Below are positions 1 through 64,000 of a stretch of 64,000 nucleotides of DNA, in pieces. The notes below the pieces were generated by a model that saw only the letters and a program-made list of their open reading frames with translations, searched no databases and was not told the DNA's origin. Positions within the stretch are counted from its first letter, which is position 1, and each line of letters starts with the position of its first letter. A program made the position numbers and the translations under genes. Source of the DNA: a virus; the IMG/VR virus record IMGVR_UViG_3300036770_001423, positions 30,297 to 94,296 of that record; one strand, given 5' to 3'.

Positions 1-631
1 CCACTTCCAGAGCAGATTTCTCAACTTTGAGTTGAGTAGCTTCTGCTACGGCAGCTTCGTGAGCTTGCTCGACTTGTTCTAATTGCTCGTAGCGAGCTTT
101 TTCTACTTGGATTTTCAAGGGGTCTTCCTCGTTTTGTTGTTGTAAAGATTTCTCGATTTGAGACTGGATAGTAGTGATAGCAATAAAATCTTCATCACTA
201 ATTGTTTGGTTCGGGTTCTCGCTAAGAGACTTCATAATGGTGAATTGAGCTACACGCTCTGTGATCCACTTCTCATGTTCTTTCTCCCAATCGTATTCAC
301 CATCAGAAGATTCACGTTCAGCTTTAGCTGCTTCAAACTCTGTTTCAAAACCTAACAGCTTTGTAAGGGTTTCTGCATCAGAACTCCACATATCAAAGAA
401 CTTACGTAAGAATTCTTCCATTGACATTGTTACAGTAATCTGTTCTAATGCTTTCTGTACTTTCACTACGTCAGTTGGTTGGATACCGGAGTTAGTAGAT
501 TTTGTTACTAATACAGAATATCCGCAGGCACTTCCGCCTTGGTCTTTTGATACCAGAGCTACATGAGCACCATTAGTATCAAAGTCGAAATTGAAAAGCT
601 TACGCTTTGCTTTTTGTTTGCTAATTGTCAT
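1..631 (-). CDS. head/scaffold-like virion protein, partial (C-terminus outside window)
   Basis: The reading frame runs leftward from an ATG whose bases overlap the TGA of the protease gene (ATGA), and it is still open at position 1, giving about 210 residues. The first part is mixed alpha/beta (NGAHVALVSKDQGGSACGY). From about residue 160 it becomes a Gln/Glu/Lys-rich helix of coiled-coil type. Its place directly after portal and prohead protease is where scaffold or head-core proteins usually lie, and the coiled coil fits. The function is inferred from position and composition, not from a recognised motif. Confidence 0.6.
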   Translation of the reverse strand, partial: MTISKQKAKRKLFNFDFDTNGAHVALVSKDQGGSACGYSVLVTKSTNSGIQPTDVVKVQKALEQITVTMSMEEFLRKFFDMWSSDAETLTKLLGFETEFEAAKAERESSDGEYDWEKEHEKWITERVAQFTIMKSLSENPNQTISDEDFIAITTIQSQIEKSLQQQNEEDPLKIQVEKARYEQLEQVEQAHEAAVAEATQLKVEKSALEV

Positions 632-1152
632 TTAATATCCTGCCCGTAAGCTTCACAATAAACGCTCAAGCCTGTGAACGTACCATCCTTCACTTTAGGC
701 CAAATTACATCTTCAGATAATTCATCTGGCTCAGGGAAGTACCACTCTTGTAGCCAAGTGTTCTTGCGAATAGTCACTTGTTCACCTTCTGGATTCTCGA
801 TAACAAATTCAACAGGAGAAGTGTAAGATTGCTCAATCACAGCTAAGTCAGAATCAAGCATTACACTGTGCATCAGATTAGCTTTCATGCAGTGAACGTT
901 AAATGAGCGACAAGCTTCGATAACGTCTTGGTCTGAGTAAGTATCACCGTGTAGGTCTTCAGTCTCTGTAGCGTCTTGTGGGGCCAATACAACCATCAAC
1001 GCTCGACGTTCTTCTACATCTACAGACTTACGTACTTGAACACCCTCTGGTGTGGTGACATCACTCTCAATAACTTGCTTATGGTTTTCACTATCACCGA
1101 TAGCCATGTCCAACAAGTCAAGGAACATCTTCTTTAATTTTTCTTTGTTCAT
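628..1152 (-). CDS. prohead protease, XkdF-like
   Basis: This 174-residue protein resembles the XkdF-like phage serine protease family that processes scaffold and capsid during head maturation. Visible family features are the GDTYSDQDVIEACRSFN segment, a histidine in MKANLMHS (residues ~89-96), an 'x-EQSYTSPVEF' strand, a tryptophan-rich W-EWYFP segment, and the C-terminal VKDGTFTGLSVYCEA segment, which matches the 'vK.G.itG.Si.g.a' signature. It lies downstream of portal in the usual head-gene order. A GIY-YIG gene has been inserted between the two, so the stop of that gene touches this start. The family call is fairly secure; catalytic residues are not assigned with certainty. Confidence 0.75.
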   Translation of the reverse strand: MNKEKLKKMFLDLLDMAIGDSENHKQVIESDVTTPEGVQVRKSVDVEERRALMVVLAPQDATETEDLHGDTYSDQDVIEACRSFNVHCMKANLMHSVMLDSDLAVIEQSYTSPVEFVIENPEGEQVTIRKNTWLQEWYFPEPDELSEDVIWPKVKDGTFTGLSVYCEAYGQDIK

Positions 1153-2058
1153 CTATGTGCTGTTCTCATTTTGCTGGGACTTGACCCACTCAGTGGCTTG
1201 CCTAAAAGCTTCTTCTTCACCAAGCCTATACACATTGAATGTTTTGCGTTTTTTATTTCCGCACATCATTTTGTACGCAACGTAGTGACCTTTTTTATTT
1301 AAATGGACATTCATTGCCTCTGTTTTTGTGTACCTTGCTGGTTTTGTTTTATCATACTTCCCAAATCGTACAAGGTAATGGTATATAAAATCTTGAAGTT
1401 CGGAGTCTTGTGTTGGGTCATACCCTTCAGAAAAGCGTCTGAATAGTGCCTTATAATTAGTTGACCTGTTCAAATTCAGTGCATTACTTATACGATAATG
1501 TTTATACCCTTTCTTATAAAGATGGTATATATCGTTGGCGAGGGACAACACATCCTTATTAGAGTAGGGAGAGTTGATTAGGCTGAAAGATTTCATCACC
1601 TCCGACCTAGCAACCCTCTCTGTTTCTGGAACATCCCTATTCTTCAGCTTTTCAACCATATGTGATGTGTCTACAGGTATTCCTCTTCTCATTGCAGATA
1701 CTACTGATTTTTGCTTGTCGGTTTGTGGCCTACCTAGCCTACCATTCAGTCCACCACCGACACAAATATTCCATCCAATTAGAGGAGCTGGTCTTAGTTT
1801 ATTCTCTAACCATCTGGCGTAATCAAGATCACATTCACACAGGACAACTAACTCAATGTCGTCCCCATATTTAACCATTGCTCTATGAACTATGCCAATA
1901 GAACTGGCTTTTTGCTTTTCGCCATTTTTCAGTTTCTTAGCAACTCGAAGATGCGTTGAGTACCTTCGCTTTACACTACCAGATGTTATACCAACATAAC
2001 CTTCTGTATTTATATCAGTATGGTCTTTGTGTTTTATCCAGTATACAAAAGAACTCAT
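1153..2058 (-). CDS. GIY-YIG homing endonuclease
   Basis: The 301-residue product begins with a GIY-YIG nuclease core: VYW near residue 5, GYVGITSG near residue 20, then a conserved arginine/histidine stretch (KRRYSTHL), with ELVVLCE and a W-E-L-R (RWLENKLRP) helix following. The C-terminal half (GRLGRPQTD, NALNLNRSTNYKALF) looks like a minor-groove and helix-turn-helix DNA-binding region typical of these enzymes. It sits exactly between portal and protease, with its ATG overlapping the portal stop (ATGA). It is free-standing and interrupts a conserved head-gene pair, as expected for an intergenic homing endonuclease. Confidence 0.85.
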   Translation of the reverse strand: MSSFVYWIKHKDHTDINTEGYVGITSGSVKRRYSTHLRVAKKLKNGEKQKASSIGIVHRAMVKYGDDIELVVLCECDLDYARWLENKLRPAPLIGWNICVGGGLNGRLGRPQTDKQKSVVSAMRRGIPVDTSHMVEKLKNRDVPETERVARSEVMKSFSLINSPYSNKDVLSLANDIYHLYKKGYKHYRISNALNLNRSTNYKALFRRFSEGYDPTQDSELQDFIYHYLVRFGKYDKTKPARYTKTEAMNVHLNKKGHYVAYKMMCGNKKRKTFNVYRLGEEEAFRQATEWVKSQQNENST

Positions 2059-3575
2059 CCTTTGTTTTCCATATTCAAACTGCTGTTATTCTTACCAGCA
2101 GCACCAGTGCCGTTACCCATACCTTCGACCATGCCGTCACCACTGCGAGTAGTCATGTCACTAAGCTTCTCAATGATTTCATCTTCATCAAGCTTCTCAA
2201 TCTCTGTAGTGTCATAACCACACTTACGCCACAGTTGAACAAGCATTGCTTTGTCTCGTGGGAATAAGCCTGTAGCGCCTAAGCGTTGACCAGCTTTAGA
2301 AGCTTCTTCAGCATCAGCTTCATCCAGCTCACCAAACGTCATCACTGGCATATCATCTTCTTCAAGCTTAAGCTCATTAATGTCTGCAAGAGACTTAACA
2401 AACTCACGCTCAAATACTGTTTTGATATACATCAGCATACGTTCCATGTAGAAAGCATGGACACTGCGACTACTATCTGATAGACTATGTGAACCTGTAT
2501 CGCCTTGACCAACCAGAAGGAAGGAAGCGCCTAATACGTTAAGAATGTCTTTCTTACGAGCTTCAATTAGTTCAGAGGTTTTATAGGCTTTACTACCACC
2601 GTCAACACCTTTCAGTTCAACATCATAAACGTATTTACCGTTACCTGTTTCACCGTGTGTATCAGAGCCTAAGAGGATATATGTTTGATCGCCAGCATGA
2701 ATAGCAGCAGCATTCTTTTGTAATGCTTTTAATGTGGCAGCTTCAAGACTATTTTCATCTTCAGCAGCTTTATTGATATGATCATTCGGAACACGTAATA
2801 CAAGGACACCACCCAAGTCCTTGCTCACCCCAACAACCTCATAGCTTGTAATCATTTCAAGCTCTTTCCAAGATTTGAAGCAGTCGTATAGATCTGATTT
2901 ACCTTGGGGGTTGTTGCCTGTACTATTCCAACTGAACAACATAAACTTTTCTCTACGAACAAATTTATCTGTTAAGTTTTGTACAGTGAAAGGGTTAATA
3001 TTGCTTTGTCCAATGACTGTAGCTGGCATCCATTGATATAAACCAACTAAGTCTCGCTTCAATACAGCATCATCAAACACCCACTCACGAACACTCTTTT
3101 GAGCGCGAGGAGCAAGCTTTGCATATTTGTATTTATATTTACCAGACCATTTAATACTATCATTCTTTGCGAAGACTTTCTCAAGCCAAGCAAATCCGTA
3201 TTTACGGAATGTGATAATATTTGTGATGGCATCATACCAACTGTTACCGACAAAGTTCTTAATGTTCCAGTTTAAGAAGGCAGCAAAGTCTTTTGACTCT
3301 TGACTTCCCGATACACCTGCGATAAACTTTGTAGCAAGTAGGGACTTGGTGAGGAATACTTCTCCAGCAGTTAATCCTTGACTAACAGCAGAAGTAGAAG
3401 CCATCTTATCATATGTGGTGAGGCTATGAGGAAACTGCAATTCTTTCTTAGCAGATTCTTCGATGTAGCCACCGATGGCTTTTAGATATGGATTGCCGAT
3501 CTCTCCTAAGCGAAGACGACTGTCTGAGCTAGAGGGATTAGATTCAGCTTTCTCAATTTGAATTGTTTCTGACAT
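2055..3575 (-). CDS. portal protein
   Basis: This 506-residue protein sits directly after the large terminase and before the protease. It has the features of Mu gp29/DUF935-like portals: an N-terminal segment with conserved 'NPYLKAIGGYIEESAKKELQ', a hydrophilic crown region, a central 'FRKYGFAWLEKVF' strand, and a long C-terminal helix-rich region with SLSDSSRSVHAFYMERM. The C-terminus is Gly/Asn-rich (MVEGMGNGTGAAGKNN). It forms the dodecameric ring through which DNA is packaged. The start is supported by an AGGGGATAA-type ribosome site just upstream. The call rests on gene order plus this pattern. Confidence 0.8.
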   Translation of the reverse strand: MSETIQIEKAESNPSSSDSRLRLGEIGNPYLKAIGGYIEESAKKELQFPHSLTTYDKMASTSAVSQGLTAGEVFLTKSLLATKFIAGVSGSQESKDFAAFLNWNIKNFVGNSWYDAITNIITFRKYGFAWLEKVFAKNDSIKWSGKYKYKYAKLAPRAQKSVREWVFDDAVLKRDLVGLYQWMPATVIGQSNINPFTVQNLTDKFVRREKFMLFSWNSTGNNPQGKSDLYDCFKSWKELEMITSYEVVGVSKDLGGVLVLRVPNDHINKAAEDENSLEAATLKALQKNAAAIHAGDQTYILLGSDTHGETGNGKYVYDVELKGVDGGSKAYKTSELIEARKKDILNVLGASFLLVGQGDTGSHSLSDSSRSVHAFYMERMLMYIKTVFEREFVKSLADINELKLEEDDMPVMTFGELDEADAEEASKAGQRLGATGLFPRDKAMLVQLWRKCGYDTTEIEKLDEDEIIEKLSDMTTRSGDGMVEGMGNGTGAAGKNNSSLNMENKG

Positions 3576-3587
3576 TATCCCCTCAGA

Positions 3588-5594
3588 TTATGAATTAAGG
3601 TCATATTGCGCTTTGATTGTGGGATCGTTGAGAGCGGTTAGTTTTGGGACTGTGTAGGTTTTGATTGTATTCAATGCGTTTAGGGCTGAGGCTGCGCAGT
3701 CGGCTACGTCATCCTTGTACCGCTTTGTGCTACGCTCCCCTGAAAACTGTTCTAGACTTTGTAGATAAAATTCCAGTGTCGCAGCATCAAATGTGCTTGC
3801 TACAATCTTGACTAGACCATTCTCACAAGCAGAAGCAAAAGGAGCAAACTTTGTCATCTTAGATTTGTTACTCGGCATAGGATCTGCTTTAACAACATAA
3901 CCTTTACCTATTAATTTCTTAGAAGACTCAATGAACTCATACTTACCTGCCGCAGAAGGATCTTTTGGAAAGATTATTGTAACATCAGTGCCGTCATGTG
4001 CTGCTTGTAGCTCTATGAGGTTATCTCGCTCACCTACAGTCTTTCTAACTACTCCGAGAACTTTACTGTCTGGATCTTTAAAACTTGGGTGAAAGTCGCC
4101 AAAGATATAGTAATAACCCTCTTTATCTTTAGCCATACCTATCTGTGCTGTGTAGTCTGGACTTGGTTCTTTGTCTGAAGGCGCAGTTCCTGCTTTATCA
4201 TAAGCCCTAACGCATTTTGCACCAAGAGGAATCTTGTCAGCAATAGCACACCACTTTCTATCGAAGTACAAGCTATTAGAAGGGCGTACTTTCCAGTTAC
4301 CATCCAACAATCTCGCTCTGTCGATAGGGTTCAAACCTTCCAACCATGCTAAATAATCAGGGTTCTGTTCTAGCATCTTAGGGTTGTCCCTAATTGTGCT
4401 ACCGATAAAACTGAAACTGATTGGTTTTACGTTATCACCATATGTAGCTTTTAATTCTTCTGGCGTATCTGCCCAGAAGTATTGACCGCCTTGTAAAATG
4501 AACCAGCGTATTACACCAGCCCTTTCTTCGATAGGGAAACCTTCGTCATCTAACCACCAAGAAATCATCTCTGCTATCTTGTGGTCGGGATCAGGGTTGC
4601 AACTGATCACCATTCGTGAAGGGTATTTGGACTCGGAACGCATCCGAGACATCAGATATTCTATTTGTGACCAATCGAATTGCGTACCTTCCGAAGTGTT
4701 CAATAAGGTTCGTTAATCCTTACCAGCAGCACTACCTGCTTCTGCATGTCGCCATGCAGACCTGACTATATCATCACCCCATTAGGGTGTCTCCCGTTTC
4801 CACTCACTTGAGTGTACGCCTTTCGGCTAGTCGATGAACGTTCTCCGTTAGGAGCTTCGCTGCTGATTGTCTCTGTGAGAGTTCCCAGCAATTAGAGAGA
4901 TTATTCGACACATATTACTACGTGAAGCGACTATTTTACAAATCGAACGCAATGAATGTATACTGTAAGCCTTGGTGATTGTACTTGTCTTTTTCTGTCT
5001 CCATGTGAGACCATTTCATTTTAAAACCAGTAGGAAACTTAGCTTCTAATGAATGCTCTGACATACGAGGACGGAGTTCTGTGGGTAGCTGCATATACAT
5101 ATTACGTGCAGTATCAAATACGCCACCAAGACCTTTGATTTGAACTGTTGTTCTGCGGAATACAATTGCGTTTGCTTTTGGGTCATCTACATAAAGCAAA
5201 GGGAGCATTTGTAATAGGAAACTTTTGCCGGAACCGGCTGCCAAATATTATGTAGTCGCTACACTACTCTGCCTTTTCAAGCAGGATCGGGTCATATCTT
5301 CATCCCAGAGGGAGTCTACCGTTTCGGATAATCAATCGCTTATTACCCTACGCCCTGACAAGGGCTGACCTCCACACACGCCATTACGCTTGGCTCGGTA
5401 TTAGCATAGAGCGTAGCCCCTTAGCTTTCACCGAATTAGATAGATTCTTAGATACACATTACTGTGTTCTGTGGCGCAAGTTCACCACCCATGATTAAAA
5501 TTTGAGCCTTACAATCAACAATCATTTGTTGTTTTTTAGATGTAGGCCCAAAAGGTAATCTTATCTCGCGGGGTTGTTTTTGTTTAGTTGTCAT
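3588..5594 (-). CDS. terL: terminase large subunit, three exons split by two group I introns
   Basis: The gene reads as join(complement) of exon 1 5484-5594 (37 codons, ATG, with AGGAG upstream), exon 2 4942-5241 (100 codons) and exon 3 3588-4691 (367 codons plus stop), giving 504 residues. Joined, exons 1 and 2 restore the Walker A motif MGG-AAGSGKS (lysine ~43). Exons 2 and 3 restore the Walker B YTFIAFD-EGTQF (Asp ~137, Glu ~138). Exon 3 carries the RNase H-like nuclease: RAYDKAGT, AAHDGTD and the KDDVADC acidic end. This is the packaging motor ATPase and headful or site-specific nuclease. Both exon ends are T and both intron ends are G, as group I splicing requires. Without splicing, reading from exon 1 stops within a few codons. 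Confidence 0.92.
4692..4941 (-). ncRNA. group I intron 2 of terL (no ORF)
   Basis: This 250-base intron lies between the Walker B aspartate and glutamate codons. On the minus strand it contains classic group I core signals: AATTGCTGGGAACTC followed by ACAATCAGCAGCGAAGC (P3/P4/P6 region), GTTCATCGACTAGCC (R element, P7 5' strand) and GATGATATAGTC (S element, P7 3' strand). The preceding exon base is T and the last intron base is G. It resembles the T4 td/nrd introns in these core elements. It carries no endonuclease gene, so it cannot move by itself. Confidence 0.93.
5242..5483 (-). ncRNA. group I intron 1 of terL (no ORF)
   Basis: This 242-base intron lies inside the Walker A coding sequence, between codons for Gly37 and Ala38. 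The minus strand holds AATTCGGTGAAAGCTAAGGG, a paired CAGCCCTTGTCAGGGC region, ACGGTAGACTCCC and GATGAAGATATGACCC, matching the group I P/Q/R/S order; the last is the S element, close to AAGATATAGTCC. The exon ends in T and the intron ends in G. The R/S sequences differ clearly from those of intron 2, so the two are not recent duplicates. Confidence 0.9.
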
Positions 5595-5649
5595 AAAACT
5601 CCTCTTAGTTATAAATACTCAGGGGAATACTTATAAATAAGAGCCAGAC

Positions 5650-6801
5650 CTAATCTGGCGTAATATACTTTAACAATATGTCTAATACAAGACTGAAGTC
5701 TTTACGGTGGAATGTCTCTGTATAACCAGAACCCATTTCTTGTTTTGTAATTATACCTCTTTCGATACCAGAAGATATAATCTCACTCTCAAGTTTGCGT
5801 ATAACGTACCCATCAGGGTTCTCAAGATAGTATATTACAGATAAGGGGTATTTACATTTCTGTTGTATCTGCTTTAATCTTTTATCTAAATTATTCGTTA
5901 TACCAAATTTCAGCACATCGTCAGTAACTTTCAATAAATAAAAAGTACCTCCCATAGTGCTTCTATAACCAACCCTTTGATTCGAGCATCTAGGGCAACC
6001 AGCGGCATAAAGATGACTGTTAGGTGCTTGAGAAAACACACCGTGATCTCTGCATATGATGTCTATCTTAGTATGTTGATTTTTGTAATCAACTAATGAA
6101 TAGTCATATTTATCACCATGCACTTTCTTAGCTAATGATATGTATTCTTCTGTTGTGAACTTAAACATCTCTGCTTTAGCTAGTGAAGCACACTTAGTAC
6201 AACCAATTGTAGTTAAATGGTGATCAGCCCTTTGAGTGACTACGCCGTGTAACTTACATTCGTATGTAATATACTTACTCTTACCAACATACTCAGTAAT
6301 AGAGTAGTCATATTTATCCCCATGAACTTGTTTTGCTTTTTCTACATATTGTTCTTTACTAAATACTCTACTTTTAGAGTTATTGACAGTAGCACAAGAT
6401 TTGCAACCAACTTTGCCTGCTGTATGTCCTGACAGTTCTTGTCTAAATACTCCGTGGTCAGGGCAAATAATATCTACAATATCTTTAACTTTGACATTAT
6501 CGGGTATAAGACTATAATCATATTTACCGTTATGGGCGCATGTTGCTTTATCAATAAAGTACTGCCTAGGTTTTCTGGTAGCTTCTGCGATCCTTTCTTT
6601 GGCGCAGAGCTTACACCCATGTCTAGCGGATGTGTGACTGTTTGGGGTCACTTCAAATACAAAGTCGTGCTTAATACAACGAACTTTAACTTTATTACAG
6701 GCTTTAGTGTAAACAGACAAAGAATAATCATACTTATCTCCGTGAACACTTCTAGCTTTAATGATAAACGTTTCTAAATCTTCTATTTCGTGCTTTGCCA
6801 A
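5650..6801 (-). CDS. free-standing homing endonuclease with HGDKYDYS repeats and a GIY-YIG-like end
   Basis: The 383-residue product has four or five repeats of about 60-70 residues, each beginning (V)HGDKYDYS and containing paired Cys motifs (CKLCAKE, CKSCA, CTKCA, CPRCS). This is the DUF723/zinc-ribbon repeat type seen in phage endonucleases. The last ~110 residues contain GGTFYLLKV...LKFGITNNLDKRLKQIQ, a GIY-YIG/T5orf172-type nuclease core. The start is TTG at 6801, with AAGG nine bases upstream. The gene lies 55 bp upstream of terL exon 1, so it is adjacent to, but not inside, the introns. Its leader is strongly structured (see 6805-6950). Confidence 0.75.
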   Translation of the reverse strand: MAKHEIEDLETFIIKARSVHGDKYDYSLSVYTKACNKVKVRCIKHDFVFEVTPNSHTSARHGCKLCAKERIAEATRKPRQYFIDKATCAHNGKYDYSLIPDNVKVKDIVDIICPDHGVFRQELSGHTAGKVGCKSCATVNNSKSRVFSKEQYVEKAKQVHGDKYDYSITEYVGKSKYITYECKLHGVVTQRADHHLTTIGCTKCASLAKAEMFKFTTEEYISLAKKVHGDKYDYSLVDYKNQHTKIDIICRDHGVFSQAPNSHLYAAGCPRCSNQRVGYRSTMGGTFYLLKVTDDVLKFGITNNLDKRLKQIQQKCKYPLSVIYYLENPDGYVIRKLESEIISSGIERGIITKQEMGSGYTETFHRKDFSLVLDILLKYITPD

Positions 6802-6804
6802 TTC

Positions 6805-6950
6805 ATTAAACCTTAATAATTATCACCCTACTCTTAGCCGTTGGCGTAAGAAAGAGGTGTGTTTCTTAGACTAATGTAAGATGATAATTATTAAAATCTT
6901 ACACCTCATACGCAATTATTTTTCACTATTTCTAGTCAGACCACGCCAAT
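6805..6950 (-). promoter_or_regulatory. structured leader of the homing endonuclease, possible RBS-sequestering switch
   Basis: Reading leftward, nested inverted repeats are visible: TTGGCGT/ACGCCAA (6841-6847 with 6943-6949), GAGGTGT/ACACCTC (6854-6860 with 6901-6907) and GTAAGAT/ATCTTAC (6876-6882 with 6896-6902). A perfect 13-base repeat pair (6813-6825 with 6882-6894) can form a competing stem that ends right at the AAGG ribosome site of the downstream TTG start. The pairings are exact in sequence; the regulatory role is inferred. Confidence 0.5.
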
Positions 6951-7106
6951 GACCTGTATAAAATAAATGTGTCATCACTGCTACATACGTTCAGGAGAGG
7001 ACACATTCTTACTTTCGCTAACGGGGTTAATATCCAACCAGCTTCACGCTGTTCCGCGCTCTCTAACATCAGCAAACCACATCCCATGTGAGGATGCTGA
7101 ATTCTT

Positions 7107-7214
7107 TTAATCTAACCAACCTTCGTCAGCAGAGATGTAATAAATACCTTCATCAACTGAAGGGTCTAACCCCCAGTCCTGCTCGACATTCAATCCCCAA
7201 TCTTGTTCTTTCAT
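7107..7214 (-). CDS. small hypothetical protein, 35 aa
   Basis: The ATG is preceded by GTAAGGAGGGGTT, a near-perfect ribosome site, which is the main reason to believe this ORF. The peptide is acidic and contains an internal repeat EQDWGLN / QDWGLDP, ending in ADEGWLD. No family is recognised. It directly follows the 147-residue gene at 7227-7670, from which it is 12 bases away, so it is probably co-transcribed with it. The ~300 bases beyond it (6802-7106) hold no further gene. Confidence 0.55.
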   Translation of the reverse strand: MKEQDWGLNVEQDWGLDPSVDEGIYYISADEGWLD

Positions 7215-7226
7215 AACCCCTCCTTA

Positions 7227-7670
7227 CTATTTCTTAGCTTTAGCCGCAGCCTTCTTCACAGCAGGAGCTGTTTTAACAGCAGCTTCTTGAACAGGAGCTT
7301 CTACAACAACTTCCGTATCCTGTTCTGCTTCAATTGTAGCTGCTTCTGCTGCGTCTGTCAACTGCTTTTCTACAACAGACATCATAAATACATACTTTCT
7401 ATCGAAGATAAATGTTACACGAAGCAATGTGCTAACAATACTACGAATATCATCTTCTGTCAAATCTTTAGCATTGGCTACAACGTAGTCAATCACCTCA
7501 TGTAACTGAGCAAATCGAATAGTATTACCACCAACACTATAATCGGTGCTAACATTGGTAAACATTTTTCCATTAATTTCTTTCCAGAAATCAGCATATG
7601 TTCCATTCTTTACTGCTTCATAAATTGCTGGCAAGAAGCTACTCACGCCATGATAAGTTAAATTCTTCAT
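7227..7670 (-). CDS. hypothetical protein with Ala/Lys-rich tail
   Basis: The start was placed at the ATG (MKNLTYHGVSSFLPAIYEAV) because CAGGAAACACA precedes it and because the upstream extension runs through a terminator hairpin. The protein has 147 residues. The first ~110 form a helical, globular-looking region (HEVIDYVVANAKDLTEDDIR). The last ~35 are low-complexity Ala/Val/Lys (PAVKKAAAKAKK), a basic tail that could bind nucleic acid. No family is recognised. It lies between the small terminase candidate and the terL region. Confidence 0.7.
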   Translation of the reverse strand: MKNLTYHGVSSFLPAIYEAVKNGTYADFWKEINGKMFTNVSTDYSVGGNTIRFAQLHEVIDYVVANAKDLTEDDIRSIVSTLLRVTFIFDRKYVFMMSVVEKQLTDAAEAATIEAEQDTEVVVEAPVQEAAVKTAPAVKKAAAKAKK

Positions 7671-7694
7671 TGTGTTTCCTGTGTAAATTACATT

Positions 7695-7770
7695 CTCTTT
7701 AAAAAAAAAAAATAAAAGCCCCGTTACGACGAGGAGAGGTGTGCAGAGGAGGATGCACCATCGTAGCGGG
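7695..7770 (-). terminator. Rho-independent terminator, minus strand
   Basis: On the minus strand, CCCCGCTACGAT pairs with CGTCGTAACGGGG across a purine/pyrimidine-rich spacer and is followed by CTTTTATTTTTTTTTTTT. It lies after the gene at 7877-8239 and before the gene starting at 7670, so it would end or attenuate the small-terminase transcript. Confidence 0.8.
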
Positions 7771-7876
7771 GACAGGAGGGAACACATCACTGTGTTTTAT
7801 TTTAATCGCTACCTTATGGTGATAGCTGGAGGAGAGAACGTAATAAAAATTGATTACTTATTGGAATGTAATTGAA

Positions 7877-8239
7877 TTAGCCAACAGAGCCAAATTTAAC
7901 AACTACACCTTCGTATGTTTCTTCTTGTGTGTCAGCCATGTCTTCGACATCTGACTGTTTAGCTCGTTGAAGCTCCACTTTCTCATTGTGGATAAGAAGC
8001 TCAAACCATTTACCGCTGAGGTAAACGTGAATCTTAATAGCTGCTCCAACATCACCACGTTCTTCTAACGTAGCTGCAAGCTCTTGTAATTTCTTTAGAG
8101 AGGCAGGACCAGCTAATGACAGCATAGACTCTAACTTTGCTTTAGAGTGTTTACCTTTAGCCCCCGGCCTGCGTCCTGATGGGTTCCCAGACTTGCCCTT
8201 GGAAAAGCGGCCTTTGTCGTCACGAATTTCGTCTGTCAT
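7877..8239 (-). CDS. DUF5681-like protein, candidate terminase small subunit
   Basis: The 120-residue product opens with RDDKGRFSKGKSGNPSGRRPG, the Gly/Pro/Arg-rich DUF5681 signature often found in small proteins upstream of phage terminases. A helical region (KLESMLSLAGPASLKKLQELA) and an acidic tail follow. The DNA-binding look and the position ahead of terL make a terminase small subunit plausible. No direct proof of that role is visible. It has its own promoter at 8263-8291. Confidence 0.6.
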   Translation of the reverse strand: MTDEIRDDKGRFSKGKSGNPSGRRPGAKGKHSKAKLESMLSLAGPASLKKLQELAATLEERGDVGAAIKIHVYLSGKWFELLIHNEKVELQRAKQSDVEDMADTQEETYEGVVVKFGSVG

Positions 8240-8262
8240 ATTATATTCCTCTTACATCCACT

Positions 8263-8291
8263 AATGTATCATTGACTTCTTGATTTGTCAA
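8263..8291 (-). promoter_or_regulatory. sigma-70 promoter, leftward
   Basis: On the minus strand, TTGACA (8286-8291), a 17 bp spacer and TACATT (8263-8268) lie 24 bases upstream of the small terminase candidate. Confidence 0.75.
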
Positions 8292-8303
8292 GAGATATTT
8301 AAT

Positions 8304-8555
8304 TTAATTATCAAAATATGAATAATAGAAGTCAGAATGACTCTCGGAATGTAATGATGGACTTGCTCCTTCAGAGCAATTTTCTAATGTAAACGTAGGA
8401 GAGTATTGCTTTTCTTTTGATGCGTTGATACAGCTATTACAAAGCCCTACAAGCTCATCTGAATTAGGGTATGTACGTTTCTGTTCGCCTGTATCTAATA
8501 AACGATTACAAGCCATACAGCGGCTTATAAAGCCTGTGATTGATCTGTTTGTCAT
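8304..8555 (-). CDS. small zinc-finger-like protein
   Basis: The 83-residue product has two CxxC pairs (SRCMACNRLLDTGE and LVGLCNSCI) spaced like a treble-clef or zinc-ribbon fold in residues ~12-45. A Ser-rich, disordered C-terminus follows. Such single-finger proteins are frequent in phages and of unknown role. It is the last of a run of three small genes and lies just upstream of the promoter for the small terminase candidate. Confidence 0.65.
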   Translation of the reverse strand: MTNRSITGFISRCMACNRLLDTGEQKRTYPNSDELVGLCNSCINASKEKQYSPTFTLENCSEGASPSLHSESHSDFYYSYFDN

Positions 8556-8567
8556 ATTGTTATTCTT

Positions 8568-8777
8568 CTAGCATGTGATTGTTGGAGGTAGTTTTTGCAA
8601 ATCTGTTTTAAGGCTATCTCTGATTTGAATATATAGGTCTTGTTTTGGTGTAGTTTCTTTCTTAAACACTAAATTCAAATGGTCTTTAATGATTTCTACT
8701 TGTGTCATATTCAGCTCAGACGGATCACCAATTTCTAATAACCCTTGTAACCAATAACAGAAATTCTCTGGAGTCAT
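8568..8777 (-). CDS. hypothetical protein, 69 aa
   Basis: A small helical protein (MTPENFCYWLQGLLEI...) with no recognised family. 'FCYWLQGLLE' resembles the start of small phage proteins widespread in Enterobacteria phages. It is nine bases downstream of the next gene and ten upstream of the zinc-finger gene, so it belongs to one leftward operon starting at the promoter at 9043-9070. Confidence 0.65.
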   Translation of the reverse strand: MTPENFCYWLQGLLEIGDPSELNMTQVEIIKDHLNLVFKKETTPKQDLYIQIRDSLKTDLQKLPPTITC

Positions 8778-8786
8778 AATGTTTCC

Positions 8787-9014
8787 CTAATCGAATTTAA
8801 CATTCCAATAACTACCACACTGATTACGATAATGTAAATTAAGCACTTCTCGTAATTGTTCATAATTAAGAGAACAAACACGAGCAATCATTTCGTTATG
8901 TTCAATTCCCCAATTATGCTCATTGTAGCGTTGATAACTGGGATGCGTCAACAACATTCTAATCTTATTTGCAAGCTTACGAATCTGTGTCTTGCTTAAC
9001 TTTTTCAAATTCAT
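8787..9014 (-). CDS. hypothetical protein, 75 aa
   Basis: A basic N-terminus (MNLKKLSKTQIRKLANKIRML) is followed by a polar, aromatic-rich region. No family is recognised. It is the first gene of the leftward operon 8304-9014, with a strong promoter just upstream. Confidence 0.65.
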   Translation of the reverse strand: MNLKKLSKTQIRKLANKIRMLLTHPSYQRYNEHNWGIEHNEMIARVCSLNYEQLREVLNLHYRNQCGSYWNVKFD

Positions 9015-9042
9015 GTGTATTCCTTATTTGCTATATGAAACT

Positions 9043-9070
9043 AATATAACATGAATACTCTAGTTGTCAA
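9043..9070 (-). promoter_or_regulatory. sigma-70 promoter, leftward
   Basis: On the minus strand, TTGACA (9065-9070), a 16 bp spacer and TATATT (9043-9048) precede the gene starting at 9014. Confidence 0.75.
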
Positions 9071-9093
9071 TAGGTAATTTGAAATTATTTTAA

Positions 9094-9366
9094 TTATTCT
9101 ACAAACACTCGCCAATTACCACCAATATCACGAAGCTCGTAAGAATACCGGTAGTTGTTACACACAATAGCAAACCCATCTTCTGACCTCAGAGGTCTTG
9201 CTGAGCTAACACTATCACAACGATAACCAAATGCTTTCACTACATCAGCTACTGCGCTGATTAATTCTGAATTCATCTGTTCACTAATGATTGCATCACT
9301 CTCAATTGGTGTTCCTGCATAAGCCAGTGATGATGCGAATAATGTTGCTAATACTAATTTCTTCAT
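9094..9366 (-). CDS. small secreted protein with signal peptide
   Basis: The 90-residue product begins with a clear Sec signal peptide (MKKLVLATLFASSLAYAG, cleavage probably after AYA). The mature part has two cysteines (YRCDS and IVCNN) that could form a disulfide in the periplasm. A phage protein exported to the periplasm could act in superinfection exclusion, lysis control or envelope modification; nothing in the sequence decides between these. It is twelve bases downstream of the 96-residue gene. Confidence 0.7.
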   Translation of the reverse strand: MKKLVLATLFASSLAYAGTPIESDAIISEQMNSELISAVADVVKAFGYRCDSVSSARPLRSEDGFAIVCNNYRYSYELRDIGGNWRVFVE

Positions 9367-9377
9367 GTTTATATCTC

Positions 9378-9668
9378 CTATAACTTCAAGTACTTTTTCA
9401 TTAAAAGTTTTAATTTACCTAAGTCATCCGATACTAGATCGGACTCAGTGATGCAGTCAAAGTAATCATCTATGTGTGTTTCTACCATAACCAAGAAAGC
9501 TCTGGTGTTGTTTCTATGAATTATTTCAGTAACAGGAATGACCTGATATGGGCCAACATAACGTCCAGAAATTAGTTTACATACATTGATTGGGATATTA
9601 ACTTCAAAAGAGGTAATATCCCAATTGTCAGGGCCAAACGGCATAGCTAACGTCTTACTCTTATACAT
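9378..9668 (-). CDS. hypothetical protein, 96 aa
   Basis: No family is recognised. The central part (SGRYVGPYQVIPVTEIIHRN) looks like a small beta-barrel, and the end is a basic helix (KLKLLMKKYLKL). A good AGGAGG site precedes the ATG. The transcript leader carries a hairpin (9690-9742) downstream of its own promoter. It forms an operon with the secreted protein gene. Confidence 0.65.
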   Translation of the reverse strand: MYKSKTLAMPFGPDNWDITSFEVNIPINVCKLISGRYVGPYQVIPVTEIIHRNNTRAFLVMVETHIDDYFDCITESDLVSDDLGKLKLLMKKYLKL

Positions 9669-9689
9669 TTAAACCTCCTACAAGCAATT

Positions 9690-9742
9690 CTAAGCCACTT
9701 TAGACATCATTGTGTCTCAATGTATTCCCTAACATCTAAAAT
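9690..9742 (-). promoter_or_regulatory. leader hairpin after promoter
   Basis: On the minus strand, GCCATTTTAGA and TCTAAAGTGGC form an 11 bp stem with one G-U pair in the leader of the 9378-9668 gene, between its promoter and ribosome site. No T-run follows, so a 5' mRNA stabiliser or regulatory element is more likely than a terminator. Confidence 0.55.
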
Positions 9743-9767
9743 GGCTCTCCGTGTGTCCTATGAGCTA

Positions 9768-9796
9768 ATACTAAGCTATGTTTGTGTTGTTGTCAA
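9768..9796 (-). promoter_or_regulatory. sigma-70 promoter, leftward
   Basis: On the minus strand, TTGACA (9791-9796), a 17 bp spacer and TAGTAT (9768-9773). Confidence 0.75.
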
Positions 9797-9813
9797 GAAT
9801 TATTTTTAAATAA

Positions 9814-11133
9814 TTATCCTTTAGCAACTTTGCTAGACACTTTACAATTGTTTCCACCAATAACAGAGTCATAAGCGTAGAACATAATTTTACGTAGCAT
9901 GTCCTCGTTCTTACGCTGAACAATGAAACCGTCATGTAGAGGAATCAGTATTTCATCTTCCAATAAAACTCGCTCTATCACAATATCACACATCTGGGAT
10001 TCGATGTTCATTAACTCTAATCCTGTGTTTGGTCCTGTGGTATTCATCAAATAACCGTTGTGTTCAATTAATTTATCAATAATTGTATGCACAACTCTAC
10101 CTTCTGGCCACTTACCTTCAGCCTTAGCTTTCTTGACTTCTGACTTCAGAGGTTCTTCAGTTAACGCACTGCTTAGAGCTGCCATAGCAGATGTAGGATT
10201 GTCTGTGTTAATTATCATCAATAACCCTTTCTTACTAATTGCCCTGAGTAATGATTTGTCCATACCTTCAAACTCAATACCATAAGGGTCATAGTTGTCT
10301 GGGAATGTTACACCAGCTAAATCTGCCAAGATAGATGGATGCAAATGTTTATAATCAAGTTCAACACAAGGTTCTTTGTTTATGGTTATCTCTAAACGTG
10401 TAGCAGCGCTCTGAGCTTGCTGTGAATTAGTACCCACCAAATAGTTCCTCCCGCCATACTGGTAACTTGAGTTATTATAGATCTTCTTAACACTGAAATC
10501 AAGCTTATTGTCATGCAAACAGATCTCATTTTCTATCATAGATAGATTTAGTTTAGTAAGAATCCTAATAATGTCTTTTTGCTTTTCTGTAAGCTTCTTA
10601 GAAATAAGATTGCCATCCTCGTCTCTAATATCCATAACACTCAGTGGTAGAGTGTCAGATTTCTCAGCTAAAGGCGTAAACAGGTCTATAAGAGCAGGGG
10701 ACAACTTCACTGCTGATGTAAATTTGTTACCAACCTTTACCTGCCTAATCTTACCTTTAGACTTTTTAAAAGATTCTAGGTCAAACTCCCAAAACACTCC
10801 GCCATAAGACATAAAGCAATCTTTCTTAAAGACTAAGAAATCGCATAACAACATAGTGTATTTGTGACTTACCTTTCTGTTTACCTTAGTGCCGTTGTAG
10901 ATCAGCGGTAAACTATATACCACCTTCTTTCTTGGGATATAAACCATATCCTTTCCTTTAGATACAACGAACACTGTGTTCTTAACGAAACAACATACTG
11001 CCTTGTAGCTTAGGTCTTTAGTCTGGTTTGTTATTACTACTTCTTTACTCTCTAGCCACTCTATGAATTCTTCATGCAATGAGTTACTAATACTATTTAA
11101 ATATTTAGGTATAACATAGTCCAATAGATACAA
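9814..11133 (-). CDS. polymerase-palm-like protein (family A-like motifs A, B, C), function unknown
   Basis: The 439-residue protein starts at TTG, six bases after AGGAGG. The C-terminal half has three motifs in the order of nucleotidyl polymerases. These are CVELDYKHLHPSILADLAG (~residues 265-285, a motif A-like D-Y-x-x-L-H-P followed by DPYG), a basic helix LLRAISKKGLLMIIN (motif B-like) and LIPLHDGFIVQ (~395-405, an HD motif C). No 3'-5' exonuclease motif is seen in the N-terminal half, which is lysine-rich and unrecognised. The phage has its own family B replicative polymerase elsewhere, so this is probably an accessory polymerase or an enzymatically diverged relative. It lies beside an XRE repressor and far from the replication genes. 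The fold assignment is by motif reading only. Confidence 0.6.
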   Translation of the reverse strand: MYLLDYVIPKYLNSISNSLHEEFIEWLESKEVVITNQTKDLSYKAVCCFVKNTVFVVSKGKDMVYIPRKKVVYSLPLIYNGTKVNRKVSHKYTMLLCDFLVFKKDCFMSYGGVFWEFDLESFKKSKGKIRQVKVGNKFTSAVKLSPALIDLFTPLAEKSDTLPLSVMDIRDEDGNLISKKLTEKQKDIIRILTKLNLSMIENEICLHDNKLDFSVKKIYNNSSYQYGGRNYLVGTNSQQAQSAATRLEITINKEPCVELDYKHLHPSILADLAGVTFPDNYDPYGIEFEGMDKSLLRAISKKGLLMIINTDNPTSAMAALSSALTEEPLKSEVKKAKAEGKWPEGRVVHTIIDKLIEHNGYLMNTTGPNTGLELMNIESQMCDIVIERVLLEDEILIPLHDGFIVQRKNEDMLRKIMFYAYDSVIGGNNCKVSSKVAKG

Positions 11134-11197
11134 TTAAAGCCTCCTAAAGTTTACCTAGGACGGTAAGGGAACCAAGTTGCTAGTAAAATAACAAAGA

Positions 11198-11218
11198 AAC
11201 CCTTATGTACCAAGGGCT
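11198..11218 (-). terminator. terminator-like hairpin after the XRE gene
   Basis: On the minus strand, CCCTT-GGTACAT-AAGGG is followed by TTTCTTTG. It lies between the repressor gene and the polymerase-like gene and would reduce read-through between them. Confidence 0.5.
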
Positions 11219-11248
11219 ACAGCCTAGTTTTATAGATAGTTTTCTACA

Positions 11249-11467
11249 TCAGACCTTGTGTAAAAACATCTCATATTCTAAGTCAAATACAGCAGCAATC
11301 TCAAGTAATTTATCGAGAGATACGTTCTCACCTTTAAGCCAGAAACTAACCATCTGCCTTGATACCCCGAGTTTCTTAGCCAGATCGGATTGTGATGTTC
11401 CAGAGAATTTTAATTCATCGTTAATATCATCAATCAATTTTAATTTAAGTTCTTGTAAATTCTTCAT
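11249..11467 (-). CDS. XRE-family transcriptional regulator
   Basis: The 72-residue protein is a single helix-turn-helix of the XRE/Cro type: SQSDLAKKLGVSRQMVSFWL (helices 2-3) and KLLEIAAVFDLEYEMFL. The start MKNLQEL was chosen because GGAGT/AAAGGAG sites precede it and the longer frame overlaps its promoter. It has a near-consensus promoter at 11488-11515, and an 8 bp inverted repeat (11551-11576) lies upstream in the region shared with the tailspike promoter. It probably represses its own gene and possibly the divergent unit; target and timing are inferred. Confidence 0.85.
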   Translation of the reverse strand: MKNLQELKLKLIDDINDELKFSGTSQSDLAKKLGVSRQMVSFWLKGENVSLDKLLEIAAVFDLEYEMFLHKV

Positions 11468-11487
11468 ACTAACTCCTTTACTCCTAT

Positions 11488-11515
11488 AGTATAACACGTA
11501 TTAGAATATTGTCAA
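11488..11515 (-). promoter_or_regulatory. strong sigma-70 promoter for the XRE gene
   Basis: On the minus strand, TTGACA (11510-11515), a 16 bp spacer and TATACT (11488-11493) lie ~20 bases before the repressor ATG. Confidence 0.8.
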
Positions 11516-11550
11516 TAAATATTATTGTCAACTAATTACTTGACAAGACC

Positions 11551-11576
11551 AAACGCAAATATTTAAAATTGCGTTT
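11551..11576. promoter_or_regulatory. candidate operator, inverted repeat
   Basis: AAACGCAA (11551-11558) and TTGCGTTT (11569-11576) form a perfect 8 bp dyad with 10 AT-only bases between. This is the size expected for an XRE dimer site. It lies between the leftward repressor promoter and the rightward tailspike promoter. Confidence 0.55.
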
Positions 11577-11592
11577 ACCTCAACAGCTACCC

Positions 11593-11621
11593 ACATTACC
11601 ACACCAAATATCCAATGTCAA
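11593..11621 (-). promoter_or_regulatory. second leftward sigma-70 promoter
   Basis: On the minus strand, TTGACA (11616-11621), a 17 bp spacer and TAATGT (11593-11598). It is divergent from, and ten bases from, the rightward promoter at 11632. Confidence 0.6.
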
Positions 11622-11631
11622 CTTATTTCGA

Positions 11632-11660
11632 TTGACAAAACACACTTATTGTGTTACTCT
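11632..11660 (+). promoter_or_regulatory. promoter of the tailspike cassette
   Basis: TTGACA (11632-11637), a 17 bp spacer and TACTCT (11655-11660), 40 bases before the small gene at 11701. Confidence 0.65.
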
Positions 11661-11700
11661 TTTGGATGTTAAATGTCTTAACAATTAAGAGAATATCACA

Positions 11701-11874
11701 ATGAGAGATATTGTGCAAGTAAATGCGACAATTTACAGCCCGTCTGCTGGGATAATTAGTGTTGGAAGTAAGATAGAGCCAATAAACCCTGTAGAAACAG
11801 ACGGGTTTTTAGATGAATATAGCTATATGTTTGATGAAAGTATTTTATCAGACGATGTTGAATTATGGAGTTAA
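11701..11874 (+). CDS. small hypothetical protein upstream of tailspike, 57 aa
   Basis: The ATG begins a 57-codon frame that ends three bases before the tailspike ATG, so the two are translationally linked. The peptide is acidic at its C-terminus (DEYSYMFDESILSDDVELW). No family is recognised. From its position it could be a spike-associated adaptor or assembly factor, but this is a guess. The ribosome site is weak (AAGAGAATATCACA). Confidence 0.55.
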   Translation: MRDIVQVNATIYSPSAGIISVGSKIEPINPVETDGFLDEYSYMFDESILSDDVELWS

Positions 11875-11877
11875 TGG

Positions 11878-13929
11878 ATGTCAATTAATAAATTAGTTGC
11901 TGATTACAAAGGTAGTCCTAGTAACAGTAAAGGTAGTAATATCAGGGATGCTGTGAACCAGCTGATTGACGCGCATGTATCGCACCTGAAGTCGCTTCCT
12001 GTCGCTGCTAAGGCGCAGACGGATACGGTTTATAACGTGATTGGGTTCTATGCTGGCAGCACCAAAGGTGGTAGCCGGTTTATTTACGACCAAAACATGT
12101 CAAAAGCCATGCACAATGGCGGCACTGTAATAGCGCCTGAAGCACTGGCAGCGTGGAGTGGAACACATGCTGACTTGACCACGCTTCTGGTGTGGTATGG
12201 TACAGGTTCTGGCTGTTATGTCTCAATAGAACAAAATATAAATGCCGCCATGTTTGGTGCGGTCTGTGACGGGACGTTAGACGATGTGCAATCAATTGAA
12301 GCTGCCTTTAACTTTGCTAACACACTTATAAATGGAAGTGTGACACTTGGTGCATATCACAGAATAAGCCGTTCTATTAAATTCAGAAAGTATGTAACTG
12401 TAATCGGAAATGGCAGCTGGATTCTGAATTACGGGACAGAAGATGCTTGTATTCCGCATCCTGACGACGGAATAGTTCTGGCAAGAGTAAGCGGATTCAA
12501 TATCACTTATCAGAACTACGGATCTCCTTTGAACCCAAATAGCCCACCATACACAGTTGATAAAACAAAAAAGCTGGGTAATCAAATAGTATGGTCTCAT
12601 ATGTCAACTTTCATAGCTGACGGTCTAAAACATTCATCGTCAGGAAGGTACTTCCAAGACTTCGAGCGGATCAATGTTTACTGGCATCGATACGGATTTC
12701 ATATGCTTGGCTGGACAATTCAAGGCAGAAACTGCCGTGCTCTATACAACGCGAGAGGTTTCTTTGGGTCTAACGCTGCCATTAATTCCGTCAGATACCC
12801 TGTTCACGCACTACAGCTTAATGATTGTCACGCGATAGCGAACACCGAAAACGGGGTAGATATTCGGTTCGCCGACGGCGTCAATCTGAAGGGCTGTCAC
12901 AGCGAAAAAAACTATTCCCGCAATATCAGAGCTGAAGGTGTCCGTGGGTTAACACTAGATCAGTTTTATCAAGAGTATTCGGACGGCAGTATCTTACTGT
13001 TTAACAGTCAGGGTGTTGATATTAATGGATACAGCTCTGGGAACAGACAAGTTTACAAAGGTTATGCTAAATCAGCTCAGGCATACTACGAAGAAACGAT
13101 TGTTAGCGGCACCTCGGTAAATGTAACGGCATATAACTCCAGTACCAAAATCGGTATTGATAACTTCGACAGTGTACCCACAGCTGAAATTGCTGTAATC
13201 AGAAATGATGGATATTTACCACCAGCTAACTGGTCAAGGTCAAGCTCAACTATCACGGTACCGTCTGCGGTCGCCGGTGATGTTATATCGGTTATTGCAT
13301 ATGCCTACAGAAACCCTGCGGTTGACCTTGCTGCGATCCAAGACAAATACGAGCTTGGTGCGAACTATCCGCTTGAGGTTCAGCACGCCCAAAACGTCCA
13401 GTTTGGCGGCTTTGTCACCAGCTATCGCACAGGTCCTGCGCTGACCAACGATTTTGATTTAGCGAACCTCGCCGCCAGTAAAGATATCTATTACAACGCA
13501 TTTCTGAAAGACACTACAGTATATAATGTCCCAAGCATGTATTTTCCGTGGGGTACAGGTTTTGCTCTAAAGCAGAATTTCAACAGAGGCTTGGTGATAA
13601 AGAACGATACAGACCCAAATGTTGAAGTCAGCTTTACAGGAACGCAGCACTATCCACAAAGTGGTCAAGTAGGTACGATATCTCTGCCCAACGCAAATGC
13701 TACACTTTTCATGGTGATTTCTGCAAATGGCTGTGCAATGTTCACATTTGACGGTAACGGGTCAATTTATCCTGCCGCTGTTTCAGGACAAAACTACACA
13801 ATACAGCAAACGAATGCGGCTACAGCTAACAAGTTAAACTTGTATAGTGCCGGGGCCAACCTGTTAGGATTTGATAACAGGCTCGGGTATGCTACTCAGT
13901 TCACACTTTTACGACTATCTGATAATTAA
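11878..13929 (+). CDS. tailspike protein, right-handed beta-helix (probable polysaccharide depolymerase)
   Basis: The 683-residue protein has a helical N-terminal attachment part (residues ~1-50) and then a small domain also found in other tailspikes (VYNVIGFYAGSTKGGSRFIY ... TTLLVWYGTGSG). After that comes the pectate-lyase-like entry motif AAMFGAVCDGTLDDVQSIEAAF (~residues 123-143), the FGAxxDGxxDD signature. A long repetitive beta-helix follows (GRNCRALYNARGFF, NDCHAIANTENGVDI, GVNLKGCHSE), then a C-terminal beta domain. It would bind and probably cleave a capsule or O-antigen. By eye its bases are richer in G+C and its codons differ from flanking genes, which suggests receptor-gene exchange. 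It is separated from other virion genes and on the opposite strand. Confidence 0.88.
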   Translation: MSINKLVADYKGSPSNSKGSNIRDAVNQLIDAHVSHLKSLPVAAKAQTDTVYNVIGFYAGSTKGGSRFIYDQNMSKAMHNGGTVIAPEALAAWSGTHADLTTLLVWYGTGSGCYVSIEQNINAAMFGAVCDGTLDDVQSIEAAFNFANTLINGSVTLGAYHRISRSIKFRKYVTVIGNGSWILNYGTEDACIPHPDDGIVLARVSGFNITYQNYGSPLNPNSPPYTVDKTKKLGNQIVWSHMSTFIADGLKHSSSGRYFQDFERINVYWHRYGFHMLGWTIQGRNCRALYNARGFFGSNAAINSVRYPVHALQLNDCHAIANTENGVDIRFADGVNLKGCHSEKNYSRNIRAEGVRGLTLDQFYQEYSDGSILLFNSQGVDINGYSSGNRQVYKGYAKSAQAYYEETIVSGTSVNVTAYNSSTKIGIDNFDSVPTAEIAVIRNDGYLPPANWSRSSSTITVPSAVAGDVISVIAYAYRNPAVDLAAIQDKYELGANYPLEVQHAQNVQFGGFVTSYRTGPALTNDFDLANLAASKDIYYNAFLKDTTVYNVPSMYFPWGTGFALKQNFNRGLVIKNDTDPNVEVSFTGTQHYPQSGQVGTISLPNANATLFMVISANGCAMFTFDGNGSIYPAAVSGQNYTIQQTNAATANKLNLYSAGANLLGFDNRLGYATQFTLLRLSDN

Positions 13930-13990
13930 AAGTGTTAAGAATATAAGTTAAGCATAAAATTATTAACTTAGATATCAGTTTTCTAAACCA

Positions 13991-14013
13991 AAGCCCGCCT
14001 CCGTGCGGGCTTT
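13991..14013 (+). terminator. Rho-independent terminator after tailspike
   Basis: AAGCCCGC-CTCC-GTGCGGGCTTTTTCATTT: a GC-rich stem and T-run ending the tailspike transcript. Confidence 0.9.
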
Positions 14014-14070
14014 TTCATTTCTAAGATTCCTTAATCAGTAACCCCTCTTTCTAAATTCCACAAATACCTA

Positions 14071-14099
14071 TTGACAACCAATCAACAACACTGTAGTCT
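14071..14099 (+). promoter_or_regulatory. sigma-70 promoter of the early operon
   Basis: TTGACA (14071-14076), a 17 bp spacer and TAGTCT (14094-14099), 33 bases before the first gene of the rightward block. Confidence 0.75.
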
Positions 14100-14132
14100 G
14101 TGCAGACATTAACACATGTGAGGAGAAAATTA

Positions 14133-14678
14133 ATGCTTGAAACAATAAAAAAGGTTTGGAGGGATCAATTCTTAGCTGAAGGTGAAAGTCAAATCAAGTA
14201 TCAGACAGATGCAGAGCTTACTAAACCAGAGCTTACTGAGAAGGTTATTGGTGAAATGGGTATTAAGCTAGGTCTTGATACATTCACACTCTACACAAGC
14301 CACGATAACGAAGTTCACCAGAAACAACTAGCTTCTCCTGTAGTGACGTTCTTGAAAGTGATTAAGAAAGGGTTTGATGAAGGTAAGATTAACTTCCCAT
14401 CAAGAGACATGGACGATTGTACTGTTCGTGTAAACTTTACCGATAAACTTCTGTTTTGGTTAAAGTTTAGCAACCAAGAGAATGTGCTATCCTTCTTTGA
14501 AGGGTTTAAATTGTCAGGTATTCGTCTTGAATTTCCTTCGAGTATGAATTATCTTACAGACAGTGAACGTTACTGGATCAGTCGTTATGTCGGTTATCGT
14601 TTACAGCTTGTATCTCAAGCAGAGGAAGAAAAACGTCGAGCAGCGACAGAGTTAGAGCTACAGGAGTTATTGAAATGA
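14133..14678 (+). CDS. hypothetical protein, 181 aa
   Basis: The start (MLETIKKVWRDQF) follows GAGGAGAAAATTA. The protein is mixed alpha/beta with a strongly helical, charged C-terminus (SQAEEEKRRAATELELQELL). No family is recognised. It is the first gene of the early operon and overlaps the next gene by ATGA. Confidence 0.7.
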   Translation: MLETIKKVWRDQFLAEGESQIKYQTDAELTKPELTEKVIGEMGIKLGLDTFTLYTSHDNEVHQKQLASPVVTFLKVIKKGFDEGKINFPSRDMDDCTVRVNFTDKLLFWLKFSNQENVLSFFEGFKLSGIRLEFPSSMNYLTDSERYWISRYVGYRLQLVSQAEEEKRRAATELELQELLK

Positions 14679-14905
14679 AAATCTCAGAACCACTAATCCA
14701 TGAGCTTTTAGAATTAACAAGACTGTTCGCACATCTTCCATATAACGCAATCTTTATGTTTGTGGCTTATGAGGATAAAAGAACGCTTGACTTCTTCTAT
14801 GAGAACATTTATATTCCTATGACTGAAGGTAATCGGGACTACGGAAGTAACGTAGTTGCGTTGTTGAATGAAATAAAAAGTGAATTGGAGGTGACAATTG
14901 GTTAA
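14675..14905 (+). CDS. hypothetical protein, 76 aa
   Basis: A helical protein (HELLELTRLFAHLPYNAIFMFVAYED) with no recognised family. It starts inside the stop of the gene before it and overlaps the start of the nucleotidyltransferase-like gene, so the three are probably translated together. Confidence 0.65.
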   Translation: MKISEPLIHELLELTRLFAHLPYNAIFMFVAYEDKRTLDFFYENIYIPMTEGNRDYGSNVVALLNEIKSELEVTIG

Positions 14906-15539
14906 AATTGATGAAGACATCTTAGCGACAATTGAGAGTATTGCTGAGAATACTATTGGTTATGAAGTGTATTTGGGTGGTGGTGCCCTACGTGACTGGT
15001 ACATGGGTAAATCTGCTAAAGACTTAGACCTGTTCTTTGTTCCAGTGGAGAATGCACCACAGTATTTGTTACACGACACACACCGTAACTTACAGTATAG
15101 TTATCGAATGGAAACAAATGAGACACAATCCCTGTATCAACGAGGTGTTGAACAACTGATTGGTTTTAAAACTCCGTCTTTAGTGGTTCCTGAGCTTCAG
15201 TTTATCGTGTATGGTACAACGTTGACAGCAGAAGAACTCACGGAAGACATGGATATTGGTATTTGTCAGATTATGTATCACATTCTGTCTGGTAAATTCT
15301 ATGTATCTGAGAATTTCAAGAAGGATGTTGCGGCTAAAGAGATCCGCTGTTATCATAAATACGACAAATATCGCATGATTGAGCGATTTGATAGGATGCA
15401 ACGTAAGTTTAGCGACTTTAAGTGTGTTGGTAAACCTACGGTCGGGTTTAATGACTTCATTGACTCACCAATCGAAGCTATCAGCAGTGTTTATCGTAAG
15501 ATTAAACCACGTAAAGTTAGTTGTAGCAGTGGCTACTAA
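14898..15539 (+). CDS. nucleotidyltransferase-fold protein (polyA polymerase/CCA head-like)
   Basis: The 213-residue protein begins at TTG, five bases after GGAGGTG. Residues ~26-48 (YLGGGALRDWYMGKSAKDLDLFF) carry the GG...RD...DxD pattern of the polymerase-beta superfamily head domain found in CCA-adding enzymes and polyA polymerases. The rest is a phage-type C-terminal helical region ending in a basic KIKPRKVS tail. It would transfer nucleotides to a substrate that cannot be told from sequence; tRNA ends or an antibiotic-like target are both possible. Similar proteins are common in large phages. Confidence 0.7.
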   Translation: MVKIDEDILATIESIAENTIGYEVYLGGGALRDWYMGKSAKDLDLFFVPVENAPQYLLHDTHRNLQYSYRMETNETQSLYQRGVEQLIGFKTPSLVVPELQFIVYGTTLTAEELTEDMDIGICQIMYHILSGKFYVSENFKKDVAAKEIRCYHKYDKYRMIERFDRMQRKFSDFKCVGKPTVGFNDFIDSPIEAISSVYRKIKPRKVSCSSGY

Positions 15540-15678
15540 CCAAGGTTAGCTCTAAAACGCTCTAGGAACGATTATAAGCGATTATTTTATTTATGGCTAC
15601 GTATGTATCACTTTACAAAGATAATTGATTATAGGCGATTATAGAGCTATTATAATTGATTTTAACAGGAGGATTGGA
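15540..15678 (+). repeat. repeat-rich intergenic region
   Basis: No gene is seen. Related short motifs recur: AAAACGCTCTAGGAACGATT, GATTATAAGCGATTATTTTA, GATTATAGGCGATTATAGAG and AGCTATTATAATTGATT. Similar words occur near 32420, 40200 and 40270. The role is unknown; it could bind a phage protein. Confidence 0.35.
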
Positions 15679-15918
15679 ATGAAATACAGAGTGGTAAAAG
15701 TTGACGATAACAACTTTATCCCCCAATACAAGAGTTGGTGGTCATTCGGTTGGAGAAACTTCTATGTAGATTATGGTTTTGGTAACAGAAACGCTATTTC
15801 GTTCTTTACAGAAGCATATGCAATCGAATATTGCCAGAAGAAAATCAAAATTAAAGAACCTGAGAAAGTTGTATGGGAATCAAGTACATATTATTCTAAC
15901 GGTTTTGGGCCAGAATAA
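15679..15918 (+). CDS. hypothetical protein, 79 aa
   Basis: The start (MKYRVVKVDDNNF) follows GGAGGATTGGA. The protein is rich in aromatic residues (YKSWWSFGWRNFYVDYGFG) with no recognised family. It precedes the Dam gene by 12 bases in the same operon. Confidence 0.65.
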   Translation: MKYRVVKVDDNNFIPQYKSWWSFGWRNFYVDYGFGNRNAISFFTEAYAIEYCQKKIKIKEPEKVVWESSTYYSNGFGPE

Positions 15919-15930
15919 GGAGAACGAATA

Positions 15931-16743
15931 ATGAGTAAATTCGCAAACAGCCCATTTCAATGGGCTGGTAGTAAGAACAAAGTGCTACCAATTTTACTGC
16001 CAGTGTTAGAAAAGTACAGGAAGAAAGTTTTCTGTGAACCATTCGTAGGAGCGGCCAACGTTGCTTTAAATTTCGATGCTGAGAGATATATCCTAAGTGA
16101 TGCTAATTTAGACCTTATTTATTCTTTTAGGGAAATAAAGGAAGATTGTTTTAAATATATTCGAGATTGTAATTGGTTATTCTCTGGCGGTTTTGAAGAT
16201 TACTACAAGAACAGGGATTTGTTTAATCAACTTCATCCACGACATCGTAGTGCTTTGTTTCAATATTTAAACAAGCATGGGTTCAACGGTCTGTGCAGAT
16301 ACAACAGTAAAGGACAGTTTAATGTACCAATCGGAACAATAGGTAAACCTAAACAAGTCCCCGAAGAACAGATTAAATATTTTAGTGCAAGGTTTACTGG
16401 GACACCTACATATTTTCAGTTCGGCAGTTATGAACAAGTGTTTGAACAAATGGAGAACGTAGAGGAAGCTCTAATTTACTGCGATCCTCCTTATGTACCA
16501 TTAACAAGTAATTTCAAATATACTGCGGATTCGTTTGATTTTGAACATCAGGTGAGGCTGAAAGAATTAGCTAAAGAGAGTAAACATACTACAATTATCA
16601 GTAACCACTTTACTGAGTTCACTGAATCTCTATACAAGGACGCTGACGAGACTATCGTGTTCGATGTGCAGAGAACCATTAGTTGTAAAGGAAGTGACCG
16701 TAAGAAAGTTCAGGAAGTGATTGCTGTGTACAAAGGAGAATAA
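15931..16743 (+). CDS. dam: DNA adenine methylase, D12 class
   Basis: The 270-residue protein matches Dam-type N6-adenine methyltransferases. The AdoMet-binding FQWAGSKNKVLP lies at residues ~8-19, FCEPFVGAANVALN at ~33-46, and the catalytic motif IV YCDPPYVP at ~183-190. The target recognition region (FNGLCRYNSKGQFNVPIG) resembles GATC-specific enzymes, so GATC is the likely site. It would protect phage DNA against restriction or alter strand and packaging signals. Length and motif order are those of a complete enzyme. Confidence 0.92.
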   Translation: MSKFANSPFQWAGSKNKVLPILLPVLEKYRKKVFCEPFVGAANVALNFDAERYILSDANLDLIYSFREIKEDCFKYIRDCNWLFSGGFEDYYKNRDLFNQLHPRHRSALFQYLNKHGFNGLCRYNSKGQFNVPIGTIGKPKQVPEEQIKYFSARFTGTPTYFQFGSYEQVFEQMENVEEALIYCDPPYVPLTSNFKYTADSFDFEHQVRLKELAKESKHTTIISNHFTEFTESLYKDADETIVFDVQRTISCKGSDRKKVQEVIAVYKGE

Positions 16744-16744
16744 C

Positions 16745-16957
16745 ATGCACGACAACCTTTATTCCTACGATAGACGTAATGGGTTTGAACTTGTAGTAGA
16801 GCCTATGCCTTGCGAAGACAAAGCTTACGTGGGTATGGTGTACTATCAAGGAAAACTGAAATACAAAACACCATTACGTTTCAATCCAGATGATTGTCGA
16901 GAGGAAATCTTGAAGGATTTAGAAGCATATCTGGATAATTTCGGCGCAGTCTATTGA
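16745..16957 (+). CDS. hypothetical protein, 70 aa
   Basis: The start (MHDNLYSYDRRNGF) follows AAAGGAGAATAAC at the end of the Dam gene. The protein is small, acidic and beta-rich (KAYVGMVYYQGKLKYKTPLRF), with no recognised family. Its stop lies next to the following promoter. Confidence 0.65.
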   Translation: MHDNLYSYDRRNGFELVVEPMPCEDKAYVGMVYYQGKLKYKTPLRFNPDDCREEILKDLEAYLDNFGAVY

Positions 16958-16981
16958 CAAATAAGAAATTAGTGATAATAT
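16954..16981 (+). promoter_or_regulatory. sigma-70 promoter
   Basis: TTGACA (16954-16959), a 16 bp spacer and TAATAT (16976-16981). Confidence 0.7.
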
Positions 16982-17013
16982 TGAATTATCATTAATTATT
17001 GAGGAGAGAAATT

Positions 17014-17148
17014 ATGAAAGATTTGCTTATTATCGTTACACTGGCTATTATACAAGGGATGGCAATAAAACTGGGTTGGTATTTTGTTGCTGGAATGGTA
17101 GTCGGTGCTTCTTATTTTCTTGGCGCTGAATTCGGGGAGAAGAAATGA
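17014..17148 (+). CDS. small membrane protein, 44 aa
   Basis: An ATG follows GAGGAGAGAAATT. The 44-residue peptide has two short hydrophobic stretches (LLIIVTLAIIQGMAI and WYFVAGMVVGASYFLGA) and a charged end (EFGEKK), so it is an inner-membrane protein. It overlaps the next gene by ATGATG. No family is recognised. Confidence 0.65.
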   Translation: MKDLLIIVTLAIIQGMAIKLGWYFVAGMVVGASYFLGAEFGEKK

Positions 17149-17489
17149 TGACAACAAACAATTATGAATTATTGGCGGATACGTCACTTGGTATCTTATT
17201 ACCGAAGATGGTGCAGCAGATTATGGGTGAAGGTATCCCTGAAGAAATGGCTGTTGAGTTTATGAACTGGTCTATTGCTACTTGTGGTATCCGAGATGCT
17301 TACGTTGCAGGATTTACTAAAGAGTTCAACGAAGAAGAAATTCAAGAGATTGTAAACTACCAGCAGAAGTATTTACAACGTATCCTGTCATTAGATGGTG
17401 TCTTGACTGAGAACTTACTGTCACAAATTGATCCTAAGCAACTGGAAGCCAAATTAACAGAATTATGGGAGAAATACAATGCAATTTAA
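17145..17489 (+). CDS. hypothetical helical protein, 114 aa
   Basis: An all-helical protein. The segment AGFTKEFNEEEIQEIVNYQQ (~residues 55-75) faintly resembles the DUF2059 pattern, but the similarity is too weak for a call. It has no signal peptide. It overlaps the next gene by 11 bases. Confidence 0.65.
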   Translation: MMTTNNYELLADTSLGILLPKMVQQIMGEGIPEEMAVEFMNWSIATCGIRDAYVAGFTKEFNEEEIQEIVNYQQKYLQRILSLDGVLTENLLSQIDPKQLEAKLTELWEKYNAI

Positions 17490-17679
17490 ATTCAGCGTAG
17501 ATATAGTAATCACAGCTATGGAACGTTATCTTGATGATAACCAAGTGAAGCCTAACAGCTTTGATATTGAGCGTGAAGAATTGTTTCGCTCTTATGAAAC
17601 CTTAGTGCGATTAGCTAATAAGCCAGAAGCTGTTATTCTGGATGATTATGAAGTGGATTTATTGTATAAGTATTTGTGA
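17479..17679 (+). CDS. hypothetical protein, 66 aa
   Basis: A small acidic helical protein (MQFKFSVDIVITAMERYLDDN...). The start overlaps the end of the preceding gene, with GGGAGAAATACA as ribosome site. No family is recognised. Confidence 0.6.
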   Translation: MQFKFSVDIVITAMERYLDDNQVKPNSFDIEREELFRSYETLVRLANKPEAVILDDYEVDLLYKYL

Positions 17680-17685
17680 GGCAGT

Positions 17686-17880
17686 ATGTCAGAATTAGAG
17701 CTTTGTTGTGAAAAGGAATATGATGACATACTTCGCATAAGTTCGGAAGGTAGTGATGAAGTATGTTTTCATATTGATTCCATTTACGCAAACTGTGACT
17801 GTGTATTTCTCAGTAAAGAGAAATTAATGTTGTTACATAAATGGATTAACGAATATTTAGGAGAAAATCATGTGGCTTAA
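17686..17880 (+). CDS. hypothetical protein, 64 aa
   Basis: Six cysteines in 64 residues (LCCEKEYDD, CFHID, NCDCVF) with no regular zinc spacing. No family is recognised. It overlaps the next gene by eleven bases. Confidence 0.6.
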   Translation: MSELELCCEKEYDDILRISSEGSDEVCFHIDSIYANCDCVFLSKEKLMLLHKWINEYLGENHVA

Positions 17881-18040
17881 TCATCTACGTTTTACTGTTG
17901 GTGTGTTTGTTTTAGTGTGCTTATTGACACCTACTGTTGCTATATTTAAGGTTATACTCCAAAATAGGGAACCAGAGAGTCTTTGGGATGCTCTTGTTGG
18001 CAGTGTAAAAGATTTACGAGATGAGATTTATTTCAAATAA
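17870..18040 (+). CDS. small membrane protein, 56 aa
   Basis: The ATG follows TTAGGAGAAAATC. One transmembrane helix (FTVGVFVLVCLLTPTVAIF, residues ~8-26) is followed by an amphipathic, charged tail. It sits directly upstream of the PhoH gene. No family is recognised. Confidence 0.65.
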   Translation: MWLNHLRFTVGVFVLVCLLTPTVAIFKVILQNREPESLWDALVGSVKDLRDEIYFK

Positions 18041-18051
18041 GGAGTAGTTGA

Positions 18052-18816
18052 ATGACTTTAGAGCATGGTGGTGGTCGTAAAGTGCGTGAACGTAAAGTTA
18101 CACGAGCTAAGAAAGTGGCTGAAGGGGGTCAACGAGCTATTGACCCAAAACACTTAGAAGAACGCAAAGAGAAGTTTCAATCTGTTAAACCTATGAATGA
18201 CTTGCAAGCAGAATATATCAGGTTCTGCTGGGAATCTCCTGTTGTGATAGCTACTGGCTTCGCAGGATCATCGAAAAGTTACATTCCAACTTGTGTAGCT
18301 GCTGAGAAGTGGTATTTGGGTGAAATTGATAAGATTTATTTGATCCGCCCTGCGACATCAAGTTCCAAGTCTCTTGGTTATTTCAGTGGTTCGTTGGTTG
18401 AAAAAGCTAAACACTGGCTTGCACCTATTCTTGATACGCTGTATGAGAAGCTTGGTCGTAATGTAACTGAGTTAGCAATTGAATCGGGGGCTATTGAATT
18501 TATTCCACTTGAAGTTGTGAAAGGGCGTAGCTTAAAGAACTGCTACATCATTTGCGACGAAGCGGAAGACCTTACAGTGAAAGAATTTGTTAAAGTAGTA
18601 ACCCGTTTAGGCGAAAATGCGACAATGGTATTCGCTGGTGATATTCTCCAGACAGACTTGAAGGAAGAAAATGGATTGTCTTTAGCCTTGAAGATGAAGG
18701 AAGAAGATGTGAACTTACCTTGGTCATTTGTGGACTTCAATAGACCAAGTGACATTGTTCGTTCTAAAGCAACACGAGAAGCTATTCTTGCTTTCCGGCG
18801 TAGAGGTTTGATGTAA
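18052..18816 (+). CDS. phoH: PhoH-like P-loop ATPase
   Basis: The 254-residue protein matches the PhoH family. It has a Walker A variant TGFAGSSKSYIP (~residues 66-77; usual form GPAGTGKT), IRPATSSSKSLGYFSGS, Walker B YIICDEAEDLT (~165-175; usual DEAQN) and VFAGDILQTDL. PhoH proteins are ATPases with proposed roles in RNA metabolism and are frequent phage auxiliary genes; their exact job is not settled. The Asp/Glu and Lys needed for ATP binding are present. The changed Gly-Ser-Ser-Lys P-loop is slightly unusual. Confidence 0.9.
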   Translation: MTLEHGGGRKVRERKVTRAKKVAEGGQRAIDPKHLEERKEKFQSVKPMNDLQAEYIRFCWESPVVIATGFAGSSKSYIPTCVAAEKWYLGEIDKIYLIRPATSSSKSLGYFSGSLVEKAKHWLAPILDTLYEKLGRNVTELAIESGAIEFIPLEVVKGRSLKNCYIICDEAEDLTVKEFVKVVTRLGENATMVFAGDILQTDLKEENGLSLALKMKEEDVNLPWSFVDFNRPSDIVRSKATREAILAFRRRGLM

Positions 18817-18838
18817 TATGACAATTAAAGGAGAATAA

Positions 18839-19582
18839 ATGAAAGATTCATTAGACACAATTTATGTAAAACCAACCCCTTCGGAGTATGTTTACCATAT
18901 TGATTCAGAAGTAGGTGAACCACATGAATACCGTGAGTTAATCCAATGTTTAGAGTCGATGCAGGAAGGAGACCACCTTAGTCTATATTTAAACACTTTT
19001 GGTGGCTATCTCCACACCACTGTTGCCTTGTTAGGACATATCCGTTCTACTAAAGGTCATGTTCATACTGTACTTAATGGAGTAGCTTGCAGCGCTGGTA
19101 GTATTCTATTCTTGTCTGGACATAGTTGTGAAGTGCTACCACATTCAACACTGATGGCACATACAAGTTCTGGTGGTTCAGGTTATGAGAAGTTATCTGA
19201 TTCGGCTAAGCGATTAGCACACGATACGAAACATCTGAGTAAGCTATACCATGAAGTATATGAACACTTCATGTCTAAAGAAGAAATTGAACAGATGCTT
19301 TCTGGTGTAGATTTCTGGTTCGATGATGAAGACTTAGATAAACGGCTGACATATCGTGCAGAGAAGATCCAAGCTAAACAACAAGAAATGATGAAGCAGG
19401 TAGAACAAGACTTCCTAGCCTCAATGGAAGCTGATGAACTGCCAGAAGCAATTCTGAAGAAGCTCACTAAGGGTCAGCTCATTGATTACATCCAAGGGAA
19501 CATTATTATTGATGTGAAAGAAGATGGCGAGACATTTGAGATTATTGAAATTGAAGATGAAGAACCTCCAAAATTACATTGA
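18839..19582 (+). CDS. ClpP-like serine protease
   Basis: The 247-residue protein has the crotonase/ClpP fold signature. LYLNTFGGYLHTTVALLGHIR is a helix of the ClpP core, GVACSAGSILFLSG supplies the nucleophile serine (~residue 84) and PHSTLMAHTSSGGSG supplies the histidine (~106). The C-terminus is an extra, acidic helical extension. Phage ClpP-like enzymes often act in head maturation, but this one lies in an early operon with PhoH, away from head genes. A role in degrading host proteins, or as an auxiliary protease, is therefore more likely. The catalytic Asp is not assigned. Confidence 0.8.
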   Translation: MKDSLDTIYVKPTPSEYVYHIDSEVGEPHEYRELIQCLESMQEGDHLSLYLNTFGGYLHTTVALLGHIRSTKGHVHTVLNGVACSAGSILFLSGHSCEVLPHSTLMAHTSSGGSGYEKLSDSAKRLAHDTKHLSKLYHEVYEHFMSKEEIEQMLSGVDFWFDDEDLDKRLTYRAEKIQAKQQEMMKQVEQDFLASMEADELPEAILKKLTKGQLIDYIQGNIIIDVKEDGETFEIIEIEDEEPPKLH

Positions 19583-19607
19583 CAATGAACAATTAGTGTA
19601 ATAATAT
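19579..19607 (+). promoter_or_regulatory. sigma-70 promoter
   Basis: TTGACA (19579-19584), a 17 bp spacer and TAATAT (19602-19607), overlapping the ClpP-like stop codon. Confidence 0.75.
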
Positions 19608-19640
19608 AGCCACCTAGTAATCCTAGAGTGGCTTTTATTT
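19608..19640 (+). terminator. hairpin directly after promoter (attenuator or 5' cap hairpin)
   Basis: AGCCAC-CTAG and CTAG-AGTGGCT pair around a short loop and are followed by TTTATTTTA, so it looks like a terminator. It begins only ~2 bases after the -10 box, so new transcripts would carry it at their 5' end. Confidence 0.65.
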
Positions 19641-19655
19641 TATGTGGAGGAATGT

Positions 19656-19931
19656 ATGAAAAATATTGCTGTAATTGTAAACAATAAAAGGGAGTGGGAG
19701 TTTTTCGTTGAAGCATTACAATTTGCTTTATCGAAAGAGGATACACCATACAAAGCTACAGCTAATGACATTGTAGACAAACAGAAAGATGTACGATACT
19801 TTATGGTGCCTAATCATTTTAGTGGTATTGAACGTATGCGAGGTGTCATTGTGAATGACTACATGACTATGGCTAATTTTGTGGATAATGATATTCACGA
19901 GTATTTGATGAACTATATGAGAGGAGAATAA
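19656..19931 (+). CDS. hypothetical protein, 91 aa
   Basis: ATG (MKNIAVIVNNKREWEFF) was chosen over an in-frame GTG four codons earlier because TGGAGGAATGT fits the ATG. The protein alternates strands and helices (NIAVIVNNKREWEFFVEAL, VRYFMVP, MRGVIVNDYM), like a small Rossmann or P-loop-like fold without a P-loop. The function is not recognised. It directly precedes the dNMP kinase gene. Confidence 0.65.
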   Translation: MKNIAVIVNNKREWEFFVEALQFALSKEDTPYKATANDIVDKQKDVRYFMVPNHFSGIERMRGVIVNDYMTMANFVDNDIHEYLMNYMRGE

Positions 19932-19932
19932 T

Positions 19933-20520
19933 ATGGCTAAAATTATTGTAATGAATTCCTGCCCGAACACAGGGAAGGACACAGCAGCAGACTATATTGC
20001 TGAGAAGTACAATGCTCAACACTTACGATTCAAAGATGGATTATACAAGGTGGCTGCTATGGTGGCGGGGATTACTGAGTTTCAAATGAAGCAATTGGCT
20101 ACATTCCGACCAACTAAAGAAACACCTTCTCATTATTTCTCGGTAGGTGGTGAGCAAGTAAGCCCCCGACAATGGTTAATCCACTGCTCTGAGAATATTG
20201 TAAAACCATTATTAGGTAAAGACTTCTTCGGTAAGCAATTAGCTCAGTCAATTACATCTGATTTAGTGGTGATCTCAGACAGTGGTTTTGAATCAGAGAT
20301 TGTTCCATTACTCCAAGCGGGTCATTATATTTGTGTAATTCGGATTGAGCGAGATGGATATACGTTTGAAGGTGACAGTCGAAACTATTTACCAACATCA
20401 CCGTTATATCACACATTCTTGGTGAATAACAACGGAACATTGGACCAGTTCTTGAATAAAGTGGGAAGTATTGTGGATGATATTGTTGGGATTAGTGGAA
20501 CTTCAGGGGCTTCAAAATGA
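19933..20520 (+). CDS. deoxynucleoside monophosphate kinase
   Basis: The 195-residue protein starts with a P-loop variant (MAKIIVMNSCPNTGKDTAADYI, lysine ~15) and continues as in the phage T5/T4-type dNMP kinase family: FKDGLYKVAAMVAG, GEQVSPRQWLIHCSE, VVISDSGFESE and a lid arginine region. It would phosphorylate deoxynucleoside monophosphates to feed phage DNA synthesis, in line with ThyX and NrdA/NrdH at the right end. The P-loop has Ser-Cys-Pro in place of the common Gly residues, which is usual in this phage family. Confidence 0.8.
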   Translation: MAKIIVMNSCPNTGKDTAADYIAEKYNAQHLRFKDGLYKVAAMVAGITEFQMKQLATFRPTKETPSHYFSVGGEQVSPRQWLIHCSENIVKPLLGKDFFGKQLAQSITSDLVVISDSGFESEIVPLLQAGHYICVIRIERDGYTFEGDSRNYLPTSPLYHTFLVNNNGTLDQFLNKVGSIVDDIVGISGTSGASK

Positions 20521-20792
20521 CATTACCTTTATTCATAGCAATCTTTGCAGTTAACTTTGTATATATCATGCTAAAAGCTATGCAGCAAAAGAGTGTGGTA
20601 GCTGATAAAAAGATGTTCATCGTTCCTACGTCTATGGCGATGAGCGCTTGCGAAACGTTCATGGTGGCAACAATAGCGACTATGGTTATTGCTACACAAT
20701 CATACTGGGCTTTTGTTCCTGCTGGTCTGGGCGGAGGTACAGGGTGCTTACTAGGAATGTCTCTGTTTAATAAACTAAACAAGGAATCATAA
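20517..20792 (+). CDS. integral membrane protein, 91 aa
   Basis: Three hydrophobic segments are visible: residues ~3-20 (LPLFIAIFAVNFVYIML), ~45-63 (ETFMVATIATMVIATQSYW) and ~66-82 (FVPAGLGGGTGCLLGMSLF). It is an inner-membrane protein of unknown function. A holin role cannot be excluded, because no other holin is recognised in the window, but the spanins are 4 kb away. It overlaps both neighbours by ATGA-type junctions. Confidence 0.65.
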   Translation: MTLPLFIAIFAVNFVYIMLKAMQQKSVVADKKMFIVPTSMAMSACETFMVATIATMVIATQSYWAFVPAGLGGGTGCLLGMSLFNKLNKES

Positions 20793-20980
20793 TGAGCTAC
20801 CATTATTCAGACATGGACGACTTACCTCCTATGAGAGTTCCTGATGCTACAGCAGAACGTAATGCACTATATGTCATCCTCTGCGACTTCTTATCTCCTG
20901 ATGAAATACAGAAGCGTATAAAAGATGTTTATGCTGGAAAATATAATCAGCGTAATACAAACGAAAAAGCCCGCATTTAG
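20792..20980 (+). CDS. hypothetical protein, 62 aa
   Basis: A small protein with no recognised family (MSYHYSDMDDLPPMRVPDAT). Its TAG stop lies inside the stem of the following terminator. It is the last gene of this operon. Confidence 0.6.
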   Translation: MSYHYSDMDDLPPMRVPDATAERNALYVILCDFLSPDEIQKRIKDVYAGKYNQRNTNEKARI

Positions 20981-20993
20981 CGGGCTTTGTTTT
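20964..20993 (+). terminator. bidirectional Rho-independent terminator
   Basis: AAAAAGCCCGC-ATTTA-GCGGGCTTTGTTTT. The A-run on the left and T-run on the right let it serve both the rightward operon and the leftward gene that follows. Confidence 0.9.
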
Positions 20994-21008
20994 ATGTGCA
21001 ATTTGTAG

Positions 21009-21554
21009 CTACATCCCAGATGTTAATCTCACCACCATATAACTCATATCATACACTTGGAAGTTACCTGAATCCGCTTTAAAATATACTTCCAATCCAT
21101 TAGCAAATATTTCTGGGCCAATAAATACTGGAACAGCAAGAGATATAAACTGTTCCACTCCGGCAGACTTACTAACACTACCAGATTGTGCCTGCACAGG
21201 GTTATACGGAAACGTAGGAGATTCTAACCGTATCTCATAAGCAGCATTCTGAGCAGAAGCTTTAGCTTTAAATCTGATCTCCACTAAAAATACGTCATTT
21301 AGTGTTTGTGGTTGAAACTTCTGAGAAGTAAAGTTATAATTGAGAGATAAACTTCTTCCTGCCTGAAAGAATATGTCAGCAGGTTGAAATTGTAATTTGG
21401 TTGTGCTACCCTGATTCACCACTAATGGGGAAACGGATGTGTAGTTATTGAGTTGAAGAAATTGCCAATCTCCTTGAGCGAACAGGTTGTCTAGGCTACG
21501 CTTTATTTTATTTTTTCCAAGAGAGACAAGCTCATGGAAGTATTCTATCACCCG
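21009..21554 (-). CDS. virion-like beta-sandwich protein, isolated on minus strand
   Basis: The start (MRVIEYFHELVSLGKNKIKRS) follows CAGGAAACCACG. The 181-residue protein is nearly all beta (YTSVSPLVVNQGSTTKLQF, LSLNYNFTSQKF, DVFLVEIRFKAKAS, LEVYFKADSGNFQVYD), with Ala/Gln/Ser-rich composition typical of head-fibre, decoration or tail-tip adhesion domains. It is the only minus-strand gene between 13.9 and 29.5 kb and sits between a terminator and a promoter as a one-gene cassette. No family name can be given. Confidence 0.65.
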   Translation of the reverse strand, partial: RVIEYFHELVSLGKNKIKRSLDNLFAQGDWQFLQLNNYTSVSPLVVNQGSTTKLQFQPADIFFQAGRSLSLNYNFTSQKFQPQTLNDVFLVEIRFKAKASAQNAAYEIRLESPTFPYNPVQAQSGSVSKSAGVEQFISLAVPVFIGPEIFANGLEVYFKADSGNFQVYDMSYMVVRLTSGM

Positions 21555-21639
21555 CATCGTGGTTTCCTGTGTTGTTGTGAGAATGCTCCTTCCTAAAGTA
21601 TACAGGAAGATTAATATTTTGTAAATAGATAAATTTATG

Positions 21640-21668
21640 TTGACAGCAAATAAATGCTCTAGTAGAAT
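21640..21668 (+). promoter_or_regulatory. sigma-70 promoter
   Basis: TTGACA (21640-21645), a 17 bp spacer and TAGAAT (21663-21668). Confidence 0.8.
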
Positions 21669-21697
21669 TACATCATCCAATCAGATAGGAGATAAGA

Positions 21698-21904
21698 ATG
21701 ACAAAAGCAAAGAAAGAGAAAGTGATTGAGACTGTTGTGTTAACATATCAGGAATACACATTCCCTGAAGTATCTTTCCCTAGTAAATTCTGTTTCAGGG
21801 ATGCTAATGGAGACTTTATCTTCATCAAGACATCGAAACGAAGTATTGCTGAGCAGTATATTAAAGATAATTATGATGGGCGTTATTCGCTGCGTGAAGT
21901 ATGA
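21698..21904 (+). CDS. hypothetical protein, 68 aa
   Basis: A Lys/Glu-rich N-terminus is followed by a small beta region (FPSKFCFRDANGDFIFIKTS). It is the first gene after the promoter at 21640, and GATAGGAGATAAGA precedes the ATG. No family is recognised. It overlaps the next start by ATGA. Confidence 0.65.
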   Translation: MTKAKKEKVIETVVLTYQEYTFPEVSFPSKFCFRDANGDFIFIKTSKRSIAEQYIKDNYDGRYSLREV

Positions 21905-22002
21905 ATAAGAAATCTGACACACCTTTAGTATTGACATTAGTATTTATGTTTGTTATATTGCCTTGGATTTTAGGATATTTAGCTATGGGAGGTACAAGAT
22001 GA
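21901..22002 (+). CDS. small membrane peptide, 33 aa
   Basis: The 33-codon frame starts in the stop of the previous gene and ends in the start of the next (ATGA both sides). One transmembrane helix (VLTLVFMFVILPWILGYLA). The tight overlap at both ends supports real translation. Confidence 0.55.
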   Translation: MNKKSDTPLVLTLVFMFVILPWILGYLAMGGTR

Positions 22003-22217
22003 GTGGAATTATTTGCAGTCCAGCAGTTTATGAATATAAAGGGATACTATTTGAGTTTCATAGTTACTGCGGCCCTTGGCCTTTAAAAAAGTCTAACCAT
22101 GACCCTAAGAAATATGCTGGGCCTAAATTCTGGGATATGTGGGATGAATTTTCAAAGCTATCGAAAGAAGAACAAATGACATACAACATTCACCGAGGAG
22201 GGTGTCAGAGAATATGA
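21999..22217 (+). CDS. hypothetical protein, 72 aa
   Basis: The start (MSGIICSPAVYEYKG) follows ATGGGAGGTACAAG. A polar protein with aromatic and proline-rich parts (FHSYCGPWPLKK). No family is recognised. It is coupled by ATGA to the phosphoesterase gene. Confidence 0.6.
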   Translation: MSGIICSPAVYEYKGILFEFHSYCGPWPLKKSNHDPKKYAGPKFWDMWDEFSKLSKEEQMTYNIHRGGCQRI

Positions 22218-22747
22218 GTAAACTGCTGATTAGTTCCGATCACCACCTCGGGCACAAGAATATCACCAAATACCGAACTGATTTTACTTCTGCGGAAGAA
22301 CATCATAATTTTGTATTTGAAAATTTAGCAACAAATGTCGGTAAACGGGACACTCTATACCTGTTAGGTGATGTAGCTTTTGACAAGTATTGGCTTGAGA
22401 AAGTAAAGAGTATTAAGTGTCAGCACAAGAAGTTAATTCTTGGTAATCACGATTCTGAACATCATTCAATTAAAGAATTAGCTGATGCGTTTGATAGTAT
22501 AGAAAGCTTACTGAGTAAACGTAATGTGTGGTTTAGTCATTGTCCAATTCACCCCCAAGAAATGCGTGGTAGGTTATTCAATGTGCATGGACACCTTCAC
22601 GGTAAGGTTGTAGAGAAAACAGTGTTCGAGTATGGCAATGCCGCAGGAATGATACAAGACGAAAGATATGTAAACGTTTGCGTGGAACATACAAATTATA
22701 AACCAATCAGTTTTGCAGAAATTATGGAGAGAATAAATGAGACTTAA
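22214..22747 (+). CDS. metallophosphoesterase, calcineurin-like
   Basis: The 177-residue enzyme carries the full metal-ligand set of the calcineurin-like superfamily: SSDHHLGHKNI (residues ~7-17), LLGDVAFD (~53-60), ILGNHDSE (~77-84), WFSHCPIHP (~108-116) and NVHGHLHGK (~125-133). The substrate is unknown; phage members act on nucleotides, RNA 2',3'-cyclic ends or signalling nucleotides. The ATG at 22214 was preferred over a GTG at 22202 that touches the ribosome site. Confidence 0.85.
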   Translation: MSKLLISSDHHLGHKNITKYRTDFTSAEEHHNFVFENLATNVGKRDTLYLLGDVAFDKYWLEKVKSIKCQHKKLILGNHDSEHHSIKELADAFDSIESLLSKRNVWFSHCPIHPQEMRGRLFNVHGHLHGKVVEKTVFEYGNAAGMIQDERYVNVCVEHTNYKPISFAEIMERINET

Positions 22748-23351
22748 GAGAAGATTGGTTTGGGGTGTTGGAATAAATGACGTTGACTACGCAGTGAACC
22801 AGCTTAAAACGACAGGTTTCGTATGTCCGTATTATCTTGTTTGGCAAAAGATGTTGGAAAGATGTTACAGTGAGAAGTATCTTAAAGTGAAACCGACCTA
22901 TGTTGGTTGTAGTATCCATCCAGAATGGCAAAGATTTTCAAATTTTATCAAGTGGGTTGATTCTCAGCCGAATAGAGATTGGCAGAATTGTCAACCAGAC
23001 AAGGATCTTCTTGTAAGAGATAATAAGTTGTATGGACCTGACACTGTGGTATTTGTTTCTAGGCAACTTAACGGTTTCTTAAATACAAACAAAGGACAAA
23101 GAGGCACCTTACTGATAGGAGTATCATATTATCCAAACACTACTTTAAAATTTAGAGCAGCTTGTAACGACCCTTTTCTTAAGAAACAGATTAAGCTTGG
23201 TTTTTACAAAACAGAGTTAGATGCCCATAAAGCTTGGCAAGCCAAGAAACACGAGTATGCTTGTCAGCTTGCAGAGCTACAAGATGACCCTCGCGTAGCA
23301 GACGCTTTGCGTCAACGTTACGCCCCTGATAAAGATTGGACAAAGGAGTAA
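22737..23351 (+). CDS. homing-type endonuclease (HNH/AP2-like)
   Basis: The 204-residue protein resembles a group of phage endonucleases: PYYLVWQKMLERCYSEKY with VGCSIHPEWQRFSNFIKWVD (residues ~32-80), then a C-terminal AP2-type DNA-binding module (GVSYYPNTTLKFRAAC ... FYKTELDAHKAWQAKKHEY). It overlaps the phosphoesterase gene by eleven bases and lies directly upstream of DNA ligase. It is probably mobile; the classical HNH residues are less clear than in the other endonucleases here. Confidence 0.7.
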   Translation: MRLKRRLVWGVGINDVDYAVNQLKTTGFVCPYYLVWQKMLERCYSEKYLKVKPTYVGCSIHPEWQRFSNFIKWVDSQPNRDWQNCQPDKDLLVRDNKLYGPDTVVFVSRQLNGFLNTNKGQRGTLLIGVSYYPNTTLKFRAACNDPFLKKQIKLGFYKTELDAHKAWQAKKHEYACQLAELQDDPRVADALRQRYAPDKDWTKE

Positions 23352-23363
23352 AGGAGAAAATTT

Positions 23364-24242
23364 ATGATTAAACAACCGATGTTGGCGAACAGCGAAATTC
23401 CGAACTTATACGAAGATGTAAAATACCCTTGCTACATTCAACCAAAATTGGATGGAATCCGTTGTCTTGCTATTAATGGTGTAGCTTATAGTCGTAAGAT
23501 GAAACCAATCCCAAATCAATACGTGCAGAAAGTGTTTAAGGAACTAAACCTACACGGATTAGACGGTGAGTTGATGGTTTATGGAGATTTTAATTCTGTG
23601 CAATCTGCAATCATGTCAGAAGATGGTGAACCTGAGTTCTACCTAGCAGTGTATGATTACTGGGACAGCGATCTTTCATGTAAAGACAGAATGAATATTT
23701 ATATAACTAAAGTGCTTGAGATTAATAGACCATTGTTTGTGAAACGTGTTATTACTGACGTCGCACATACACCAGAGGAAGCGGAACGTGCTGTAGCTAA
23801 ATATGTGTCGCAAGGTTACGAAGGTGGTATCTTACGTTCACTGAGTGGTCGATATAAACAAGGACGATCTACGTTCAAGGAAGGCTTCTTGTTAAAGCTG
23901 AAAAGCTTTCACGATTCCGAAGCTGTAGTAATTGGTTTTGAAGAAAAGATGTCCAATGAAAATGCTCTTGAAACAGATGAACGAGGCTACGCCAAACGTT
24001 CAAGTAAGAAAGAAGGTATGGTTCCAGCAAACACACTAGGTTCTTTACAAGTAGATTGGAACGGTGTAGTATTCAACATCGGTAGCGGATTCACTGATAT
24101 TCAACGTAAAGAGATTTGGGACAACAAAGAAAGTTATCTTGGTAAGTTGGCTAACTTCAGTTATCAAGAGCTTACTAAATATGGTGTTCCCCGTTTCCCT
24201 GTATGGCGCGGATTTCGCAGTGAATTAGATATGAGCAATTAA
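23364..24242 (+). CDS. ATP-dependent DNA ligase
   Basis: The 292-residue protein has the nucleotidyltransferase motifs of ATP ligases: motif I QPKLDGIRC with Lys28 as the AMP-accepting residue, LDGELMVYG (motif III), YEGGILRS (motif IV) and LLKLKSF (motif V). Its length matches small phage ligases with a catalytic core and OB fold. It joins Okazaki fragments and nicks during phage replication. A clean GGAGAAAATTT site sits before the ATG. Confidence 0.92.
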   Translation: MIKQPMLANSEIPNLYEDVKYPCYIQPKLDGIRCLAINGVAYSRKMKPIPNQYVQKVFKELNLHGLDGELMVYGDFNSVQSAIMSEDGEPEFYLAVYDYWDSDLSCKDRMNIYITKVLEINRPLFVKRVITDVAHTPEEAERAVAKYVSQGYEGGILRSLSGRYKQGRSTFKEGFLLKLKSFHDSEAVVIGFEEKMSNENALETDERGYAKRSSKKEGMVPANTLGSLQVDWNGVVFNIGSGFTDIQRKEIWDNKESYLGKLANFSYQELTKYGVPRFPVWRGFRSELDMSN

Positions 24243-24263
24243 TAAATTATTGAGGAGTAGTAG

Positions 24264-24464
24264 ATGGGTTATTATGATATTGCAGGGTATGACAATTGGA
24301 AGTGTGACGATGTAGTTGGGCAATTAGCTTGGGATGAAATCTATTTGCAAGAATGGGCTGAGAGTTTAATTCGACAGGATAACCCTTGGATGGATGAAGA
24401 ATCTATCACAGCGTTGGCTCAACACAGGTTAGAAACAGGTTACTATGATGACATTGATTTCTAA
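24264..24464 (+). CDS. hypothetical protein, 66 aa
   Basis: An acidic, Trp-rich protein (GYDNWKCDDVVGQLAWDEIYLQEW) with no recognised family. TTGAGGAGTAGTAG precedes the ATG. It overlaps the next gene. Confidence 0.65.
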   Translation: MGYYDIAGYDNWKCDDVVGQLAWDEIYLQEWAESLIRQDNPWMDEESITALAQHRLETGYYDDIDF

Positions 24465-24663
24465 TATTACAATCATCGTATTTTATTTCAGTTGCGCTGT
24501 ATTTGTCAGCGTACTAGACTTTGAATGGAGTGAAGACGCTGATAACCCAAAAGCATACTGGAAGTATTTGTTAGTTAATTTAGTGACATGGTGGATTACT
24601 ATCTTGATATTGACAGGAAGATTTGTAAGATTTATTAAACGACAACATAGGAGAAAGAAATGA
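24445..24663 (+). CDS. membrane protein, 72 aa
   Basis: Two transmembrane helices (ITIIVFYFSCAVFVSVL and YLLVNLVTWWITILILTG) and a very basic cytoplasmic tail (RFIKRQHRRKK). The start overlaps the preceding stop by 20 bases; it may begin at the second of two adjacent ATGs. No family is recognised. Confidence 0.65.
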   Translation: MMTLISNITIIVFYFSCAVFVSVLDFEWSEDADNPKAYWKYLLVNLVTWWITILILTGRFVRFIKRQHRRKK

Positions 24664-24860
24664 GTGAAGAATTAAAAATGCCAGTCAATACTCCTGAGTT
24701 TACGGTAGGTATAATTGGTAATTGCTACGGCGATCTTAGAGTGAAAGTTGTTGATGGACAAGCTTACTGGGATATTGACGGTTTTGGTAGTATTAACTGG
24801 GAGAAAATCCCTGACTATTTATACTTCGCATTAGTTAAATTTGAAGGAGAGAACAAATGA
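24660..24860 (+). CDS. hypothetical protein, 66 aa
   Basis: A small beta-rich protein (FTVGIIGNCYGDLRVKVVDGQAYW), coupled by ATGA to both neighbours. No family is recognised. Confidence 0.6.
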   Translation: MSEELKMPVNTPEFTVGIIGNCYGDLRVKVVDGQAYWDIDGFGSINWEKIPDYLYFALVKFEGENK

Positions 24861-25003
24861 ACGTATTTTTAAAGTTAGACCCAGACCAAGTGGAATCAAT
24901 TGTCCGTAATGATTTGATTGAGATGTACAAACTGACTGACGACCTTGAAGTGAAGCAAGCTTTATACAAAGTGATTGATTACTACAGTACTCGTGATCAA
25001 TAG
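24857..25003 (+). CDS. hypothetical protein, 48 aa
   Basis: A helical, charged peptide (VESIVRNDLIEMYKLTDDLE) with AAGGAGAGAACAA before its ATG and ATGA overlap with the preceding gene. No family is recognised. Confidence 0.6.
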   Translation: MNVFLKLDPDQVESIVRNDLIEMYKLTDDLEVKQALYKVIDYYSTRDQ

Positions 25004-25017
25004 GACGAATTTAACGC

Positions 25018-25059
25018 TTGACAACAATAGCCACGAGGATTAGAATATCTCTCGTGGCT
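25018..25059 (+). promoter_or_regulatory. promoter embedded in an inverted repeat
   Basis: TTGACA (25018-25023), 17 bp and TAGAAT (25041-25046). The arms AGCCACGAG (25029-25037) and CTCGTGGCT (25051-25059) flank the -10 box. A transcript starting here begins inside the second arm, so only read-through RNA forms the hairpin. Confidence 0.75.
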
Positions 25060-25079
25060 TAATTATTTGGGAGAAACTA

Positions 25080-25604
25080 ATGTTATTATTTTTGAAAACT
25101 TACTGGAAGACTATCGCTATTGTGCTATTACTCGTTCTAACGAACGTAGCGACATATCAGCGAACATCCTTGCATGTGAATACACAATGGGAATTGAAGT
25201 GGAGTGAGGCGAATACTGAGGCTTTACATGCTACAATTGACCAGCAGAAGTCGGAATTACTTAAACAACAACAACTGATTAAGGAGAAAACAAAGAATGA
25301 ACAATATTACAAACAAGAGCAAGCTAAGCTTGACATTGCTTTTACTGAGCTGTCTACTGAACATGAGTTGCTCCTCAAAACCCTTGATTCAATGTCCGAA
25401 GGTGGAGAAGATGCTAGTGCCGGAGTTAACCGTGAACGGGCATCCGAAGCTACCACATCCATTGTGCGAGCCGAGTTGCTCCGATGGAGTGTCCAAGCAA
25501 ATGAAATTCTATCGAAAGAAGCTGACTCACTCAGATTGAGCAATACAACTTGTGTTAATGAGTATAATTCAGTAAAGAGTGTAATTAATGGAGAGAAACA
25601 ATGA
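25080..25604 (+). CDS. inner-membrane spanin subunit (Rz-like)
   Basis: The 174-residue protein has one N-terminal transmembrane helix (TIAIVLLLVLTNVATYQ, residues ~11-27) and a long coiled-coil periplasmic domain rich in Gln/Lys/Glu (IDQQKSELLKQQQLIKEKTKN), the plan of an i-spanin. A lipoprotein gene is embedded in the +1 frame inside it, as in lambda Rz/Rz1. Together they would fuse inner and outer membranes in the last step of lysis. No endolysin is recognised next to it. Confidence 0.85.
   Translation: MLLFLKTYWKTIAIVLLLVLTNVATYQRTSLHVNTQWELKWSEANTEALHATIDQQKSELLKQQQLIKEKTKNEQYYKQEQAKLDIAFTELSTEHELLLKTLDSMSEGGEDASAGVNRERASEATTSIVRAELLRWSVQANEILSKEADSLRLSNTTCVNEYNSVKSVINGEKQ
25297..25539 (+). 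CDS. outer-membrane spanin lipoprotein (Rz1-like), embedded in Rz
   Basis: The 80-residue product lies wholly inside the Rz-like gene in another frame. It has a basic N-terminus, a hydrophobic stretch and a lipobox (LTLLLLSC, lipidated Cys at ~19; a second candidate is Cys25). A Pro-rich mature part follows (KPLIQCPKVEKMLVPELTV, HPKLPHPLCEPS), as in Rz1. AAGGAGAAAACAAAG precedes its ATG, so it has its own ribosome site. Confidence 0.85.
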   Translation: MNNITNKSKLSLTLLLLSCLLNMSCSSKPLIQCPKVEKMLVPELTVNGHPKLPHPLCEPSCSDGVSKQMKFYRKKLTHSD

Positions 25605-26152
25605 AGATTTACACAGGGATTGGTAGTAGGGAAGTTCCTGAAAATGTACAGAACGCAATGTCGCAGGAAGCTTATTTCTTAGCTAGTCAAGGCTATACGC
25701 TGCGCTCTGGTGGTGCTAAAGGTAGCGATGCAATGTTTCAATGGGGACATGAATCTTATTATCGAGATGAAGATTTATCTATTACTAACGAGGAAATCTA
25801 TATTCCTTGGGTGAATTTCAAGATGGATCATTTTCTGGATACACACAATAATATTATCCCTAAGCATCTACTTGGTAAGTGTATGGAGATTGCTTCAGAA
25901 GTACATCCTTACTGGGAGCGCTGCTCTGTTGGAGCTAAGAAACTACATGCCCGTAATGTCTGTCAGGTGTTGGGGAATAATCTTGACACTCCTTCGGATT
26001 TTGTGTTATTTTATGCTAAAGAATTGAATGGTGTTGTGCAAGGAGGGACGGCTACTGCTGTGCATTTAGCAAGGTTACACGGTATCCCAACAATCAATAT
26101 GTTCTTCGATGATTGGGAAGATAAATTAGAATTTGAAGTGAGGAGAAAATAA
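25601..26152 (+). CDS. SLOG/DprA-like Rossmann protein
   Basis: The 183-residue protein shows the SLOG superfamily pattern. The first strand MKIYTGIGSREVPE is followed by GYTLRSGGAKGSDAMFQWG (~residues 33-51, the GGxxGxD nucleotide-binding loop) and by a C-terminal GVVQGGTATAVHLARLHGIPTINM strand-helix that completes the fold. Such proteins bind nucleotides or nucleotide-derived signals; phage copies have no firmly known role. It is coupled to the spanin gene by overlap and is followed by an unknown 300-residue gene. Confidence 0.75.
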   Translation: MKIYTGIGSREVPENVQNAMSQEAYFLASQGYTLRSGGAKGSDAMFQWGHESYYRDEDLSITNEEIYIPWVNFKMDHFLDTHNNIIPKHLLGKCMEIASEVHPYWERCSVGAKKLHARNVCQVLGNNLDTPSDFVLFYAKELNGVVQGGTATAVHLARLHGIPTINMFFDDWEDKLEFEVRRK

Positions 26153-27055
26153 ATGACATTTAAAATTGAAAACTTAAAAGATTTTGAAGCTGTACAAGCG
26201 GGTGATACACTGATTATTCAAGTACCTCATCGCTGGGGTGGTTACATGGTGGGTAATCGTCAATTGAATGGTACACAAATCACAATCAATAAAGATGAAA
26301 CCTTGTACACATACACAGCACCACAACGCACATGGGTTAAAACAATCCTGAAAGATGGTACTGAGCTTTCTGCACAAGAAGTGAATAAGATCCACAATCA
26401 GTATTACGATGACGATGAAGAAAAGATGGTGTATCCTTCTTTGAAAGAAGAATTCGCACATCGGGAACGTCTGCTAGAGATTAGCGAAGGCGAGAAAGTA
26501 TATCTGGAAGAAGAAGCCATTCTCACTCCAGTAGAATACACAATTGTCGGTGAACTGAAAGACACAGGTAATCCTTTTGTAGAAACTGCTGTGTCATACG
26601 GCAAAGGTCGTTTCTCTACAAGTGACAACAGCTTCTTTAAGCTAAATGTATCGAAAGTGATTGGTGATACACTGAAGAAATTTGCCGCTGAAGCTGACTT
26701 ACCGTTTACAGCCAGCTCTCACAGCGGTTATAAGTATGCTAAAATTAAAGGTGATTACGTAATCACAAGTGGTAAATGGTACCACATGGCAGAGAAGTGC
26801 TTTAAGTATTTCCCATCATTGCAAGATGCACAGAAATATGAGAATGATATTCGTAGTGAGCTGCATAGTTACCTTGCCGCTAAGTTTAATATGACAGTTA
26901 TTGGTAAGTTTGTTGCTGCTGAAATCTTTGCTGATTTACAAGCTATCCTGAAGAAAGTGGAAGGGTTGGATGTTATGCGTAAAGCACAAGACAATAAGCA
27001 ATACACGAAGAATGCTATTAATGCTTTGATGAAGAAACTAGGAGAAGTGAAATGA
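26153..27055 (+). CDS. hypothetical protein, 300 aa
   Basis: No family is recognised. The N-terminal ~110 residues look like a small beta domain (GDTLIIQVPHRWGGYMVGNRQL). The middle (KGRFSTSDNSFFKLNVSKVIGDTLKKFA, ITSGKWYHMAEKCFKYFPS) is mixed, and the C-terminus is helical and basic (KAQDNKQYTKNAINALMKKLGEVK). It starts one base after the SLOG-like stop and overlaps the next gene, so it belongs to the same operon. Confidence 0.7.
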   Translation: MTFKIENLKDFEAVQAGDTLIIQVPHRWGGYMVGNRQLNGTQITINKDETLYTYTAPQRTWVKTILKDGTELSAQEVNKIHNQYYDDDEEKMVYPSLKEEFAHRERLLEISEGEKVYLEEEAILTPVEYTIVGELKDTGNPFVETAVSYGKGRFSTSDNSFFKLNVSKVIGDTLKKFAAEADLPFTASSHSGYKYAKIKGDYVITSGKWYHMAEKCFKYFPSLQDAQKYENDIRSELHSYLAAKFNMTVIGKFVAAEIFADLQAILKKVEGLDVMRKAQDNKQYTKNAINALMKKLGEVK

Positions 27056-27279
27056 CCAAGAAAATAGTTATCAAATATACAACAGCCGAACATGACTGTG
27101 AAACTTGTGGTGGCACTTGGGAAGAATCTTATCAGTTATTATGCAAGGACGTTGTGATTGGTAATGAAGCACATGCTTACTGTTTTGGTTGCGAAAATAC
27201 ATCACTAAAAGATGCGTTAATGCAATTCCTTGAGCATGAAGGTTATAAGATAGAATTCGACGGAGACTACTATGACTAA
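27052..27279 (+). CDS. small zinc-binding-like protein, 75 aa
   Basis: Two Cys pairs (DCETCGGTWEE, residues ~15-24, and CFGCENTS, ~44-51) suggest a zinc ribbon. A lone Cys lies between. It is coupled by overlap to both neighbours. No family is recognised. Confidence 0.6.
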   Translation: MTKKIVIKYTTAEHDCETCGGTWEESYQLLCKDVVIGNEAHAYCFGCENTSLKDALMQFLEHEGYKIEFDGDYYD

Positions 27280-27469
27280 ATTCAAAGTAGGTGATAGAGT
27301 GAAATGGAAAGATAAGCCTTTCCTTTCTAATGGGTGTGTTCTGAAAGTGGTGACATCACCTTTCGGTGGTCACTATTACATCATCAGAACAGATGAATAT
27401 GCGCCAAACGAATATGCCTATAACACAGATGAATTATTGGCTTGGTCTAATGATATTGAGAAGGAGTAG
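27272..27469 (+). CDS. KOW/SH3-like small protein
   Basis: The 65-residue sequence begins MTKFKVGDRVKWKDKPF, the start of a small SH3-like barrel of the kind also seen at 47545. Aromatic and glycine positions (GGHYYIIRTDEY) support a barrel. Function unknown. Confidence 0.6.
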   Translation: MTKFKVGDRVKWKDKPFLSNGCVLKVVTSPFGGHYYIIRTDEYAPNEYAYNTDELLAWSNDIEKE

Positions 27470-27471
27470 AT

Positions 27472-27678
27472 ATGTGGTACGTAAAACATAAACATAGTCC
27501 AGATGACTATTACGACATCTTTCTTGATGAGGAAGCTGATGAATGGGTGTGCTATGCTTCTCCTGACAAGTATTATGCACCCTACTACGAAACACAAGAA
27601 GCTGCACAGAAAGACATTGACAGATTATGCGAAGTTGGTGTATTCTTAGTGCCAGTATTTGAACAAGAGGGGAATTGA
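27472..27678 (+). CDS. hypothetical protein, 68 aa
   Basis: Acidic and Tyr/Asp-rich (HSPDDYYDIFLDEEADEWVCYAS), with AAGGAGTAGAT before the ATG. No family is recognised. Confidence 0.6.
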   Translation: MWYVKHKHSPDDYYDIFLDEEADEWVCYASPDKYYAPYYETQEAAQKDIDRLCEVGVFLVPVFEQEGN

Positions 27679-27680
27679 TT

Positions 27681-27881
27681 ATGTTTGTAAAAGTTAAAAA
27701 TATGGAACACATGAATGATATAGACGCACCTTATGGTTTAGTTCAAGTTAAGAATATTTGCTACATTGGTCAACATTTATCAGATAACACTTATGCTTTA
27801 TCATTAGTCAATGGACGCACATTCTTAACTGACCAAGAAGGTTATGATAAAATCTTAAAGATTATTGATGTGGAGGAATAA
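27681..27881 (+). CDS. hypothetical protein, 66 aa
   Basis: The start (MFVKVKNMEHMNDID) was chosen at the ATG nine bases after AGGGGAATTG; a TTG two codons earlier is possible. A small beta-rich protein (GLVQVKNICYIGQHLSDNTY) of LytTR- or SH3-like look without a firm match. Confidence 0.6.
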   Translation: MFVKVKNMEHMNDIDAPYGLVQVKNICYIGQHLSDNTYALSLVNGRTFLTDQEGYDKILKIIDVEE

Positions 27882-27883
27882 TT

Positions 27884-28102
27884 ATGGATTTATTTATTTT
27901 ATATGTTCTACCTGCTTTACTTACAATCGTGATATGTGGTATTGATTCCTACCGGAGAGGTGCCGTTACGGTCGGTGAGGTGGTAGGTACTGTAATACTT
28001 GCTGTAATACCGATATTTAATATTCTTTTCGTAATATGGGCTGTTTTGGATGAACTCAGTATGAGGGGATTATTATCTAAAACACTTTGGAAAAAGAAAT
28101 AG
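27884..28102 (+). CDS. membrane protein, 72 aa
   Basis: Two transmembrane helices (LFILYVLPALLTIVICGI and VVGTVILAVIPIFNILFVIW) with a basic C-terminus (KTLWKKK). GGAGGAATAATT precedes the ATG. Function unknown. Confidence 0.65.
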   Translation: MDLFILYVLPALLTIVICGIDSYRRGAVTVGEVVGTVILAVIPIFNILFVIWAVLDELSMRGLLSKTLWKKK

Positions 28103-28123
28103 TAATAATTTGAGGAGAGAAGT

Positions 28124-28321
28124 GTGAGTGATCTATCTGAAATACATACTGAAAGTATTAGCTTGCATTCAGCACAGCAACATTTTGAGAGCAATAAACA
28201 ATTTGAAGAATTTGCTAAGAAGTGGAATTATGATTTATCCACAGATGAAGAAGGGTTCTACACGAATAGCCTTACACAAAGATTGTGGGATTGTTGGGAA
28301 GAAAGTCGGAGGGCGAGATAA
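28124..28321 (+). CDS. hypothetical protein, 65 aa
   Basis: GTG start after GAGGAGAGAAGT. A helical acidic protein (SAQQHFESNKQFEEFAKKWN) ending in a basic SRRAR. The overlapping +1 frame of similar length has no ribosome site and was not taken. It is adjacent to the next gene without a gap. Confidence 0.6.
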   Translation: MSDLSEIHTESISLHSAQQHFESNKQFEEFAKKWNYDLSTDEEGFYTNSLTQRLWDCWEESRRAR

Positions 28322-28525
28322 GTGAATCACATTACAGATCACGACATGAAGAATAAACTTATGCAAGACTTAGAGTTACACATCACCGCATGGAGGGAAG
28401 CTTCAGATAAATCTGAAATTAAATCTCTGCGTGGAGCAATTAGCTATTATTCCACTCCAAACGAAGACGATGAGTATGAGAATAAGTTCCAAACAATGTT
28501 AGCTATTCATGGGATTGTATTATGA
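28322..28525 (+). CDS. hypothetical protein, 67 aa
   Basis: GTG start immediately after the preceding stop, with GGAGGGCGAGATAA as ribosome site. A helical protein (MKNKLMQDLELHITAWREAS). It overlaps the next start by ATGA. No family is recognised. Confidence 0.6.
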   Translation: MNHITDHDMKNKLMQDLELHITAWREASDKSEIKSLRGAISYYSTPNEDDEYENKFQTMLAIHGIVL

Positions 28526-28758
28526 ACAGAAAACAATTCCAGTTATGGTTGGATCAATGGCCTGAAGACACAGAGATTCATGTAGGTATTCAACAATCAG
28601 CACCACCGTATTGTCCTTATGGTGAAGTAGTATATGAGAAGTTCAAAGGAGAACGTTGTGATGATTATGATTATACAGATTTTAATGGGAATACGTGGTT
28701 AAGGGAAGATAGTCCTTATTACAATAAACGAATACTAGAACTTGGAGGGAAAGATTAG
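28522..28758 (+). CDS. hypothetical protein, 78 aa
   Basis: Begins MNRKQFQLWLDQWPEDTEIHVG, a pattern of small phage proteins with a helix then a strand (compare 29217). Acidic and Tyr-rich after that. No family name is known to me. Confidence 0.6.
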   Translation: MNRKQFQLWLDQWPEDTEIHVGIQQSAPPYCPYGEVVYEKFKGERCDDYDYTDFNGNTWLREDSPYYNKRILELGGKD

Positions 28759-29043
28759 ATGTTATTAGACACATTATTTAAAGAAGTAGAACAGCTACAG
28801 AAGATTATCACAATGAATATCGTAGTGTATAGTGATGTTGTGTGGTGCTACACAGACAATGAATTATCCGTCAACACAGACGGTGATGAAGAAGCGTTGT
28901 TTCAGGGTGAAGGTAGTACATACTCTTATGATGTAAGATGTGTTGATGCGTCGGATGACGGCTATGTAATCTTCTATGACGCTAACAATAATTGTGGTAC
29001 GAGAGATACAATTATTGTTAAAGCTAGTGAGCGGAGAGATTAG
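28759..29043 (+). CDS. hypothetical protein, 94 aa
   Basis: A beta-rich acidic protein (MNIVVYSDVVWCYTDNELSVN, YVIFYDANNNCGTRDTIIVKA). No family is recognised. GGAGGGAAAGATTAG precedes the ATG. Confidence 0.6.
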   Translation: MLLDTLFKEVEQLQKIITMNIVVYSDVVWCYTDNELSVNTDGDEEALFQGEGSTYSYDVRCVDASDDGYVIFYDANNNCGTRDTIIVKASERRD

Positions 29044-29044
29044 A

Positions 29045-29230
29045 GTGAAAGATATTATAACCAACATCTTGTCATTTGTATATGGAGTGATAGTAACGCT
29101 TGTACTGGTTATTTGGCCAGTGGATATCAGACACGCAGCGATTATTAAGATGTACAACGAAGGAAAGATTGTCTGCACAACATTAGCTGATGAGTTTATT
29201 TGTAGGGAGGTGGAGAATGACAGTAAGTGA
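29045..29230 (+). CDS. membrane protein, 61 aa
   Basis: The GTG start is one base after the previous stop, with GCGGAGAGATTAGA upstream. One transmembrane helix (ILSFVYGVIVTLVLVIWPV) and a short periplasmic or cytoplasmic tail containing two cysteines. It overlaps the next gene by 14 bases. Confidence 0.6.
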   Translation: MKDIITNILSFVYGVIVTLVLVIWPVDIRHAAIIKMYNEGKIVCTTLADEFICREVENDSK

Positions 29231-29420
29231 ATTGATTGAATTATTAAAAACATATCCACCACATATGTTAGTGGCTGCTGAGATGTACAGTGAACAATAT
29301 CTTGTTACACCTGAAGATATTAGTCTAAAGAGGTTATGTCTCCCTAGACCAGATGGTTGGGTACAGAACTATCGACAAGATAAAGAATCAACAGAGTATG
29401 TTTTGTTCAGGGGAAATTAA
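29217..29420 (+). CDS. hypothetical protein, 67 aa
   Basis: The start (MTVSELIELLKTYPPHMLVAAE) follows GGGAGGTGGAGA. The N-terminal helix followed by 'YPPHMLV' is a recurring pattern in small phage proteins. Function unknown. Confidence 0.65.
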   Translation: MTVSELIELLKTYPPHMLVAAEMYSEQYLVTPEDISLKRLCLPRPDGWVQNYRQDKESTEYVLFRGN

Positions 29421-29479
29421 TGAAACCAACACAAGAACAAACAGGCACATTTGAAGCAGCTATGAAGAAGCCCCGTTAA
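29420..29479 (+). CDS. possible 19-aa peptide at operon end
   Basis: The ATG shares its A with the preceding stop (TAATG) and GGGGAAATTA precedes it. It encodes MKPTQEQTGTFEAAMKKPR and stops inside a weak hairpin (AGCC/GGCT, then TTGTTG). It may be a coupled leader-type peptide or chance. Confidence 0.3.
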   Translation: MKPTQEQTGTFEAAMKKPR

Positions 29480-29492
29480 GTGGCTTTGTTGT
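29467..29492 (+). terminator. weak terminator between converging genes
   Basis: AAGCCCCGTTAAGTGGCTTTGTTG: a short stem (AGCC/GGCT) followed by a T-rich tail, at the point where rightward and leftward genes converge. Confidence 0.4.
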
Positions 29493-29494
29493 AA

Positions 29495-30094
29495 TCACGT
29501 AAGGTCTTTACATGCTTGTAAGAAATCTTCCACAGTAAAATCTTTATTAAACCACTCTAGCTTATATTTACTGTCTTTGAATTTTTCATGTAGAAGCTTT
29601 TCTAAATCTAAGTATCTACCATCCGTACATTCGAAAGTAGCTAACAATTCCACCTCAAAAGGATTACTGGTTCTTATGCTGGATAATCTGCTTTGTATGT
29701 TCTTAGAGTAACCTATCTTATAATAATCCCCGCAACCCAATAAATACACAACCCCGTTTCCTTTCCCAGAATATTTATCGTTAAAGAAATCAGACCCTCT
29801 TTGATTAGGTTTTCTAGTTTTTCTAAAAGCTCCAATGAAAGTAAACCAGACAAACGGCCATTTCAGTTCATATGAACAAGATTGTTCTTTCACATAAGAA
29901 ACGTCATCACACAGTTTAGAGACTAACTTTCTGTCTTTATTGTTCCACGAATCCTTCGGTATTTCGAGAATTTCTTTTAATTTGTCAATATGAATTGCTT
30001 TGGTGCGTTCTCTACCCCAACCAACACGGTACTTTTCTGGGATTTCTCTCAACTCACTTAGGAACCACTGTATTGTTTCATCATCAAAATTCAC
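29495..30094 (-). CDS. T5orf172/MUG113-type GIY-YIG endonuclease
   Basis: The 199-residue protein starts at GTG after GGAGGTTTAA. Residues ~114-185 (GVVYLLGCGDYYKIGYSKNIQSRL ... LATFECTDGRYLDLEKLLHEKF) match the T5orf172/MUG113 branch of GIY-YIG nucleases: VYLL, YKIGYS, R, and the D/E-L-E-K-LH-F helix. The N-terminal ~100 residues are a helical region of unknown role. It is directly downstream of the helicase-like gene, with no gap. It is probably a mobile endonuclease. Confidence 0.75.
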   Translation of the reverse strand: MNFDDETIQWFLSELREIPEKYRVGWGRERTKAIHIDKLKEILEIPKDSWNNKDRKLVSKLCDDVSYVKEQSCSYELKWPFVWFTFIGAFRKTRKPNQRGSDFFNDKYSGKGNGVVYLLGCGDYYKIGYSKNIQSRLSSIRTSNPFEVELLATFECTDGRYLDLEKLLHEKFKDSKYKLEWFNKDFTVEDFLQACKDLT

Positions 30095-31312
30095 TTAAAC
30101 CTCCAACCACTTAATTAATAGATTTCTCATTCGCTCAGACAGAATCAACACCTTCATAGGTTTACCTTGTCTGATTGCACCACGCCAAATAAACTGAATC
30201 ATCTCAGACAGAGCAAACATATCTTCATCTGGTTCAATATTATTAGCTCTTAGGTAATTCACTTCGATAGGGTTCTTAAAAATATTCACAGCATACATAC
30301 ACAAAGAATAATTACGGTAGTTGTTTGTTGCACGAATATTCATAGGAAGGAAAGCGGGCATGTCATCACTAACACCCTTCGTATATCCAGCCCCCTGCAT
30401 ACGCTTCTGGTGGTCTTTGTATGTAGTCCAGAATACCTCGCCAGCCTTAGCCTTATTGGACACAACACAAGAGCGTAGCATAGCTTTATATTTATCTATT
30501 TCTTCTTTCTTAGCTTTCTCAAACCAGCCTTTACTGAGAGTAGTATCTCTTTGCTTCTTAGCATTAGTTGCTCTGTTCTCAATGATGGTTAGATTAGCTC
30601 TAATAGACTTCTTCAGTTCTCCCTCAGACAACAAACCAAGGTTGTTGTTATCTACAACAGTGTATGGTATGTTATTCAGCTCTAACCAACATCTCATATC
30701 ACTACCATGAAACAAGTAAGTGAGAATCCACACTTCCTTTAATTCAGACAACAGGCGAGGAGGATACTCAAACATAAGGAATGTATCAGCATAGCAGTAA
30801 ACAACACCAAGACTGCACAAACTGCGAACAAAAGAATATCTACCATCGTGCTCTGGATATTCAGCTTCATTCCAACTAAGCTGATTACGTTTATCTGGAT
30901 TAATCAAAACCATACCAGATTTAAGCAAATCTCTTGTATCAGAAGGAACCAAACTTCTATCTAATAAACCAACACAACTAAGAGCTTCATCAATCACCAG
31001 TGTATATTGTTTATCTACCAACATATCAACTATCTGCACAGTAAGGTTTTGGAATAGTGCATGAGTAGAAGCAATATTCTTACCCTCGAATATCAACATC
31101 TTTAAATCACCTATCTTACCTCTACCTTTGTTCTCTGGTGTATAGAAATCTAATTCTGGTAATTCCTTTGGTACACGTTCATCAATCTCAGAGAGGAACG
31201 GAGTGATGTATAAGAACCTAGCTTCTGGGTTCTCTTTAGCTTTCTGTCTAATCAACTCAAACATCTTAGTGGACTTACCTGTACCACACATACTATCAAT
31301 AACATTAATCAA
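30095..31312 (-). CDS. helicase-like P-loop NTPase
   Basis: The TTG start was chosen because AAGGAG lies a few bases upstream; the longer ATG frame begins before that site. The 405-residue product opens with LINVIDSMCGTGKSTKMFEL (Walker A, lysine ~13), has TLVIDEALSC (Walker B with DE, ~106-116) and ends with MIQFIWRGAIRQGKPMKVLILSERM (~375-398), like the arginine-finger motif VI of SF1/SF2 helicases. The middle is divergent. It is probably a DNA or RNA helicase or translocase. It is the only large gene next to the candidate origin, and is transcribed away from it. Confidence 0.7.
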   Translation of the reverse strand: MINVIDSMCGTGKSTKMFELIRQKAKENPEARFLYITPFLSEIDERVPKELPELDFYTPENKGRGKIGDLKMLIFEGKNIASTHALFQNLTVQIVDMLVDKQYTLVIDEALSCVGLLDRSLVPSDTRDLLKSGMVLINPDKRNQLSWNEAEYPEHDGRYSFVRSLCSLGVVYCYADTFLMFEYPPRLLSELKEVWILTYLFHGSDMRCWLELNNIPYTVVDNNNLGLLSEGELKKSIRANLTIIENRATNAKKQRDTTLSKGWFEKAKKEEIDKYKAMLRSCVVSNKAKAGEVFWTTYKDHQKRMQGAGYTKGVSDDMPAFLPMNIRATNNYRNYSLCMYAVNIFKNPIEVNYLRANNIEPDEDMFALSEMIQFIWRGAIRQGKPMKVLILSERMRNLLIKWLEV

Positions 31313-31380
31313 AATATACTCCTTAAGGGGACAAAATACCATAGGGAAATCTAATGAATTTAATCACCCTATACCCTAAT

Positions 31381-31408
31381 AGTATACCATGTTTCTTATT
31401 AATTGCAA
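31381..31408 (-). promoter_or_regulatory. extended -10 promoter, leftward
   Basis: On the minus strand, TTGCAA (31403-31408), a 16 bp spacer ending in TGG and TATACT (31381-31386): an extended -10 promoter for the helicase-like gene. Confidence 0.65.
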
Positions 31409-31409
31409 G

Positions 31410-32480
31410 TGAAATATCATTTATTTGCAATAGAAATAGAATTATTTGAAGTGAGCTTGCAATAAGGTTTTTGAAACCCTTGTGTGGTAAGGCTTAGAGG
31501 GGTATAGGTCTTAGAATATAAAAAGGTACTATCATACTGCCGATTGCCAAACTATAGTTTATACCAAATATCAGTGTTTGCTGTAGAAGTGTAACATCTT
31601 CCTGTATCCTTCCTGTTTCTACCTTGTGTATGAAATATCCTTGTAAAAATATCCTAATTACTTCATTTAATTAGAATTTATTTGTAAAAATATCTATACA
31701 AAATATCACTACCTCTCCTGTTAATTTTAGATTGAAAATATCATATCCAAAATATACATCCTATAAGGGTATTTCAGAATTAGAAATTATGTATTTGGTT
31801 GTTTAACACGACCACTACTCCCTCCATCATTCTTTCCAATATTCTGAAATATCAAAGCATTATCAATAAATAACCCATAGCATAGATTATGTAAAATTGA
31901 CTGTAATACGAATAATTATCATTTAGATTATTATTATTCATTGTGTTCTATTGATTAGTATACTTAATTGACTAATAGATAGTAATTGGTAAGACCAATT
32001 GAGATAATACTTAGTGTAATAAGCTTTGCTTCGTGTTAGACAAAACATTCGTTTGTCAACACTCCGCGCCAATAATTACAGTAGTAATAATTCAGGTGAT
32101 AACACTTAGTGTAATAACATTTATTGTAATAACATTTATTGTAATAACATTTATTGTTATCACTATTAGTGTACTAATACTTGTTACACTAAGCCTCATG
32201 ACAGCATAGCTGTCATTCATCTAATACGAATAACTCTTATTTGTATTTATACGCTCATAAGCCTAGCTTATTCGCTTTGCATATTGGCCTATATATTGCA
32301 TAAAATAGAGTGAATACATATGCAGTTATGCACTATTTATTCTGCATAAAATAGCTAAAAGTGAATACTCTGCTGAGGCATATCAAGGTAGCACTACAAC
32401 ACAAAGCCCCGTATAATCGATTCTAGAGCGTTTAAATGCTATAAAGATTATTGACATTAGAATGTAAAGAAAGTTGACAG
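31410..32480. other. AT-rich non-coding region, candidate replication origin
   Basis: About 1.1 kb without a credible gene. It contains three perfect tandem copies of GTAATAACATTTATT (32111-32155) flanked by a 9 bp dyad GTGATAACA/TGTTATCAC (32097-32105 with 32155-32163). It also holds a near-copy of GATAAnACTTAGTGTAATAA at 32003 and 32099, a 10 bp dyad CTTAGTGTAA/TTACACTAAG and an 8 bp hairpin ATGACAGC/GCTGTCAT (32198-32216). Two copies of TGCATAAAATAG occur at 32298 and 32343. Many NNAAATATC words run through 31580-31860. Iterons plus dyads plus AT-richness at a strand switch are typical of an origin; this is inference. Confidence 0.55.
32111..32155. repeat. tandem iterons, 3 x 15 bp
   Basis: Three perfect direct repeats of GTAATAACATTTATT head to tail. 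Confidence 0.95.
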
Positions 32481-32500
32481 GATAAAGAGAAGGTAAATAA

Positions 32501-32526
32501 AAAGCCCCTTGTCGGGGCTTCTCTTT
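32501..32526. terminator. hairpin terminator
   Basis: AAAAAGCCCC-TTGTC-GGGGCTTCTCTTTT. Confidence 0.75.
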
Positions 32527-32594
32527 TAGCTGGTTAGCTTATGCCGTTGATCTCGTTTAACTCCGCTTGCCATCTGGCTAAATCTTCAAAATAA

Positions 32595-32622
32595 AGCCAA
32601 GCTTTTTTTTGGCTTGGCTTTG
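32595..32622. terminator. long perfect hairpin
   Basis: AAAGCCAAGC-TTTTTTTT-GGCTTGGCTTT: a 10-11 bp inverted repeat with a T8 loop. It may work as a bidirectional terminator. Confidence 0.65.
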
Positions 32623-32709
32623 ATAATTATTTTCTATGCTGTAAAACAGCCTGCAAAGCTCTGTATTACGTTTTATTAATTCTGGTTGTCTGTATAGCCT
32701 AGAAACAAC

Positions 32710-32733
32710 AAAAGCCCGTATAGGGCTTTTAAT
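32710..32733 (-). terminator. terminator of the leftward accessory block
   Basis: AAAAGCCC-GTATA-GGGCTTTT, perfect and symmetrical, immediately after the stop of the 218-residue gene. Confidence 0.85.
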
Positions 32734-32750
32734 CTTGTTATATTTGATGT

Positions 32751-33407
32751 TTATGCTGTAAAGTAGTCTTTGTTACTTGGATATACAAAACATACTTCTT
32801 TACCTTTGAAAATGCATTCAAATTTATAAGTTTTTTCATTTAAAGACCATTCATCCGACGCAATACCATCTTTTTGACACTCATACTCACATGCGTGTAA
32901 GTCATAAGCTAAGGCTCTTGCATACTTGCTTGCGCTAAATTTCCAGCTTGTGCCGTGTTTTAACCCTAAACTTTCAGCTTGTTCTAGTGCCATCATTTTA
33001 CGGGTATTTGACGTACCAGATAAAACGCTAGTCAGTTGGTCCCTCTGTGCTGATGTCAGGCATTCAAAATAAGCATAACAAACGGTAATACCGTCGTTAC
33101 CTTGCCAAGATTTACCAAAGGATACAGCAGACCAGACAGCTTTGATTGCTTCGATTAATTCAACACTGATTTTAACTTTAGCTGTTGCCATCTGACCAGC
33201 TTTGTTGAATTCGTCGCTCATATACTCACCAGCTGCGTATACAGAATCATTGTATACATAGCCATTACAAGGTGCGTGTAACCGGCCCTGAGTATCAATT
33301 GTAGGCTGCTTACCTTGGTTTGCTGATGCTATAGCAATGATTAATTTCTCATTGCGTTTTACATTGTCAGAATTAAAACCAGATAACAGAGAAACTAAGC
33401 TAGCCAT
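32751..33407 (-). CDS. hypothetical protein, 218 aa
   Basis: The start (MASLVSLLSGFNSDNVKRNEK) follows TAGGTAGGTGTGTT. The protein is mixed alpha/beta with many cysteines in its second half (CYAYFECLTS, CEYECQKDG, FECIFKGKEVCF). It has no signal peptide, so it is probably cytoplasmic. No family is recognised. It is the last gene of a leftward run of small genes, with a clear terminator after it. Confidence 0.7.
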   Translation of the reverse strand: MASLVSLLSGFNSDNVKRNEKLIIAIASANQGKQPTIDTQGRLHAPCNGYVYNDSVYAAGEYMSDEFNKAGQMATAKVKISVELIEAIKAVWSAVSFGKSWQGNDGITVCYAYFECLTSAQRDQLTSVLSGTSNTRKMMALEQAESLGLKHGTSWKFSASKYARALAYDLHACEYECQKDGIASDEWSLNEKTYKFECIFKGKEVCFVYPSNKDYFTA

Positions 33408-33507
33408 AACACACCTACCTATCAGACTAGGCAAGCACCATTGCTTGCCCTACCCCTTGTATTCTAGTTCATTGGTTCAGCTTGTCAACAAAATAAATTA
33501 ATTATTT

Positions 33508-33807
33508 CTATGTTACCGTCATAACTTTTCTGGCTTCTTTTAAGCTTGCCAGGATGCCTTCTGCTTCGCTATCTCTGCAATAGCTCACCATATACCCCAT
33601 ATTGACATAGTAGTCTGTAATCAATTCTGAAAGGCTTTCATACACATAATACTGATTAGCAAATTCACCGTCTACACAATTGATCGCTGTATACCCTTGA
33701 TCTGATTTACCAATGTATACCGTTTTTGTGCAATATTCCTCATAAGCTACAAAAGACAGTGCAATACCTTGTGTAGTTGTTAGCTGTTGCGGTTTTAAGA
33801 TTCTCAT
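33508..33807 (-). CDS. hypothetical protein, 99 aa
   Basis: A small mixed protein (MRILKPQQLTTTQGIALSFVAYEEYC) with a Tyr-rich middle and a final basic helix. No family is recognised. It belongs to the leftward accessory block. Confidence 0.65.
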   Translation of the reverse strand: MRILKPQQLTTTQGIALSFVAYEEYCTKTVYIGKSDQGYTAINCVDGEFANQYYVYESLSELITDYYVNMGYMVSYCRDSEAEGILASLKEARKVMTVT

Positions 33808-33812
33808 AATCT

Positions 33813-33935
33813 TTAGTCCTTGTTATTTCTTACATTGTGAGTTCTGCGAACATTGTTAGCAATAGCGCCGATCAAGAATGCCAGCGCTACGCAATAACCA
33901 GCTATGCCCAAAAATAACCATTGTGATTCTGTCAT
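33813..33935 (-). CDS. small membrane peptide, 40 aa
   Basis: ATG after AAGGAATAAAGACC. One transmembrane helix (WLFLGIAGYCVALAFLIGAI) and a basic tail (NNVRRTHNVRNNKD). Function unknown. Confidence 0.55.
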   Translation of the reverse strand: MTESQWLFLGIAGYCVALAFLIGAIANNVRRTHNVRNNKD

Positions 33936-33947
33936 GGTCTTTATTCC

Positions 33948-34079
33948 TTAATCATTAAACGCAACGTATACGCCAGCCAATACAGCACCACAAAACCAAG
34001 TAATTGCAGATTCTACACTGTAGATACCGAATGAACCCAGTGCAACAGATAAGACGATTAATGCGTTGTCGATTTTCAT
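33948..34079 (-). CDS. small membrane peptide, 43 aa
   Basis: Two hydrophobic stretches (ALIVLSVALGSFGIY and ITWFCGAVLAGVYVAF). It begins MKIDN after an AAGGGCTTTAAA site. Function unknown. Confidence 0.55.
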   Translation of the reverse strand: MKIDNALIVLSVALGSFGIYSVESAITWFCGAVLAGVYVAFND

Positions 34080-34146
34080 TTTAAAGCCCTTTCAGATTTA
34101 GCCGTTGCACCATTGCCCCGAGCTGATAAAACAATCTTAGAACAAA

Positions 34147-34173
34147 ACAAAAGGGCTGTAAAGCCCCTTTTTG
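34147..34173 (-). terminator. hairpin terminator inside the accessory block
   Basis: On the minus strand, AAGGGGCT-TTAC-AGCCCTTTTGTTTTG. It lies between the genes at 34195 and 34079 and would limit transcription of the two membrane peptides and beyond. Confidence 0.75.
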
Positions 34174-34194
34174 ATAAATTATTTTAATTCTTTT

Positions 34195-34401
34195 TCAATA
34201 CCAGCTATCAGGGTAAATCGGATCAGAAAACATATGCTCATATTGTGCTTTAGTTAAGCCGTTGATAAGTTTTTCTTTCTTAGCTAGTTTAACAGGCCAG
34301 CCTTTTTCCGCTTTGGTTGTCGGGGCTTTGTTACCTGTCTTAACAGCATGAATCCGAGCTTGTGAACGTGTTTTGAAGAAGATAGTACCTAAAGTTTTCA
34401 T
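34195..34401 (-). CDS. hypothetical basic protein, 68 aa
   Basis: Strongly basic (FFKTRSQARIHAVKTGNKAP, KLAKKEKLINGL), with the C-terminus ending PDSWY. 'FKTRSQARIHA' resembles small basic phage proteins that may bind nucleic acid. No family name. Confidence 0.6.
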   Translation of the reverse strand: MKTLGTIFFKTRSQARIHAVKTGNKAPTTKAEKGWPVKLAKKEKLINGLTKAQYEHMFSDPIYPDSWY

Positions 34402-34402
34402 G

Positions 34403-34538
34403 TTAGTTTACCTTTGTTTCAATGTTACGCCAGAATTGTTTTTCTGTCTGTTGTTTACGTTTTAACAGCTTGGCTTGTTTGCTCTGCTGTTGTTCTTGCT
34501 TTGTGCTATCAGCACTGAAACGAAAAGATTTACCCATC
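34403..34538 (-). pseudogene. small basic ORF, possibly frameshifted
   Basis: An ATG frame gives a 27-residue peptide (MGKSFRFSADSTKARTT...), ending at 34455. Removing one A from the run AAAA near 34500 would instead give a 44-residue Gln/Lys-rich protein ending FWRNIETKVN at 34403, right before the next gene. Either a 27-residue gene or a one-base frameshift; undecided. Confidence 0.3.
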
Positions 34539-34541
34539 TCA

Positions 34542-34799
34542 TCAACCCTCAAGTTTATATTCAAAACGTTCTACCCGCAAACTGTAACAGCTTTTAAGCT
34601 TTCCTGTCAACAACTCAGACAAAATAGTTGTAAAGCTTTTCCGTGTTGCTTTCACTACAAATTGATTGCCTGTCTTATGACAGATGATCAGATGATCTGT
34701 CAATTGTTCAATTTCTTCAAAGCTTAAAGCTTTGATTGCCAGAATAAGATCTAAATCAGATTGTGCTGTTGATTCTATAGCTTGGATTACTGGGATCAT
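34542..34799 (-). CDS. hypothetical protein, 85 aa
   Basis: The start (MIPVIQAIESTAQSDLDLIL) was chosen because the longer frame overlaps the upstream gene completely. A helical region is followed by FVVKATRKSFTTILSELL and ends LRVERFEYKLEG. No family is recognised. Its start is two bases from the stop of the 185-residue gene. Confidence 0.6.
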   Translation of the reverse strand: MIPVIQAIESTAQSDLDLILAIKALSFEEIEQLTDHLIICHKTGNQFVVKATRKSFTTILSELLTGKLKSCYSLRVERFEYKLEG

Positions 34800-34801
34800 G
34801 T

Positions 34802-35359
34802 TTAATAGTCCTGTAGTAGTTCTTGTAATTGTTGACGTTCTGAGCTTGTGAAAAGCTTTTGCACTTGCTTTGTAGTTGCCATGCAAGCTTGATAAGTTTT
34901 AAAATCAGATATTGAGTCACTATCATACCCGAATTCAGAACAAAAATCATCAAATGACATTGAACCGCTTTCGGCGTCCAATAGCAGACAATACAAAACG
35001 CTGGCTTGTGTTGGCGTCACAGCATAGCTTTGAACAAAAACATTTTTTACCAGTATTTCCTGTTTACTTTCTTTCACAAGCGCATTGGGTAAACCTGTGA
35101 CAGCTTTCACAGAATCAAGATACTTTTTGTTTGCCGGTGATAAAGATAAACCTGAATTATTGATCCGATGGCCTGAGCCAGTGTAAAAATCAAAAGATTC
35201 TGAGAATTTACCAGCTTTTTTAAATGTAATTTGCCATTGGTCAGAATCTTTAAAATTAGAATTGTTACCAGCAACACCAAGCCATTTTACAGAGTATTCA
35301 ACGTTGATTGACTTCAAAAATTCAGCTACTGCCAGATCTTGTTCAGGAATTGTTTTCAT
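34802..35359 (-). CDS. hypothetical protein, 185 aa
   Basis: The N-terminal half (VEYSVKWLGVAGNNSNFKDS, WQITFKKAGKFSESFDFYTG, GHRIN) looks like a small beta domain that occurs in phage and plasmid proteins of unknown function. The C-terminal half is helical (VTPTQASVLYCLLLDAESG, FDDFCSEFGYDSDS). AAGGTATAAACAA precedes the ATG. Confidence 0.65.
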   Translation of the reverse strand: MKTIPEQDLAVAEFLKSINVEYSVKWLGVAGNNSNFKDSDQWQITFKKAGKFSESFDFYTGSGHRINNSGLSLSPANKKYLDSVKAVTGLPNALVKESKQEILVKNVFVQSYAVTPTQASVLYCLLLDAESGSMSFDDFCSEFGYDSDSISDFKTYQACMATTKQVQKLFTSSERQQLQELLQDY

Positions 35360-35438
35360 TTGTTTATACCTTAAAATTAAGTTTTGTTTGAATTGCGCGC
35401 TAATTATAAAGCGCTCTTTTGTTGGCTGTCAATCGTTA

Positions 35439-35840
35439 TTAATCAACTTTTTCAAATTCTTCCCATTCTTCGATCTGATCTTCTAAATCGGAAATTTCAC
35501 TTTCCAATTCTTCAATTTCAGATTTAAGATCTTTATATTCATCAAAGTTAGAAACATCGTAAGAATCTGCAAAATCATTTAAACTTTGACTGTAAAAGCT
35601 TTGATCGCAATCTGATACCCAGTCTGCAAAACTAGCAGCACCACGACCGCAAACATAAAACGGTAATTGATCTAAAACATCAGCATACGATTCACGCAAT
35701 TGGTTATCATGGTCTGATTTAATTTCATCCTCAAAATGAGCCAGTGGGTCATTCTTATAATTATCTAAAGTTGATTGTTTGTTTTCTAACAATTCTTGCT
35801 TTTCGGCTAAAAGCTTTTGTAAATCAGATAATGTGATCAT
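35439..35840 (-). CDS. acidic coiled-coil protein, 133 aa
   Basis: The start (MITLSDLQKLLAEKQELLENK) follows AAGGTAAAAACGTT; a longer frame lacks a ribosome site. Residues ~1-35 and ~100-133 are coiled coils (IEELESEISDLEDQIEEWEEFE) around a central part with YVCGRGAASFADWVSD. The strong acidity is of the sort seen in DNA-mimic proteins, but no such function can be claimed. Confidence 0.65.
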   Translation of the reverse strand: MITLSDLQKLLAEKQELLENKQSTLDNYKNDPLAHFEDEIKSDHDNQLRESYADVLDQLPFYVCGRGAASFADWVSDCDQSFYSQSLNDFADSYDVSNFDEYKDLKSEIEELESEISDLEDQIEEWEEFEKVD

Positions 35841-35935
35841 AACGTTTTTACCTTGTTTTGTTGGCATTATTGCCGTTGTTTACTTATTGCTACTGACTCA
35901 AATTATAAGCCAGCAGTATATAAAGAAACAAGCTT

Positions 35936-36106
35936 TCAATTATTAAAATCTAATTCGTTGATTGTGTCAACATCTTTTTGTTTGTTGACATATTCCCGAT
36001 CTACGATTGACAGCACTTGTCTTTCAATACCCTTAAAGCTGTTTTTGTTCTCAGATTGAACAACCTTAACAGCTTGTTCGATTAATTGCAAACGATTATT
36101 TTTCAT
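35936..36106 (-). CDS. hypothetical protein, 56 aa
   Basis: ATG after AAGGAAATAAA. A helical peptide (LQLIEQAVKVVQSENKNSF). No family is recognised. Nine bases separate it from the next gene upstream. Confidence 0.55.
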   Translation of the reverse strand: MKNNRLQLIEQAVKVVQSENKNSFKGIERQVLSIVDREYVNKQKDVDTINELDFNN

Positions 36107-36115
36107 TTTATTTCC

Positions 36116-36307
36116 TTAGATTAATTTTAAATTTCTTTCATCCTGATGAAAGATTGCTAATAAAATAGCGCCGTTAACAGTTTCAGAACTGCCAACAAAG
36201 TTACCACAAAAACGGATTACATGTAAAGCATTTTCTGATCCGCCGGTGAATTCTAAAGCTATGGTATACCGGCTATCGTCAACAGCTTTTTGTAATTTAG
36301 TATTCAT
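36116..36307 (-). CDS. hypothetical protein, 63 aa
   Basis: A small mixed protein (YTIALEFTGGSENALHVIRF) with AAGGAAAGAAAA before the ATG. No family is recognised. Confidence 0.6.
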   Translation of the reverse strand: MNTKLQKAVDDSRYTIALEFTGGSENALHVIRFCGNFVGSSETVNGAILLAIFHQDERNLKLI

Positions 36308-36317
36308 TTTTCTTTCC

Positions 36318-36416
36318 TTAAAATCCGATTAAAGCCATATAGCCGCCAATTAAACAACACGTAAAGCTTACCGCAAGGCAGATTACATTGTCAACCGCTT
36401 GTTTTGATAATTTCAT
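36318..36416 (-). CDS. small membrane peptide, 32 aa
   Basis: One transmembrane helix (VICLAVSFTCCLIGGYMALI). Its ATG overlaps the TGA of the upstream gene (ATGA), which supports coupled translation. Confidence 0.5.
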   Translation of the reverse strand: MKLSKQAVDNVICLAVSFTCCLIGGYMALIGF

Positions 36417-36625
36417 ACTTTCATTACCTTTTCATTTTGTCCAAAGTAAAACCAGCGATTCGAATATTCCACCGGCGCAACAATTCTAGCCGTCCGACTA
36501 CTGATCTTTTTGTAAGTGTTACCGCCAGTCATAAATTGATCGCCAATAGCCAATTCTGAAAACACTGGGAATAATTGCCGGATCACCGGATGCAATTGAT
36601 CGCGTATTTCTTTTGAAGGGTTCAT
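36413..36625 (-). CDS. hypothetical protein, 70 aa
   Basis: The second of two close ATGs fits the AAGG site better (MNPSKEIRDQLHPVIRQL). The C-terminal half (FMTGGNTYKKISSRTARIVA, RWFYFGQNEKV) looks like a small SH3-type barrel. No family is recognised. Confidence 0.6.
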   Translation of the reverse strand: MNPSKEIRDQLHPVIRQLFPVFSELAIGDQFMTGGNTYKKISSRTARIVAPVEYSNRWFYFGQNEKVMKV

Positions 36626-36734
36626 ATTGTTCATACCTTGTGTTGTGTTGTTTCAATACGTTCAATCTATCATAGGTAAAATAGATTGCAAGCTTATTTT
36701 TAGTAATTATCAAATTATTTTCTTGTGCTTTCCT

Positions 36735-37081
36735 TTATATAGCATTGTGCGCAAATAGCACAAGCTGACAAGCTTTGTCAATAGCTTTTCTATATTTATT
36801 GATTAGTAATTTTGATTGACTAATTGTGTCAGAATTCTTTACAGTGTATTGAGAATCATTCCCGTTCAAAGAACGGCCTGAAAGGTTCCTCATTTGCGTT
36901 TGCTGGAATTTTCTGGCTGTGTTGCTTGTTGCATTGATTGAGGCGATAGCACAGCTATCCGGTTTTCCAACCATTTTAACGTCAAGTCCTTGATTTTCCA
37001 ATGAAAAATTGAATAGTTTCGATGACGATTTCTAATGTAACCTGTGAGAAATGCAACAATCTTTGTATCAATTCCTACCAT
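36735..37081 (-). CDS. one or two small ORFs, uncertain frame
   Basis: Two overlapping frames compete. The first is 36890-37081 (63 residues, MVGIDTKIVAFLTGYIRNRH), with CAGGACGTT upstream. The second is 36735-37001 (88 residues, TTG start, KPDSCAIASINATSNTARKF), without a clear ribosome site. The first has the better start, the second fills the gap better. At least one is probably real, since a promoter lies at 37106-37134. No family for either. Confidence 0.4.
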
Positions 37082-37105
37082 AACGTCCTGACTTTGAAAT
37101 AGATT

Positions 37106-37134
37106 AATTAACAAGTTCTATTTGCACCTGTCAA
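37106..37134 (-). promoter_or_regulatory. promoter of the leftward accessory block
   Basis: On the minus strand, TTGACA (37129-37134), a 17 bp spacer and TTAATT (37106-37111; a weak -10). Confidence 0.55.
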
Positions 37135-37221
37135 CTTTCAAACTAAAATCGTCTTAGTTTCTAAATTTATCTGTGAACATTGAAATAAATCGAGTAACGA
37201 GTTCTGGAAAGAAGGGTGAAC

Positions 37222-38220
37222 TCAATCACCCTCATCTACAATGTTTAACCTTGCAAATTCTCCATGATGCTTCAATGCTAATTCATTATAGGCTAACGCT
37301 GCGTCTTTTTCTGTTTCTGAATATTTAGTGTATTGTTTATTCCCAACCCAAACAGTAGACCTCCAAGGCTTCTTAGAAACTCTCTTAGTTTCTGGTGTGT
37401 TTTTAATATAGAAAACACCCTTATACTTTGAAATAGTATTTGATTTTGTTTTAGCGGCATTGGTTGCATTCTGCTGAACTGTAGCCAATCTTAAATTAGA
37501 CCTTACATTATTCAGGGGATTCCCGTCTATATGGTCTATGACATAATTTGAAAAATTAGTACAACCAAATACTAAATGATGCAAACGGTATGGCTTTCTT
37601 TCGCTACGATTTTGAGTAGAACCTTTGATTTTTGCATATACATATTTGTTTGCGCACAGGGACGGATATTTATTATCATCTACAATAAAAGGATAATTTA
37701 CCCAATATTCATAAAACTCTTTATCCACTAAAGTCTCCCCGCATATCCCAATTATTTCTGTACTACCAAACCTAAATTCCATAATTGGTAGCTTCATCAC
37801 TTCAGGATTATCCGTAGCACCCTCCCAATTTTGAATAACTTCGTTAAATCGTCCCCAAAATTTCTCAGAAGATTTGTTTGATGGAACACAACCACAGCTT
37901 GTATTTCTTCCGTGATACAACCCCGATCTTTGCGGATTAAATAAATTACCACAATCACACAACGTTGTTGGTTTTACTGGATTCTCTAACCCTATAACCA
38001 CTAATTTACCAAACCTATCACCGATGTTCACTGACAAAACTTCTTCGGGTAAGGCTTGTTTCAACCTAACATTACCTTCAAGAATTCTCTGTTTTGGTAT
38101 ATTTTCCCTGACAGTTCCATCTGTAAACTTGACCGTGTAGTTACCTTTACCAGACCTCCCAATGACGGAATACTCGATTCCTTGTTTGTTGGTATTTGTA
38201 AAACCTATTTCTAATTTCAT
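37222..38220 (-). CDS. HNH homing endonuclease with AP2 domain
   Basis: The 332-residue protein has an N-terminal SH3-like/zinc part (CDCGNLFNPQRSGLYHGRNTSCGC). A central HNH nuclease follows (YRLHHLVFGC...YVIDHIDGNPLNNVRSNLRLAT, ~residues 195-245, with the H-N-H residues and DHIDG). The C-terminus is an AP2-type DNA-binding domain (ISKYKGVFYI...WRSTVWVGNKQYTKYSETEKDAALAY). AAGGAGAATTA precedes the ATG. It is a mobile free-standing gene at the boundary between two leftward blocks. Confidence 0.88.
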   Translation of the reverse strand: MKLEIGFTNTNKQGIEYSVIGRSGKGNYTVKFTDGTVRENIPKQRILEGNVRLKQALPEEVLSVNIGDRFGKLVVIGLENPVKPTTLCDCGNLFNPQRSGLYHGRNTSCGCVPSNKSSEKFWGRFNEVIQNWEGATDNPEVMKLPIMEFRFGSTEIIGICGETLVDKEFYEYWVNYPFIVDDNKYPSLCANKYVYAKIKGSTQNRSERKPYRLHHLVFGCTNFSNYVIDHIDGNPLNNVRSNLRLATVQQNATNAAKTKSNTISKYKGVFYIKNTPETKRVSKKPWRSTVWVGNKQYTKYSETEKDAALAYNELALKHHGEFARLNIVDEGD

Positions 38221-38237
38221 TAATTCTCCTTAATGGC

Positions 38238-38260
38238 TAAAGCCCGCTAATGCGGGCTAT
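38238..38260 (-). terminator. hairpin terminator
   Basis: AAAGCCCGC-TAAT-GCGGGCT, followed leftward by TTTAGCC. It ends the gene at 38280-38909 before the endonuclease gene. Confidence 0.7.
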
Positions 38261-38279
38261 TGGAATATTGAATATAAAT

Positions 38280-38909
38280 TTAAACATTTCCTAAGATATA
38301 GTCTCGGATCAGTTCATATTGTGTAGCACTGTAAGTGTTTTCAAAGAATCGTGTAGCAATTTCTCGATCACCACCTGCCATAGACAGATACTTATCGTAT
38401 GCAGAAATCAGTGAGTCTTTCTTATTGACAAATGAACGTGCTTCGTAAATAGTATCATACAATTCATCAATCAGCTTCTGGCGATCTTCCATTGCTTGCT
38501 GCTGAACTTCAGAAGCTTCGTTATATGCTTTCCATTCACGAGTAAGTTTAGCATTTTCAACAGCCTCTTTAGCAACAAGCTGTGGTGACTTAGTACGAAT
38601 CAGCTTTGGTTTTACTATGTAATAATCAGATGTGCAGATTTCATAACTGTTTTGATTGTATTCTTTCTTATACTGATTGGAATCAGCCAAGATTTGAGCA
38701 ATTTTCTTACCAGTTTCTTCGTCTACAACAAATTCTGAAAAACTCATCAGTGTAATGTCAGATTGAGATTTCAACGATTCTGGTTGTTCAATCACTGTGA
38801 ATACTAACGGAATACCTTTCTCAGCACAAGCGTAATCAACATATTCTTGCACTTGTTCATCTGTCAGTGTAGCCAGTTCGATTTGGTTTAATGTATTAAA
38901 TGGTTTCAT
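38280..38909 (-). CDS. hypothetical protein, 209 aa
   Basis: A helical, acidic protein (LTDEQVQEYVDYACAEKGIP, KLTREWKAYNEASEVQQQAMEDRQKLIDEL) with a less regular centre containing YEICTSDYYIVKPKLIRTKS. It has no signal peptide or membrane segment. No family is recognised. AAAGGAGAATATT precedes the ATG. It is the last gene of a leftward operon. Confidence 0.7.
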   Translation of the reverse strand: MKPFNTLNQIELATLTDEQVQEYVDYACAEKGIPLVFTVIEQPESLKSQSDITLMSFSEFVVDEETGKKIAQILADSNQYKKEYNQNSYEICTSDYYIVKPKLIRTKSPQLVAKEAVENAKLTREWKAYNEASEVQQQAMEDRQKLIDELYDTIYEARSFVNKKDSLISAYDKYLSMAGGDREIATRFFENTYSATQYELIRDYILGNV

Positions 38910-38929
38910 AATATTCTCCTTTGTTTAAT

Positions 38930-39106
38930 TTATCGTTCAACAACAGGAACTAAGTTCCCATAACATTTCTTGTATTCTGTTTGAATCAACTCATTCAGTT
39001 TATCATATTCTTTTTCAGAATACAATTCAAACGCTGTTGTTTTCTTATCAATCCACACTTCACCTACTATGGGATGAATGTATTTAATTGTGTTCTTTCT
39101 ATTCAT
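38930..39106 (-). CDS. hypothetical protein, 58 aa
   Basis: ATG overlapping the end of the membrane-protein gene. The peptide MNRKNTIKYIHPIVGEVWID ends LVPVVER. Small and mixed. No family is recognised. Confidence 0.55.
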   Translation of the reverse strand: MNRKNTIKYIHPIVGEVWIDKKTTAFELYSEKEYDKLNELIQTEYKKCYGNLVPVVER

Positions 39107-39392
39107 TTTTCCATTTACCCCGCTCTACACAATATGTATACGGCATAGTTGATTTTGTGGATGCGTTGTAAGCATAAGAAGTTTCTTCTTTAATGCATGG
39201 TCCAATTTCATTTTCACGCAGATCTAGCTCGATTATAATTGTTAAAATTGTCGCCAGATATAAAATTGCTGCAATAAACCAGTATTTCCAGTTTGAGTTT
39301 CCATCTATATTATAATCAATTGTTTTCTTAGCTAACCAGCATTGTATACCAAATACTAAAAACATGAACAATACAACAATAAATGTCACCAT
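39099..39392 (-). CDS. membrane protein, 97 aa
   Basis: Two transmembrane helices (VTFIVVLFMFLVFGIQCWL and YWFIAAILYLATILTIII), then an extracytoplasmic tail with two cysteines (GPCIKEE, YTYCVERG). The ATG at 39392 is eight bases after GGAG; the earlier ATG is too close to it. Function unknown. Confidence 0.65.
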   Translation of the reverse strand: MVTFIVVLFMFLVFGIQCWLAKKTIDYNIDGNSNWKYWFIAAILYLATILTIIIELDLRENEIGPCIKEETSYAYNASTKSTMPYTYCVERGKWKNE

Positions 39393-39394
39393 AA

Positions 39395-39604
39395 TCATTT
39401 CTCCTCAATATTCTCAATTCGTGTAGACAATACAATAACACATTTCTGATTACGTGGTAAAGCTTTTTCGCATTCAGAGATTAAAGTTTGTTGTTCGGCA
39501 GTTTTAAAACGTTTATTAGTAGATCCTTGCTCTAAACTAACACCGAAGAAAAACCCTAACACAAACACCACGCCTAATAAAAACCCCATTGATGACTTAT
39601 CCAT
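39395..39604 (-). CDS. membrane-anchored protein, 69 aa
   Basis: The start (MDKSSMGFLLGVVFVLGFFFGV) follows GGAGGGGTAAA. One N-terminal anchor helix, then a charged domain with two cysteines (SECEKALPRNQKCVIVL), probably periplasmic. Confidence 0.65.
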   Translation of the reverse strand: MDKSSMGFLLGVVFVLGFFFGVSLEQGSTNKRFKTAEQQTLISECEKALPRNQKCVIVLSTRIENIEEK

Positions 39605-39605
39605 T

Positions 39606-39806
39606 TTACCCCTCCACAATTTCAAGTTTAACAGCTTTGTTGAATGAAAACATATGGCACGATTTACCTTCATTCAACTTACATTGCTTATAATACAGCA
39701 TTCTTGCTTCACGATCAACCACTTTCTTATATTTCCAATCTGTAGTGGCTGTATTCGCTATAAAAGATGTTAATAGTGCAATAGACATTACAAAGAATTT
39801 AACCAC
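39606..39806 (-). CDS. small exported protein, 66 aa
   Basis: GTG start after GAGGAGAATGGATC. A signal-peptide-like start (VKFFVMSIALLTSFIANTAT) and a mature part with two cysteines (YKQCKLNEGKSCHMF). Together with the two genes after it, it forms a small envelope-directed operon. Confidence 0.65.
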   Translation of the reverse strand: MVKFFVMSIALLTSFIANTATTDWKYKKVVDREARMLYYKQCKLNEGKSCHMFSFNKAVKLEIVEG

Positions 39807-39931
39807 GATCCATTCTCCTCATTCAAACATCGCGTATAACGCTCTACAATTGATTATGAGCCACTTTCTCCTCAATCCTATCCGAATGTATTTGGATGAA
39901 TTATCGTGGCTTAGAATGCTTCCTATTGCGT

Positions 39932-40180
39932 TTAATCTTGTTGTGGTGGAATGTTTAAAAATACACAATTTCCTCTGTAATCGCAGTGAGTAATCACTGA
40001 CCAACCACGCTGCTCTAATAGTAACTGAAGTTGCGTTGTTGTGATCCACTCAGGAACATCATAACCTTTGTTGTTATAAAATGTCGGGAACACTTCTTTC
40101 TGTAACCACTCATCTACTTTTGATTGGATACCTTCTGTAACAGATTTTTCGTAAGCCAAGTAATCTTTAACTGTAATCAT
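39932..40180 (-). CDS. hypothetical protein, 82 aa
   Basis: A helical N-terminus (MITVKDYLAYEKSVTEGIQS) and a beta C-terminus (WSVITHCDYRGNCVFLNIPP). GTAGGAGGAATAAAC precedes the ATG. No family is recognised. Confidence 0.65.
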   Translation of the reverse strand: MITVKDYLAYEKSVTEGIQSKVDEWLQKEVFPTFYNNKGYDVPEWITTTQLQLLLEQRGWSVITHCDYRGNCVFLNIPPQQD

Positions 40181-40267
40181 GTTTATTCCTCCTACAATGC
40201 TCTATGAGCGATTATTTATGTTACCCTAAGCCAACGTATGGCTTAGGCTGTAAAACGTCTTAGAATT

Positions 40268-40289
40268 GATTCTAGAGCGTTTAAATGCT
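40268..40289. repeat. 22-bp repeat, copy 2
   Basis: Contains TCTAGAGCGTTTAAATGCT. An identical 22 bp copy lies at 32419-32440. Here it overlaps the 3' end of the HNH gene. Confidence 0.85.
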
Positions 40290-40658
40290 GTTGGCTTTAA
40301 TCCGCTTCGATGTACGTTGCAACCCTCTCAACGCTTTAGCTAAATCTAATTCATTCACTGGATTCTCAATCATACTCTTTAAACTGTTGAATGTTGTATG
40401 ACAAGCTGCAACATTCCCTACTTCATAAGGCTTGTTGCTATCAATACGGTCGATTGTAAACGTATCTGCTGTCAATGTCAACCCTGTAAAGTAACATTTC
40501 TTTGCCTTACACATGTTCTTAAAGCTAACAAAAGAGATGTTGAAATCAATACCACGATCTTTGCTGGAACGTGCTTTGTTTAGATAAGCCGTAGCAATCT
40601 TAACATCGTCACCAGAATGTCTGTTAGTGGTTTTCTTTGCAGGTTTCTTTGTAGTCAT
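40281..40658 (-). CDS. HNH-type endonuclease, 125 aa
   Basis: The start (MTTKKPAKKTTNRHS) follows GAGGATTTACCG. The core KKCYFTGLTLTADTFTIDRIDSNKPYEVGNVAACHTTFNSLKS has the DRID...N...H pattern of a compact HNH fold in which the first zinc pair is reduced to a single Cys. The Lys-rich N-terminus would bind DNA. It has its own promoter (40690-40718), back to back with a rightward promoter. It is probably mobile. Confidence 0.7.
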   Translation of the reverse strand: MTTKKPAKKTTNRHSGDDVKIATAYLNKARSSKDRGIDFNISFVSFKNMCKAKKCYFTGLTLTADTFTIDRIDSNKPYEVGNVAACHTTFNSLKSMIENPVNELDLAKALRGLQRTSKRIKANSI

Positions 40659-40689
40659 CGGTAAATCCTCATTCATTTCGATGTGAACA

Positions 40690-40718
40690 ACTCTACTCTC
40701 ATCTGTTCCTTGTGTCAA
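40690..40718 (-). promoter_or_regulatory. sigma-70 promoter, leftward
   Basis: On the minus strand, TTGACA (40713-40718), a 17 bp spacer and TAGAGT (40690-40695). Confidence 0.75.
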
Positions 40719-40752
40719 CAAGAATTTTAAATAATTCTATAAACGATTCTGC

Positions 40753-40781
40753 TTGACATGAGATGTGTGTATGTGTAGAGT
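40753..40781 (+). promoter_or_regulatory. sigma-70 promoter, rightward
   Basis: TTGACA (40753-40758), a 17 bp spacer and TAGAGT (40776-40781), divergent from the promoter at 40690-40718. Confidence 0.75.
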
Positions 40782-40812
40782 GGTTGCATGTTCAAACGTA
40801 TGGAGAAATTAC

Positions 40813-41088
40813 ATGAATAATAAAATTGAGAAGGGTTGTTTGGCTATTGTTGTGAATAGCTATTGTCCTGAGAACTTAGGTAAGGTTGTCACTGTTGGCA
40901 ATTACATCGGAACAGAAATCGGATTCTTAATGAAGGATTTGTGGGAAGTTGACAAACCGATGTTAGCATCCGATGGTAAGTATTATTTTCTTCAGCGAGA
41001 AAATTCGTTGATGAGGATTGACAACTACGACGAAGATATGTATACTCTTGAACAGATTGAGCAATTAGAGAAGGAGAAAATGGAATGA
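40813..41088 (+). CDS. hypothetical protein, 91 aa
   Basis: The start (MNNKIEKGCLAIVVNSYCPEN) follows TGGAGAAATTAC. The sequence KGCLAIVVNSYCPENLGKVVTV is typical of a small SH3-like barrel seen in phage proteins of unknown function. The end is helical (LEQIEQLEKEKME). It is the first gene of the rightward block. Confidence 0.65.
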   Translation: MNNKIEKGCLAIVVNSYCPENLGKVVTVGNYIGTEIGFLMKDLWEVDKPMLASDGKYYFLQRENSLMRIDNYDEDMYTLEQIEQLEKEKME

Positions 41089-41234
41089 AAACAGTAACAG
41101 TTGATGCACAAAATCTGTGGTACATCTTATCTGTATATGAAAGTTTGTTGGATAAAAATAGTCCTTTTGCGTCAGGGGATTTAGCGATTATCCAAAAGAT
41201 GAAACAACAAATTAAAGATGAGGAGAACAAGTGA
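41085..41234 (+). CDS. hypothetical protein, 49 aa
   Basis: A helical peptide (LWYILSVYESLLDKN ... IIQKMKQQIKDEENK). It overlaps both neighbours by ATGA. No family is recognised. Confidence 0.6.
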   Translation: MKTVTVDAQNLWYILSVYESLLDKNSPFASGDLAIIQKMKQQIKDEENK

Positions 41235-41431
41235 TGAGTGATTTAATGACTGTTTGGTTTGCGTTTAACGTTGTGTTTGGTATATGGTCTGTTAAGAACT
41301 GGATTACTTGGGGTGTTGCTTTCTTTGGTGGTCACACTTTCCATCAGAACACAGCAGGTAAAATGTTAGATTTAATTGTTCTGTCAAGTTGTTTAGCTCA
41401 ATATTTAATTGTGAATGGAGGTGTTGTATGA
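41234..41431 (+). CDS. membrane protein, 65 aa
   Basis: The ATG is eight bases after GAGGAG. Two hydrophobic segments (MTVWFAFNVVFGIWSV and MLDLIVLSSCLAQYLIV). Function unknown. Confidence 0.6.
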   Translation: MSDLMTVWFAFNVVFGIWSVKNWITWGVAFFGGHTFHQNTAGKMLDLIVLSSCLAQYLIVNGGVV

Positions 41432-41610
41432 TTAAGACATTTGTGTTGATTATGGTTATTAGTAACGGCTACAAAGCTGGAGTATCTTCTGTATCTACAG
41501 AGTTTAATAGTCAAGAAGCTTGTCTTGCAGCGCTGAATACTATTATTAATGAAACAAATCGTACCAATTATACTCGTGTTGTTGGTAGTGGCTGTTTTCC
41601 AAAGGAATAA
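41428..41610 (+). CDS. small exported-like protein, 60 aa
   Basis: A short hydrophobic start (MIKTFVLIMVISNGYKAG) and two cysteines (EACLAAL, GSGCFPKE). It overlaps the preceding gene by ATGA. Possibly a periplasmic peptide. Confidence 0.6.
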   Translation: MIKTFVLIMVISNGYKAGVSSVSTEFNSQEACLAALNTIINETNRTNYTRVVGSGCFPKE

Positions 41611-41612
41611 AC

Positions 41613-41828
41613 ATGAACAAAGCTCCTGCTGAAGCATTGGAAGAACTAATCATCCTGTCAGGGATGTACCGTGTACAGCTTGGATTGGTGGCTAAGCTTT
41701 CAGGGGCTATCTTAGCTAATGATAAACACAGAGCTAAGAAGTTGTGGAGTGAGATGACAGAAATTAAGAGTTATCTTTGTGACATATTCACTTGTGATAT
41801 TGAGGAATATTTGTTTAGTTACTCATGA
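41613..41828 (+). CDS. hypothetical helical protein, 71 aa
   Basis: All-helical (AEALEELIILSGMYRVQLGL ... AKKLWSEMTEIKSYLCDIF). No family is recognised. Confidence 0.6.
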   Translation: MNKAPAEALEELIILSGMYRVQLGLVAKLSGAILANDKHRAKKLWSEMTEIKSYLCDIFTCDIEEYLFSYS

Positions 41829-41894
41829 ATAGCCGTCCATACGGCTTCCATTTAACAATAACCATGATACACTATAAGTGTAGGAGGAAAGATT

Positions 41895-42068
41895 ATGCAA
41901 GTAAAAATTCATTGGCCTAACGGTGATTATCACACGAAATCAACTTTCAGCACTACTGGTGAACACACGGATTTATTAGTGTTAGCCATGCGAGATGTAT
42001 TGGTTCTGTCATTGACATACGATGTGATTATTGACAATGGCGTAATTACTTTTGTTGAGAAGGCTTGA
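41895..42068 (+). CDS. hypothetical protein, 57 aa
   Basis: ATG after TAGGAGGAAAGATT. A small beta-rich protein (MQVKIHWPNGDYHTKSTF ... DVIIDNGVITFVEKA). Its stop lies inside the next promoter. Confidence 0.6.
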   Translation: MQVKIHWPNGDYHTKSTFSTTGEHTDLLVLAMRDVLVLSLTYDVIIDNGVITFVEKA

Positions 42069-42099
42069 CAACCGAGTAAAAGGTGGTAATATCTACCAC
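42065..42099 (+). promoter_or_regulatory. promoter embedded in a small inverted repeat
   Basis: TTGACA (42065-42070), a 16 bp spacer and TAATAT (42087-42092). GTGGTA/TACCAC (42083-42088, 42094-42099) surrounds the -10 box. Confidence 0.65.
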
Positions 42100-42606
42100 A
42101 AGTAAGTAGTTTTAAATTATCTGTTGGGTTCACAACACTGACGTTTTCTTAGCGGAGAACGTCAAAGCCTCTAAGGTTTGAGCTAAATACAAATCCGCTA
42201 TACAGTAAAGCACTCCCTGATTCACAGTGACATCCTGTAGTTATAAGTAGTGAACGTAGGCAATTACATACAAGGTCTTAAGACGGACTCCGAATCAGCG
42301 ACAATACAACCTTCTTTGGTGAGTTATTCGGATAAACACAATTTAAAGGGTGATGGTTTCCTGCTCCAATTGATTATTCATTATCAAAGGCAGGCTATGC
42401 AGGGTGGTGGCTTCCCTCCAGAGATAACAGATCGTAATGTGATTCTCTAGACAATTAGCATCGTGATAAATTGTATGTAATATATCTCATATAGATTAGA
42501 TAATAGCTGATAAAGATACAGGCGAACAGAGCGTAATAGCTAAGGGCTTTTCCTTACTATCACCCTATCGTCTAATGAACAGATCCGTCCAAAATTTGAG
42601 GTATGT
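42100..42606 (+). other. long structured leader or ncRNA candidate upstream of HNH gene
   Basis: About 500 bases between a promoter and the HNH start. Visible pairings are TGTTG/CAACA around GGTTCA, GACGTTTTC/GAGAACGTC (loop TTAGCG), an exclusive alternative TAGCGGA/TCCGCTA, CAAAGCCT/AGGTTTG, and CTGATTC/GAATCAG. A 66-codon GTG frame (42250-42450; ends AMQGGGFPPEITDRNVIL) lacks a ribosome site and may or may not be coding. I could not match it to a tRNA, group I intron or known riboswitch. Confidence 0.35.
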
Positions 42607-43371
42607 ATGGAAACAATTAATTTATATGATTATTTAGAATTGAGAGGTGCGAGAGCCTTATCTGATGCAGAAGCTGAAGTCTTAGGTGTTGAGCTAGTTT
42701 CAGGCTGGGTGAAGAAAGCTAATGCTATAAAAATAGACAAAATAACGGCAGTACAGGCACTGTTATACGGAGCTAAAAGTAAGTCAAATAACACTTCTCG
42801 CATGAAAACAATAGCTGAAGGTTTATTGGCTGGGAAAAACTTTAGTGATTTCATAGAAGTTACTGGTCTTGATAGACACGTAAAGAAGGTAAAAGCGCCT
42901 AAAGTAAAACGTTGTAAGATGAAGCCGAGTAACGTAATAAAGAAATTGGCAAAGTTTTGTAACATGCCATCAACTGCTGACGCCGATGCTTTGTGTGTAA
43001 TAGCTTCCGATAAGCTAAAGTTTACACCAGACTGGACTAAAGGTTTGGAATTTGTTGCTGCACAACTGTTTGAAGAATCAAAGAAGTACCAACAAGAGGT
43101 TGTTCCAGACAAGTTTATTAAAAAGACGGATGACGATGAATTCTTTAGAAGTCAGGCTTGGAGAACTTTAAGGTATAACGCATTTAGTCTACATGGCAAT
43201 AATTGTCAGTGTTGTGGAGCGAAAGCGGGTAACGGTGTCGTTCTCCACGTAGACCATATTCTTCCTAGGTCTACTAATCCTGAACTAGAATATGACATCA
43301 ACAATCTTCAAATCCTTTGTGAAGATTGTAACATTGGTAAATTACACCTGAAAACTGACGACTGGCGTTAG
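42607..43371 (+). CDS. HNH homing endonuclease
   Basis: The 254-residue protein ends in a textbook HNH fold: EFFRSQAWRTLRYNAFSLHG, NCQCCGA (first Cys pair), HVDHILPRSTNPELEYDINNLQILCEDCN (H-N-H and second Cys pair, residues ~215-245). The N-terminal ~170 residues are helical and Lys-rich (KVKAPKVKRCKMKPSNVIKK), probably DNA-binding. GAGGTATGT precedes the ATG. It sits alone after a ~500-base structured leader. Confidence 0.88.
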   Translation: METINLYDYLELRGARALSDAEAEVLGVELVSGWVKKANAIKIDKITAVQALLYGAKSKSNNTSRMKTIAEGLLAGKNFSDFIEVTGLDRHVKKVKAPKVKRCKMKPSNVIKKLAKFCNMPSTADADALCVIASDKLKFTPDWTKGLEFVAAQLFEESKKYQQEVVPDKFIKKTDDDEFFRSQAWRTLRYNAFSLHGNNCQCCGAKAGNGVVLHVDHILPRSTNPELEYDINNLQILCEDCNIGKLHLKTDDWR

Positions 43372-43458
43372 GTTAAGAGAAGTATATTACTGTATTAGTA
43401 TTGTAATTAGTGTAATACTCTGATAGATTAGTAATCAGAATGAATTGAGGAGAGTGAA

Positions 43459-43656
43459 ATGAATAATGAAAAATATATAGTTGTTGTATTTGATGATATG
43501 ACAGGTAAACCTAAACACTCAATCTGTGGAGGCAATGGAGTAAGTAGAGATAAGGCAGAGTTCATCATGGCTGAAGCTAGTCTACACTTAGACCATTCTA
43601 AGTATTCTCTATTTCTTGTTCCTTGTGTAAATGAACATTTTGATGAGGATGAGTAG
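43459..43656 (+). CDS. hypothetical protein, 65 aa
   Basis: A small mixed protein (KYIVVVFDDMTGKPKHSICG ... KYSLFLVPCVNEHFDEDE) with GAGGAGAGTGAA before the ATG. No family is recognised. Confidence 0.6.
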   Translation: MNNEKYIVVVFDDMTGKPKHSICGGNGVSRDKAEFIMAEASLHLDHSKYSLFLVPCVNEHFDEDE

Positions 43657-43657
43657 A

Positions 43658-43882
43658 ATGAACACACCACAAAACACATATTGGAATACTCGTGATGGGA
43701 GAAAGCTACTGATTGCTGATATGGATTTAGACCATGTTCAACACTGTGTATCTCTCATGACTAGACAGATGGGGTTCACTGTAGTTTATTACAGTTATTG
43801 TCATAGAATTAAACTGTGTGAGTTGATTACAGCTTATGAATTAGATCGAACACTAGCTGCTTTAACTGATCCTAATTTGTAG
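43658..43882 (+). CDS. hypothetical protein, 74 aa
   Basis: The start (MNTPQNTYWNTRDGRKLLIAD) follows GAGGATGAGTAGA. 'WNTRDGRKLLIADMDLDHV' resembles a small phage protein family of unknown function seen by recurring W-T-R-D-G/K motifs. The rest is helical. Confidence 0.6.
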   Translation: MNTPQNTYWNTRDGRKLLIADMDLDHVQHCVSLMTRQMGFTVVYYSYCHRIKLCELITAYELDRTLAALTDPNL

Positions 43883-43891
43883 GAGGTGCGT

Positions 43892-44090
43892 ATGGAACGT
43901 TTAGAAAACTGTACAGCTCTGTATACATCACGGAATCGGTATTGAGGTAGATAGACTGAGAGATGGTGTTAAAGTGTTTAGGGCTGTAAGTTTATGTGGA
44001 AAGAAATCTCGCTGGACAGAGAACAATCTGCAAGATTGTATTAGACAAGTTGTTAAAATAATCATTGACAACACAATTCATTCCGTGTAA
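43892..44090 (+). pseudogene. small gene broken by a one-base frameshift
   Basis: A strong GTAGGAGGTGCGT site and ATG start MERLENCTALYTSR, but the frame stops after 17 codons. In another frame, coding-like sequence continues (IEVDRLRDGVKVFRAVSLCG ... WTENNLQDCIRQVVK) to 44090. One extra base near 43935 explains it. The tail overlaps a promoter, so the true 3' end is uncertain. Confidence 0.5.
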
Positions 44091-44093
44091 TCT
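44065..44093 (+). promoter_or_regulatory. sigma-70 promoter of the RNA ligase
   Basis: TTGACA (44065-44070), a 17 bp spacer and TAATCT (44088-44093). Confidence 0.8.
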
Positions 44094-44121
44094 ATACACA
44101 ACTTGAACACAGAGGAGAGAA

Positions 44122-45429
44122 ATGATGAGTAATTACAAAGCAATTATCGCAAAGATTGATCGTGTGGCACCTATCCCTAATGCAGATCGTATTCATTTAG
44201 CCACAGTGCTTGGTGAGTCTGTGATTGTGAGTAAAGAGTGGGAAGTAGGTAAAATTGGTGTGTTGTTTGTAGCAGGTACACAGTTGTCTGAGGCATTTGC
44301 ATCAAATAACAACTTGTTCCGTGATTCTGAAAAGAACGCAGACAAAACAAAGAAAGGTTTCTTTGAAGATAGTCGCCGTGTACGAGCACAACCGATGTTG
44401 GGTGTTAAGTCTGAAGCATTCTTTGCTGATTTATCTAGCCTTTCATTTGCTGGTGACATTACAACTTTAAAACTGAATGACTCGTTTGAAGAATTTAACG
44501 GTGTAAAGATCTGTAATAAATATTTAAATGAAAAGACATTACGTGCAATTGGTAACGCGAATACAAAAGCACGTAAGAAAGATGCTACGCCATTATTTTT
44601 TGAACACGTAGAAACGTGTCAATTTAAACAGGGTATGCAAGCTATTCAGAAAGGTGACTTGGTTAGTATTCAGGCAAAAGTACATGGTACGAGTCAGCGT
44701 GTAGCTAAAACAACTGTGGTTAACGACTTACCTAAATGGAAAGAGTTAGTTAATTCATTGTTCAGCAAGGTTGGTTTACAAGTACCTTTTGCTGAGACAC
44801 GAACAGATTATGTTGTAGGTACTCGTCGTGTCGTATTGACAGAAGGTAAAGAAGGTTTTCATGGTTCTGAGCAGTTCCGCTATGAAATTCTTGAACAACT
44901 TAAACCGTACTTAACAGACGGGATGACTTTGTATCTTGAAGTTGCTGGTTACGCTAATGGTAAACCGATTATGTCTCGACACAACACAAAAGATTTGAAG
45001 AACAAAGAAATTAGTAAGAAATACGGTGACGTAGTAACATACTCGTATGGTTGTAAAGAACATGAAAACCGTGTACACGTATATCGTATTACGATTACTC
45101 AGCCTGACGGAACAGCTTTAGATTTTACACAGAAACAGTTAGTTGATTGGTGTAATGCTCGCGGTATTTTACCGGCGTTGGATGTGGTAGAACCGTTTGT
45201 TTTTGATGGTGATTATGAAGCATTAGCTGCCAAAGTTGAAGCTCTTACAGAACGTCCTGAAGTGTTAGGTGAAGATTTTATCGATCCTAGTCATGTTAGT
45301 GAAGGTGTTATTGTTCGGGTAGATCGCGGTACATTGACGCCGTTATTTCTGAAGTCTAAGAACTTCTACTTCAAAGTGATGGAAGGTATTGCTTCGGAGA
45401 AAGAAGTAGACGTTGAAGATGCCGCATAG
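44122..45429 (+). CDS. RNA ligase with N-terminal OB-like domain
   Basis: The 435-residue protein shows nucleotidyltransferase motifs: motif I SIQAKVHGTSQR (catalytic Lys ~186), motif III-like TLYLEVAGYANG, motif IV VSEGVIVRVDR and motif V FLKSKNFYFKVMEG near the C-terminus. The N-terminal ~150 residues (IDRVAPIPNADRIHLATVLG, EWEVGKIGVLFVAGTQLSE) form an OB-like module, as in the Deinococcus Rnl5-type RNA ligases. It would reseal cleaved RNA, plausibly tRNAs cut by host anticodon nucleases. The next operon encodes the matching end-healing kinase/phosphatase. Confidence 0.85.
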   Translation: MMSNYKAIIAKIDRVAPIPNADRIHLATVLGESVIVSKEWEVGKIGVLFVAGTQLSEAFASNNNLFRDSEKNADKTKKGFFEDSRRVRAQPMLGVKSEAFFADLSSLSFAGDITTLKLNDSFEEFNGVKICNKYLNEKTLRAIGNANTKARKKDATPLFFEHVETCQFKQGMQAIQKGDLVSIQAKVHGTSQRVAKTTVVNDLPKWKELVNSLFSKVGLQVPFAETRTDYVVGTRRVVLTEGKEGFHGSEQFRYEILEQLKPYLTDGMTLYLEVAGYANGKPIMSRHNTKDLKNKEISKKYGDVVTYSYGCKEHENRVHVYRITITQPDGTALDFTQKQLVDWCNARGILPALDVVEPFVFDGDYEALAAKVEALTERPEVLGEDFIDPSHVSEGVIVRVDRGTLTPLFLKSKNFYFKVMEGIASEKEVDVEDAA

Positions 45430-45432
45430 TAG

Positions 45433-45467
45433 TTGACAACAAAAGCCTAGTCTGATAAGCTAGGCTT
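45433..45467 (+). promoter_or_regulatory. promoter overlapping a terminator-like hairpin
   Basis: TTGACA (45433-45438), 17 bp and TAAGCT (45456-45461). The arms AAGCCTAG (45443-45450) and CTAGGCTT (45460-45467) form a perfect 8 bp stem ending at the expected start site, so only read-through RNA from the ligase gene contains the hairpin. Confidence 0.7.
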
Positions 45468-45490
45468 CATTGTTTACAGAGGAGAATAAT

Positions 45491-46390
45491 GTGAAAGCAG
45501 TTATTTGTGTAGGGATTAGTGCATCAGGGAAGTCTACATTTGCTAAAGAATTGGTTGCGCAAGGTTGGGTGGACGTAAACCGTGATGACATTCGGTTTGA
45601 AATGTTCTGCAATGGTGTTCGTGATTGGAGTTTGTACAAGTTTACTAAAGAACGTGAAAATCGCGTAACCCAAGCACAAGAAAGTATGGTCGATGGTGCT
45701 AGTGTTATGGGGATGAATGTTGTTATTTCTGACACAAACATTAACGACAAAACTCGTAACTTTTGGATTAAACGTCTTACAGACCTCGGATATGATGTTG
45801 AGTTAAAATACTTCGACATTGATTTGATTGAAGCGTTAGAACGTGACGCTAAACGTTCTAATGGTGTAGGCTACAAAGTAATTACAGACCAGTATCGTCG
45901 TTATATGAAATTGCGTCATGGAGATAATTATCATAAACGTAAAGAAGGTTTAGTAAGAGCTATCATTGTGGATATTGATGGCACACTAGCTGACATGGAA
46001 GGTATTCGTAAACCATTTGACTGGGATAAAGTTCACTTAGATAAACCAAGAGAACACATTATTCGGATTGTAGAAGATTACTTCTTTGAAACTCCTGAGC
46101 GATGTGAAGTAATTTTTGTATCTGGTCGTGATTCCGTTTGCATGGAGTCTACAAGACGCTGGTTATCAGAACACGTAGGGGATTGGACAGATAGTCGTAT
46201 GTTACTTATGCGCCCACAAGGAGACATGCGAAAAGATACATTAGTGAAGAAAGAGATTTACCACAAATACATCGAAGGTCGTTATAATATTGACTACGTA
46301 ATTGATGACCGAGATCAAGTTATCCGCATGTGGGAATTTGAATTAGGTCTGGATGTTATCAAGGTTGGTAAACTTCACAACGAGTTTTAG
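45491..46390 (+). CDS. polynucleotide 5'-kinase/3'-phosphatase
   Basis: The GTG start is supported by GAGGAGAATAAT; the nearby ATG is followed by a stop. The 299-residue protein has an N-terminal P-loop kinase (VICVGISASGKSTFAKELV, with the NRDDIRFEMF strand) and a C-terminal HAD phosphatase (IIVDIDGTLADMEG, ~residues 158-171; FVSGRDS; YVIDDRDQVIRMW). This is the T4 Pnk domain order. It heals RNA or DNA ends to 5'-phosphate and 3'-OH for the RNA ligase next door. Confidence 0.92.
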   Translation: MKAVICVGISASGKSTFAKELVAQGWVDVNRDDIRFEMFCNGVRDWSLYKFTKERENRVTQAQESMVDGASVMGMNVVISDTNINDKTRNFWIKRLTDLGYDVELKYFDIDLIEALERDAKRSNGVGYKVITDQYRRYMKLRHGDNYHKRKEGLVRAIIVDIDGTLADMEGIRKPFDWDKVHLDKPREHIIRIVEDYFFETPERCEVIFVSGRDSVCMESTRRWLSEHVGDWTDSRMLLMRPQGDMRKDTLVKKEIYHKYIEGRYNIDYVIDDRDQVIRMWEFELGLDVIKVGKLHNEF

Positions 46391-46392
46391 TA

Positions 46393-46422
46393 CACCTAAG
46401 CCCAGCGAATGCTGGGCTTTTT
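46393..46422 (+). terminator. Rho-independent terminator
   Basis: TAAGCCCAGC-GAAT-GCTGGGCTTTTTCATTT, after the Pnk gene. Confidence 0.9.
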
Positions 46423-46448
46423 CATTTCTAACACAAATAAATTAAATA

Positions 46449-46476
46449 TTGACATCCTCACCCGTTCGTGTAGAAT
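46449..46476 (+). promoter_or_regulatory. sigma-70 promoter of the replication operon
   Basis: TTGACA (46449-46454), a 16 bp spacer and TAGAAT (46471-46476). It starts the operon of small genes leading to primase-helicase and polymerase. Confidence 0.75.
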
Positions 46477-46533
46477 AGCTCTCATTGAATCAACCGTGAA
46501 CGCATAGCAGAAAGATTAGGGAGCGAAGCAAAA

Positions 46534-46752
46534 ATGACAGATAAACTACAGAAATTAGAACGATTTGATACGTGGATTGAAAACGATAGCTGGAGCGGCG
46601 GTCAGTGGATAGGTAGAGTATATCATAAGAACGGGGATTTTATCGAAGTGTCAGAGTTACTTTCTTGGATTCAGACCCATGTTAGTGAAGGAAGTATTTC
46701 TAATGTATACTCAGACTTATTGAAAGCTTTAGGTGAAGGAGACAAACAATGA
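46534..46752 (+). CDS. hypothetical protein, 72 aa
   Basis: A small mixed protein (RFDTWIENDSWSGGQWIGRVYHKNG) with an amphipathic C-terminal helix. ATGA overlap with the next gene. No family is recognised. Confidence 0.6.
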   Translation: MTDKLQKLERFDTWIENDSWSGGQWIGRVYHKNGDFIEVSELLSWIQTHVSEGSISNVYSDLLKALGEGDKQ

Positions 46753-46958
46753 AGTTCGAATGTATCAAAGATTTTTGGATGAATGTACGTTTTGTAGATG
46801 ACTTACCTGAGCTTGCTTTCAAAGCTGGAGAGGTATACACATTCTATCGAACAGCTACACCTGACCACGTAGTAACTCACGCAGATCATACAGGCGATAT
46901 TCACTACATGGATTTAGACGAAGAATTTTTTGAATATTTTATTCAAGTGGAGGAATAA
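46749..46958 (+). CDS. hypothetical protein, 69 aa
   Basis: FKAGEVYTFYRTATPDHVVTH suggests a small SH3-like barrel; acidic C-terminus. No family is recognised. Confidence 0.6.
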   Translation: MKFECIKDFWMNVRFVDDLPELAFKAGEVYTFYRTATPDHVVTHADHTGDIHYMDLDEEFFEYFIQVEE

Positions 46959-46961
46959 CAT

Positions 46962-47225
46962 ATGCCAGCAACAATTATCACAGTAGACTTTCGTGGTACA
47001 CGTAAAGTGATTGGACATGAGTGTATCCCAAAACGCACAGCTTGGAATTGTGATGTTTGTGGGAAAGAGTATATCAACATCGAAGGTGCTGAAGATAACA
47101 TTCGTCGTATTGACATTGATAAAGATGTTATGTCAGCAACTGGAAAGAAACAGTTGACAACTACTATCAAAGTATGTGAGAATTGTTGTATTCAGATTGG
47201 TAATGTATTTAAGAAAGGAGAATAA
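46962..47225 (+). CDS. small zinc-ribbon-like protein, 87 aa
   Basis: Cys pairs NCDVCGKEY (~residues 27-35) and CENCC (~74-78) could bind zinc. The middle is charged (DNIRRIDIDKDVMSATGKK). GGAGGAATAACAT precedes the ATG. No family is recognised. Confidence 0.6.
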   Translation: MPATIITVDFRGTRKVIGHECIPKRTAWNCDVCGKEYINIEGAEDNIRRIDIDKDVMSATGKKQLTTTIKVCENCCIQIGNVFKKGE

Positions 47226-47548
47226 TGATGAGTGTGAAATACAACAGAGGTTCTTATCTGTGGGCTAAACAGTATTTAGTTCCAAACTTAGTTCAAGTAG
47301 AAAAACTAAACGACACAGTGTTCAGCGTTCCTGAAACGTTACAAATGGTTTCACATTTACTGCTTGGCGAGTTAGATGATTTTACTAACGGAGAAGGTTA
47401 TGATATTTATCGTAAATATGCCTTCCATGTGATGTCTACATTTCAGATGCAACTGACATCATTAGGTTACTACGAGTATGGTGATTCTGATATTCGTGAA
47501 CTGTTACCGCAACGTATTTTAGATAAAATGAATTCAGGAGAACGATGA
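47225..47548 (+). CDS. hypothetical protein, 107 aa
   Basis: A helical protein (MSVKYNRGSYLWAKQYLVPN ... ETLQMVSHLLLGELDDF) with two adjacent ATGs; either may be used. Overlaps on both sides. No family is recognised. Confidence 0.6.
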   Translation: MMSVKYNRGSYLWAKQYLVPNLVQVEKLNDTVFSVPETLQMVSHLLLGELDDFTNGEGYDIYRKYAFHVMSTFQMQLTSLGYYEYGDSDIRELLPQRILDKMNSGER

Positions 47549-48015
47549 TGAATAAATTTAAAGCTGGTGATAAAGTAAGACGTATTAATGATTCTTGGGG
47601 AAACACTATAATCGGGGAAATTTATACCGTATCAGATCATGAAAGCAGATACCTATATTTAGCGCACGATACTATTAGCTATGATCCTAGTAATTTTGAA
47701 CTTGTTGAAGATGTGGTAGAATCACCATCAGAACAAGAAATTATTACAGCTTGGTTGGATAAGTTGACTTATGTTCTGGCTAAAGATTGTTCAATCAACT
47801 CAAGTCTGGATATAAATGAGCATGGTGGTATTTCTATCTTCGGAGATATATCTCAAATCACAGGTTCAACCGACATCTATCAATACATCGAGAACACATA
47901 CGACCAACTGAAGTCACAAGAAATTCAGAAGAAATCACAAAAGCTTCTGGAACAGAAAGAACAGTTAGCCAAACAACTAGCCGATATTGAAAAAGAATTG
48001 GAGAGCTTGAAATGA
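47545..48015 (+). CDS. SH3-like plus coiled-coil protein, 156 aa
   Basis: Residues ~3-55 (KFKAGDKVRRINDSWGNTIIG ... YLYLAHDTISYDPSNFELVE) form a KOW/SH3-like barrel like that at 27272. The end is a long coiled coil (SQKLLEQKEQLAKQLADIEK). It may be a small scaffold or nucleic-acid-binding protein. No family is recognised. Confidence 0.6.
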   Translation: MMNKFKAGDKVRRINDSWGNTIIGEIYTVSDHESRYLYLAHDTISYDPSNFELVEDVVESPSEQEIITAWLDKLTYVLAKDCSINSSLDINEHGGISIFGDISQITGSTDIYQYIENTYDQLKSQEIQKKSQKLLEQKEQLAKQLADIEKELESLK

Positions 48016-48221
48016 AAAATTTAGCGTATAGTACAGTGTTCTTTTTAATTATGAATGTGATGGTTGCTATCATCATGGATGTATCAGGGTTTGACTTTAC
48101 GTTCCCTAATCCAGATATGCCTGATGTACATGGTTATTATATTTGGTATGGTATTTTTGAGTTTGTTGTAGTGTGTTGTACTTTACTATTCTGGCTGTCT
48201 GGTTGGGACAAGCATGATTGA
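48012..48221 (+). CDS. membrane protein, 69 aa
   Basis: Two transmembrane helices (TVFFLIMNVMVAIIMDV and IFEFVVVCCTLLFWLSG) with a short loop (FTFPNPDMPDVHGYY) between. It overlaps both neighbours. Function unknown. Confidence 0.65.
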   Translation: MKNLAYSTVFFLIMNVMVAIIMDVSGFDFTFPNPDMPDVHGYYIWYGIFEFVVVCCTLLFWLSGWDKHD

Positions 48222-48474
48222 TTTCAACAGCTTACCAGAAATATTACAGAAGTTCTTGACAGAATTGAATAAGAAGTATAAGATTGCTGCCATATCTGCT
48301 GTGGATGAGGATTTTGGTAACAAAATCTATCAAATCAGTTGTAAAGGTAAAGTGTTTTACATCTATCATCGCTTAGCTACAGATGAATGGTCATGGAAAG
48401 AACGTGGTAGTATGAGCTTTCCTAAACAATTAATGATTGAGGAGAACAGTAATGTGGGAATTGAACGACATTAA
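48214..48474 (+). CDS. hypothetical protein, 86 aa
   Basis: A small mixed protein (LPEILQKFLTELNKKYKIAA ... KIYQISCKGKVFYIYHRLA). It overlaps the next gene by 23 bases. No family is recognised. Confidence 0.55.
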   Translation: MIDFNSLPEILQKFLTELNKKYKIAAISAVDEDFGNKIYQISCKGKVFYIYHRLATDEWSWKERGSMSFPKQLMIEENSNVGIERH

Positions 48475-48625
48475 GAAATTATCAAACCAGCACCTTAATG
48501 CACTCAGGGCAAAAAGATGTGACACAGCCCGTGATTTGTCTAAAGAATTGAATGATGTGTTGACAGAGATTGATTTGATTGATAATGAGTTGAAGCTGAG
48601 GAAGGAATTGGATGGAGGTGAGTGA
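48452..48625 (+). CDS. helical protein, 57 aa
   Basis: The ATG (MWELNDIKKLSNQHLNALRA) follows GAGGAGAACAGTA. Coiled-coil-like throughout. No family is recognised. Confidence 0.55.
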   Translation: MWELNDIKKLSNQHLNALRAKRCDTARDLSKELNDVLTEIDLIDNELKLRKELDGGE

Positions 48626-48795
48626 TGAAATATTCGGACGAACTTCGCATTCGCTTACGTGATGTAATCACTAACACATGCAACACTGTTGGTTGTAGAG
48701 ATTGTGATTTGAAATGGGATGATGGTTGTTCCGCTACAGACTTAGAGGGCAGGATCTATGAAGCGGAACGTCAGGAGTATGAAAATGACAATTGA
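48625..48795 (+). CDS. small cysteine-rich protein, 56 aa
   Basis: GGAGGTGAGTG precedes the ATG. Five cysteines (TCNTVGCRDCDLKWDDGC, residues ~18-35) suggest a zinc knuckle. It overlaps both neighbours. Confidence 0.55.
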   Translation: MKYSDELRIRLRDVITNTCNTVGCRDCDLKWDDGCSATDLEGRIYEAERQEYENDN

Positions 48796-49081
48796 ACAAA
48801 AACGTCAAGAGATTCTCGACATCTTAGAATATTTCAAATTTGATGTGATGTTCACTAATTCTGTTATGGAATTGAAGAATGAAAATGGTCAGGAATTTAA
48901 GCACTGTCATATTAGTTACGGATATGGTGATAATCATGGAGGCTATTTCTCTATATTAGAATCTGAGAGTGCTGGTAATGTTTATGACTTCCCATTATCG
49001 GGTATTCGTAGTGACGACTTTGAGAAAGTGAAGGGTGCATTCTGGTTATATTGTAAATTGGTTAAGGAGTATGTGGATTGA
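48785..49081 (+). CDS. hypothetical protein, 98 aa
   Basis: The start (MTIEQKRQEILDILEYFKFD) follows CAGGAGTATGAAA. Mixed alpha/beta, with KHCHISYGYGDNHGGYFSIL in the centre. It is coupled to the primase-helicase by TTGA overlap. No family is recognised. Confidence 0.6.
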   Translation: MTIEQKRQEILDILEYFKFDVMFTNSVMELKNENGQEFKHCHISYGYGDNHGGYFSILESESAGNVYDFPLSGIRSDDFEKVKGAFWLYCKLVKEYVD

Positions 49082-50958
49082 GTGGTAATCGAATTAATAA
49101 AACGTTTCACTGTATTGCCAGTGAATTTGACGATAAAAAACCTTGTAACAGTTCTGATGCTCTGAGTATCTATCAGGAAGAAGATGAACAAGGGAATGTA
49201 ACATATAACGGTTACTGCTTTAGTTGTGGTCAAGGGTTTAGTGCTAACCATGTTCATAATAGTAGTCATGCTTTAGAGCTTGGTGTAGAGGAAGGTGTTG
49301 TTAAACACAAACATTCTTTTGCTTTGGTGGCTAAAGCAGAACCACTTACAAATGACCAGATTGGTCAACTGAAGAAGTCTATTGGTTTTACGGATCGTCC
49401 ATATCGTAGCTTGCAACCTGAATGGTTGCGTTTCTTTGGTCACATGGTAGAACGAAACAAATATGGTGAACCAGTATCAATCTACTACCCAGAAACTGAA
49501 GAAGGTAAAGTAACTGGATTTAAGATTCGTTATTTACCTAAATCATTCAGTAAGGTTGGTCGAACAGGTAAACATTCACAGTTGGCTGGTCAGTTCGTCT
49601 ACAAATCAGCAGGTAAGCGAGTGTTGATTGTTGGTGGTGAAGGTGACATGGTTGCTGCTTACGGTATGCTGAAGAAGTATGGTGTCCATGTTGTTAGTCC
49701 TACTTGTGGTGAAGGTAGTGCAGCAAGCCAATGTCAAAACAACTACGATTTCTTAGATCGTTATGAGGAAATCTATGTTGGTTTAGACAACGATACTGCG
49801 GGTAAAGAAGCTACAGAGAACATGCTGAAGATTCTACCGTCAGAGAAAGTGAAGATTGTATACTGGTCAGCTAAAGACCCACACAAGCTGTTGGAAGATG
49901 GTAGTGGTGATCAGATTATCAAAGACTTCTTCAATGCTAAGTCATATGTCGAAGCTGGTTTGAAGTCATCCAATGAAATCATGGCTGATGTAGAAGAAGT
50001 GTTGACAGCACCTAAAATCACTTTGCCGTCTTATATGTGGCGATTAGAAAAGATGATGAAACGTGCATTCTCTACCAACGGTAGGATTGTCAACATCATA
50101 GGTTCTACATCGTGTGGTAAGTCTACACACGTAAACAATATGATCTATCACTGGATATTCGCTGAAGGAATGAAACCTTTAATCATTTCTCTTGAAGCCA
50201 CCGCTGGTGAATATGCTGTAGACTTATTATCTTTACATATGCAGAAGAACCTTGACTGGTTTGATGACGGTATGGATGCTTGGAACTACTTACAACGCGA
50301 CGATGTGAAAGCGTTGAATGAGAATCTATTCCACGATAATGAATACAATGAACGTTTCCGTATTCTTGATGATCGCGAAGGTAACATTGAATCACTGAAG
50401 AAGTTGATTGAACGTGGTGTAAAGCAATACGATTGTAATATTGTAATTATTGACGTTCTGACAGACTTGGTTCGTTTTCTACCACAAGATGAGCAAGAGA
50501 AGTTCTTGGCTTGGGAAAGGAACTTTGTTAAGTCCGGTGTGAGTATCGTAAACGTATTACACACGAAGAAGCCTGAGCGAGACAAGGAAGGTAAACTTCG
50601 TAAGACAACGGAGTACGATGCTTTAGGTACAGGATCTTTCGTACAGTCAGCTCATATTAACATTGTTATAAATCGCGATAAGATGGAAGCTTGTGAAATT
50701 GAGCGCAATAGCACATACGTAGAAATGCCGAAGTGTCGTAGAGGAACAACAGGTGATGCTGGTGTATGGTATTATGACGGTGCTACACGACAAGTGTATG
50801 ATAGAGATGATTTCTTTAGTCAGAGTAGGCAAGTAAATCCTGAATACGTACAACAACCAGTTATTTTGGATGAAATACCTATTCCGCCATTCGACCCAGA
50901 TACAGCAGAACCGGAACCTCCTTATGACGAAAGTGAGGTATTTGAATCAGATTTTTAA
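49078..50958 (+). CDS. DNA primase-helicase, T7 gp4-like
   Basis: The 626-residue protein begins at TTG (overlapping the preceding stop). It has an N-terminal zinc-binding region (FHCIASEF, then NGYCFSCGQGF), a Toprim primase core (VLIVGGEGDMVAAYG ~185-199 and YVGLDNDTAGKE ~237-248) and a C-terminal DnaB-type helicase. The helicase shows Walker A IGSTSCGKSTHVN (~340-352), CNIVIIDVLTDLVRF and GTGSFVQSAHINIVINRD. It unwinds the fork and primes lagging strands. The acidic Pro-rich tail (FDPDTAEPEPPYDESEVFESDF) fits a polymerase-docking end like that of T7 gp4. Confidence 0.92.
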   Translation: MSGNRINKTFHCIASEFDDKKPCNSSDALSIYQEEDEQGNVTYNGYCFSCGQGFSANHVHNSSHALELGVEEGVVKHKHSFALVAKAEPLTNDQIGQLKKSIGFTDRPYRSLQPEWLRFFGHMVERNKYGEPVSIYYPETEEGKVTGFKIRYLPKSFSKVGRTGKHSQLAGQFVYKSAGKRVLIVGGEGDMVAAYGMLKKYGVHVVSPTCGEGSAASQCQNNYDFLDRYEEIYVGLDNDTAGKEATENMLKILPSEKVKIVYWSAKDPHKLLEDGSGDQIIKDFFNAKSYVEAGLKSSNEIMADVEEVLTAPKITLPSYMWRLEKMMKRAFSTNGRIVNIIGSTSCGKSTHVNNMIYHWIFAEGMKPLIISLEATAGEYAVDLLSLHMQKNLDWFDDGMDAWNYLQRDDVKALNENLFHDNEYNERFRILDDREGNIESLKKLIERGVKQYDCNIVIIDVLTDLVRFLPQDEQEKFLAWERNFVKSGVSIVNVLHTKKPERDKEGKLRKTTEYDALGTGSFVQSAHINIVINRDKMEACEIERNSTYVEMPKCRRGTTGDAGVWYYDGATRQVYDRDDFFSQSRQVNPEYVQQPVILDEIPIPPFDPDTAEPEPPYDESEVFESDF

Positions 50959-50967
50959 GGAGATGTA

Positions 50968-52596
50968 ATGAATTGGTTTGTTTTTGATCTCGAAACTTAC
51001 CCGAATATATTCACTTGCTGTGTTGCTGATATGCAAACACGTAAGATGAAACTGTTTGAGATTTCTTCACGCAAAGACCAGCGTAATGACATGTTTGAAT
51101 ATTTGCGTGGTGTTCGCAGACAGAATGGAATTCTCGTGGGTTACAATTCACTTTCTTTTGATGAACCAGTGTTGCAGAATCTGTTGAAGAATAAGACCAT
51201 GACAGTTGGTGAGATTTACCACTACGCCATGAAAGTTATTCAGTCAGGTTACGGTGATAACAAATGGCAGTATCAAATCAGAGAGAAAGACCGTTTCTTA
51301 CAACAGCTTGATTTGTTTAAAATGAACCATTTCGACAACAAGGCAAAGGCTACATCTTTGAAGATGATTGAGTTTAATTCACGCTCAAACAACATTGAAG
51401 ACTTGCCTTTCCCTGTTGGGAAGCACTTAACTAACGCTGAAATGGATGTGCTGTGTAAATACAACTGCCATGACGTAAAGGAAACGGTGAAGTTCTTTGA
51501 GAACTGTAAAGCTCAGATTGACTTCCGTTTAGACTTACAGAAGAAGTATGGGTTCAATGCTCTGAACTGGAACGATACTAAGATCGGTAGTGAGTTCTTC
51601 ATTATGGAGTTGGAGAAAGCCGGTATCAATTGCTATGATGGTCAAGGTAAGGCTCGTAAGACAAAACGTACATATATTGATTTAGTTGATTGTATTTTTC
51701 CATATATCAAGTTTGAGCGCCCAGAGTTCAATGCTATTCTTGAATGGTTGAAGCGTCAGCGTATTACAGAAACCAAAGGAGTGTTTTCAGATATTCCTGA
51801 ACACGAGCTTGGTGATGTTGCTAAGTATGCTCTGATGACAACCAAGCGTATCAAGTTCAAGAACAAACCAACTCAGAAAGAAATTGATGAGATGTTAAAA
51901 CAATATCCGCTAGGTTGGGTGGAAGAAATTGAACTGAAAGCTAAGTTACCAAAGAAAGATGGTGGTGGATTCAAGAAGGCTTATTGGTTCAACTATCGGA
52001 TTGCTGATGCTCTGAATGTGGTGATTGATGGGTTGTGCTACGTATTTGGTACAGGTGGTGCTCACGCTGCGGTAGAAAAACGAGTAATTGTTTCTGACGA
52101 AAAAAGAGTAATTCGTACTTTTGACGTTTCTAGTTTTTACCCTAATTTAAGTATTAAGAACAAGGTTTATCCAGAGCATTTGGGTATCGAATTCTGTGAT
52201 ATTTACGAAACGTTATACAACATGCGTAAATCTTTCGATAAGAAGTCTGCTGAAAACGCTATGCTCAAACTGGCTCTGAATGCAACATACGGGAATTCTA
52301 ACAATGAGTATAGTCCGTTTTACGATCCGAAGTTTACTATGACTATCACACTGAATGGTCAAATGTTACTGTGTAAAGCTATCGAGATGGTGCTTTCTTT
52401 ACCGACTGTAGAAATCCTAATGGCTAATACTGACGGTTTCGAGTTTATCATTGACAGAGAATACGAAGCTTTAGCTGAAGCTAAATGTAAAGAGTGGGAA
52501 GAAATGACTGGTCTAACGTTAGAGGGTGATACTTACGCTAAGATGGTTATTTCTGATGTAAACAACTACTTTAGCATTTATGAGGAAAAGAAATGA
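50968..52596 (+). CDS. family B DNA polymerase, N-terminal piece (exonuclease and palm)
   Basis: The 542-residue protein carries the 3'-5' exonuclease (FVFDLETYPN, Asp7/Glu9; VGYNSLSFDEPVL). It also has polymerase motif A RTFDVSSFYPNLSI (~383-397), motif B LKLALNATYGNSNNEYS (~430-446) and motif C LMANTDGFEF (~484-493). It stops at YFSIYEEKK, just before the thumb region. The rest is encoded from 53095, after an inserted HNH gene. It was probably one 740-residue polymerase split by mobile-gene insertion. The piece has all catalytic residues but lacks the DNA-gripping end. Confidence 0.92.
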   Translation: MNWFVFDLETYPNIFTCCVADMQTRKMKLFEISSRKDQRNDMFEYLRGVRRQNGILVGYNSLSFDEPVLQNLLKNKTMTVGEIYHYAMKVIQSGYGDNKWQYQIREKDRFLQQLDLFKMNHFDNKAKATSLKMIEFNSRSNNIEDLPFPVGKHLTNAEMDVLCKYNCHDVKETVKFFENCKAQIDFRLDLQKKYGFNALNWNDTKIGSEFFIMELEKAGINCYDGQGKARKTKRTYIDLVDCIFPYIKFERPEFNAILEWLKRQRITETKGVFSDIPEHELGDVAKYALMTTKRIKFKNKPTQKEIDEMLKQYPLGWVEEIELKAKLPKKDGGGFKKAYWFNYRIADALNVVIDGLCYVFGTGGAHAAVEKRVIVSDEKRVIRTFDVSSFYPNLSIKNKVYPEHLGIEFCDIYETLYNMRKSFDKKSAENAMLKLALNATYGNSNNEYSPFYDPKFTMTITLNGQMLLCKAIEMVLSLPTVEILMANTDGFEFIIDREYEALAEAKCKEWEEMTGLTLEGDTYAKMVISDVNNYFSIYEEKK

Positions 52597-53111
52597 TTGA
52601 CGCAGCACTCGTTAGGTCATTGTTTCATTATGACCCCGACACTGGAGTATTTAAGAGAATAGGTAGGTTGAAATGTAACGGAGAAATTACTTCTTGTGAT
52701 TTCGTAGGTACGGCTCGTTCTACTCACGGTTATTTACAGTATACTGTAAAGGATAAGACTTATGATGTACACCGGTTGATTTTCTTATACACGGACGGTG
52801 AGTTTCCTGAATGTGATATAGATCATATTGACGGTAATAGATTGAACAATAAATGGTCTAATCTCAGGAAAGTCACTAGGTCTGAAAATCTCAGAAATGT
52901 AGGAAAGAAACAAGAAAATAAATACGGGTTTACTGGTATAGGTGTACATACTCAATCTGGGAAGTACCGTGTGTTTATAGGTTCTCATCATAAGTCAGGT
53001 TTTAACACACTGGAAGAAGCTGTTGAGTATCGTCAACGATTGGAAAAGGAAATGGGTTACACTGACGATCATTTTAAACGTGAGGTATGGAATAATGAAA
53101 TTCAAAGCTAA
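52593..53111 (+). CDS. HNH-AP2 homing endonuclease inserted in the DNA polymerase gene
   Basis: The 172-residue protein has an HNH nuclease (YDVHRLIFLYTDGEFPECDI, DHIDGNRLNNKWSNLRKVT, ~residues 52-93) and an AP2-type end (YGFTGIGVHTQSGKYRVFIG). The ATG overlaps the stop of polymerase piece 1 (ATGA), and its end overlaps the start of piece 2 by 17 bases. There is no room for intron core sequence, so it is an in-gene insertion rather than an intron ORF. Confidence 0.9.
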   Translation: MIDAALVRSLFHYDPDTGVFKRIGRLKCNGEITSCDFVGTARSTHGYLQYTVKDKTYDVHRLIFLYTDGEFPECDIDHIDGNRLNNKWSNLRKVTRSENLRNVGKKQENKYGFTGIGVHTQSGKYRVFIGSHHKSGFNTLEEAVEYRQRLEKEMGYTDDHFKREVWNNEIQS

Positions 53112-53688
53112 AGGTCGTTATGAATGGAGAGATTTACCTAATCACAAGAATCATTCAGCTCTGATAGTTAAAATGGCTGTAGAGGAATTTATTCTACACG
53201 GAACAGATCCTGAAGACTTTATGAGAAACCATAAGAATTGTTTTGATTTCTGTTTAAGGGCTAAGATACCGCGCAGTAGCAAGCTTGTGATTGTAGATGA
53301 AAACGGAGTTGACCATCAGACACAGAACATTTGCCGTTATTATGTATCTAAGAACGGTGGTGATTTGGTGAAGGTGATGCCACCTTTAGCTGAGTTCAAG
53401 GAAGAACAGGTGTGGGTGAATCATCTGACAATGGAAGAAGTTACAATTTCTTCTGCTGTGGATATTGCAAAGTATGAAAAGAAAGGGTATACTTTCAGTC
53501 ATACAGTGAATACTCCTTGCGAAGACCGTAGGTTCTTCATTGAGGCTGGTTGGAAATGTAAGGTTGTGAATGACATCAACGATTTTGTATGGGATGTCGA
53601 TTATGACTATTACGTTGAACGTGCTTGGAAACTCATCAATTTTGCTGATGAAAATTCTTCACAAGAAGATGTTGACACAACAGAATAA
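53095..53688 (+). CDS. family B DNA polymerase, C-terminal piece (thumb)
   Basis: The 197-residue product starts at ATG after GAGGTATGGAATA with KFKAKGRYEWRDLPNHKNHS. This is the segment that in intact phage family B polymerases follows motif C and contains the K-x-K-G-(R/Y) primer-contacting motif, followed by SALIVKMAVEEFILHG. The remaining residues are thumb-like. With its own ribosome site it can be made separately and associate with piece 1. Confidence 0.85.
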   Translation: MKFKAKGRYEWRDLPNHKNHSALIVKMAVEEFILHGTDPEDFMRNHKNCFDFCLRAKIPRSSKLVIVDENGVDHQTQNICRYYVSKNGGDLVKVMPPLAEFKEEQVWVNHLTMEEVTISSAVDIAKYEKKGYTFSHTVNTPCEDRRFFIEAGWKCKVVNDINDFVWDVDYDYYVERAWKLINFADENSSQEDVDTTE

Positions 53689-53712
53689 CGTGCTATAATT
53701 ACTGCACGTTTT
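53672..53712 (+). promoter_or_regulatory. promoter inside a terminator-like hairpin
   Basis: TTGACA (53672-53677), 16 bp and TATAAT (53694-53699), with AACGTGC (53687-53693) and GCACGTT (53704-53710) flanking the -10 box and TTT following. Read-through RNA would form a terminator; RNA from this promoter would not. Confidence 0.8.
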
Positions 53713-53728
53713 AACAAAGGAGAAAACA

Positions 53729-53923
53729 ATGCAAGATTTACAACAATTTGAATTAACACAACAGCTTATCTATATCGAGAATTTCTATGATGATTTGAGT
53801 AACAATCGCTTTGCGAATTCCCCAGATTATCAGAAGAAACGTAAGAATATTGAAACAACAATCAGTGGTCGTAGTAAGATTTATACTCTACTGAGTCGCT
53901 ACGATGTAGCTGGTAATAATTAA
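53729..53923 (+). CDS. hypothetical protein, 64 aa
   Basis: A helical protein (MQDLQQFELTQQLIYIENFYDD ... RKNIETTISGRSKIYTLL). AAAGGAGAAAACA precedes the ATG. It is the first gene after the embedded promoter. No family is recognised. Confidence 0.6.
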   Translation: MQDLQQFELTQQLIYIENFYDDLSNNRFANSPDYQKKRKNIETTISGRSKIYTLLSRYDVAGNN

Positions 53924-53959
53924 CGTAGAACCTTATTAGGTAAGAGATTATCTGAAGTA

Positions 53960-54005
53960 GCTTCAACGTGAAGCATTAAATATAACGCGAATACTCGCAT
54001 TTAAT
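53960..54005 (+). promoter_or_regulatory. double hairpin in the SSB mRNA leader
   Basis: GCTTC-AACGT-GAAGC (53960-53974) is followed without a gap by ATTAAAT...GCGA-ATAC-TCGC-ATTTAAT (53975-54005). Both end 20 bases before the SSB start. It could be an autoregulatory site, as in the T4 gp32 leader. Confidence 0.55.
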
Positions 54006-54024
54006 ACGTAAGAGGAAATTAAAT

Positions 54025-55002
54025 ATGGCTTTTAAACCAGCAAATAGTAATCAACAAGCAACACCAATGAATCCTAACATTCCGAAAGTAAATTGGAATG
54101 AACTGAACAAAGGTGTTAAAGGTGGTAGTCGCCCAGCACGAGTGTCATTAATTGTTGACTTAGGTACACAAGAACGTGAACCGTCCACTAAGGATTACAA
54201 CCCGAACGATCCTAAGCAAGTGGAATCACTTGGTAAAGGTAGTTGGGTGGAGAACGTAGGTGGTAAAGATATTCTGCACACACCACGTAAACCTGTTCAA
54301 CAAGTAGCTGTCTTAGCTGACCTGCTGAACGATGTGGTAGATTATGGTGGTGCTATTGGTAAACAACCATATCGTCTGTTGTTAAATCCATCATTCAAGG
54401 GTGACGTTAAAGGTGTTGACTTAGCTGGTTGTTACAGCTATGATGAAAATGGTAAGCGTTTGGAAGACCGTCCATTTACTTTCCATCAGCAATCTCTGTT
54501 GACTAAGTTGTCAAAAGCTACGCAGACATTAGCTGTGATTGATGGTGGTGCTGATAACATGGATGTGTCGTTGTTAGCCGGTAAAGCATTTATGGCTCAG
54601 GTTGCTGTGAATACGTCTGGTGAGAACACATACGTTAACTACAAAGGTTGTTCTGAAGTACCTCTGATTGAAGATGAAGACGGTAACGAAGCCCCTTTAA
54701 AAGTTAAGCCATTAACTAATGAAGCACGTATCATTACATTTGATACTGTTACAGAAGATGATGTGAAGTGGTTACGTGGTGATTTAGTGAAGAAGATTAA
54801 GCAAGCACTCAACTATCAAGGTAGTAAGATGCAAGCTGTTCTGGAGAATGCTTCGCCAAACGCAGCAGGAAGCTCTACAAGCGCTTCTAATGAAGAATCT
54901 AAGCCATCGCAAGGCTCAGGCAAGAAAGCTGCTGCAAAGGCTTCTCAGAACGTTGTAGATGATGTTCCGGTTGATGACTTCGACTCGGACATCCCGTTCT
55001 AG
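54025..55002 (+). CDS. ssb: single-stranded DNA-binding protein
   Basis: The 325-residue protein has a central OB-fold-like region (RVSLIVDLGTQERE, YRLLLNPSFKGDVKGVDLAG, AFMAQVAVNTSGE). A Ser/Gly/Ala/Lys linker follows, then a typical acidic SSB tail (DDVPVDDFDSDIPF). That tail binds replication partners. It lies directly after the polymerase operon. It is longer than cellular SSBs, as often in phages. The call is by the tail and the context; the OB fold is inferred. Confidence 0.8.
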   Translation: MAFKPANSNQQATPMNPNIPKVNWNELNKGVKGGSRPARVSLIVDLGTQEREPSTKDYNPNDPKQVESLGKGSWVENVGGKDILHTPRKPVQQVAVLADLLNDVVDYGGAIGKQPYRLLLNPSFKGDVKGVDLAGCYSYDENGKRLEDRPFTFHQQSLLTKLSKATQTLAVIDGGADNMDVSLLAGKAFMAQVAVNTSGENTYVNYKGCSEVPLIEDEDGNEAPLKVKPLTNEARIITFDTVTEDDVKWLRGDLVKKIKQALNYQGSKMQAVLENASPNAAGSSTSASNEESKPSQGSGKKAAAKASQNVVDDVPVDDFDSDIPF

Positions 55003-55003
55003 T

Positions 55004-55492
55004 ATGAACGTCTGTAACTTCTGCGGAGAGGCTAAACCCCTCTCCGAATTTTATGAATGTAATAAAACTAAGTGTAAAATGTGTGTAAAAGCTGCTTCAA
55101 GAAAATATCGAGATAATAACCTTGAAAAGGTCAAAGCATACGACAGAAACCGTCCGAACCATAAAGAAAGGATTGAACAAAATTCTCAAAAAGCTAAGGC
55201 GAAGCGACTGGAAGGAGACCCCGATTTTATTGAGTACGAAAGAAATCGTGTTCGTGAATATAGATCGCGGAATCCAGAAAAATACAAAGCTCAGTGTGCT
55301 GTTAATAACGCAGTGCGGGATGGGTTGTTGATGAAACCTTGTCGGTGTGAGAGGTGCGAGAGCACCACAAATATACAAGGACATCACTGGTCTTATTTAG
55401 AAGAACATTGGTTAGACGTTATTTGGCTTTGTTCGAGATGCCATGCCGACGAACACAAGAAGTTGCGAGAGCTTGGTAGAGATGTTGATTAG
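55004..55492 (+). CDS. HNH endonuclease with zinc fingers
   Basis: The 162-residue protein opens with CNFCGEAKPLSEFYECNKTKCKMCVKA (a zinc-binding CxxC pair repeated). It has a basic helical middle (RKYRDNNLEKVKAYDRNRPNH) and a C-terminal HNH-like site: CRCERCESTTNIQGHHWSYLEEHWLDVIWLCSRCHADEHK. The ATG is one base after the SSB stop. It is probably a mobile endonuclease inserted downstream of ssb. Confidence 0.8.
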   Translation: MNVCNFCGEAKPLSEFYECNKTKCKMCVKAASRKYRDNNLEKVKAYDRNRPNHKERIEQNSQKAKAKRLEGDPDFIEYERNRVREYRSRNPEKYKAQCAVNNAVRDGLLMKPCRCERCESTTNIQGHHWSYLEEHWLDVIWLCSRCHADEHKKLRELGRDVD

Positions 55493-55526
55493 TTTAATTT
55501 TATGGTAATTAATTGAGGAGTACTTT

Positions 55527-55955
55527 TTGGAAGAATATAACTTTAACCCTGTTGTGGTATATGAGTACGCTCACCCAGACAATAAAGATTACAGATTAGA
55601 AATAACAGATTTTGGTGAAGATTTGAGTCCCAGATACGAGGCTTGGATTTTTACTGGAAGTGGTATCGGTTCAGATACAACATGCTTACAAGAAGATGAT
55701 TATTCGGTTATCAAGCAAGAAGCTACTGAAATATTAGACTCCTTCATTGAAAGGGATTTAACCGATGAATCATATGAAAGCGAAGAATACGAAGGTTATA
55801 CTTTATTGGTCAGTGATAAGTTACCTGTAGTAAATATTCTGAACTGTGACGGTGTTTTGATTGAAGCAATGTTCAAAGAGAATAATTCTACTGAAGACTT
55901 GTTCTTAGTTGGTAAGAATTATGTTGATAGTTTAATTAATAAGGAGAATAAATAA
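55527..55955 (+). CDS. hypothetical protein, 142 aa
   Basis: TTG start after TTGAGGAGTACTTT. An acidic protein (EEYNFNPVVVYEYAHPDNKD ... RDLTDESYESEEYEGYTLL). Two similar halves may be present, each with strands and acidic loops. No family is recognised. Confidence 0.65.
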   Translation: MEEYNFNPVVVYEYAHPDNKDYRLEITDFGEDLSPRYEAWIFTGSGIGSDTTCLQEDDYSVIKQEATEILDSFIERDLTDESYESEEYEGYTLLVSDKLPVVNILNCDGVLIEAMFKENNSTEDLFLVGKNYVDSLINKENK

Positions 55956-56209
55956 TGGCATTACCGCAAACAAAAGAAGCTCGTGAGATCGTATTGAAAC
56001 GTGTGCAGGAAGCCGTTCAATTCCGTCGAGAGATTGATGGTTTGAAAGAGGATACAAAGGCTCTTGCTGAAGCCTGTAAAGAACAATATGATATGAAGCC
56101 AGCAGAGTTCAATGCTCTTGTAAAAGCAGCATATGACAAAGCTAAAGTGGAAGAACAGATTGAGAGTTTACAGACCAGCCTGTCAGAGCTTGAAATCTTA
56201 ACGAAGTAA
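55955..56209 (+). CDS. small coiled-coil protein, resembles phage DsbA-type dsDNA-binding proteins
   Basis: The 84-residue all-helical protein (ALPQTKEAREIVLKRVQEAV, FRREIDGLKEDTKALAEACKE, YDMKPAEFNALVKAAYDKAK) has the length and helix pattern I recall for T4 DsbA-like proteins, which bind late promoters. This resemblance is from memory and is not certain. A hairpin follows the stop. Confidence 0.5.
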   Translation: MALPQTKEAREIVLKRVQEAVQFRREIDGLKEDTKALAEACKEQYDMKPAEFNALVKAAYDKAKVEEQIESLQTSLSELEILTK

Positions 56210-56226
56210 CAATTAGATTAATACAC

Positions 56227-56262
56227 GGGCTGGGGCAGAAATGTCGCCAGCCTTAATTTTAT
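56227..56262 (+). terminator. hairpin terminator
   Basis: GGCTGG...CCAGCC with a 13-base loop followed by TTAATTTTAT. Confidence 0.65.
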
Positions 56263-56280
56263 GTAAAAGAGGAGAGAATC

Positions 56281-56487
56281 ATGTCACCAGAAGAAAAAGC
56301 AGTGAAAATGTGGTTACTAGATAAGAGTCAGGAAGAACAAGAGTTCTATCGTGAAGAAATGTTCAGGATGTTAGAAACATTTAAAGATGACTATGACATT
56401 ATCAAAGAAAACCACAAAGAACTCTATATAGCAGCTATAGCAATGGCTGTAGTTAAGTTTACTGAGTATGTGGAGAGTAAACAATGA
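56281..56487 (+). CDS. hypothetical helical protein, 68 aa
   Basis: All-helical and acidic (EEKAVKMWLLDKSQEEQEFY ... LYIAAIAMAVVKFTEYVESK). Agrees with a small helical regulator. GAGGAGAGAATC precedes the ATG. ATGA overlap with the next gene. Confidence 0.6.
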   Translation: MSPEEKAVKMWLLDKSQEEQEFYREEMFRMLETFKDDYDIIKENHKELYIAAIAMAVVKFTEYVESKQ

Positions 56488-56702
56488 AGTTTGTTCGTTG
56501 TCAAAGTGTCTTTAACGTATTCTCTGCTACACAAGAAGAAATCGAATTAATCCCTAAAGAATGGATTTTACCATCAAGAGAAGCTAATCCACATATTGTG
56601 TTGCTAGGCAATGAACGTGAGCAAGATTTTATTAGAACAATGTCTAATTGTTCTGAAGATGAACTTTATACGGATTACTATAGAATTGAGGTGACTGAAT
56701 GA
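56484..56702 (+). CDS. hypothetical protein, 72 aa
   Basis: A small mixed protein (KFVRCQSVFNVFSATQEEIELI) with an acidic end. ATGA coupling to the exonuclease gene. No family is recognised. Confidence 0.6.
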   Translation: MKFVRCQSVFNVFSATQEEIELIPKEWILPSREANPHIVLLGNEREQDFIRTMSNCSEDELYTDYYRIEVTE

Positions 56703-57892
56703 GTAAAGAAGACCAACACTTGTTACACTTATCTAATAAAGTGAGACAGCTTGAATATTTGTTAGAACAATCAGAAAAAGAGAATAAGCGACTCAAACGT
56801 ATTCTTGCGGAATTGAGTTTTGATGCAAAGAACTGGCTTGCTAAGCTTGGGAGAATTCAGATGAATACAATTTTAATTATAGATGGTGATGAACTAGCTT
56901 ATGTTCATGCTGCTGCTGCGGAACAACAACTGCTCGTATACAAGAATACTACTAACGGTTTTGAACACGGATTTAAGAATAAAACAGAGTTTGGTAAATT
57001 CATGTCAGGACTAACTGTTCCGGAAGATATGTACACTACAGAACTCAAACGTGTACCTGAACCAAAACAAAACGCTTTTAGTACAGTGAAAAAGAAGTTA
57101 TTATGGTTACAGAACAAATTCAATGGCGCTGCTATTGAGATTTATATTTCTGGGGACAATAACTTCCGAGATTCTTTACCTTTACCGAAACATCCAGACC
57201 CGAGCAAGTCTGGACAGTACAAAGGTCAACGTGACCCCGATACCAAACCTCTGTTACTGAACGACATCAAAGACTACTTATTCAAATACTGGAATGCTCA
57301 ATTAGTGAATGGTATGGAAGCTGATGATCGTTTGTGTATGCGTGTGTACGAAGGTTACTTGAACAAAGACGGTGATAAAATCATTGGCTTGACTCAAGAC
57401 AAAGATCGTCTTGGCAATATGGGTTATTGGTATGACTATATGAATGACACAGAAGGTAATGGTCAACCACAGTTCATTGACGGTTTAGGTAAGCTGTGGT
57501 TGGATACATCAAAGAAAACACCTAAGTATACAGGTGAAGGTAGGAAGTGGTTGTATTGGCAATGGATTGTTGGTGATCCAGTAGATAATTATAACCCGCG
57601 AGATGTTGCCACATCATTAGGTTTAAAGTTGAAACGTTTTGGCGATAAGACAGCTTTTGATTTGCTCGAACCGTTACAATCAGACAAAGAATGCTTCCAA
57701 GCTGTACATGATTTGTATCTGTCTTGGTATGGTTCTGATAAGTTTAAATACACTGCTTGGGATGATGTGGAACATGAAGTAGATTATATTGACATCATGC
57801 AGTTGTATTTCGATTGCGCTAAGATGAAGCGTTTCGATGATGACAACGTTGATGTTCGTGCAGTGTTGAAGAAATTAGGAGTGATTAGTTGA
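56699..57892 (+). CDS. 5'-3' exonuclease (flap/RNase H type)
   Basis: The 397-residue protein consists of a ~54-residue coiled-coil start (HLLHLSNKVRQLEYLLEQSE) and a PIN-like 5'-nuclease. The nuclease shows MNTILIIDGDELAYVHAAAA (first Asp), WLQNKFNGAAIEIYISGDNNFRD, LVNGMEADDRLCMRV (acidic cluster), IIGLTQDKDRLGN and WIVGDPVDNYNPRDVATSLG (helix-hairpin-helix). It removes RNA primers and flaps. An internal ATG at 56861 with GGGAGAATTCAG could give a second, shorter form without the coiled coil. Confidence 0.85.
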   Translation: MSKEDQHLLHLSNKVRQLEYLLEQSEKENKRLKRILAELSFDAKNWLAKLGRIQMNTILIIDGDELAYVHAAAAEQQLLVYKNTTNGFEHGFKNKTEFGKFMSGLTVPEDMYTTELKRVPEPKQNAFSTVKKKLLWLQNKFNGAAIEIYISGDNNFRDSLPLPKHPDPSKSGQYKGQRDPDTKPLLLNDIKDYLFKYWNAQLVNGMEADDRLCMRVYEGYLNKDGDKIIGLTQDKDRLGNMGYWYDYMNDTEGNGQPQFIDGLGKLWLDTSKKTPKYTGEGRKWLYWQWIVGDPVDNYNPRDVATSLGLKLKRFGDKTAFDLLEPLQSDKECFQAVHDLYLSWYGSDKFKYTAWDDVEHEVDYIDIMQLYFDCAKMKRFDDDNVDVRAVLKKLGVIS

Positions 57893-58425
57893 ATCCTTGG
57901 GAGTCAGAACTAGGTAAAACACTATGGAAATCCTCAACACAGTTCTGGTCATTCATTCGAGGTAAGCTGAGGCTGGGATGGAACACACACCCGATGAAGA
58001 TTTCTGTAATTAACAAGAAACGTTATCAGATTAAAAACCCTAACCCTAAAGGTAAGAAACCTACAGTGTGGGGTTTTGATTGCGAGATGTGCGGTAAGAC
58101 ATTTCCAATATCTGAGGGTCAGGTTGACCACATCACCCCTGCTGGTTCGTTGACATGCAAGGAAGATATACAAGGTTTTGTAGAACGTTTATTGTGTGTC
58201 ACAGAAGATGATTTACGTCTTGTGTGCAAAGGCTGCAACAACGCTCTTGCAATGTCACAGAAACAAGGAATAACATACGACGAGGCAATTCTTGAAAAGA
58301 CGATCATTGAAATCTGTAAGGCAAAAAAGGATCGTGAATTTCTTCAGAATGCGGGAATTCCTCCCGCTTCAAATGCAACAAAACGTAAAGAACAAATCAG
58401 AGAATATCTGAAGGAGAATAAATGA
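57889..58425 (+). CDS. HNH nuclease, endonuclease VII/resolvase-like candidate
   Basis: TTG start overlapping the exonuclease stop (TTGA). The 178-residue protein has WGFDCEMCGKTFPISEGQVDHITPAGS (Cys pair, DH) and CVTEDDLRLVCKGCNNALAMSQ (Asn and second Cys pair, ~residues 60-125). Coupled so tightly to the exonuclease, with no sign of recent insertion, it is more likely a core recombination or resolution nuclease than a homing gene. That distinction is inferred. Confidence 0.75.
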   Translation: MNPWESELGKTLWKSSTQFWSFIRGKLRLGWNTHPMKISVINKKRYQIKNPNPKGKKPTVWGFDCEMCGKTFPISEGQVDHITPAGSLTCKEDIQGFVERLLCVTEDDLRLVCKGCNNALAMSQKQGITYDEAILEKTIIEICKAKKDREFLQNAGIPPASNATKRKEQIREYLKENK

Positions 58426-58730
58426 GTATTTACCAACTAACAACACATGAGTTTACAGAACTCTTAGAGAATGGAACACTATACAAACTGTTCCCTGAAC
58501 TACAAGGACGATTATTCAACGTACAACAATTCGTAGCATTGAAAGCCGAATATGAATTGAATGATGCTTTATATAATTTCTTATTTGATATTGTAGAATA
58601 TACAGGTTGTGACCCCGCTGAGTTTTACGATTTGTTTATGGAACACAAAGAAGAAATCCTGAATATCTTACAACACTCAGAAGAATTGAATGTTCAAGGT
58701 GTATTGGCTAAATTACGGGAGGATGTGTAA
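58422..58730 (+). CDS. hypothetical helical protein, 102 aa
   Basis: All-helical and acidic (QLTTHEFTELLENGTLYKLFPEL ... EFYDLFMEHKEEILNILQHS). No family is recognised. ATGA overlap with the nuclease gene. Confidence 0.6.
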   Translation: MSIYQLTTHEFTELLENGTLYKLFPELQGRLFNVQQFVALKAEYELNDALYNFLFDIVEYTGCDPAEFYDLFMEHKEEILNILQHSEELNVQGVLAKLREDV

Positions 58731-58940
58731 GTGTATATTCCAATTCGACACGTAGAAGATATTGAAACAGCTGTAAAGATTCTTATTGAAGAAGCTGTGG
58801 AAAAAGCTACGGAAGATTTAGAAGATGAGTATGAAGAAAGGCTTACTGAGAAAGATGAAGAAATCTTTGAGCTTCGACAGACAATCTTAACACTAGAGAA
58901 TGAGATTCGTGAATTACATAAGGAGTTAATGCGTGACTAA
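58731..58940 (+). CDS. coiled-coil protein, 69 aa
   Basis: GTG start one base after the stop of the previous gene, with GGGAGGATGTGTAA. A single acidic coiled coil (ATEDLEDEYEERLTEKDEEI). It overlaps the next gene. Confidence 0.6.
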   Translation: MYIPIRHVEDIETAVKILIEEAVEKATEDLEDEYEERLTEKDEEIFELRQTILTLENEIRELHKELMRD

Positions 58941-59307
58941 TATTAGTGATTTAGATGTGTGGGTAATTCGCCACAAAGAAACTAAGGAAATTATTAAAGT
59001 ACCTTCTGGGAAAACTTCTTGGCGTAAACAAAACCATGCTAAGTCTGCTTGGGCTACTTTTGGTGATTCTTACCGGGGTATCGAAGAACGTTCAAAAACT
59101 TTAGGTGTAAAACTGATTAAAGGAGATTACGGTTTTAGGTTTCCGAAATTTGATGAGCAAGATGTTTATGAATTGGCTAGTGTGAAATCTTTAAATAAAG
59201 ATTTGTTTGAGAAGTTACAACAACTGTGTGAAGAATGTATTGATTACTTACCTGAAGCAGTAAAGCAAACATATATTACCAAATTAAAGGAAATCACTAA
59301 TGACTAA
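58933..59307 (+). CDS. hypothetical protein, 124 aa
   Basis: GTG start after AAGGAGTTAATGC. The N-terminal half is basic (VWVIRHKETKEIIKVPSGKTSWRK, HAKSAWATFG), of a type seen in small phage proteins. The C-terminal half is helical (LNKDLFEKLQQLCEECIDYL). It overlaps the next gene by eight bases. Confidence 0.6.
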   Translation: MTNISDLDVWVIRHKETKEIIKVPSGKTSWRKQNHAKSAWATFGDSYRGIEERSKTLGVKLIKGDYGFRFPKFDEQDVYELASVKSLNKDLFEKLQQLCEECIDYLPEAVKQTYITKLKEITND

Positions 59308-60274
59308 TATTAAACGTAAAGAGTGGCACAATAAGGTTGACGAGTTATTAGCTGCTGGTGTACAGTCAGGTAGAACGATTGCTAAGATGTTAGGTCGTGG
59401 AAAGAGTCAAGTTAACAGTTACATCAGTAGCTTAAAACGCTCTGAGAACGATTCTGAGGCGTTATCTCAGCCGAAAGGTGCTAAGGTGTTATTCTTAGAT
59501 CTAGAGGTTTCTGCTTCGATTGTAGCGGCGTTTTCAATGTTTAAGCACTTCAGCTCACCAGATCATATTATCCAGTTTCCATATGTATTGACATATGCGG
59601 CTAATTGGTTACATGACCCTGAAGACAAGATTGAATGTTTTGGTCTGGATGATTTTGAAACATTTGAAACAGATCATCGGGATGATTTTGAATTAATCTT
59701 ACGTCTGTGGAATTTGATTGATAATGCTGACATCGTTGTTGCTCAAAACGCTCCATTTGACACAGGATGGTTCAACCAACGTTGTGCTTATCACAACTTA
59801 CCTGAACCAAGTCCGTATCGTGTTGTAGATACGTTGAAGGGTATGAAGAAGTCGATGTCGTTACCAAGTAATAGTCTTGGATATACAACAAAGTATTTTA
59901 ACCTGCCTCATACGAAGTTACATAACGAAGGTATTTCACTGTGGATTCGTTGTATGGATGGTGACAGAGAAGCTCTCAGTCTGATGAAATCTTATAATAT
60001 TGGCGATATTCCAACATTACGTGAACTGTATTTGAAGATTCGTGCGTTCATTCCGAACCACCCGAATGTTGCTTTGTATTTCGGTGAGTCAGACCAGATG
60101 CGATGCCCTACTTGTGGTGGAACACATCTTGACTTGTTAGAAGGGAAAGCGTACACTAACCTCAGTGTGTTCGATGCTTATCGTTGTAAAGATTGCGGCA
60201 CTGTGAAGCGCTCAGGTATCTCGACAACGACTACAGCAGAACGTAAGCTGCTATTGAGACAAGTGAGTAAATAG
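59300..60274 (+). CDS. DnaQ/RNase H-like 3'-5' exonuclease with HTH and zinc ribbon
   Basis: The 324-residue protein has an N-terminal helix-turn-helix (SGRTIAKMLGRGKSQVNSYIS, ~21-41). An RNase H-fold exonuclease of the YprB-like type follows (GAKVLFLDLEVSASIVAAFS with DLE, ~60-80; DIVVAQNAPFDTGWFNQR, ~148-165; KSYNIGDIPTLRELY). A C-terminal zinc ribbon (MRCPTCGGTH, YRCKDCGTVKRSG) closes it. It may proofread or process DNA or RNA ends. The HTH plus ribbon suggest sequence- or structure-guided use. Confidence 0.8.
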   Translation: MTNIKRKEWHNKVDELLAAGVQSGRTIAKMLGRGKSQVNSYISSLKRSENDSEALSQPKGAKVLFLDLEVSASIVAAFSMFKHFSSPDHIIQFPYVLTYAANWLHDPEDKIECFGLDDFETFETDHRDDFELILRLWNLIDNADIVVAQNAPFDTGWFNQRCAYHNLPEPSPYRVVDTLKGMKKSMSLPSNSLGYTTKYFNLPHTKLHNEGISLWIRCMDGDREALSLMKSYNIGDIPTLRELYLKIRAFIPNHPNVALYFGESDQMRCPTCGGTHLDLLEGKAYTNLSVFDAYRCKDCGTVKRSGISTTTTAERKLLLRQVSK

Positions 60275-60275
60275 T

Positions 60276-61070
60276 ATGAAGGTTGTGGTGAATGAAAATT
60301 CTTTCATGATACCTGAAGTATGGGAGGTAGTGGGTGGTGGTTCACACCCATTAGTTTCTTGTACGTGCAGATTGTGTGGCACCAAAAAAGATGTAGATGC
60401 TTGGGCGTTGAAATCTGGAGCAGTAAGGTCTTGTGGATGTCTGAGAAGCTTAGTCCCAAACAAGGATATTACAGGTTTGGTGACTGATTCAGGTGTCACT
60501 GTATTAGGCTACATTGGAAATTCTATTTGGAGAGTACAATACACTTGTTCTCATTTATCGGATGTTCCATCACACCTTATTCACCAGAACAAAACAGGTC
60601 TGTGTGATCGCTGTAGTAAGTCTAAAACTTGTACAGACAGAAACACATCACATGGTATGAGTGGGACTCCAGCATACAAGTCTTGGTTGTCGATGAAAAG
60701 ACGTTGTTATTCTCCTAGTAATAACCGTTATGAGTTTTACGGCGGTAAGGGGATAGTTGTATGCGATAGGTGGTTGGAGTCTTTTGAAAACTTTTATGAA
60801 GACATGGGTGATTGTCCTGCTGGTATGAGTATAGATAGAATTGACACAGCAGGTAACTACGAACCATCAAACTGTAAGTGGTCTACTGTGATAGAACAAG
60901 CCAATAATAAGACAAGCAACCTATTGTTTACTGATGGTGAACAGGTTTGGAGCTTGAGAAGGTGGTGTGACATATTCGGTAAAGATTACAAACATGTTTG
61001 GTATAAATACAGAACTTGTGGTTTACCAGTCGAACTCTTGTTTGACGGTAAAATAAAACCAGTAGCTTAA
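60276..61070 (+). CDS. HNH homing endonuclease
   Basis: The 264-residue protein begins with a zinc part (SCTCRLCGTKKDVDAWALKS, RSCGCLRS). It then carries a well-known homing pattern: SHGMSGTPAYKSWLSMKRRC, YEFYGGKGIVVCDRWLESFENFYEDMG, GMSIDRIDTAGNYEPSNCKW (~residues 125-215). A C-terminal DNA-binding helix ends it (WSLRRWCDIFGKDYKHVWYK). It starts one base after the exonuclease stop and fills the gap before the next promoter. Mobile gene. Confidence 0.85.
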   Translation: MKVVVNENSFMIPEVWEVVGGGSHPLVSCTCRLCGTKKDVDAWALKSGAVRSCGCLRSLVPNKDITGLVTDSGVTVLGYIGNSIWRVQYTCSHLSDVPSHLIHQNKTGLCDRCSKSKTCTDRNTSHGMSGTPAYKSWLSMKRRCYSPSNNRYEFYGGKGIVVCDRWLESFENFYEDMGDCPAGMSIDRIDTAGNYEPSNCKWSTVIEQANNKTSNLLFTDGEQVWSLRRWCDIFGKDYKHVWYKYRTCGLPVELLFDGKIKPVA

Positions 61071-61098
61071 TTTATTAAGCTAATACCTAAACAAACCC

Positions 61099-61156
61099 TT
61101 GACACAGGAATTGAAGTTGTGTAGAATAAGAGCCTGACAACACGTTCCTGTGTCAA
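61099..61156 (+). promoter_or_regulatory. promoter whose -35 is one arm of a 12-bp inverted repeat
   Basis: TTGACA (61099-61104), 17 bp and TAGAAT (61122-61127). TTGACACAGGAA (61099-61110) is perfectly repeated inverted as TTCCTGTGTCAA (61145-61156). The whole -10 and start site lie in the loop; the right arm is in the mRNA leader. Confidence 0.8.
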
Positions 61157-61173
61157 TAATGAGGGGAGAAATT

Positions 61174-61867
61174 ATGAGTGAATTAAAGTTTCCGTTTAAG
61201 TTTCGTGCATTTGATTCATACCCAATTTATACGGCTAAATATTCTGAGAAATATTATGTTGAAATTTCTTGGTACAATGACGAAGGTGAACTCAGAACAC
61301 GTATGTATAATTTAGCAGATGTTGCAGAAAACGTAGCAAGAAATATATGGCGGATAGAAAAGCCTGATCAAACAGACCCTGACGTAACCATCAAGCAATC
61401 TGAAGTAGATGCTTATGTTGACGAAATCAACATGCTTCGTGAGCTTGTTGCTGAGATTACATTAGAAGCAGACGTCAATTCATTAGAACAGCAAGCAGAA
61501 GCTTTCCGTGTTCTTAATGATAAGATGCTTAGTCATCAGTCTTACAAACAGGGAGATGGTGGTTCTACACGAATCGGTGAATTGTCGAAGCAACTGGATA
61601 CGTTGTTTGCTGCATATGATAGTTTGGCTGGTAAACAGAAAGAACAAACCTTCAAACCAATTTCAGAAATGACTCTTGAAGATTGGCAACAGGCTTTGGA
61701 AGAAGGTGCTGTGTTTGAATATCATGATGGTTCTACGCTAACTGTATTGGAAGTAAATACCATATTTTTTTGAACCACGTATAGGTTTCCAAGAACAGGC
61801 GTTTCTTTTCAGTAAAGACGGCAGTAATTTGGAAAGCGGTTACAGAATTAAACGTCGTATTAAATAA
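61174..61867 (+). pseudogene. hypothetical gene with a frameshift in a T7 run
   Basis: The start (MSELKFPFKFRAFDS) follows GAGGGGAGAAATT. The frame stops at 61773, right after seven T (61764-61770 region). Skipping one T keeps the frame open to 61867 with coding-like sequence (FEPRIGFQEQAFLFSKDGSN). So the intact protein would be about 230 residues: N-terminal mixed part, coiled coil (INMLRELVAEITLEADVNSL) and the lost tail. Sequencing error, recent mutation or programmed slippage are all possible. No family is recognised. Confidence 0.65.
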
Positions 61868-61877
61868 GGAGAGAATA

Positions 61878-62300
61878 GTGAACGAATTACAACGAACTTT
61901 AGAGTGGTTTCAGTTAGCCGTACCTAACCCGACAGACAAGAATAAATCTGTTCAGGTAGGGTGCTTCTTTGAGGAAGTTTCAGAAGTAGTCGAAGCATTA
62001 GGAGATTATTCATCCCAATATGGACTGATAAGTGACATGGCACATGACTATAAAACCTATGAGGGTAAGATTCACCTGACCCCACAGCAACGCCTTGAGT
62101 TATTAGATGGACTTTGTGATGTGATTGTCACTGCTGTAGGTGTAGCCCATATGTTTGATATGGATATTCTCGGCGCTATGTCAGAAGTTAATCGTAGTAA
62201 CTTTAGTAAGTTTGTTGATGGTAAACCCGTGTTCAACGAACAAGGTAAAATTGCTAAACCAGTAACATTCTCCCAACCTAATCTGGAGCAGTTCGTATGA
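61878..62300 (+). CDS. MazG-like nucleotide pyrophosphohydrolase
   Basis: GTG start after AAGGAGAGAATA. The 140-residue helical protein has QVGCFFEEVSEVVEALGD (E-E-x-x-E, ~residues 27-44) and ELLDGLCDVIVTAVGVAHMF (D-x-x-x-D, ~72-91), the metal-binding helices of the all-alpha NTP pyrophosphatase superfamily. It ends in the phage-type EVNRSNFSKFVDGKPVFNEQ. It would hydrolyse (d)NTPs or phosphoribosyl-nucleotides, cleaning nucleotide pools or lowering ppGpp. Confidence 0.85.
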   Translation: MNELQRTLEWFQLAVPNPTDKNKSVQVGCFFEEVSEVVEALGDYSSQYGLISDMAHDYKTYEGKIHLTPQQRLELLDGLCDVIVTAVGVAHMFDMDILGAMSEVNRSNFSKFVDGKPVFNEQGKIAKPVTFSQPNLEQFV

Positions 62301-62488
62301 TTGAACCAATTATCACTGAATGGCGGTTTGAATATGTATCAACAAATCATAGTGTATTTCGTGGAGTGATTAAGGCTGTTAGTGTTGACAACAGAAATAC
62401 ACAAATGCTATCATTGCTCTATAAACGGTATCGCAGAAAGCTGCCGTTAGATGGTGTGCAGTTTGTTGAGTTAACCGATAAGTTTTAA
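62297..62488 (+). CDS. hypothetical protein, 63 aa
   Basis: A small basic beta-rich protein (WRFEYVSTNHSVFRGVIKAV ... LYKRYRRKLPLDG). ATGA overlap with the pyrophosphohydrolase gene. No family is recognised. Confidence 0.6.
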   Translation: MIEPIITEWRFEYVSTNHSVFRGVIKAVSVDNRNTQMLSLLYKRYRRKLPLDGVQFVELTDKF

Positions 62489-62499
62489 GGAGAGTAGTT

Positions 62500-63192
62500 T
62501 TGGAAGTAAAACATTTTAAAGATAAGTTAGAAGTTACCGCAATCGGCATCACCACACCTCTAGTAGATTATATTCCAGATAGCGAAGGTTTAATCAGTTA
62601 TCAGGCTCGTGTCAGCAATGAAGGGACTCAACTAGAATTTGAGACAGCGGATCGCTTATTAGCATACTGCGCTCGTATGGGTCATTGGTCTATCTTTGAT
62701 ATGTCAAACTTAGTCATTGAGATTAAAGCCCCTCGTGATATTAGTCGTCAAGTGTTGAGACATAGTTCGGCTAAGTTTCAGGAATTCAGTCAACGGTATG
62801 CCGATGTAACAGATGATATGTTCTGTCTGCGAGAGTTACGTAAACAAGATACGAAGAATCGTCAGAACTCAATCGCCGGAGCATTTACGTCAGAGGAAGA
62901 AGCTGAATGGTACGCTGATCAAGAAGAAGTTATTCAACTGATTCAATCTAAAGTTAAGAAGTGGCGCAGCCGTGATGCTGCAAAAGAATGCACTCGTGTA
63001 TTTATGCCGGAAGGTCTTACCATGTCAAAGATGTATATGAACGGGACTGTTCGCACTTGGATTCATTACACAGGACTTCGTAAGAAGCGTGGAGAGACAC
63101 AAGCTGAACATTGTGATGTAGCTGATAAGTGTCGTGAGTATTTGTTGAAACACTTCCCTGCGTTGTGTAAAGTATTAACGGAGCAACAATGA
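62500..63192 (+). CDS. thyX: flavin-dependent thymidylate synthase
   Basis: TTG start after AAGGAGAGTAGTT. The 230-residue protein matches ThyX: LISYQARVSNE, LLAYCARMGHWSIFDMSNLV, and the signature ISRQVLRHSSAKFQEFSQRY (~residues 80-99). It ends RTWIHYTGLRKKRGETQAEHCDVA (substrate-binding Arg/His/Gln). It makes dTMP from dUMP with FADH2 and methylene-tetrahydrofolate. In the RHRx7S motif the second Arg is Ser here (RHS), a variation worth noting; the final Ser is kept. Confidence 0.92.
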   Translation: MEVKHFKDKLEVTAIGITTPLVDYIPDSEGLISYQARVSNEGTQLEFETADRLLAYCARMGHWSIFDMSNLVIEIKAPRDISRQVLRHSSAKFQEFSQRYADVTDDMFCLRELRKQDTKNRQNSIAGAFTSEEEAEWYADQEEVIQLIQSKVKKWRSRDAAKECTRVFMPEGLTMSKMYMNGTVRTWIHYTGLRKKRGETQAEHCDVADKCREYLLKHFPALCKVLTEQQ

Positions 63193-63560
63193 TGCAGTTG
63201 AAAGACCTCCCAAAAATTGATGATATTTACTATGACTACAATTACAATGTAGCATTAGTTGATTTAGCTAACACAGAAGTATGTAAGCAAGGGTATTGCG
63301 CTACACAAGACGATAAACTGATTAAAGCTATGCTTCACTTATTTGGTGTCGATGTGAATCGCCCGTATGAACGTTTAGAGTTAGCTGATGGACAAACGTT
63401 TCGTTCTCCTATTACTAACCTTGAACAGACAGGCGGTTATATCTACTCAGGTTATGAACGTTCAGATGAAGCGTGGAAGAAACGTGGTAAAGACAATATG
63501 GTGAAGTATCTGTTCGGGTACAATGAAGAATTTTTTAAAGCATTAGGATTGAAGGAGTAA
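63189..63560 (+). CDS. hypothetical protein, 123 aa
   Basis: Between thyX and nrdH, with ATGATG overlap to thyX. Mixed alpha/beta (IYYDYNYNVALVDLANTEVC, YERLELADGQTFRSPITNLE, KRGKDNMVKYLFGYNEEFF). No family is recognised; position suggests a nucleotide-metabolism role. Confidence 0.65.
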   Translation: MMQLKDLPKIDDIYYDYNYNVALVDLANTEVCKQGYCATQDDKLIKAMLHLFGVDVNRPYERLELADGQTFRSPITNLEQTGGYIYSGYERSDEAWKKRGKDNMVKYLFGYNEEFFKALGLKE

Positions 63561-63562
63561 AG

Positions 63563-63763
63563 ATGTATTCTGAAGGGCTGGTAGTATTTAGTAAAAATGT
63601 ATGTCCTAATTGTGTTACTGTGAAGAATAAGCTTAAAGCTCAGGGGAAAGAGTTCACAGAGATTAAGTTAGAAGAAAACCCAGAAGCATTGGTATTTTTG
63701 AAAGAACAAGGTTTTCGTTCTGTTCCTGTAGTGATGCAGGATGGTGTAGTGGTGGCAGTATGA
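63563..63763 (+). CDS. nrdH: NrdH-type glutaredoxin/redoxin
   Basis: The 66-residue protein has a thioredoxin-fold core with active site CPNC (residues 14-17; FSKNVCPNCVTVKNKL) and the cis-proline segment FRSVPVVMQDG. It would reduce the phage ribonucleotide reductase whose gene follows with ATGA overlap. The Pro-Asn pair is unusual compared with CVQC or CPYC. Confidence 0.88.
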   Translation: MYSEGLVVFSKNVCPNCVTVKNKLKAQGKEFTEIKLEENPEALVFLKEQGFRSVPVVMQDGVVVAV

Positions 63764-64000
63764 TTAGTTCAGTAACTAAGCGTAACGGTGAAGTGGTCCC
63801 GTTCGACACAGACAAGTTTAATCGCTGGGCTGAATATGCAACAGAGGTTGGTGGTAATTGGTCAGACATCGCATTTGAAACTTATAAGAAACTGACAGAT
63901 AAAATCTCTACGATTGACATTCACCAAACGATGATTGATGTTTGTATTGACAAAGAGACTCTTGAGTATAGTCGTGTAGCAAGTCGTTTAGAGTTTGCTA
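63760..64000 (+). CDS. nrdA: ribonucleotide reductase large subunit, N-terminal part (runs off window)
   Basis: The frame from ATG at 63760 is open to the end (80 codons). It begins with an ATP-cone allosteric domain: ISSVTKRNGEVVPFDTDKFN, IDIHQTMIDVCIDKETLEYS. That, plus the NrdH neighbour, identifies it as a class I-type ribonucleotide reductase alpha subunit reducing NDPs to dNDPs. Only the start is visible, so class and completeness cannot be judged. Confidence 0.85.
   Translation, partial: MISSVTKRNGEVVPFDTDKFNRWAEYATEVGGNWSDIAFETYKKLTDKISTIDIHQTMIDVCIDKETLEYSRVASRLEFA

Follow-up and report, generated by a model that had tools for sequence, protein, structure and literature searches.

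Several described systems combine a stop codon, a slippery run and coding sequence in a second frame. In the programmed +1 frameshift of prfB, slippage before UGA is helped by a Shine-Dalgarno-like stimulator at a distance of about 3 bases, and in the related shifty-stop idea a ribosome slips before a waiting stop codon. The term 'shifty stop' appears in PMC5009743. In Citrobacter rodentium tssM1, as presented in the available part of PMC4256274, transcriptional slippage occurs at A11 and both products are needed. A GeneTack survey describes singleton indels and, in the part of that paper available (PMC3711429), a frameshift near the 3' end of a gene is held likelier to be an indel mutation than one at another position. 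Here we compare with these systems a small phage gene that loses its frame at a run of seven T. The window, meaning the whole 64,000-nucleotide stretch analysed, covers positions 30297-94296 of an IMG/VR virus record 94,296 bases long (G000). The ends of this record share 127 bases (window 63874-64000 = L015:1-127), so the contig probably maps a full circular genome of about 94,169 bases.

A frame break at seven T and the sequence beyond it

The frame-broken gene lies between genes with recognizable products, as follows.

59300-60274: DNA polymerase exonuclease subunit (family match)
60276-61070: HNH endonuclease (family match)
61099..61127, plus strand: sigma-70-like promoter, TTGACA-17-TAGAAT, 11/12 consensus bases
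61174..61773, plus strand: truncated ORF of 199 aa, accessory phage protein without assigned function, TGA right after the T run
61651..61694, plus strand: linker conserved at the DNA level (FKPISEMTLEDWQQA), preceding the variable C-terminal module and within the Barba-matched region
61765..61771, plus strand: seven-T run, point of frame loss, sole T7 on the plus strand of the contig
61772..61867, plus strand: 31 codons and a TAA in the +1 frame, a tail homologous to what relatives encode in frame as their C-terminus
61865..61873, plus strand: tail-frame TAA adjoining the GGAGAG ribosome site of the next gene (from sequence)
61878..62300, plus strand: next gene, MazG-like nucleotide pyrophosphohydrolase (phrog_671, E 2e-33)
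62500-63192: product similar to phage thymidylate synthases (best 57.8% identity)

The gene starts at ATG 61174, with GTG 61150 in frame upstream, and the ORF list yields a protein of 199-207 aa in which the tail is missed; the break bears chiefly on annotation. The frame break is real in the given sequence: the T of the stop TGA (61771-61773) is the last T of the run, and from GAA 61772 onwards no stop interrupts the +1 frame until TAA 61865-61867. An earlier note on this DNA had described a loss of frame at T7 with intact coding sequence beyond, which both ORF coordinates and homology bear out, although it placed the run one base low, at 61764-61770. Its estimate that skipping one T adds about 31 residues corresponds to exactly 31 codons, and the extension does end, as it had said, just before the next ribosome site, with the TAA abutting GGAGAG.

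Openness of 31 codons by itself is weak evidence for coding, since 225/3224 off-frame stretches of that length in nine neighbouring genes were also open. Homology is decisive. The homologue in the nearest relative (genome G001, locus L003) is a single-frame protein of 225 aa that splits over two window frames, with residues 1-199 matching at 66% and residues 193-225 at 73% (E 2e-10 for the second-frame match), and 23/31 tail residues are identical between the two. Compared with the same relative, dN/dS was 0.24 in the tail, an estimate from 31 codons only with both lineages summed, and 0.32 in the C-terminal module before the break, 0.08 in the middle and 0.39 at the N-terminus. The sequence after the break is undecayed, and these values argue against long decay and for a genuinely coding tail that has been under purifying selection until recently. 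Dual coding of the tail was considered and dropped, as synonymous divergence there was not reduced (dS 0.65, against 0.59 in the middle and 0.39 in the module before the break).

The read-through protein matched no significant Pfam or PHROG family (best Pfam E 0.03, 15.3 bits with a cut-off of 27; best PHROG E 0.12), and structure prediction for the L003 protein (5 rows) was poor, with a mean pLDDT of 53.8 and a pTM of 0.26. Comparison among relatives gives a layout of a variable N-terminal domain, a middle, a conserved linker and variable C-terminal modules. The middle is well conserved in L003, L004/L005 and L006-L008 and mostly absent from L014. The gene is accessory, and its layout mosaic. 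Allowing up to 3 mismatches, no second copy of the linker was found in the window, and none of the protein in G000. Between window 61174-61880 and its relatives, what varies is the N-terminal domain, the C-terminal module and the next gene, while short stretches between these are conserved at the DNA level, as if they acted as recombination joints.

Upstream of the gene, a perfect 12-base inverted repeat (TTGACACAGGAA / TTCCTGTGTCAA, 61099-61110 / 61145-61156, 34 bases between the arms) brackets the -10 box of the promoter, and the -35 box opens its left arm. The left arm recurs exactly in 2/6 related loci searched (L004 and L014) and nowhere else in G000; the repeat may serve as an operator or form a leader hairpin. 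An Rfam search of window 61000-62000 returned one match, STnc361 on the minus strand (E 0.75), whose 22.9 bits fall below the gathering score of 80 and which we took as chance.

Relatives in IMG/VR and in Barba phages

Protein searches of IMG/VR recovered the gene on 8 contigs, carrying 5 distinct sequences (L003; L004=L005; L006=L007=L008; L014; L032). In all five, the gene end is read in one frame with no internal stop or shift, so that intact homologues exist in every distinct relative, and none of the five carries a T run at the break position. The comparison with relatives that the earlier note had suggested thus gave unshifted genes and a conserved tail in 5/5 cases; the pattern it had named as contrary, a stop conserved at the same place in relatives with no conservation downstream, was not found, and the opposite was seen.

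L003 is the nearest relative, with 85.5% DNA identity over 511 bases. At the break it reads GTATTTCGAGAACC where the window reads ATATTTTTTTGAACC, that is, 14 bases without a T run as compared to 15. Identity of the C-terminal module to the window is 76% for L003, 54% for L006 and L004, and 35% for L014, and over the full length of the tail no relative but L003 is close. The stop of the gene abuts the GGAGAG of the next gene in L003, L004/L005 (where it is TGA), L006-L008 and L014 but not in L032, and the window retains this abutment in its +1 frame. A different T7 lies within the same gene in L004/L005, where the frame passes across it unbroken, so T7 per se is no shift site.

Two DNA pattern scans and the IMG/VR protein searches, whose output may leave out near-identical records, yielded no near-identical second genome with the shift; the matches of the pattern scans were two unrelated stretches and the contig of L003 again. 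Alignment of the C-terminus against bacterial and archaeal genomes gave no relative in 200 candidate stretches, and a protein search of the short form against 50,697 phage records gave no match at E 0.01.

Searched with E up to 10, the read-through form matched 112 records, all of them from Barba phages (best E 0.02). These Rheinheimera phages, of the genus Barbavirus, carry the linker in 112 records, with 80.2% DNA identity over 80 bases among the matches listed. A protein search with L032 also found 112 Rheinheimera records (best E 4e-4), plus, with E up to 10, 2 records of Pelagibacter phages. In the Barba homologue gp007, TGA (L001:2534-2536) replaces the linker Trp of the relatives, followed by CAA and with 59 open codons beyond. 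We read this TGA directly in 5/5 records from 4 Barbavirus species (barba18A, two records; barba5S; barba8S; barba21A), and because identity among all 112 Barba records is 99% or more in this region, it is most simply one event. TGA is also the stop of two of seven neighbouring Barba genes, and the usual code therefore holds there. The gp007 TGA could possibly be a readthrough site or a simple nonsense mutation.

Origin of the frame break

With the frame break, the coding tail and the unbroken frame of the relatives in hand, the missing T run and shift in 5/5 relatives point to a lineage-specific frameshift rather than a conserved programmed site. We consider it likely that this is a recent one-base frameshift at the T run of a small accessory gene, and an ordinary truncating mutation. 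A one-base slip at the run, probably by slippage during replication, would have occurred recently in this phage lineage and would now be a real allele in the sampled population. The product would be a 199-aa protein missing the final 31 residues of the C-terminal module, a loss that may be tolerated as the gene appears accessory and modular. A counterpoint is that one genome only carries the shift. The earlier note had left recent mutation, programmed slippage and sequencing error unranked; the first of these fits best, with the relatives unshifted and free of the run, a conserved programmed slip went unsupported, and sequencing error is the less likely reading.

Homopolymers are classic sites of indel errors, and a miscounted T run would mean that the true genome has an unbroken gene. 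The position of the break at a homopolymer, its singleton status, the lack of decay in the tail and the source of the sequence, an IMG/VR virus record, all count in favour of such an error. The ends of the contig, however, are identical over exactly 127 bases, with no other border length below 5000, and the relative G005 has the same 127-base border. Such a border is the mark of a circular genome in a short-read de Bruijn assembly at k=127. In the consensus of such an assembly a T7 miscount is rare, and a homopolymer miscount at this site is therefore unlikely. By contrast, in the available part of PMC3711429, singleton frameshifts with BLASTP protein support are expected to be sequencing errors, not genuine indels, although a break near the 3' end weighs the other way there.

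The lack of other indel-split genes in ORF comparisons with two relatives also speaks against a miscount. When the ORFs of relatives were matched to the contig (124/172 from G005 and 51/71 from G001 found matches), a single split turned up apart from the frame-broken gene, and it lacked the look of an indel: the G005 ORF at window 5229-3591 (minus strand) is divided by a 238-base gap at 31-39% identity and resembles two genes. In the reverse direction, window ORFs gave 3 splits in G005 (121/168 ORFs matched) and 1 in G001 (49/168), all four of which were explained without an indel in a gene. One is due to a group I intron in G005; one, against G001, involves window ORF 56699-57892, where a stop was lost by substitution and no indel occurred; one is an A12 leader difference relative to G005 that falls before the likely ATG of a minus-strand gene; and the last is an antisense ORF (27949-28194) opposite two intact plus-strand ORFs, both also present in G005, with the one-base difference from G005 falling between the two. 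That none of these four splits involves an indel in a gene slightly lowers the odds of an error, which we regard as improbable, if the strongest of the alternatives.

The same comparisons yielded further observations on the contig. The intron (RF00028, 80.6 bits) lies at L022:12808-13028 of G005 and interrupts the homologue of window gene 2055-3575 (minus strand), which has no intron at that position. Window ORF 56699-57892 (397 aa) fuses two ORFs that are separate in G001; near the junction the window has CAG before an ATG (MNTILIIDGDE) where G005 has TAG, which indicates that a stop codon was lost by substitution. Other A/T runs of at least seven in the contig are A12 at 7701, in the leader of a minus-strand gene and within a mechanical upstream extension of its ORF; A7 at 12905, inside an intact 683-aa ORF; and T8 at 32603, outside the listed ORFs. 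The A12 run (7701-7712) adjoins a terminator-like GGGGCTTTTATTT stretch and G005 has 8 bases fewer in the alignment there, with nearly identical flanks.

If the run were leaky or programmed instead, RNA polymerase would omit one U in copying the T run, or a +1 slip of the P-site Phe-tRNA (UUU to UUU, with UGA in the A site) would take place, and a fraction of the product would be full-length. The sequence TTT TTT TGA is slippery in the required sense, as on UUU UUU UGA the tRNA can re-pair perfectly in the +1 frame ahead of the stop. The upstream sigma-70-like promoter, with its 11/12 consensus bases, makes transcription by a host-type polymerase plausible, although the 3 promoter-like sites of the region are not above shuffles (mean 3.1). 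According to the figures available from PMC6260861, slippage by E. coli RNA polymerase is undetectable below seven T, and rescue by insertion reaches 5% at T7 and 10% at T8, with rescue by deletion at 10% at T8. The direction needed here is base loss whereas the T7 figures are for insertion, which slightly lowers the odds of slippage.

The constraint still seen in the tail would fit slippage, but a recent mutation accounts for it. None of the five distinct relatives has the run or a shift at the site, so that the site itself is not conserved, and L004/L005 pass another T7 of the same gene in a single open frame. Neither kind of stimulator sought was present: no Shine-Dalgarno-like element lies about 3 bases upstream, since GGAAG, the nearest, is separated from the P-site codon by 14 bases, and mononucleotide shuffles fold just as well as the 80 bases at 61778-61857 (z -0.5, for simple downstream folds). 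A programmed function of the T7 site is thus not supported by the sequence, and we give leaky or programmed slippage very little credence, even though some leak of full-length product is likely on general grounds. Were leaky slippage true, the locus would illustrate, on a small scale, how recoding lets a phage tolerate an indel. We find equally hard to credit the broader idea that leaky sites interrupt this gene family repeatedly (UUU UUU UGA here, GAU UGA CAA in Barba), in which case most of the product would be short and a little would be a long form that includes the C-terminal module.

That run length switches between phage generations, turning the gene on and off among virions, is the most remote of these readings: a homopolymer does sit at the break in an otherwise conserved gene, but a contingency tract of only seven bases would be short, none of the relatives found carries a tract at the break position and no second allele was seen.

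Comparison with known systems

The locus resembles prfB in its U-rich P-site codon followed by UGA and in the +1 direction, and differs in having neither a Shine-Dalgarno-like stimulator at the right distance nor conservation of the site. With tssM1 (from the part of PMC4256274 available) it shares a stop right after an A/T homopolymer and C-terminal coding in another frame, but here the run is of 7 T and the relatives are without it. The singleton indels of the GeneTack survey, as far as the available part of PMC3711429 describes them, come closer: a single genome, no conserved site, a protein validated by homologues and a position near the 3' end. Unlike those, ours is a phage gene of no known family, with conservation tested in five relatives. 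On present evidence this modular phage gene would carry a private mutation.

Rheinheimera phage Barba gp007 (MK719701 and others) offers a parallel within the family. It has the homologous linker near mazG, glutaredoxin and thymidylate synthase genes, and its ORF is likewise cut short. Its break differs from that of the window gene in being an in-frame TGA for Trp at a different position, and its origin is therefore independent. That the C-terminal module has been truncated twice, independently, suggests that its loss is tolerated.
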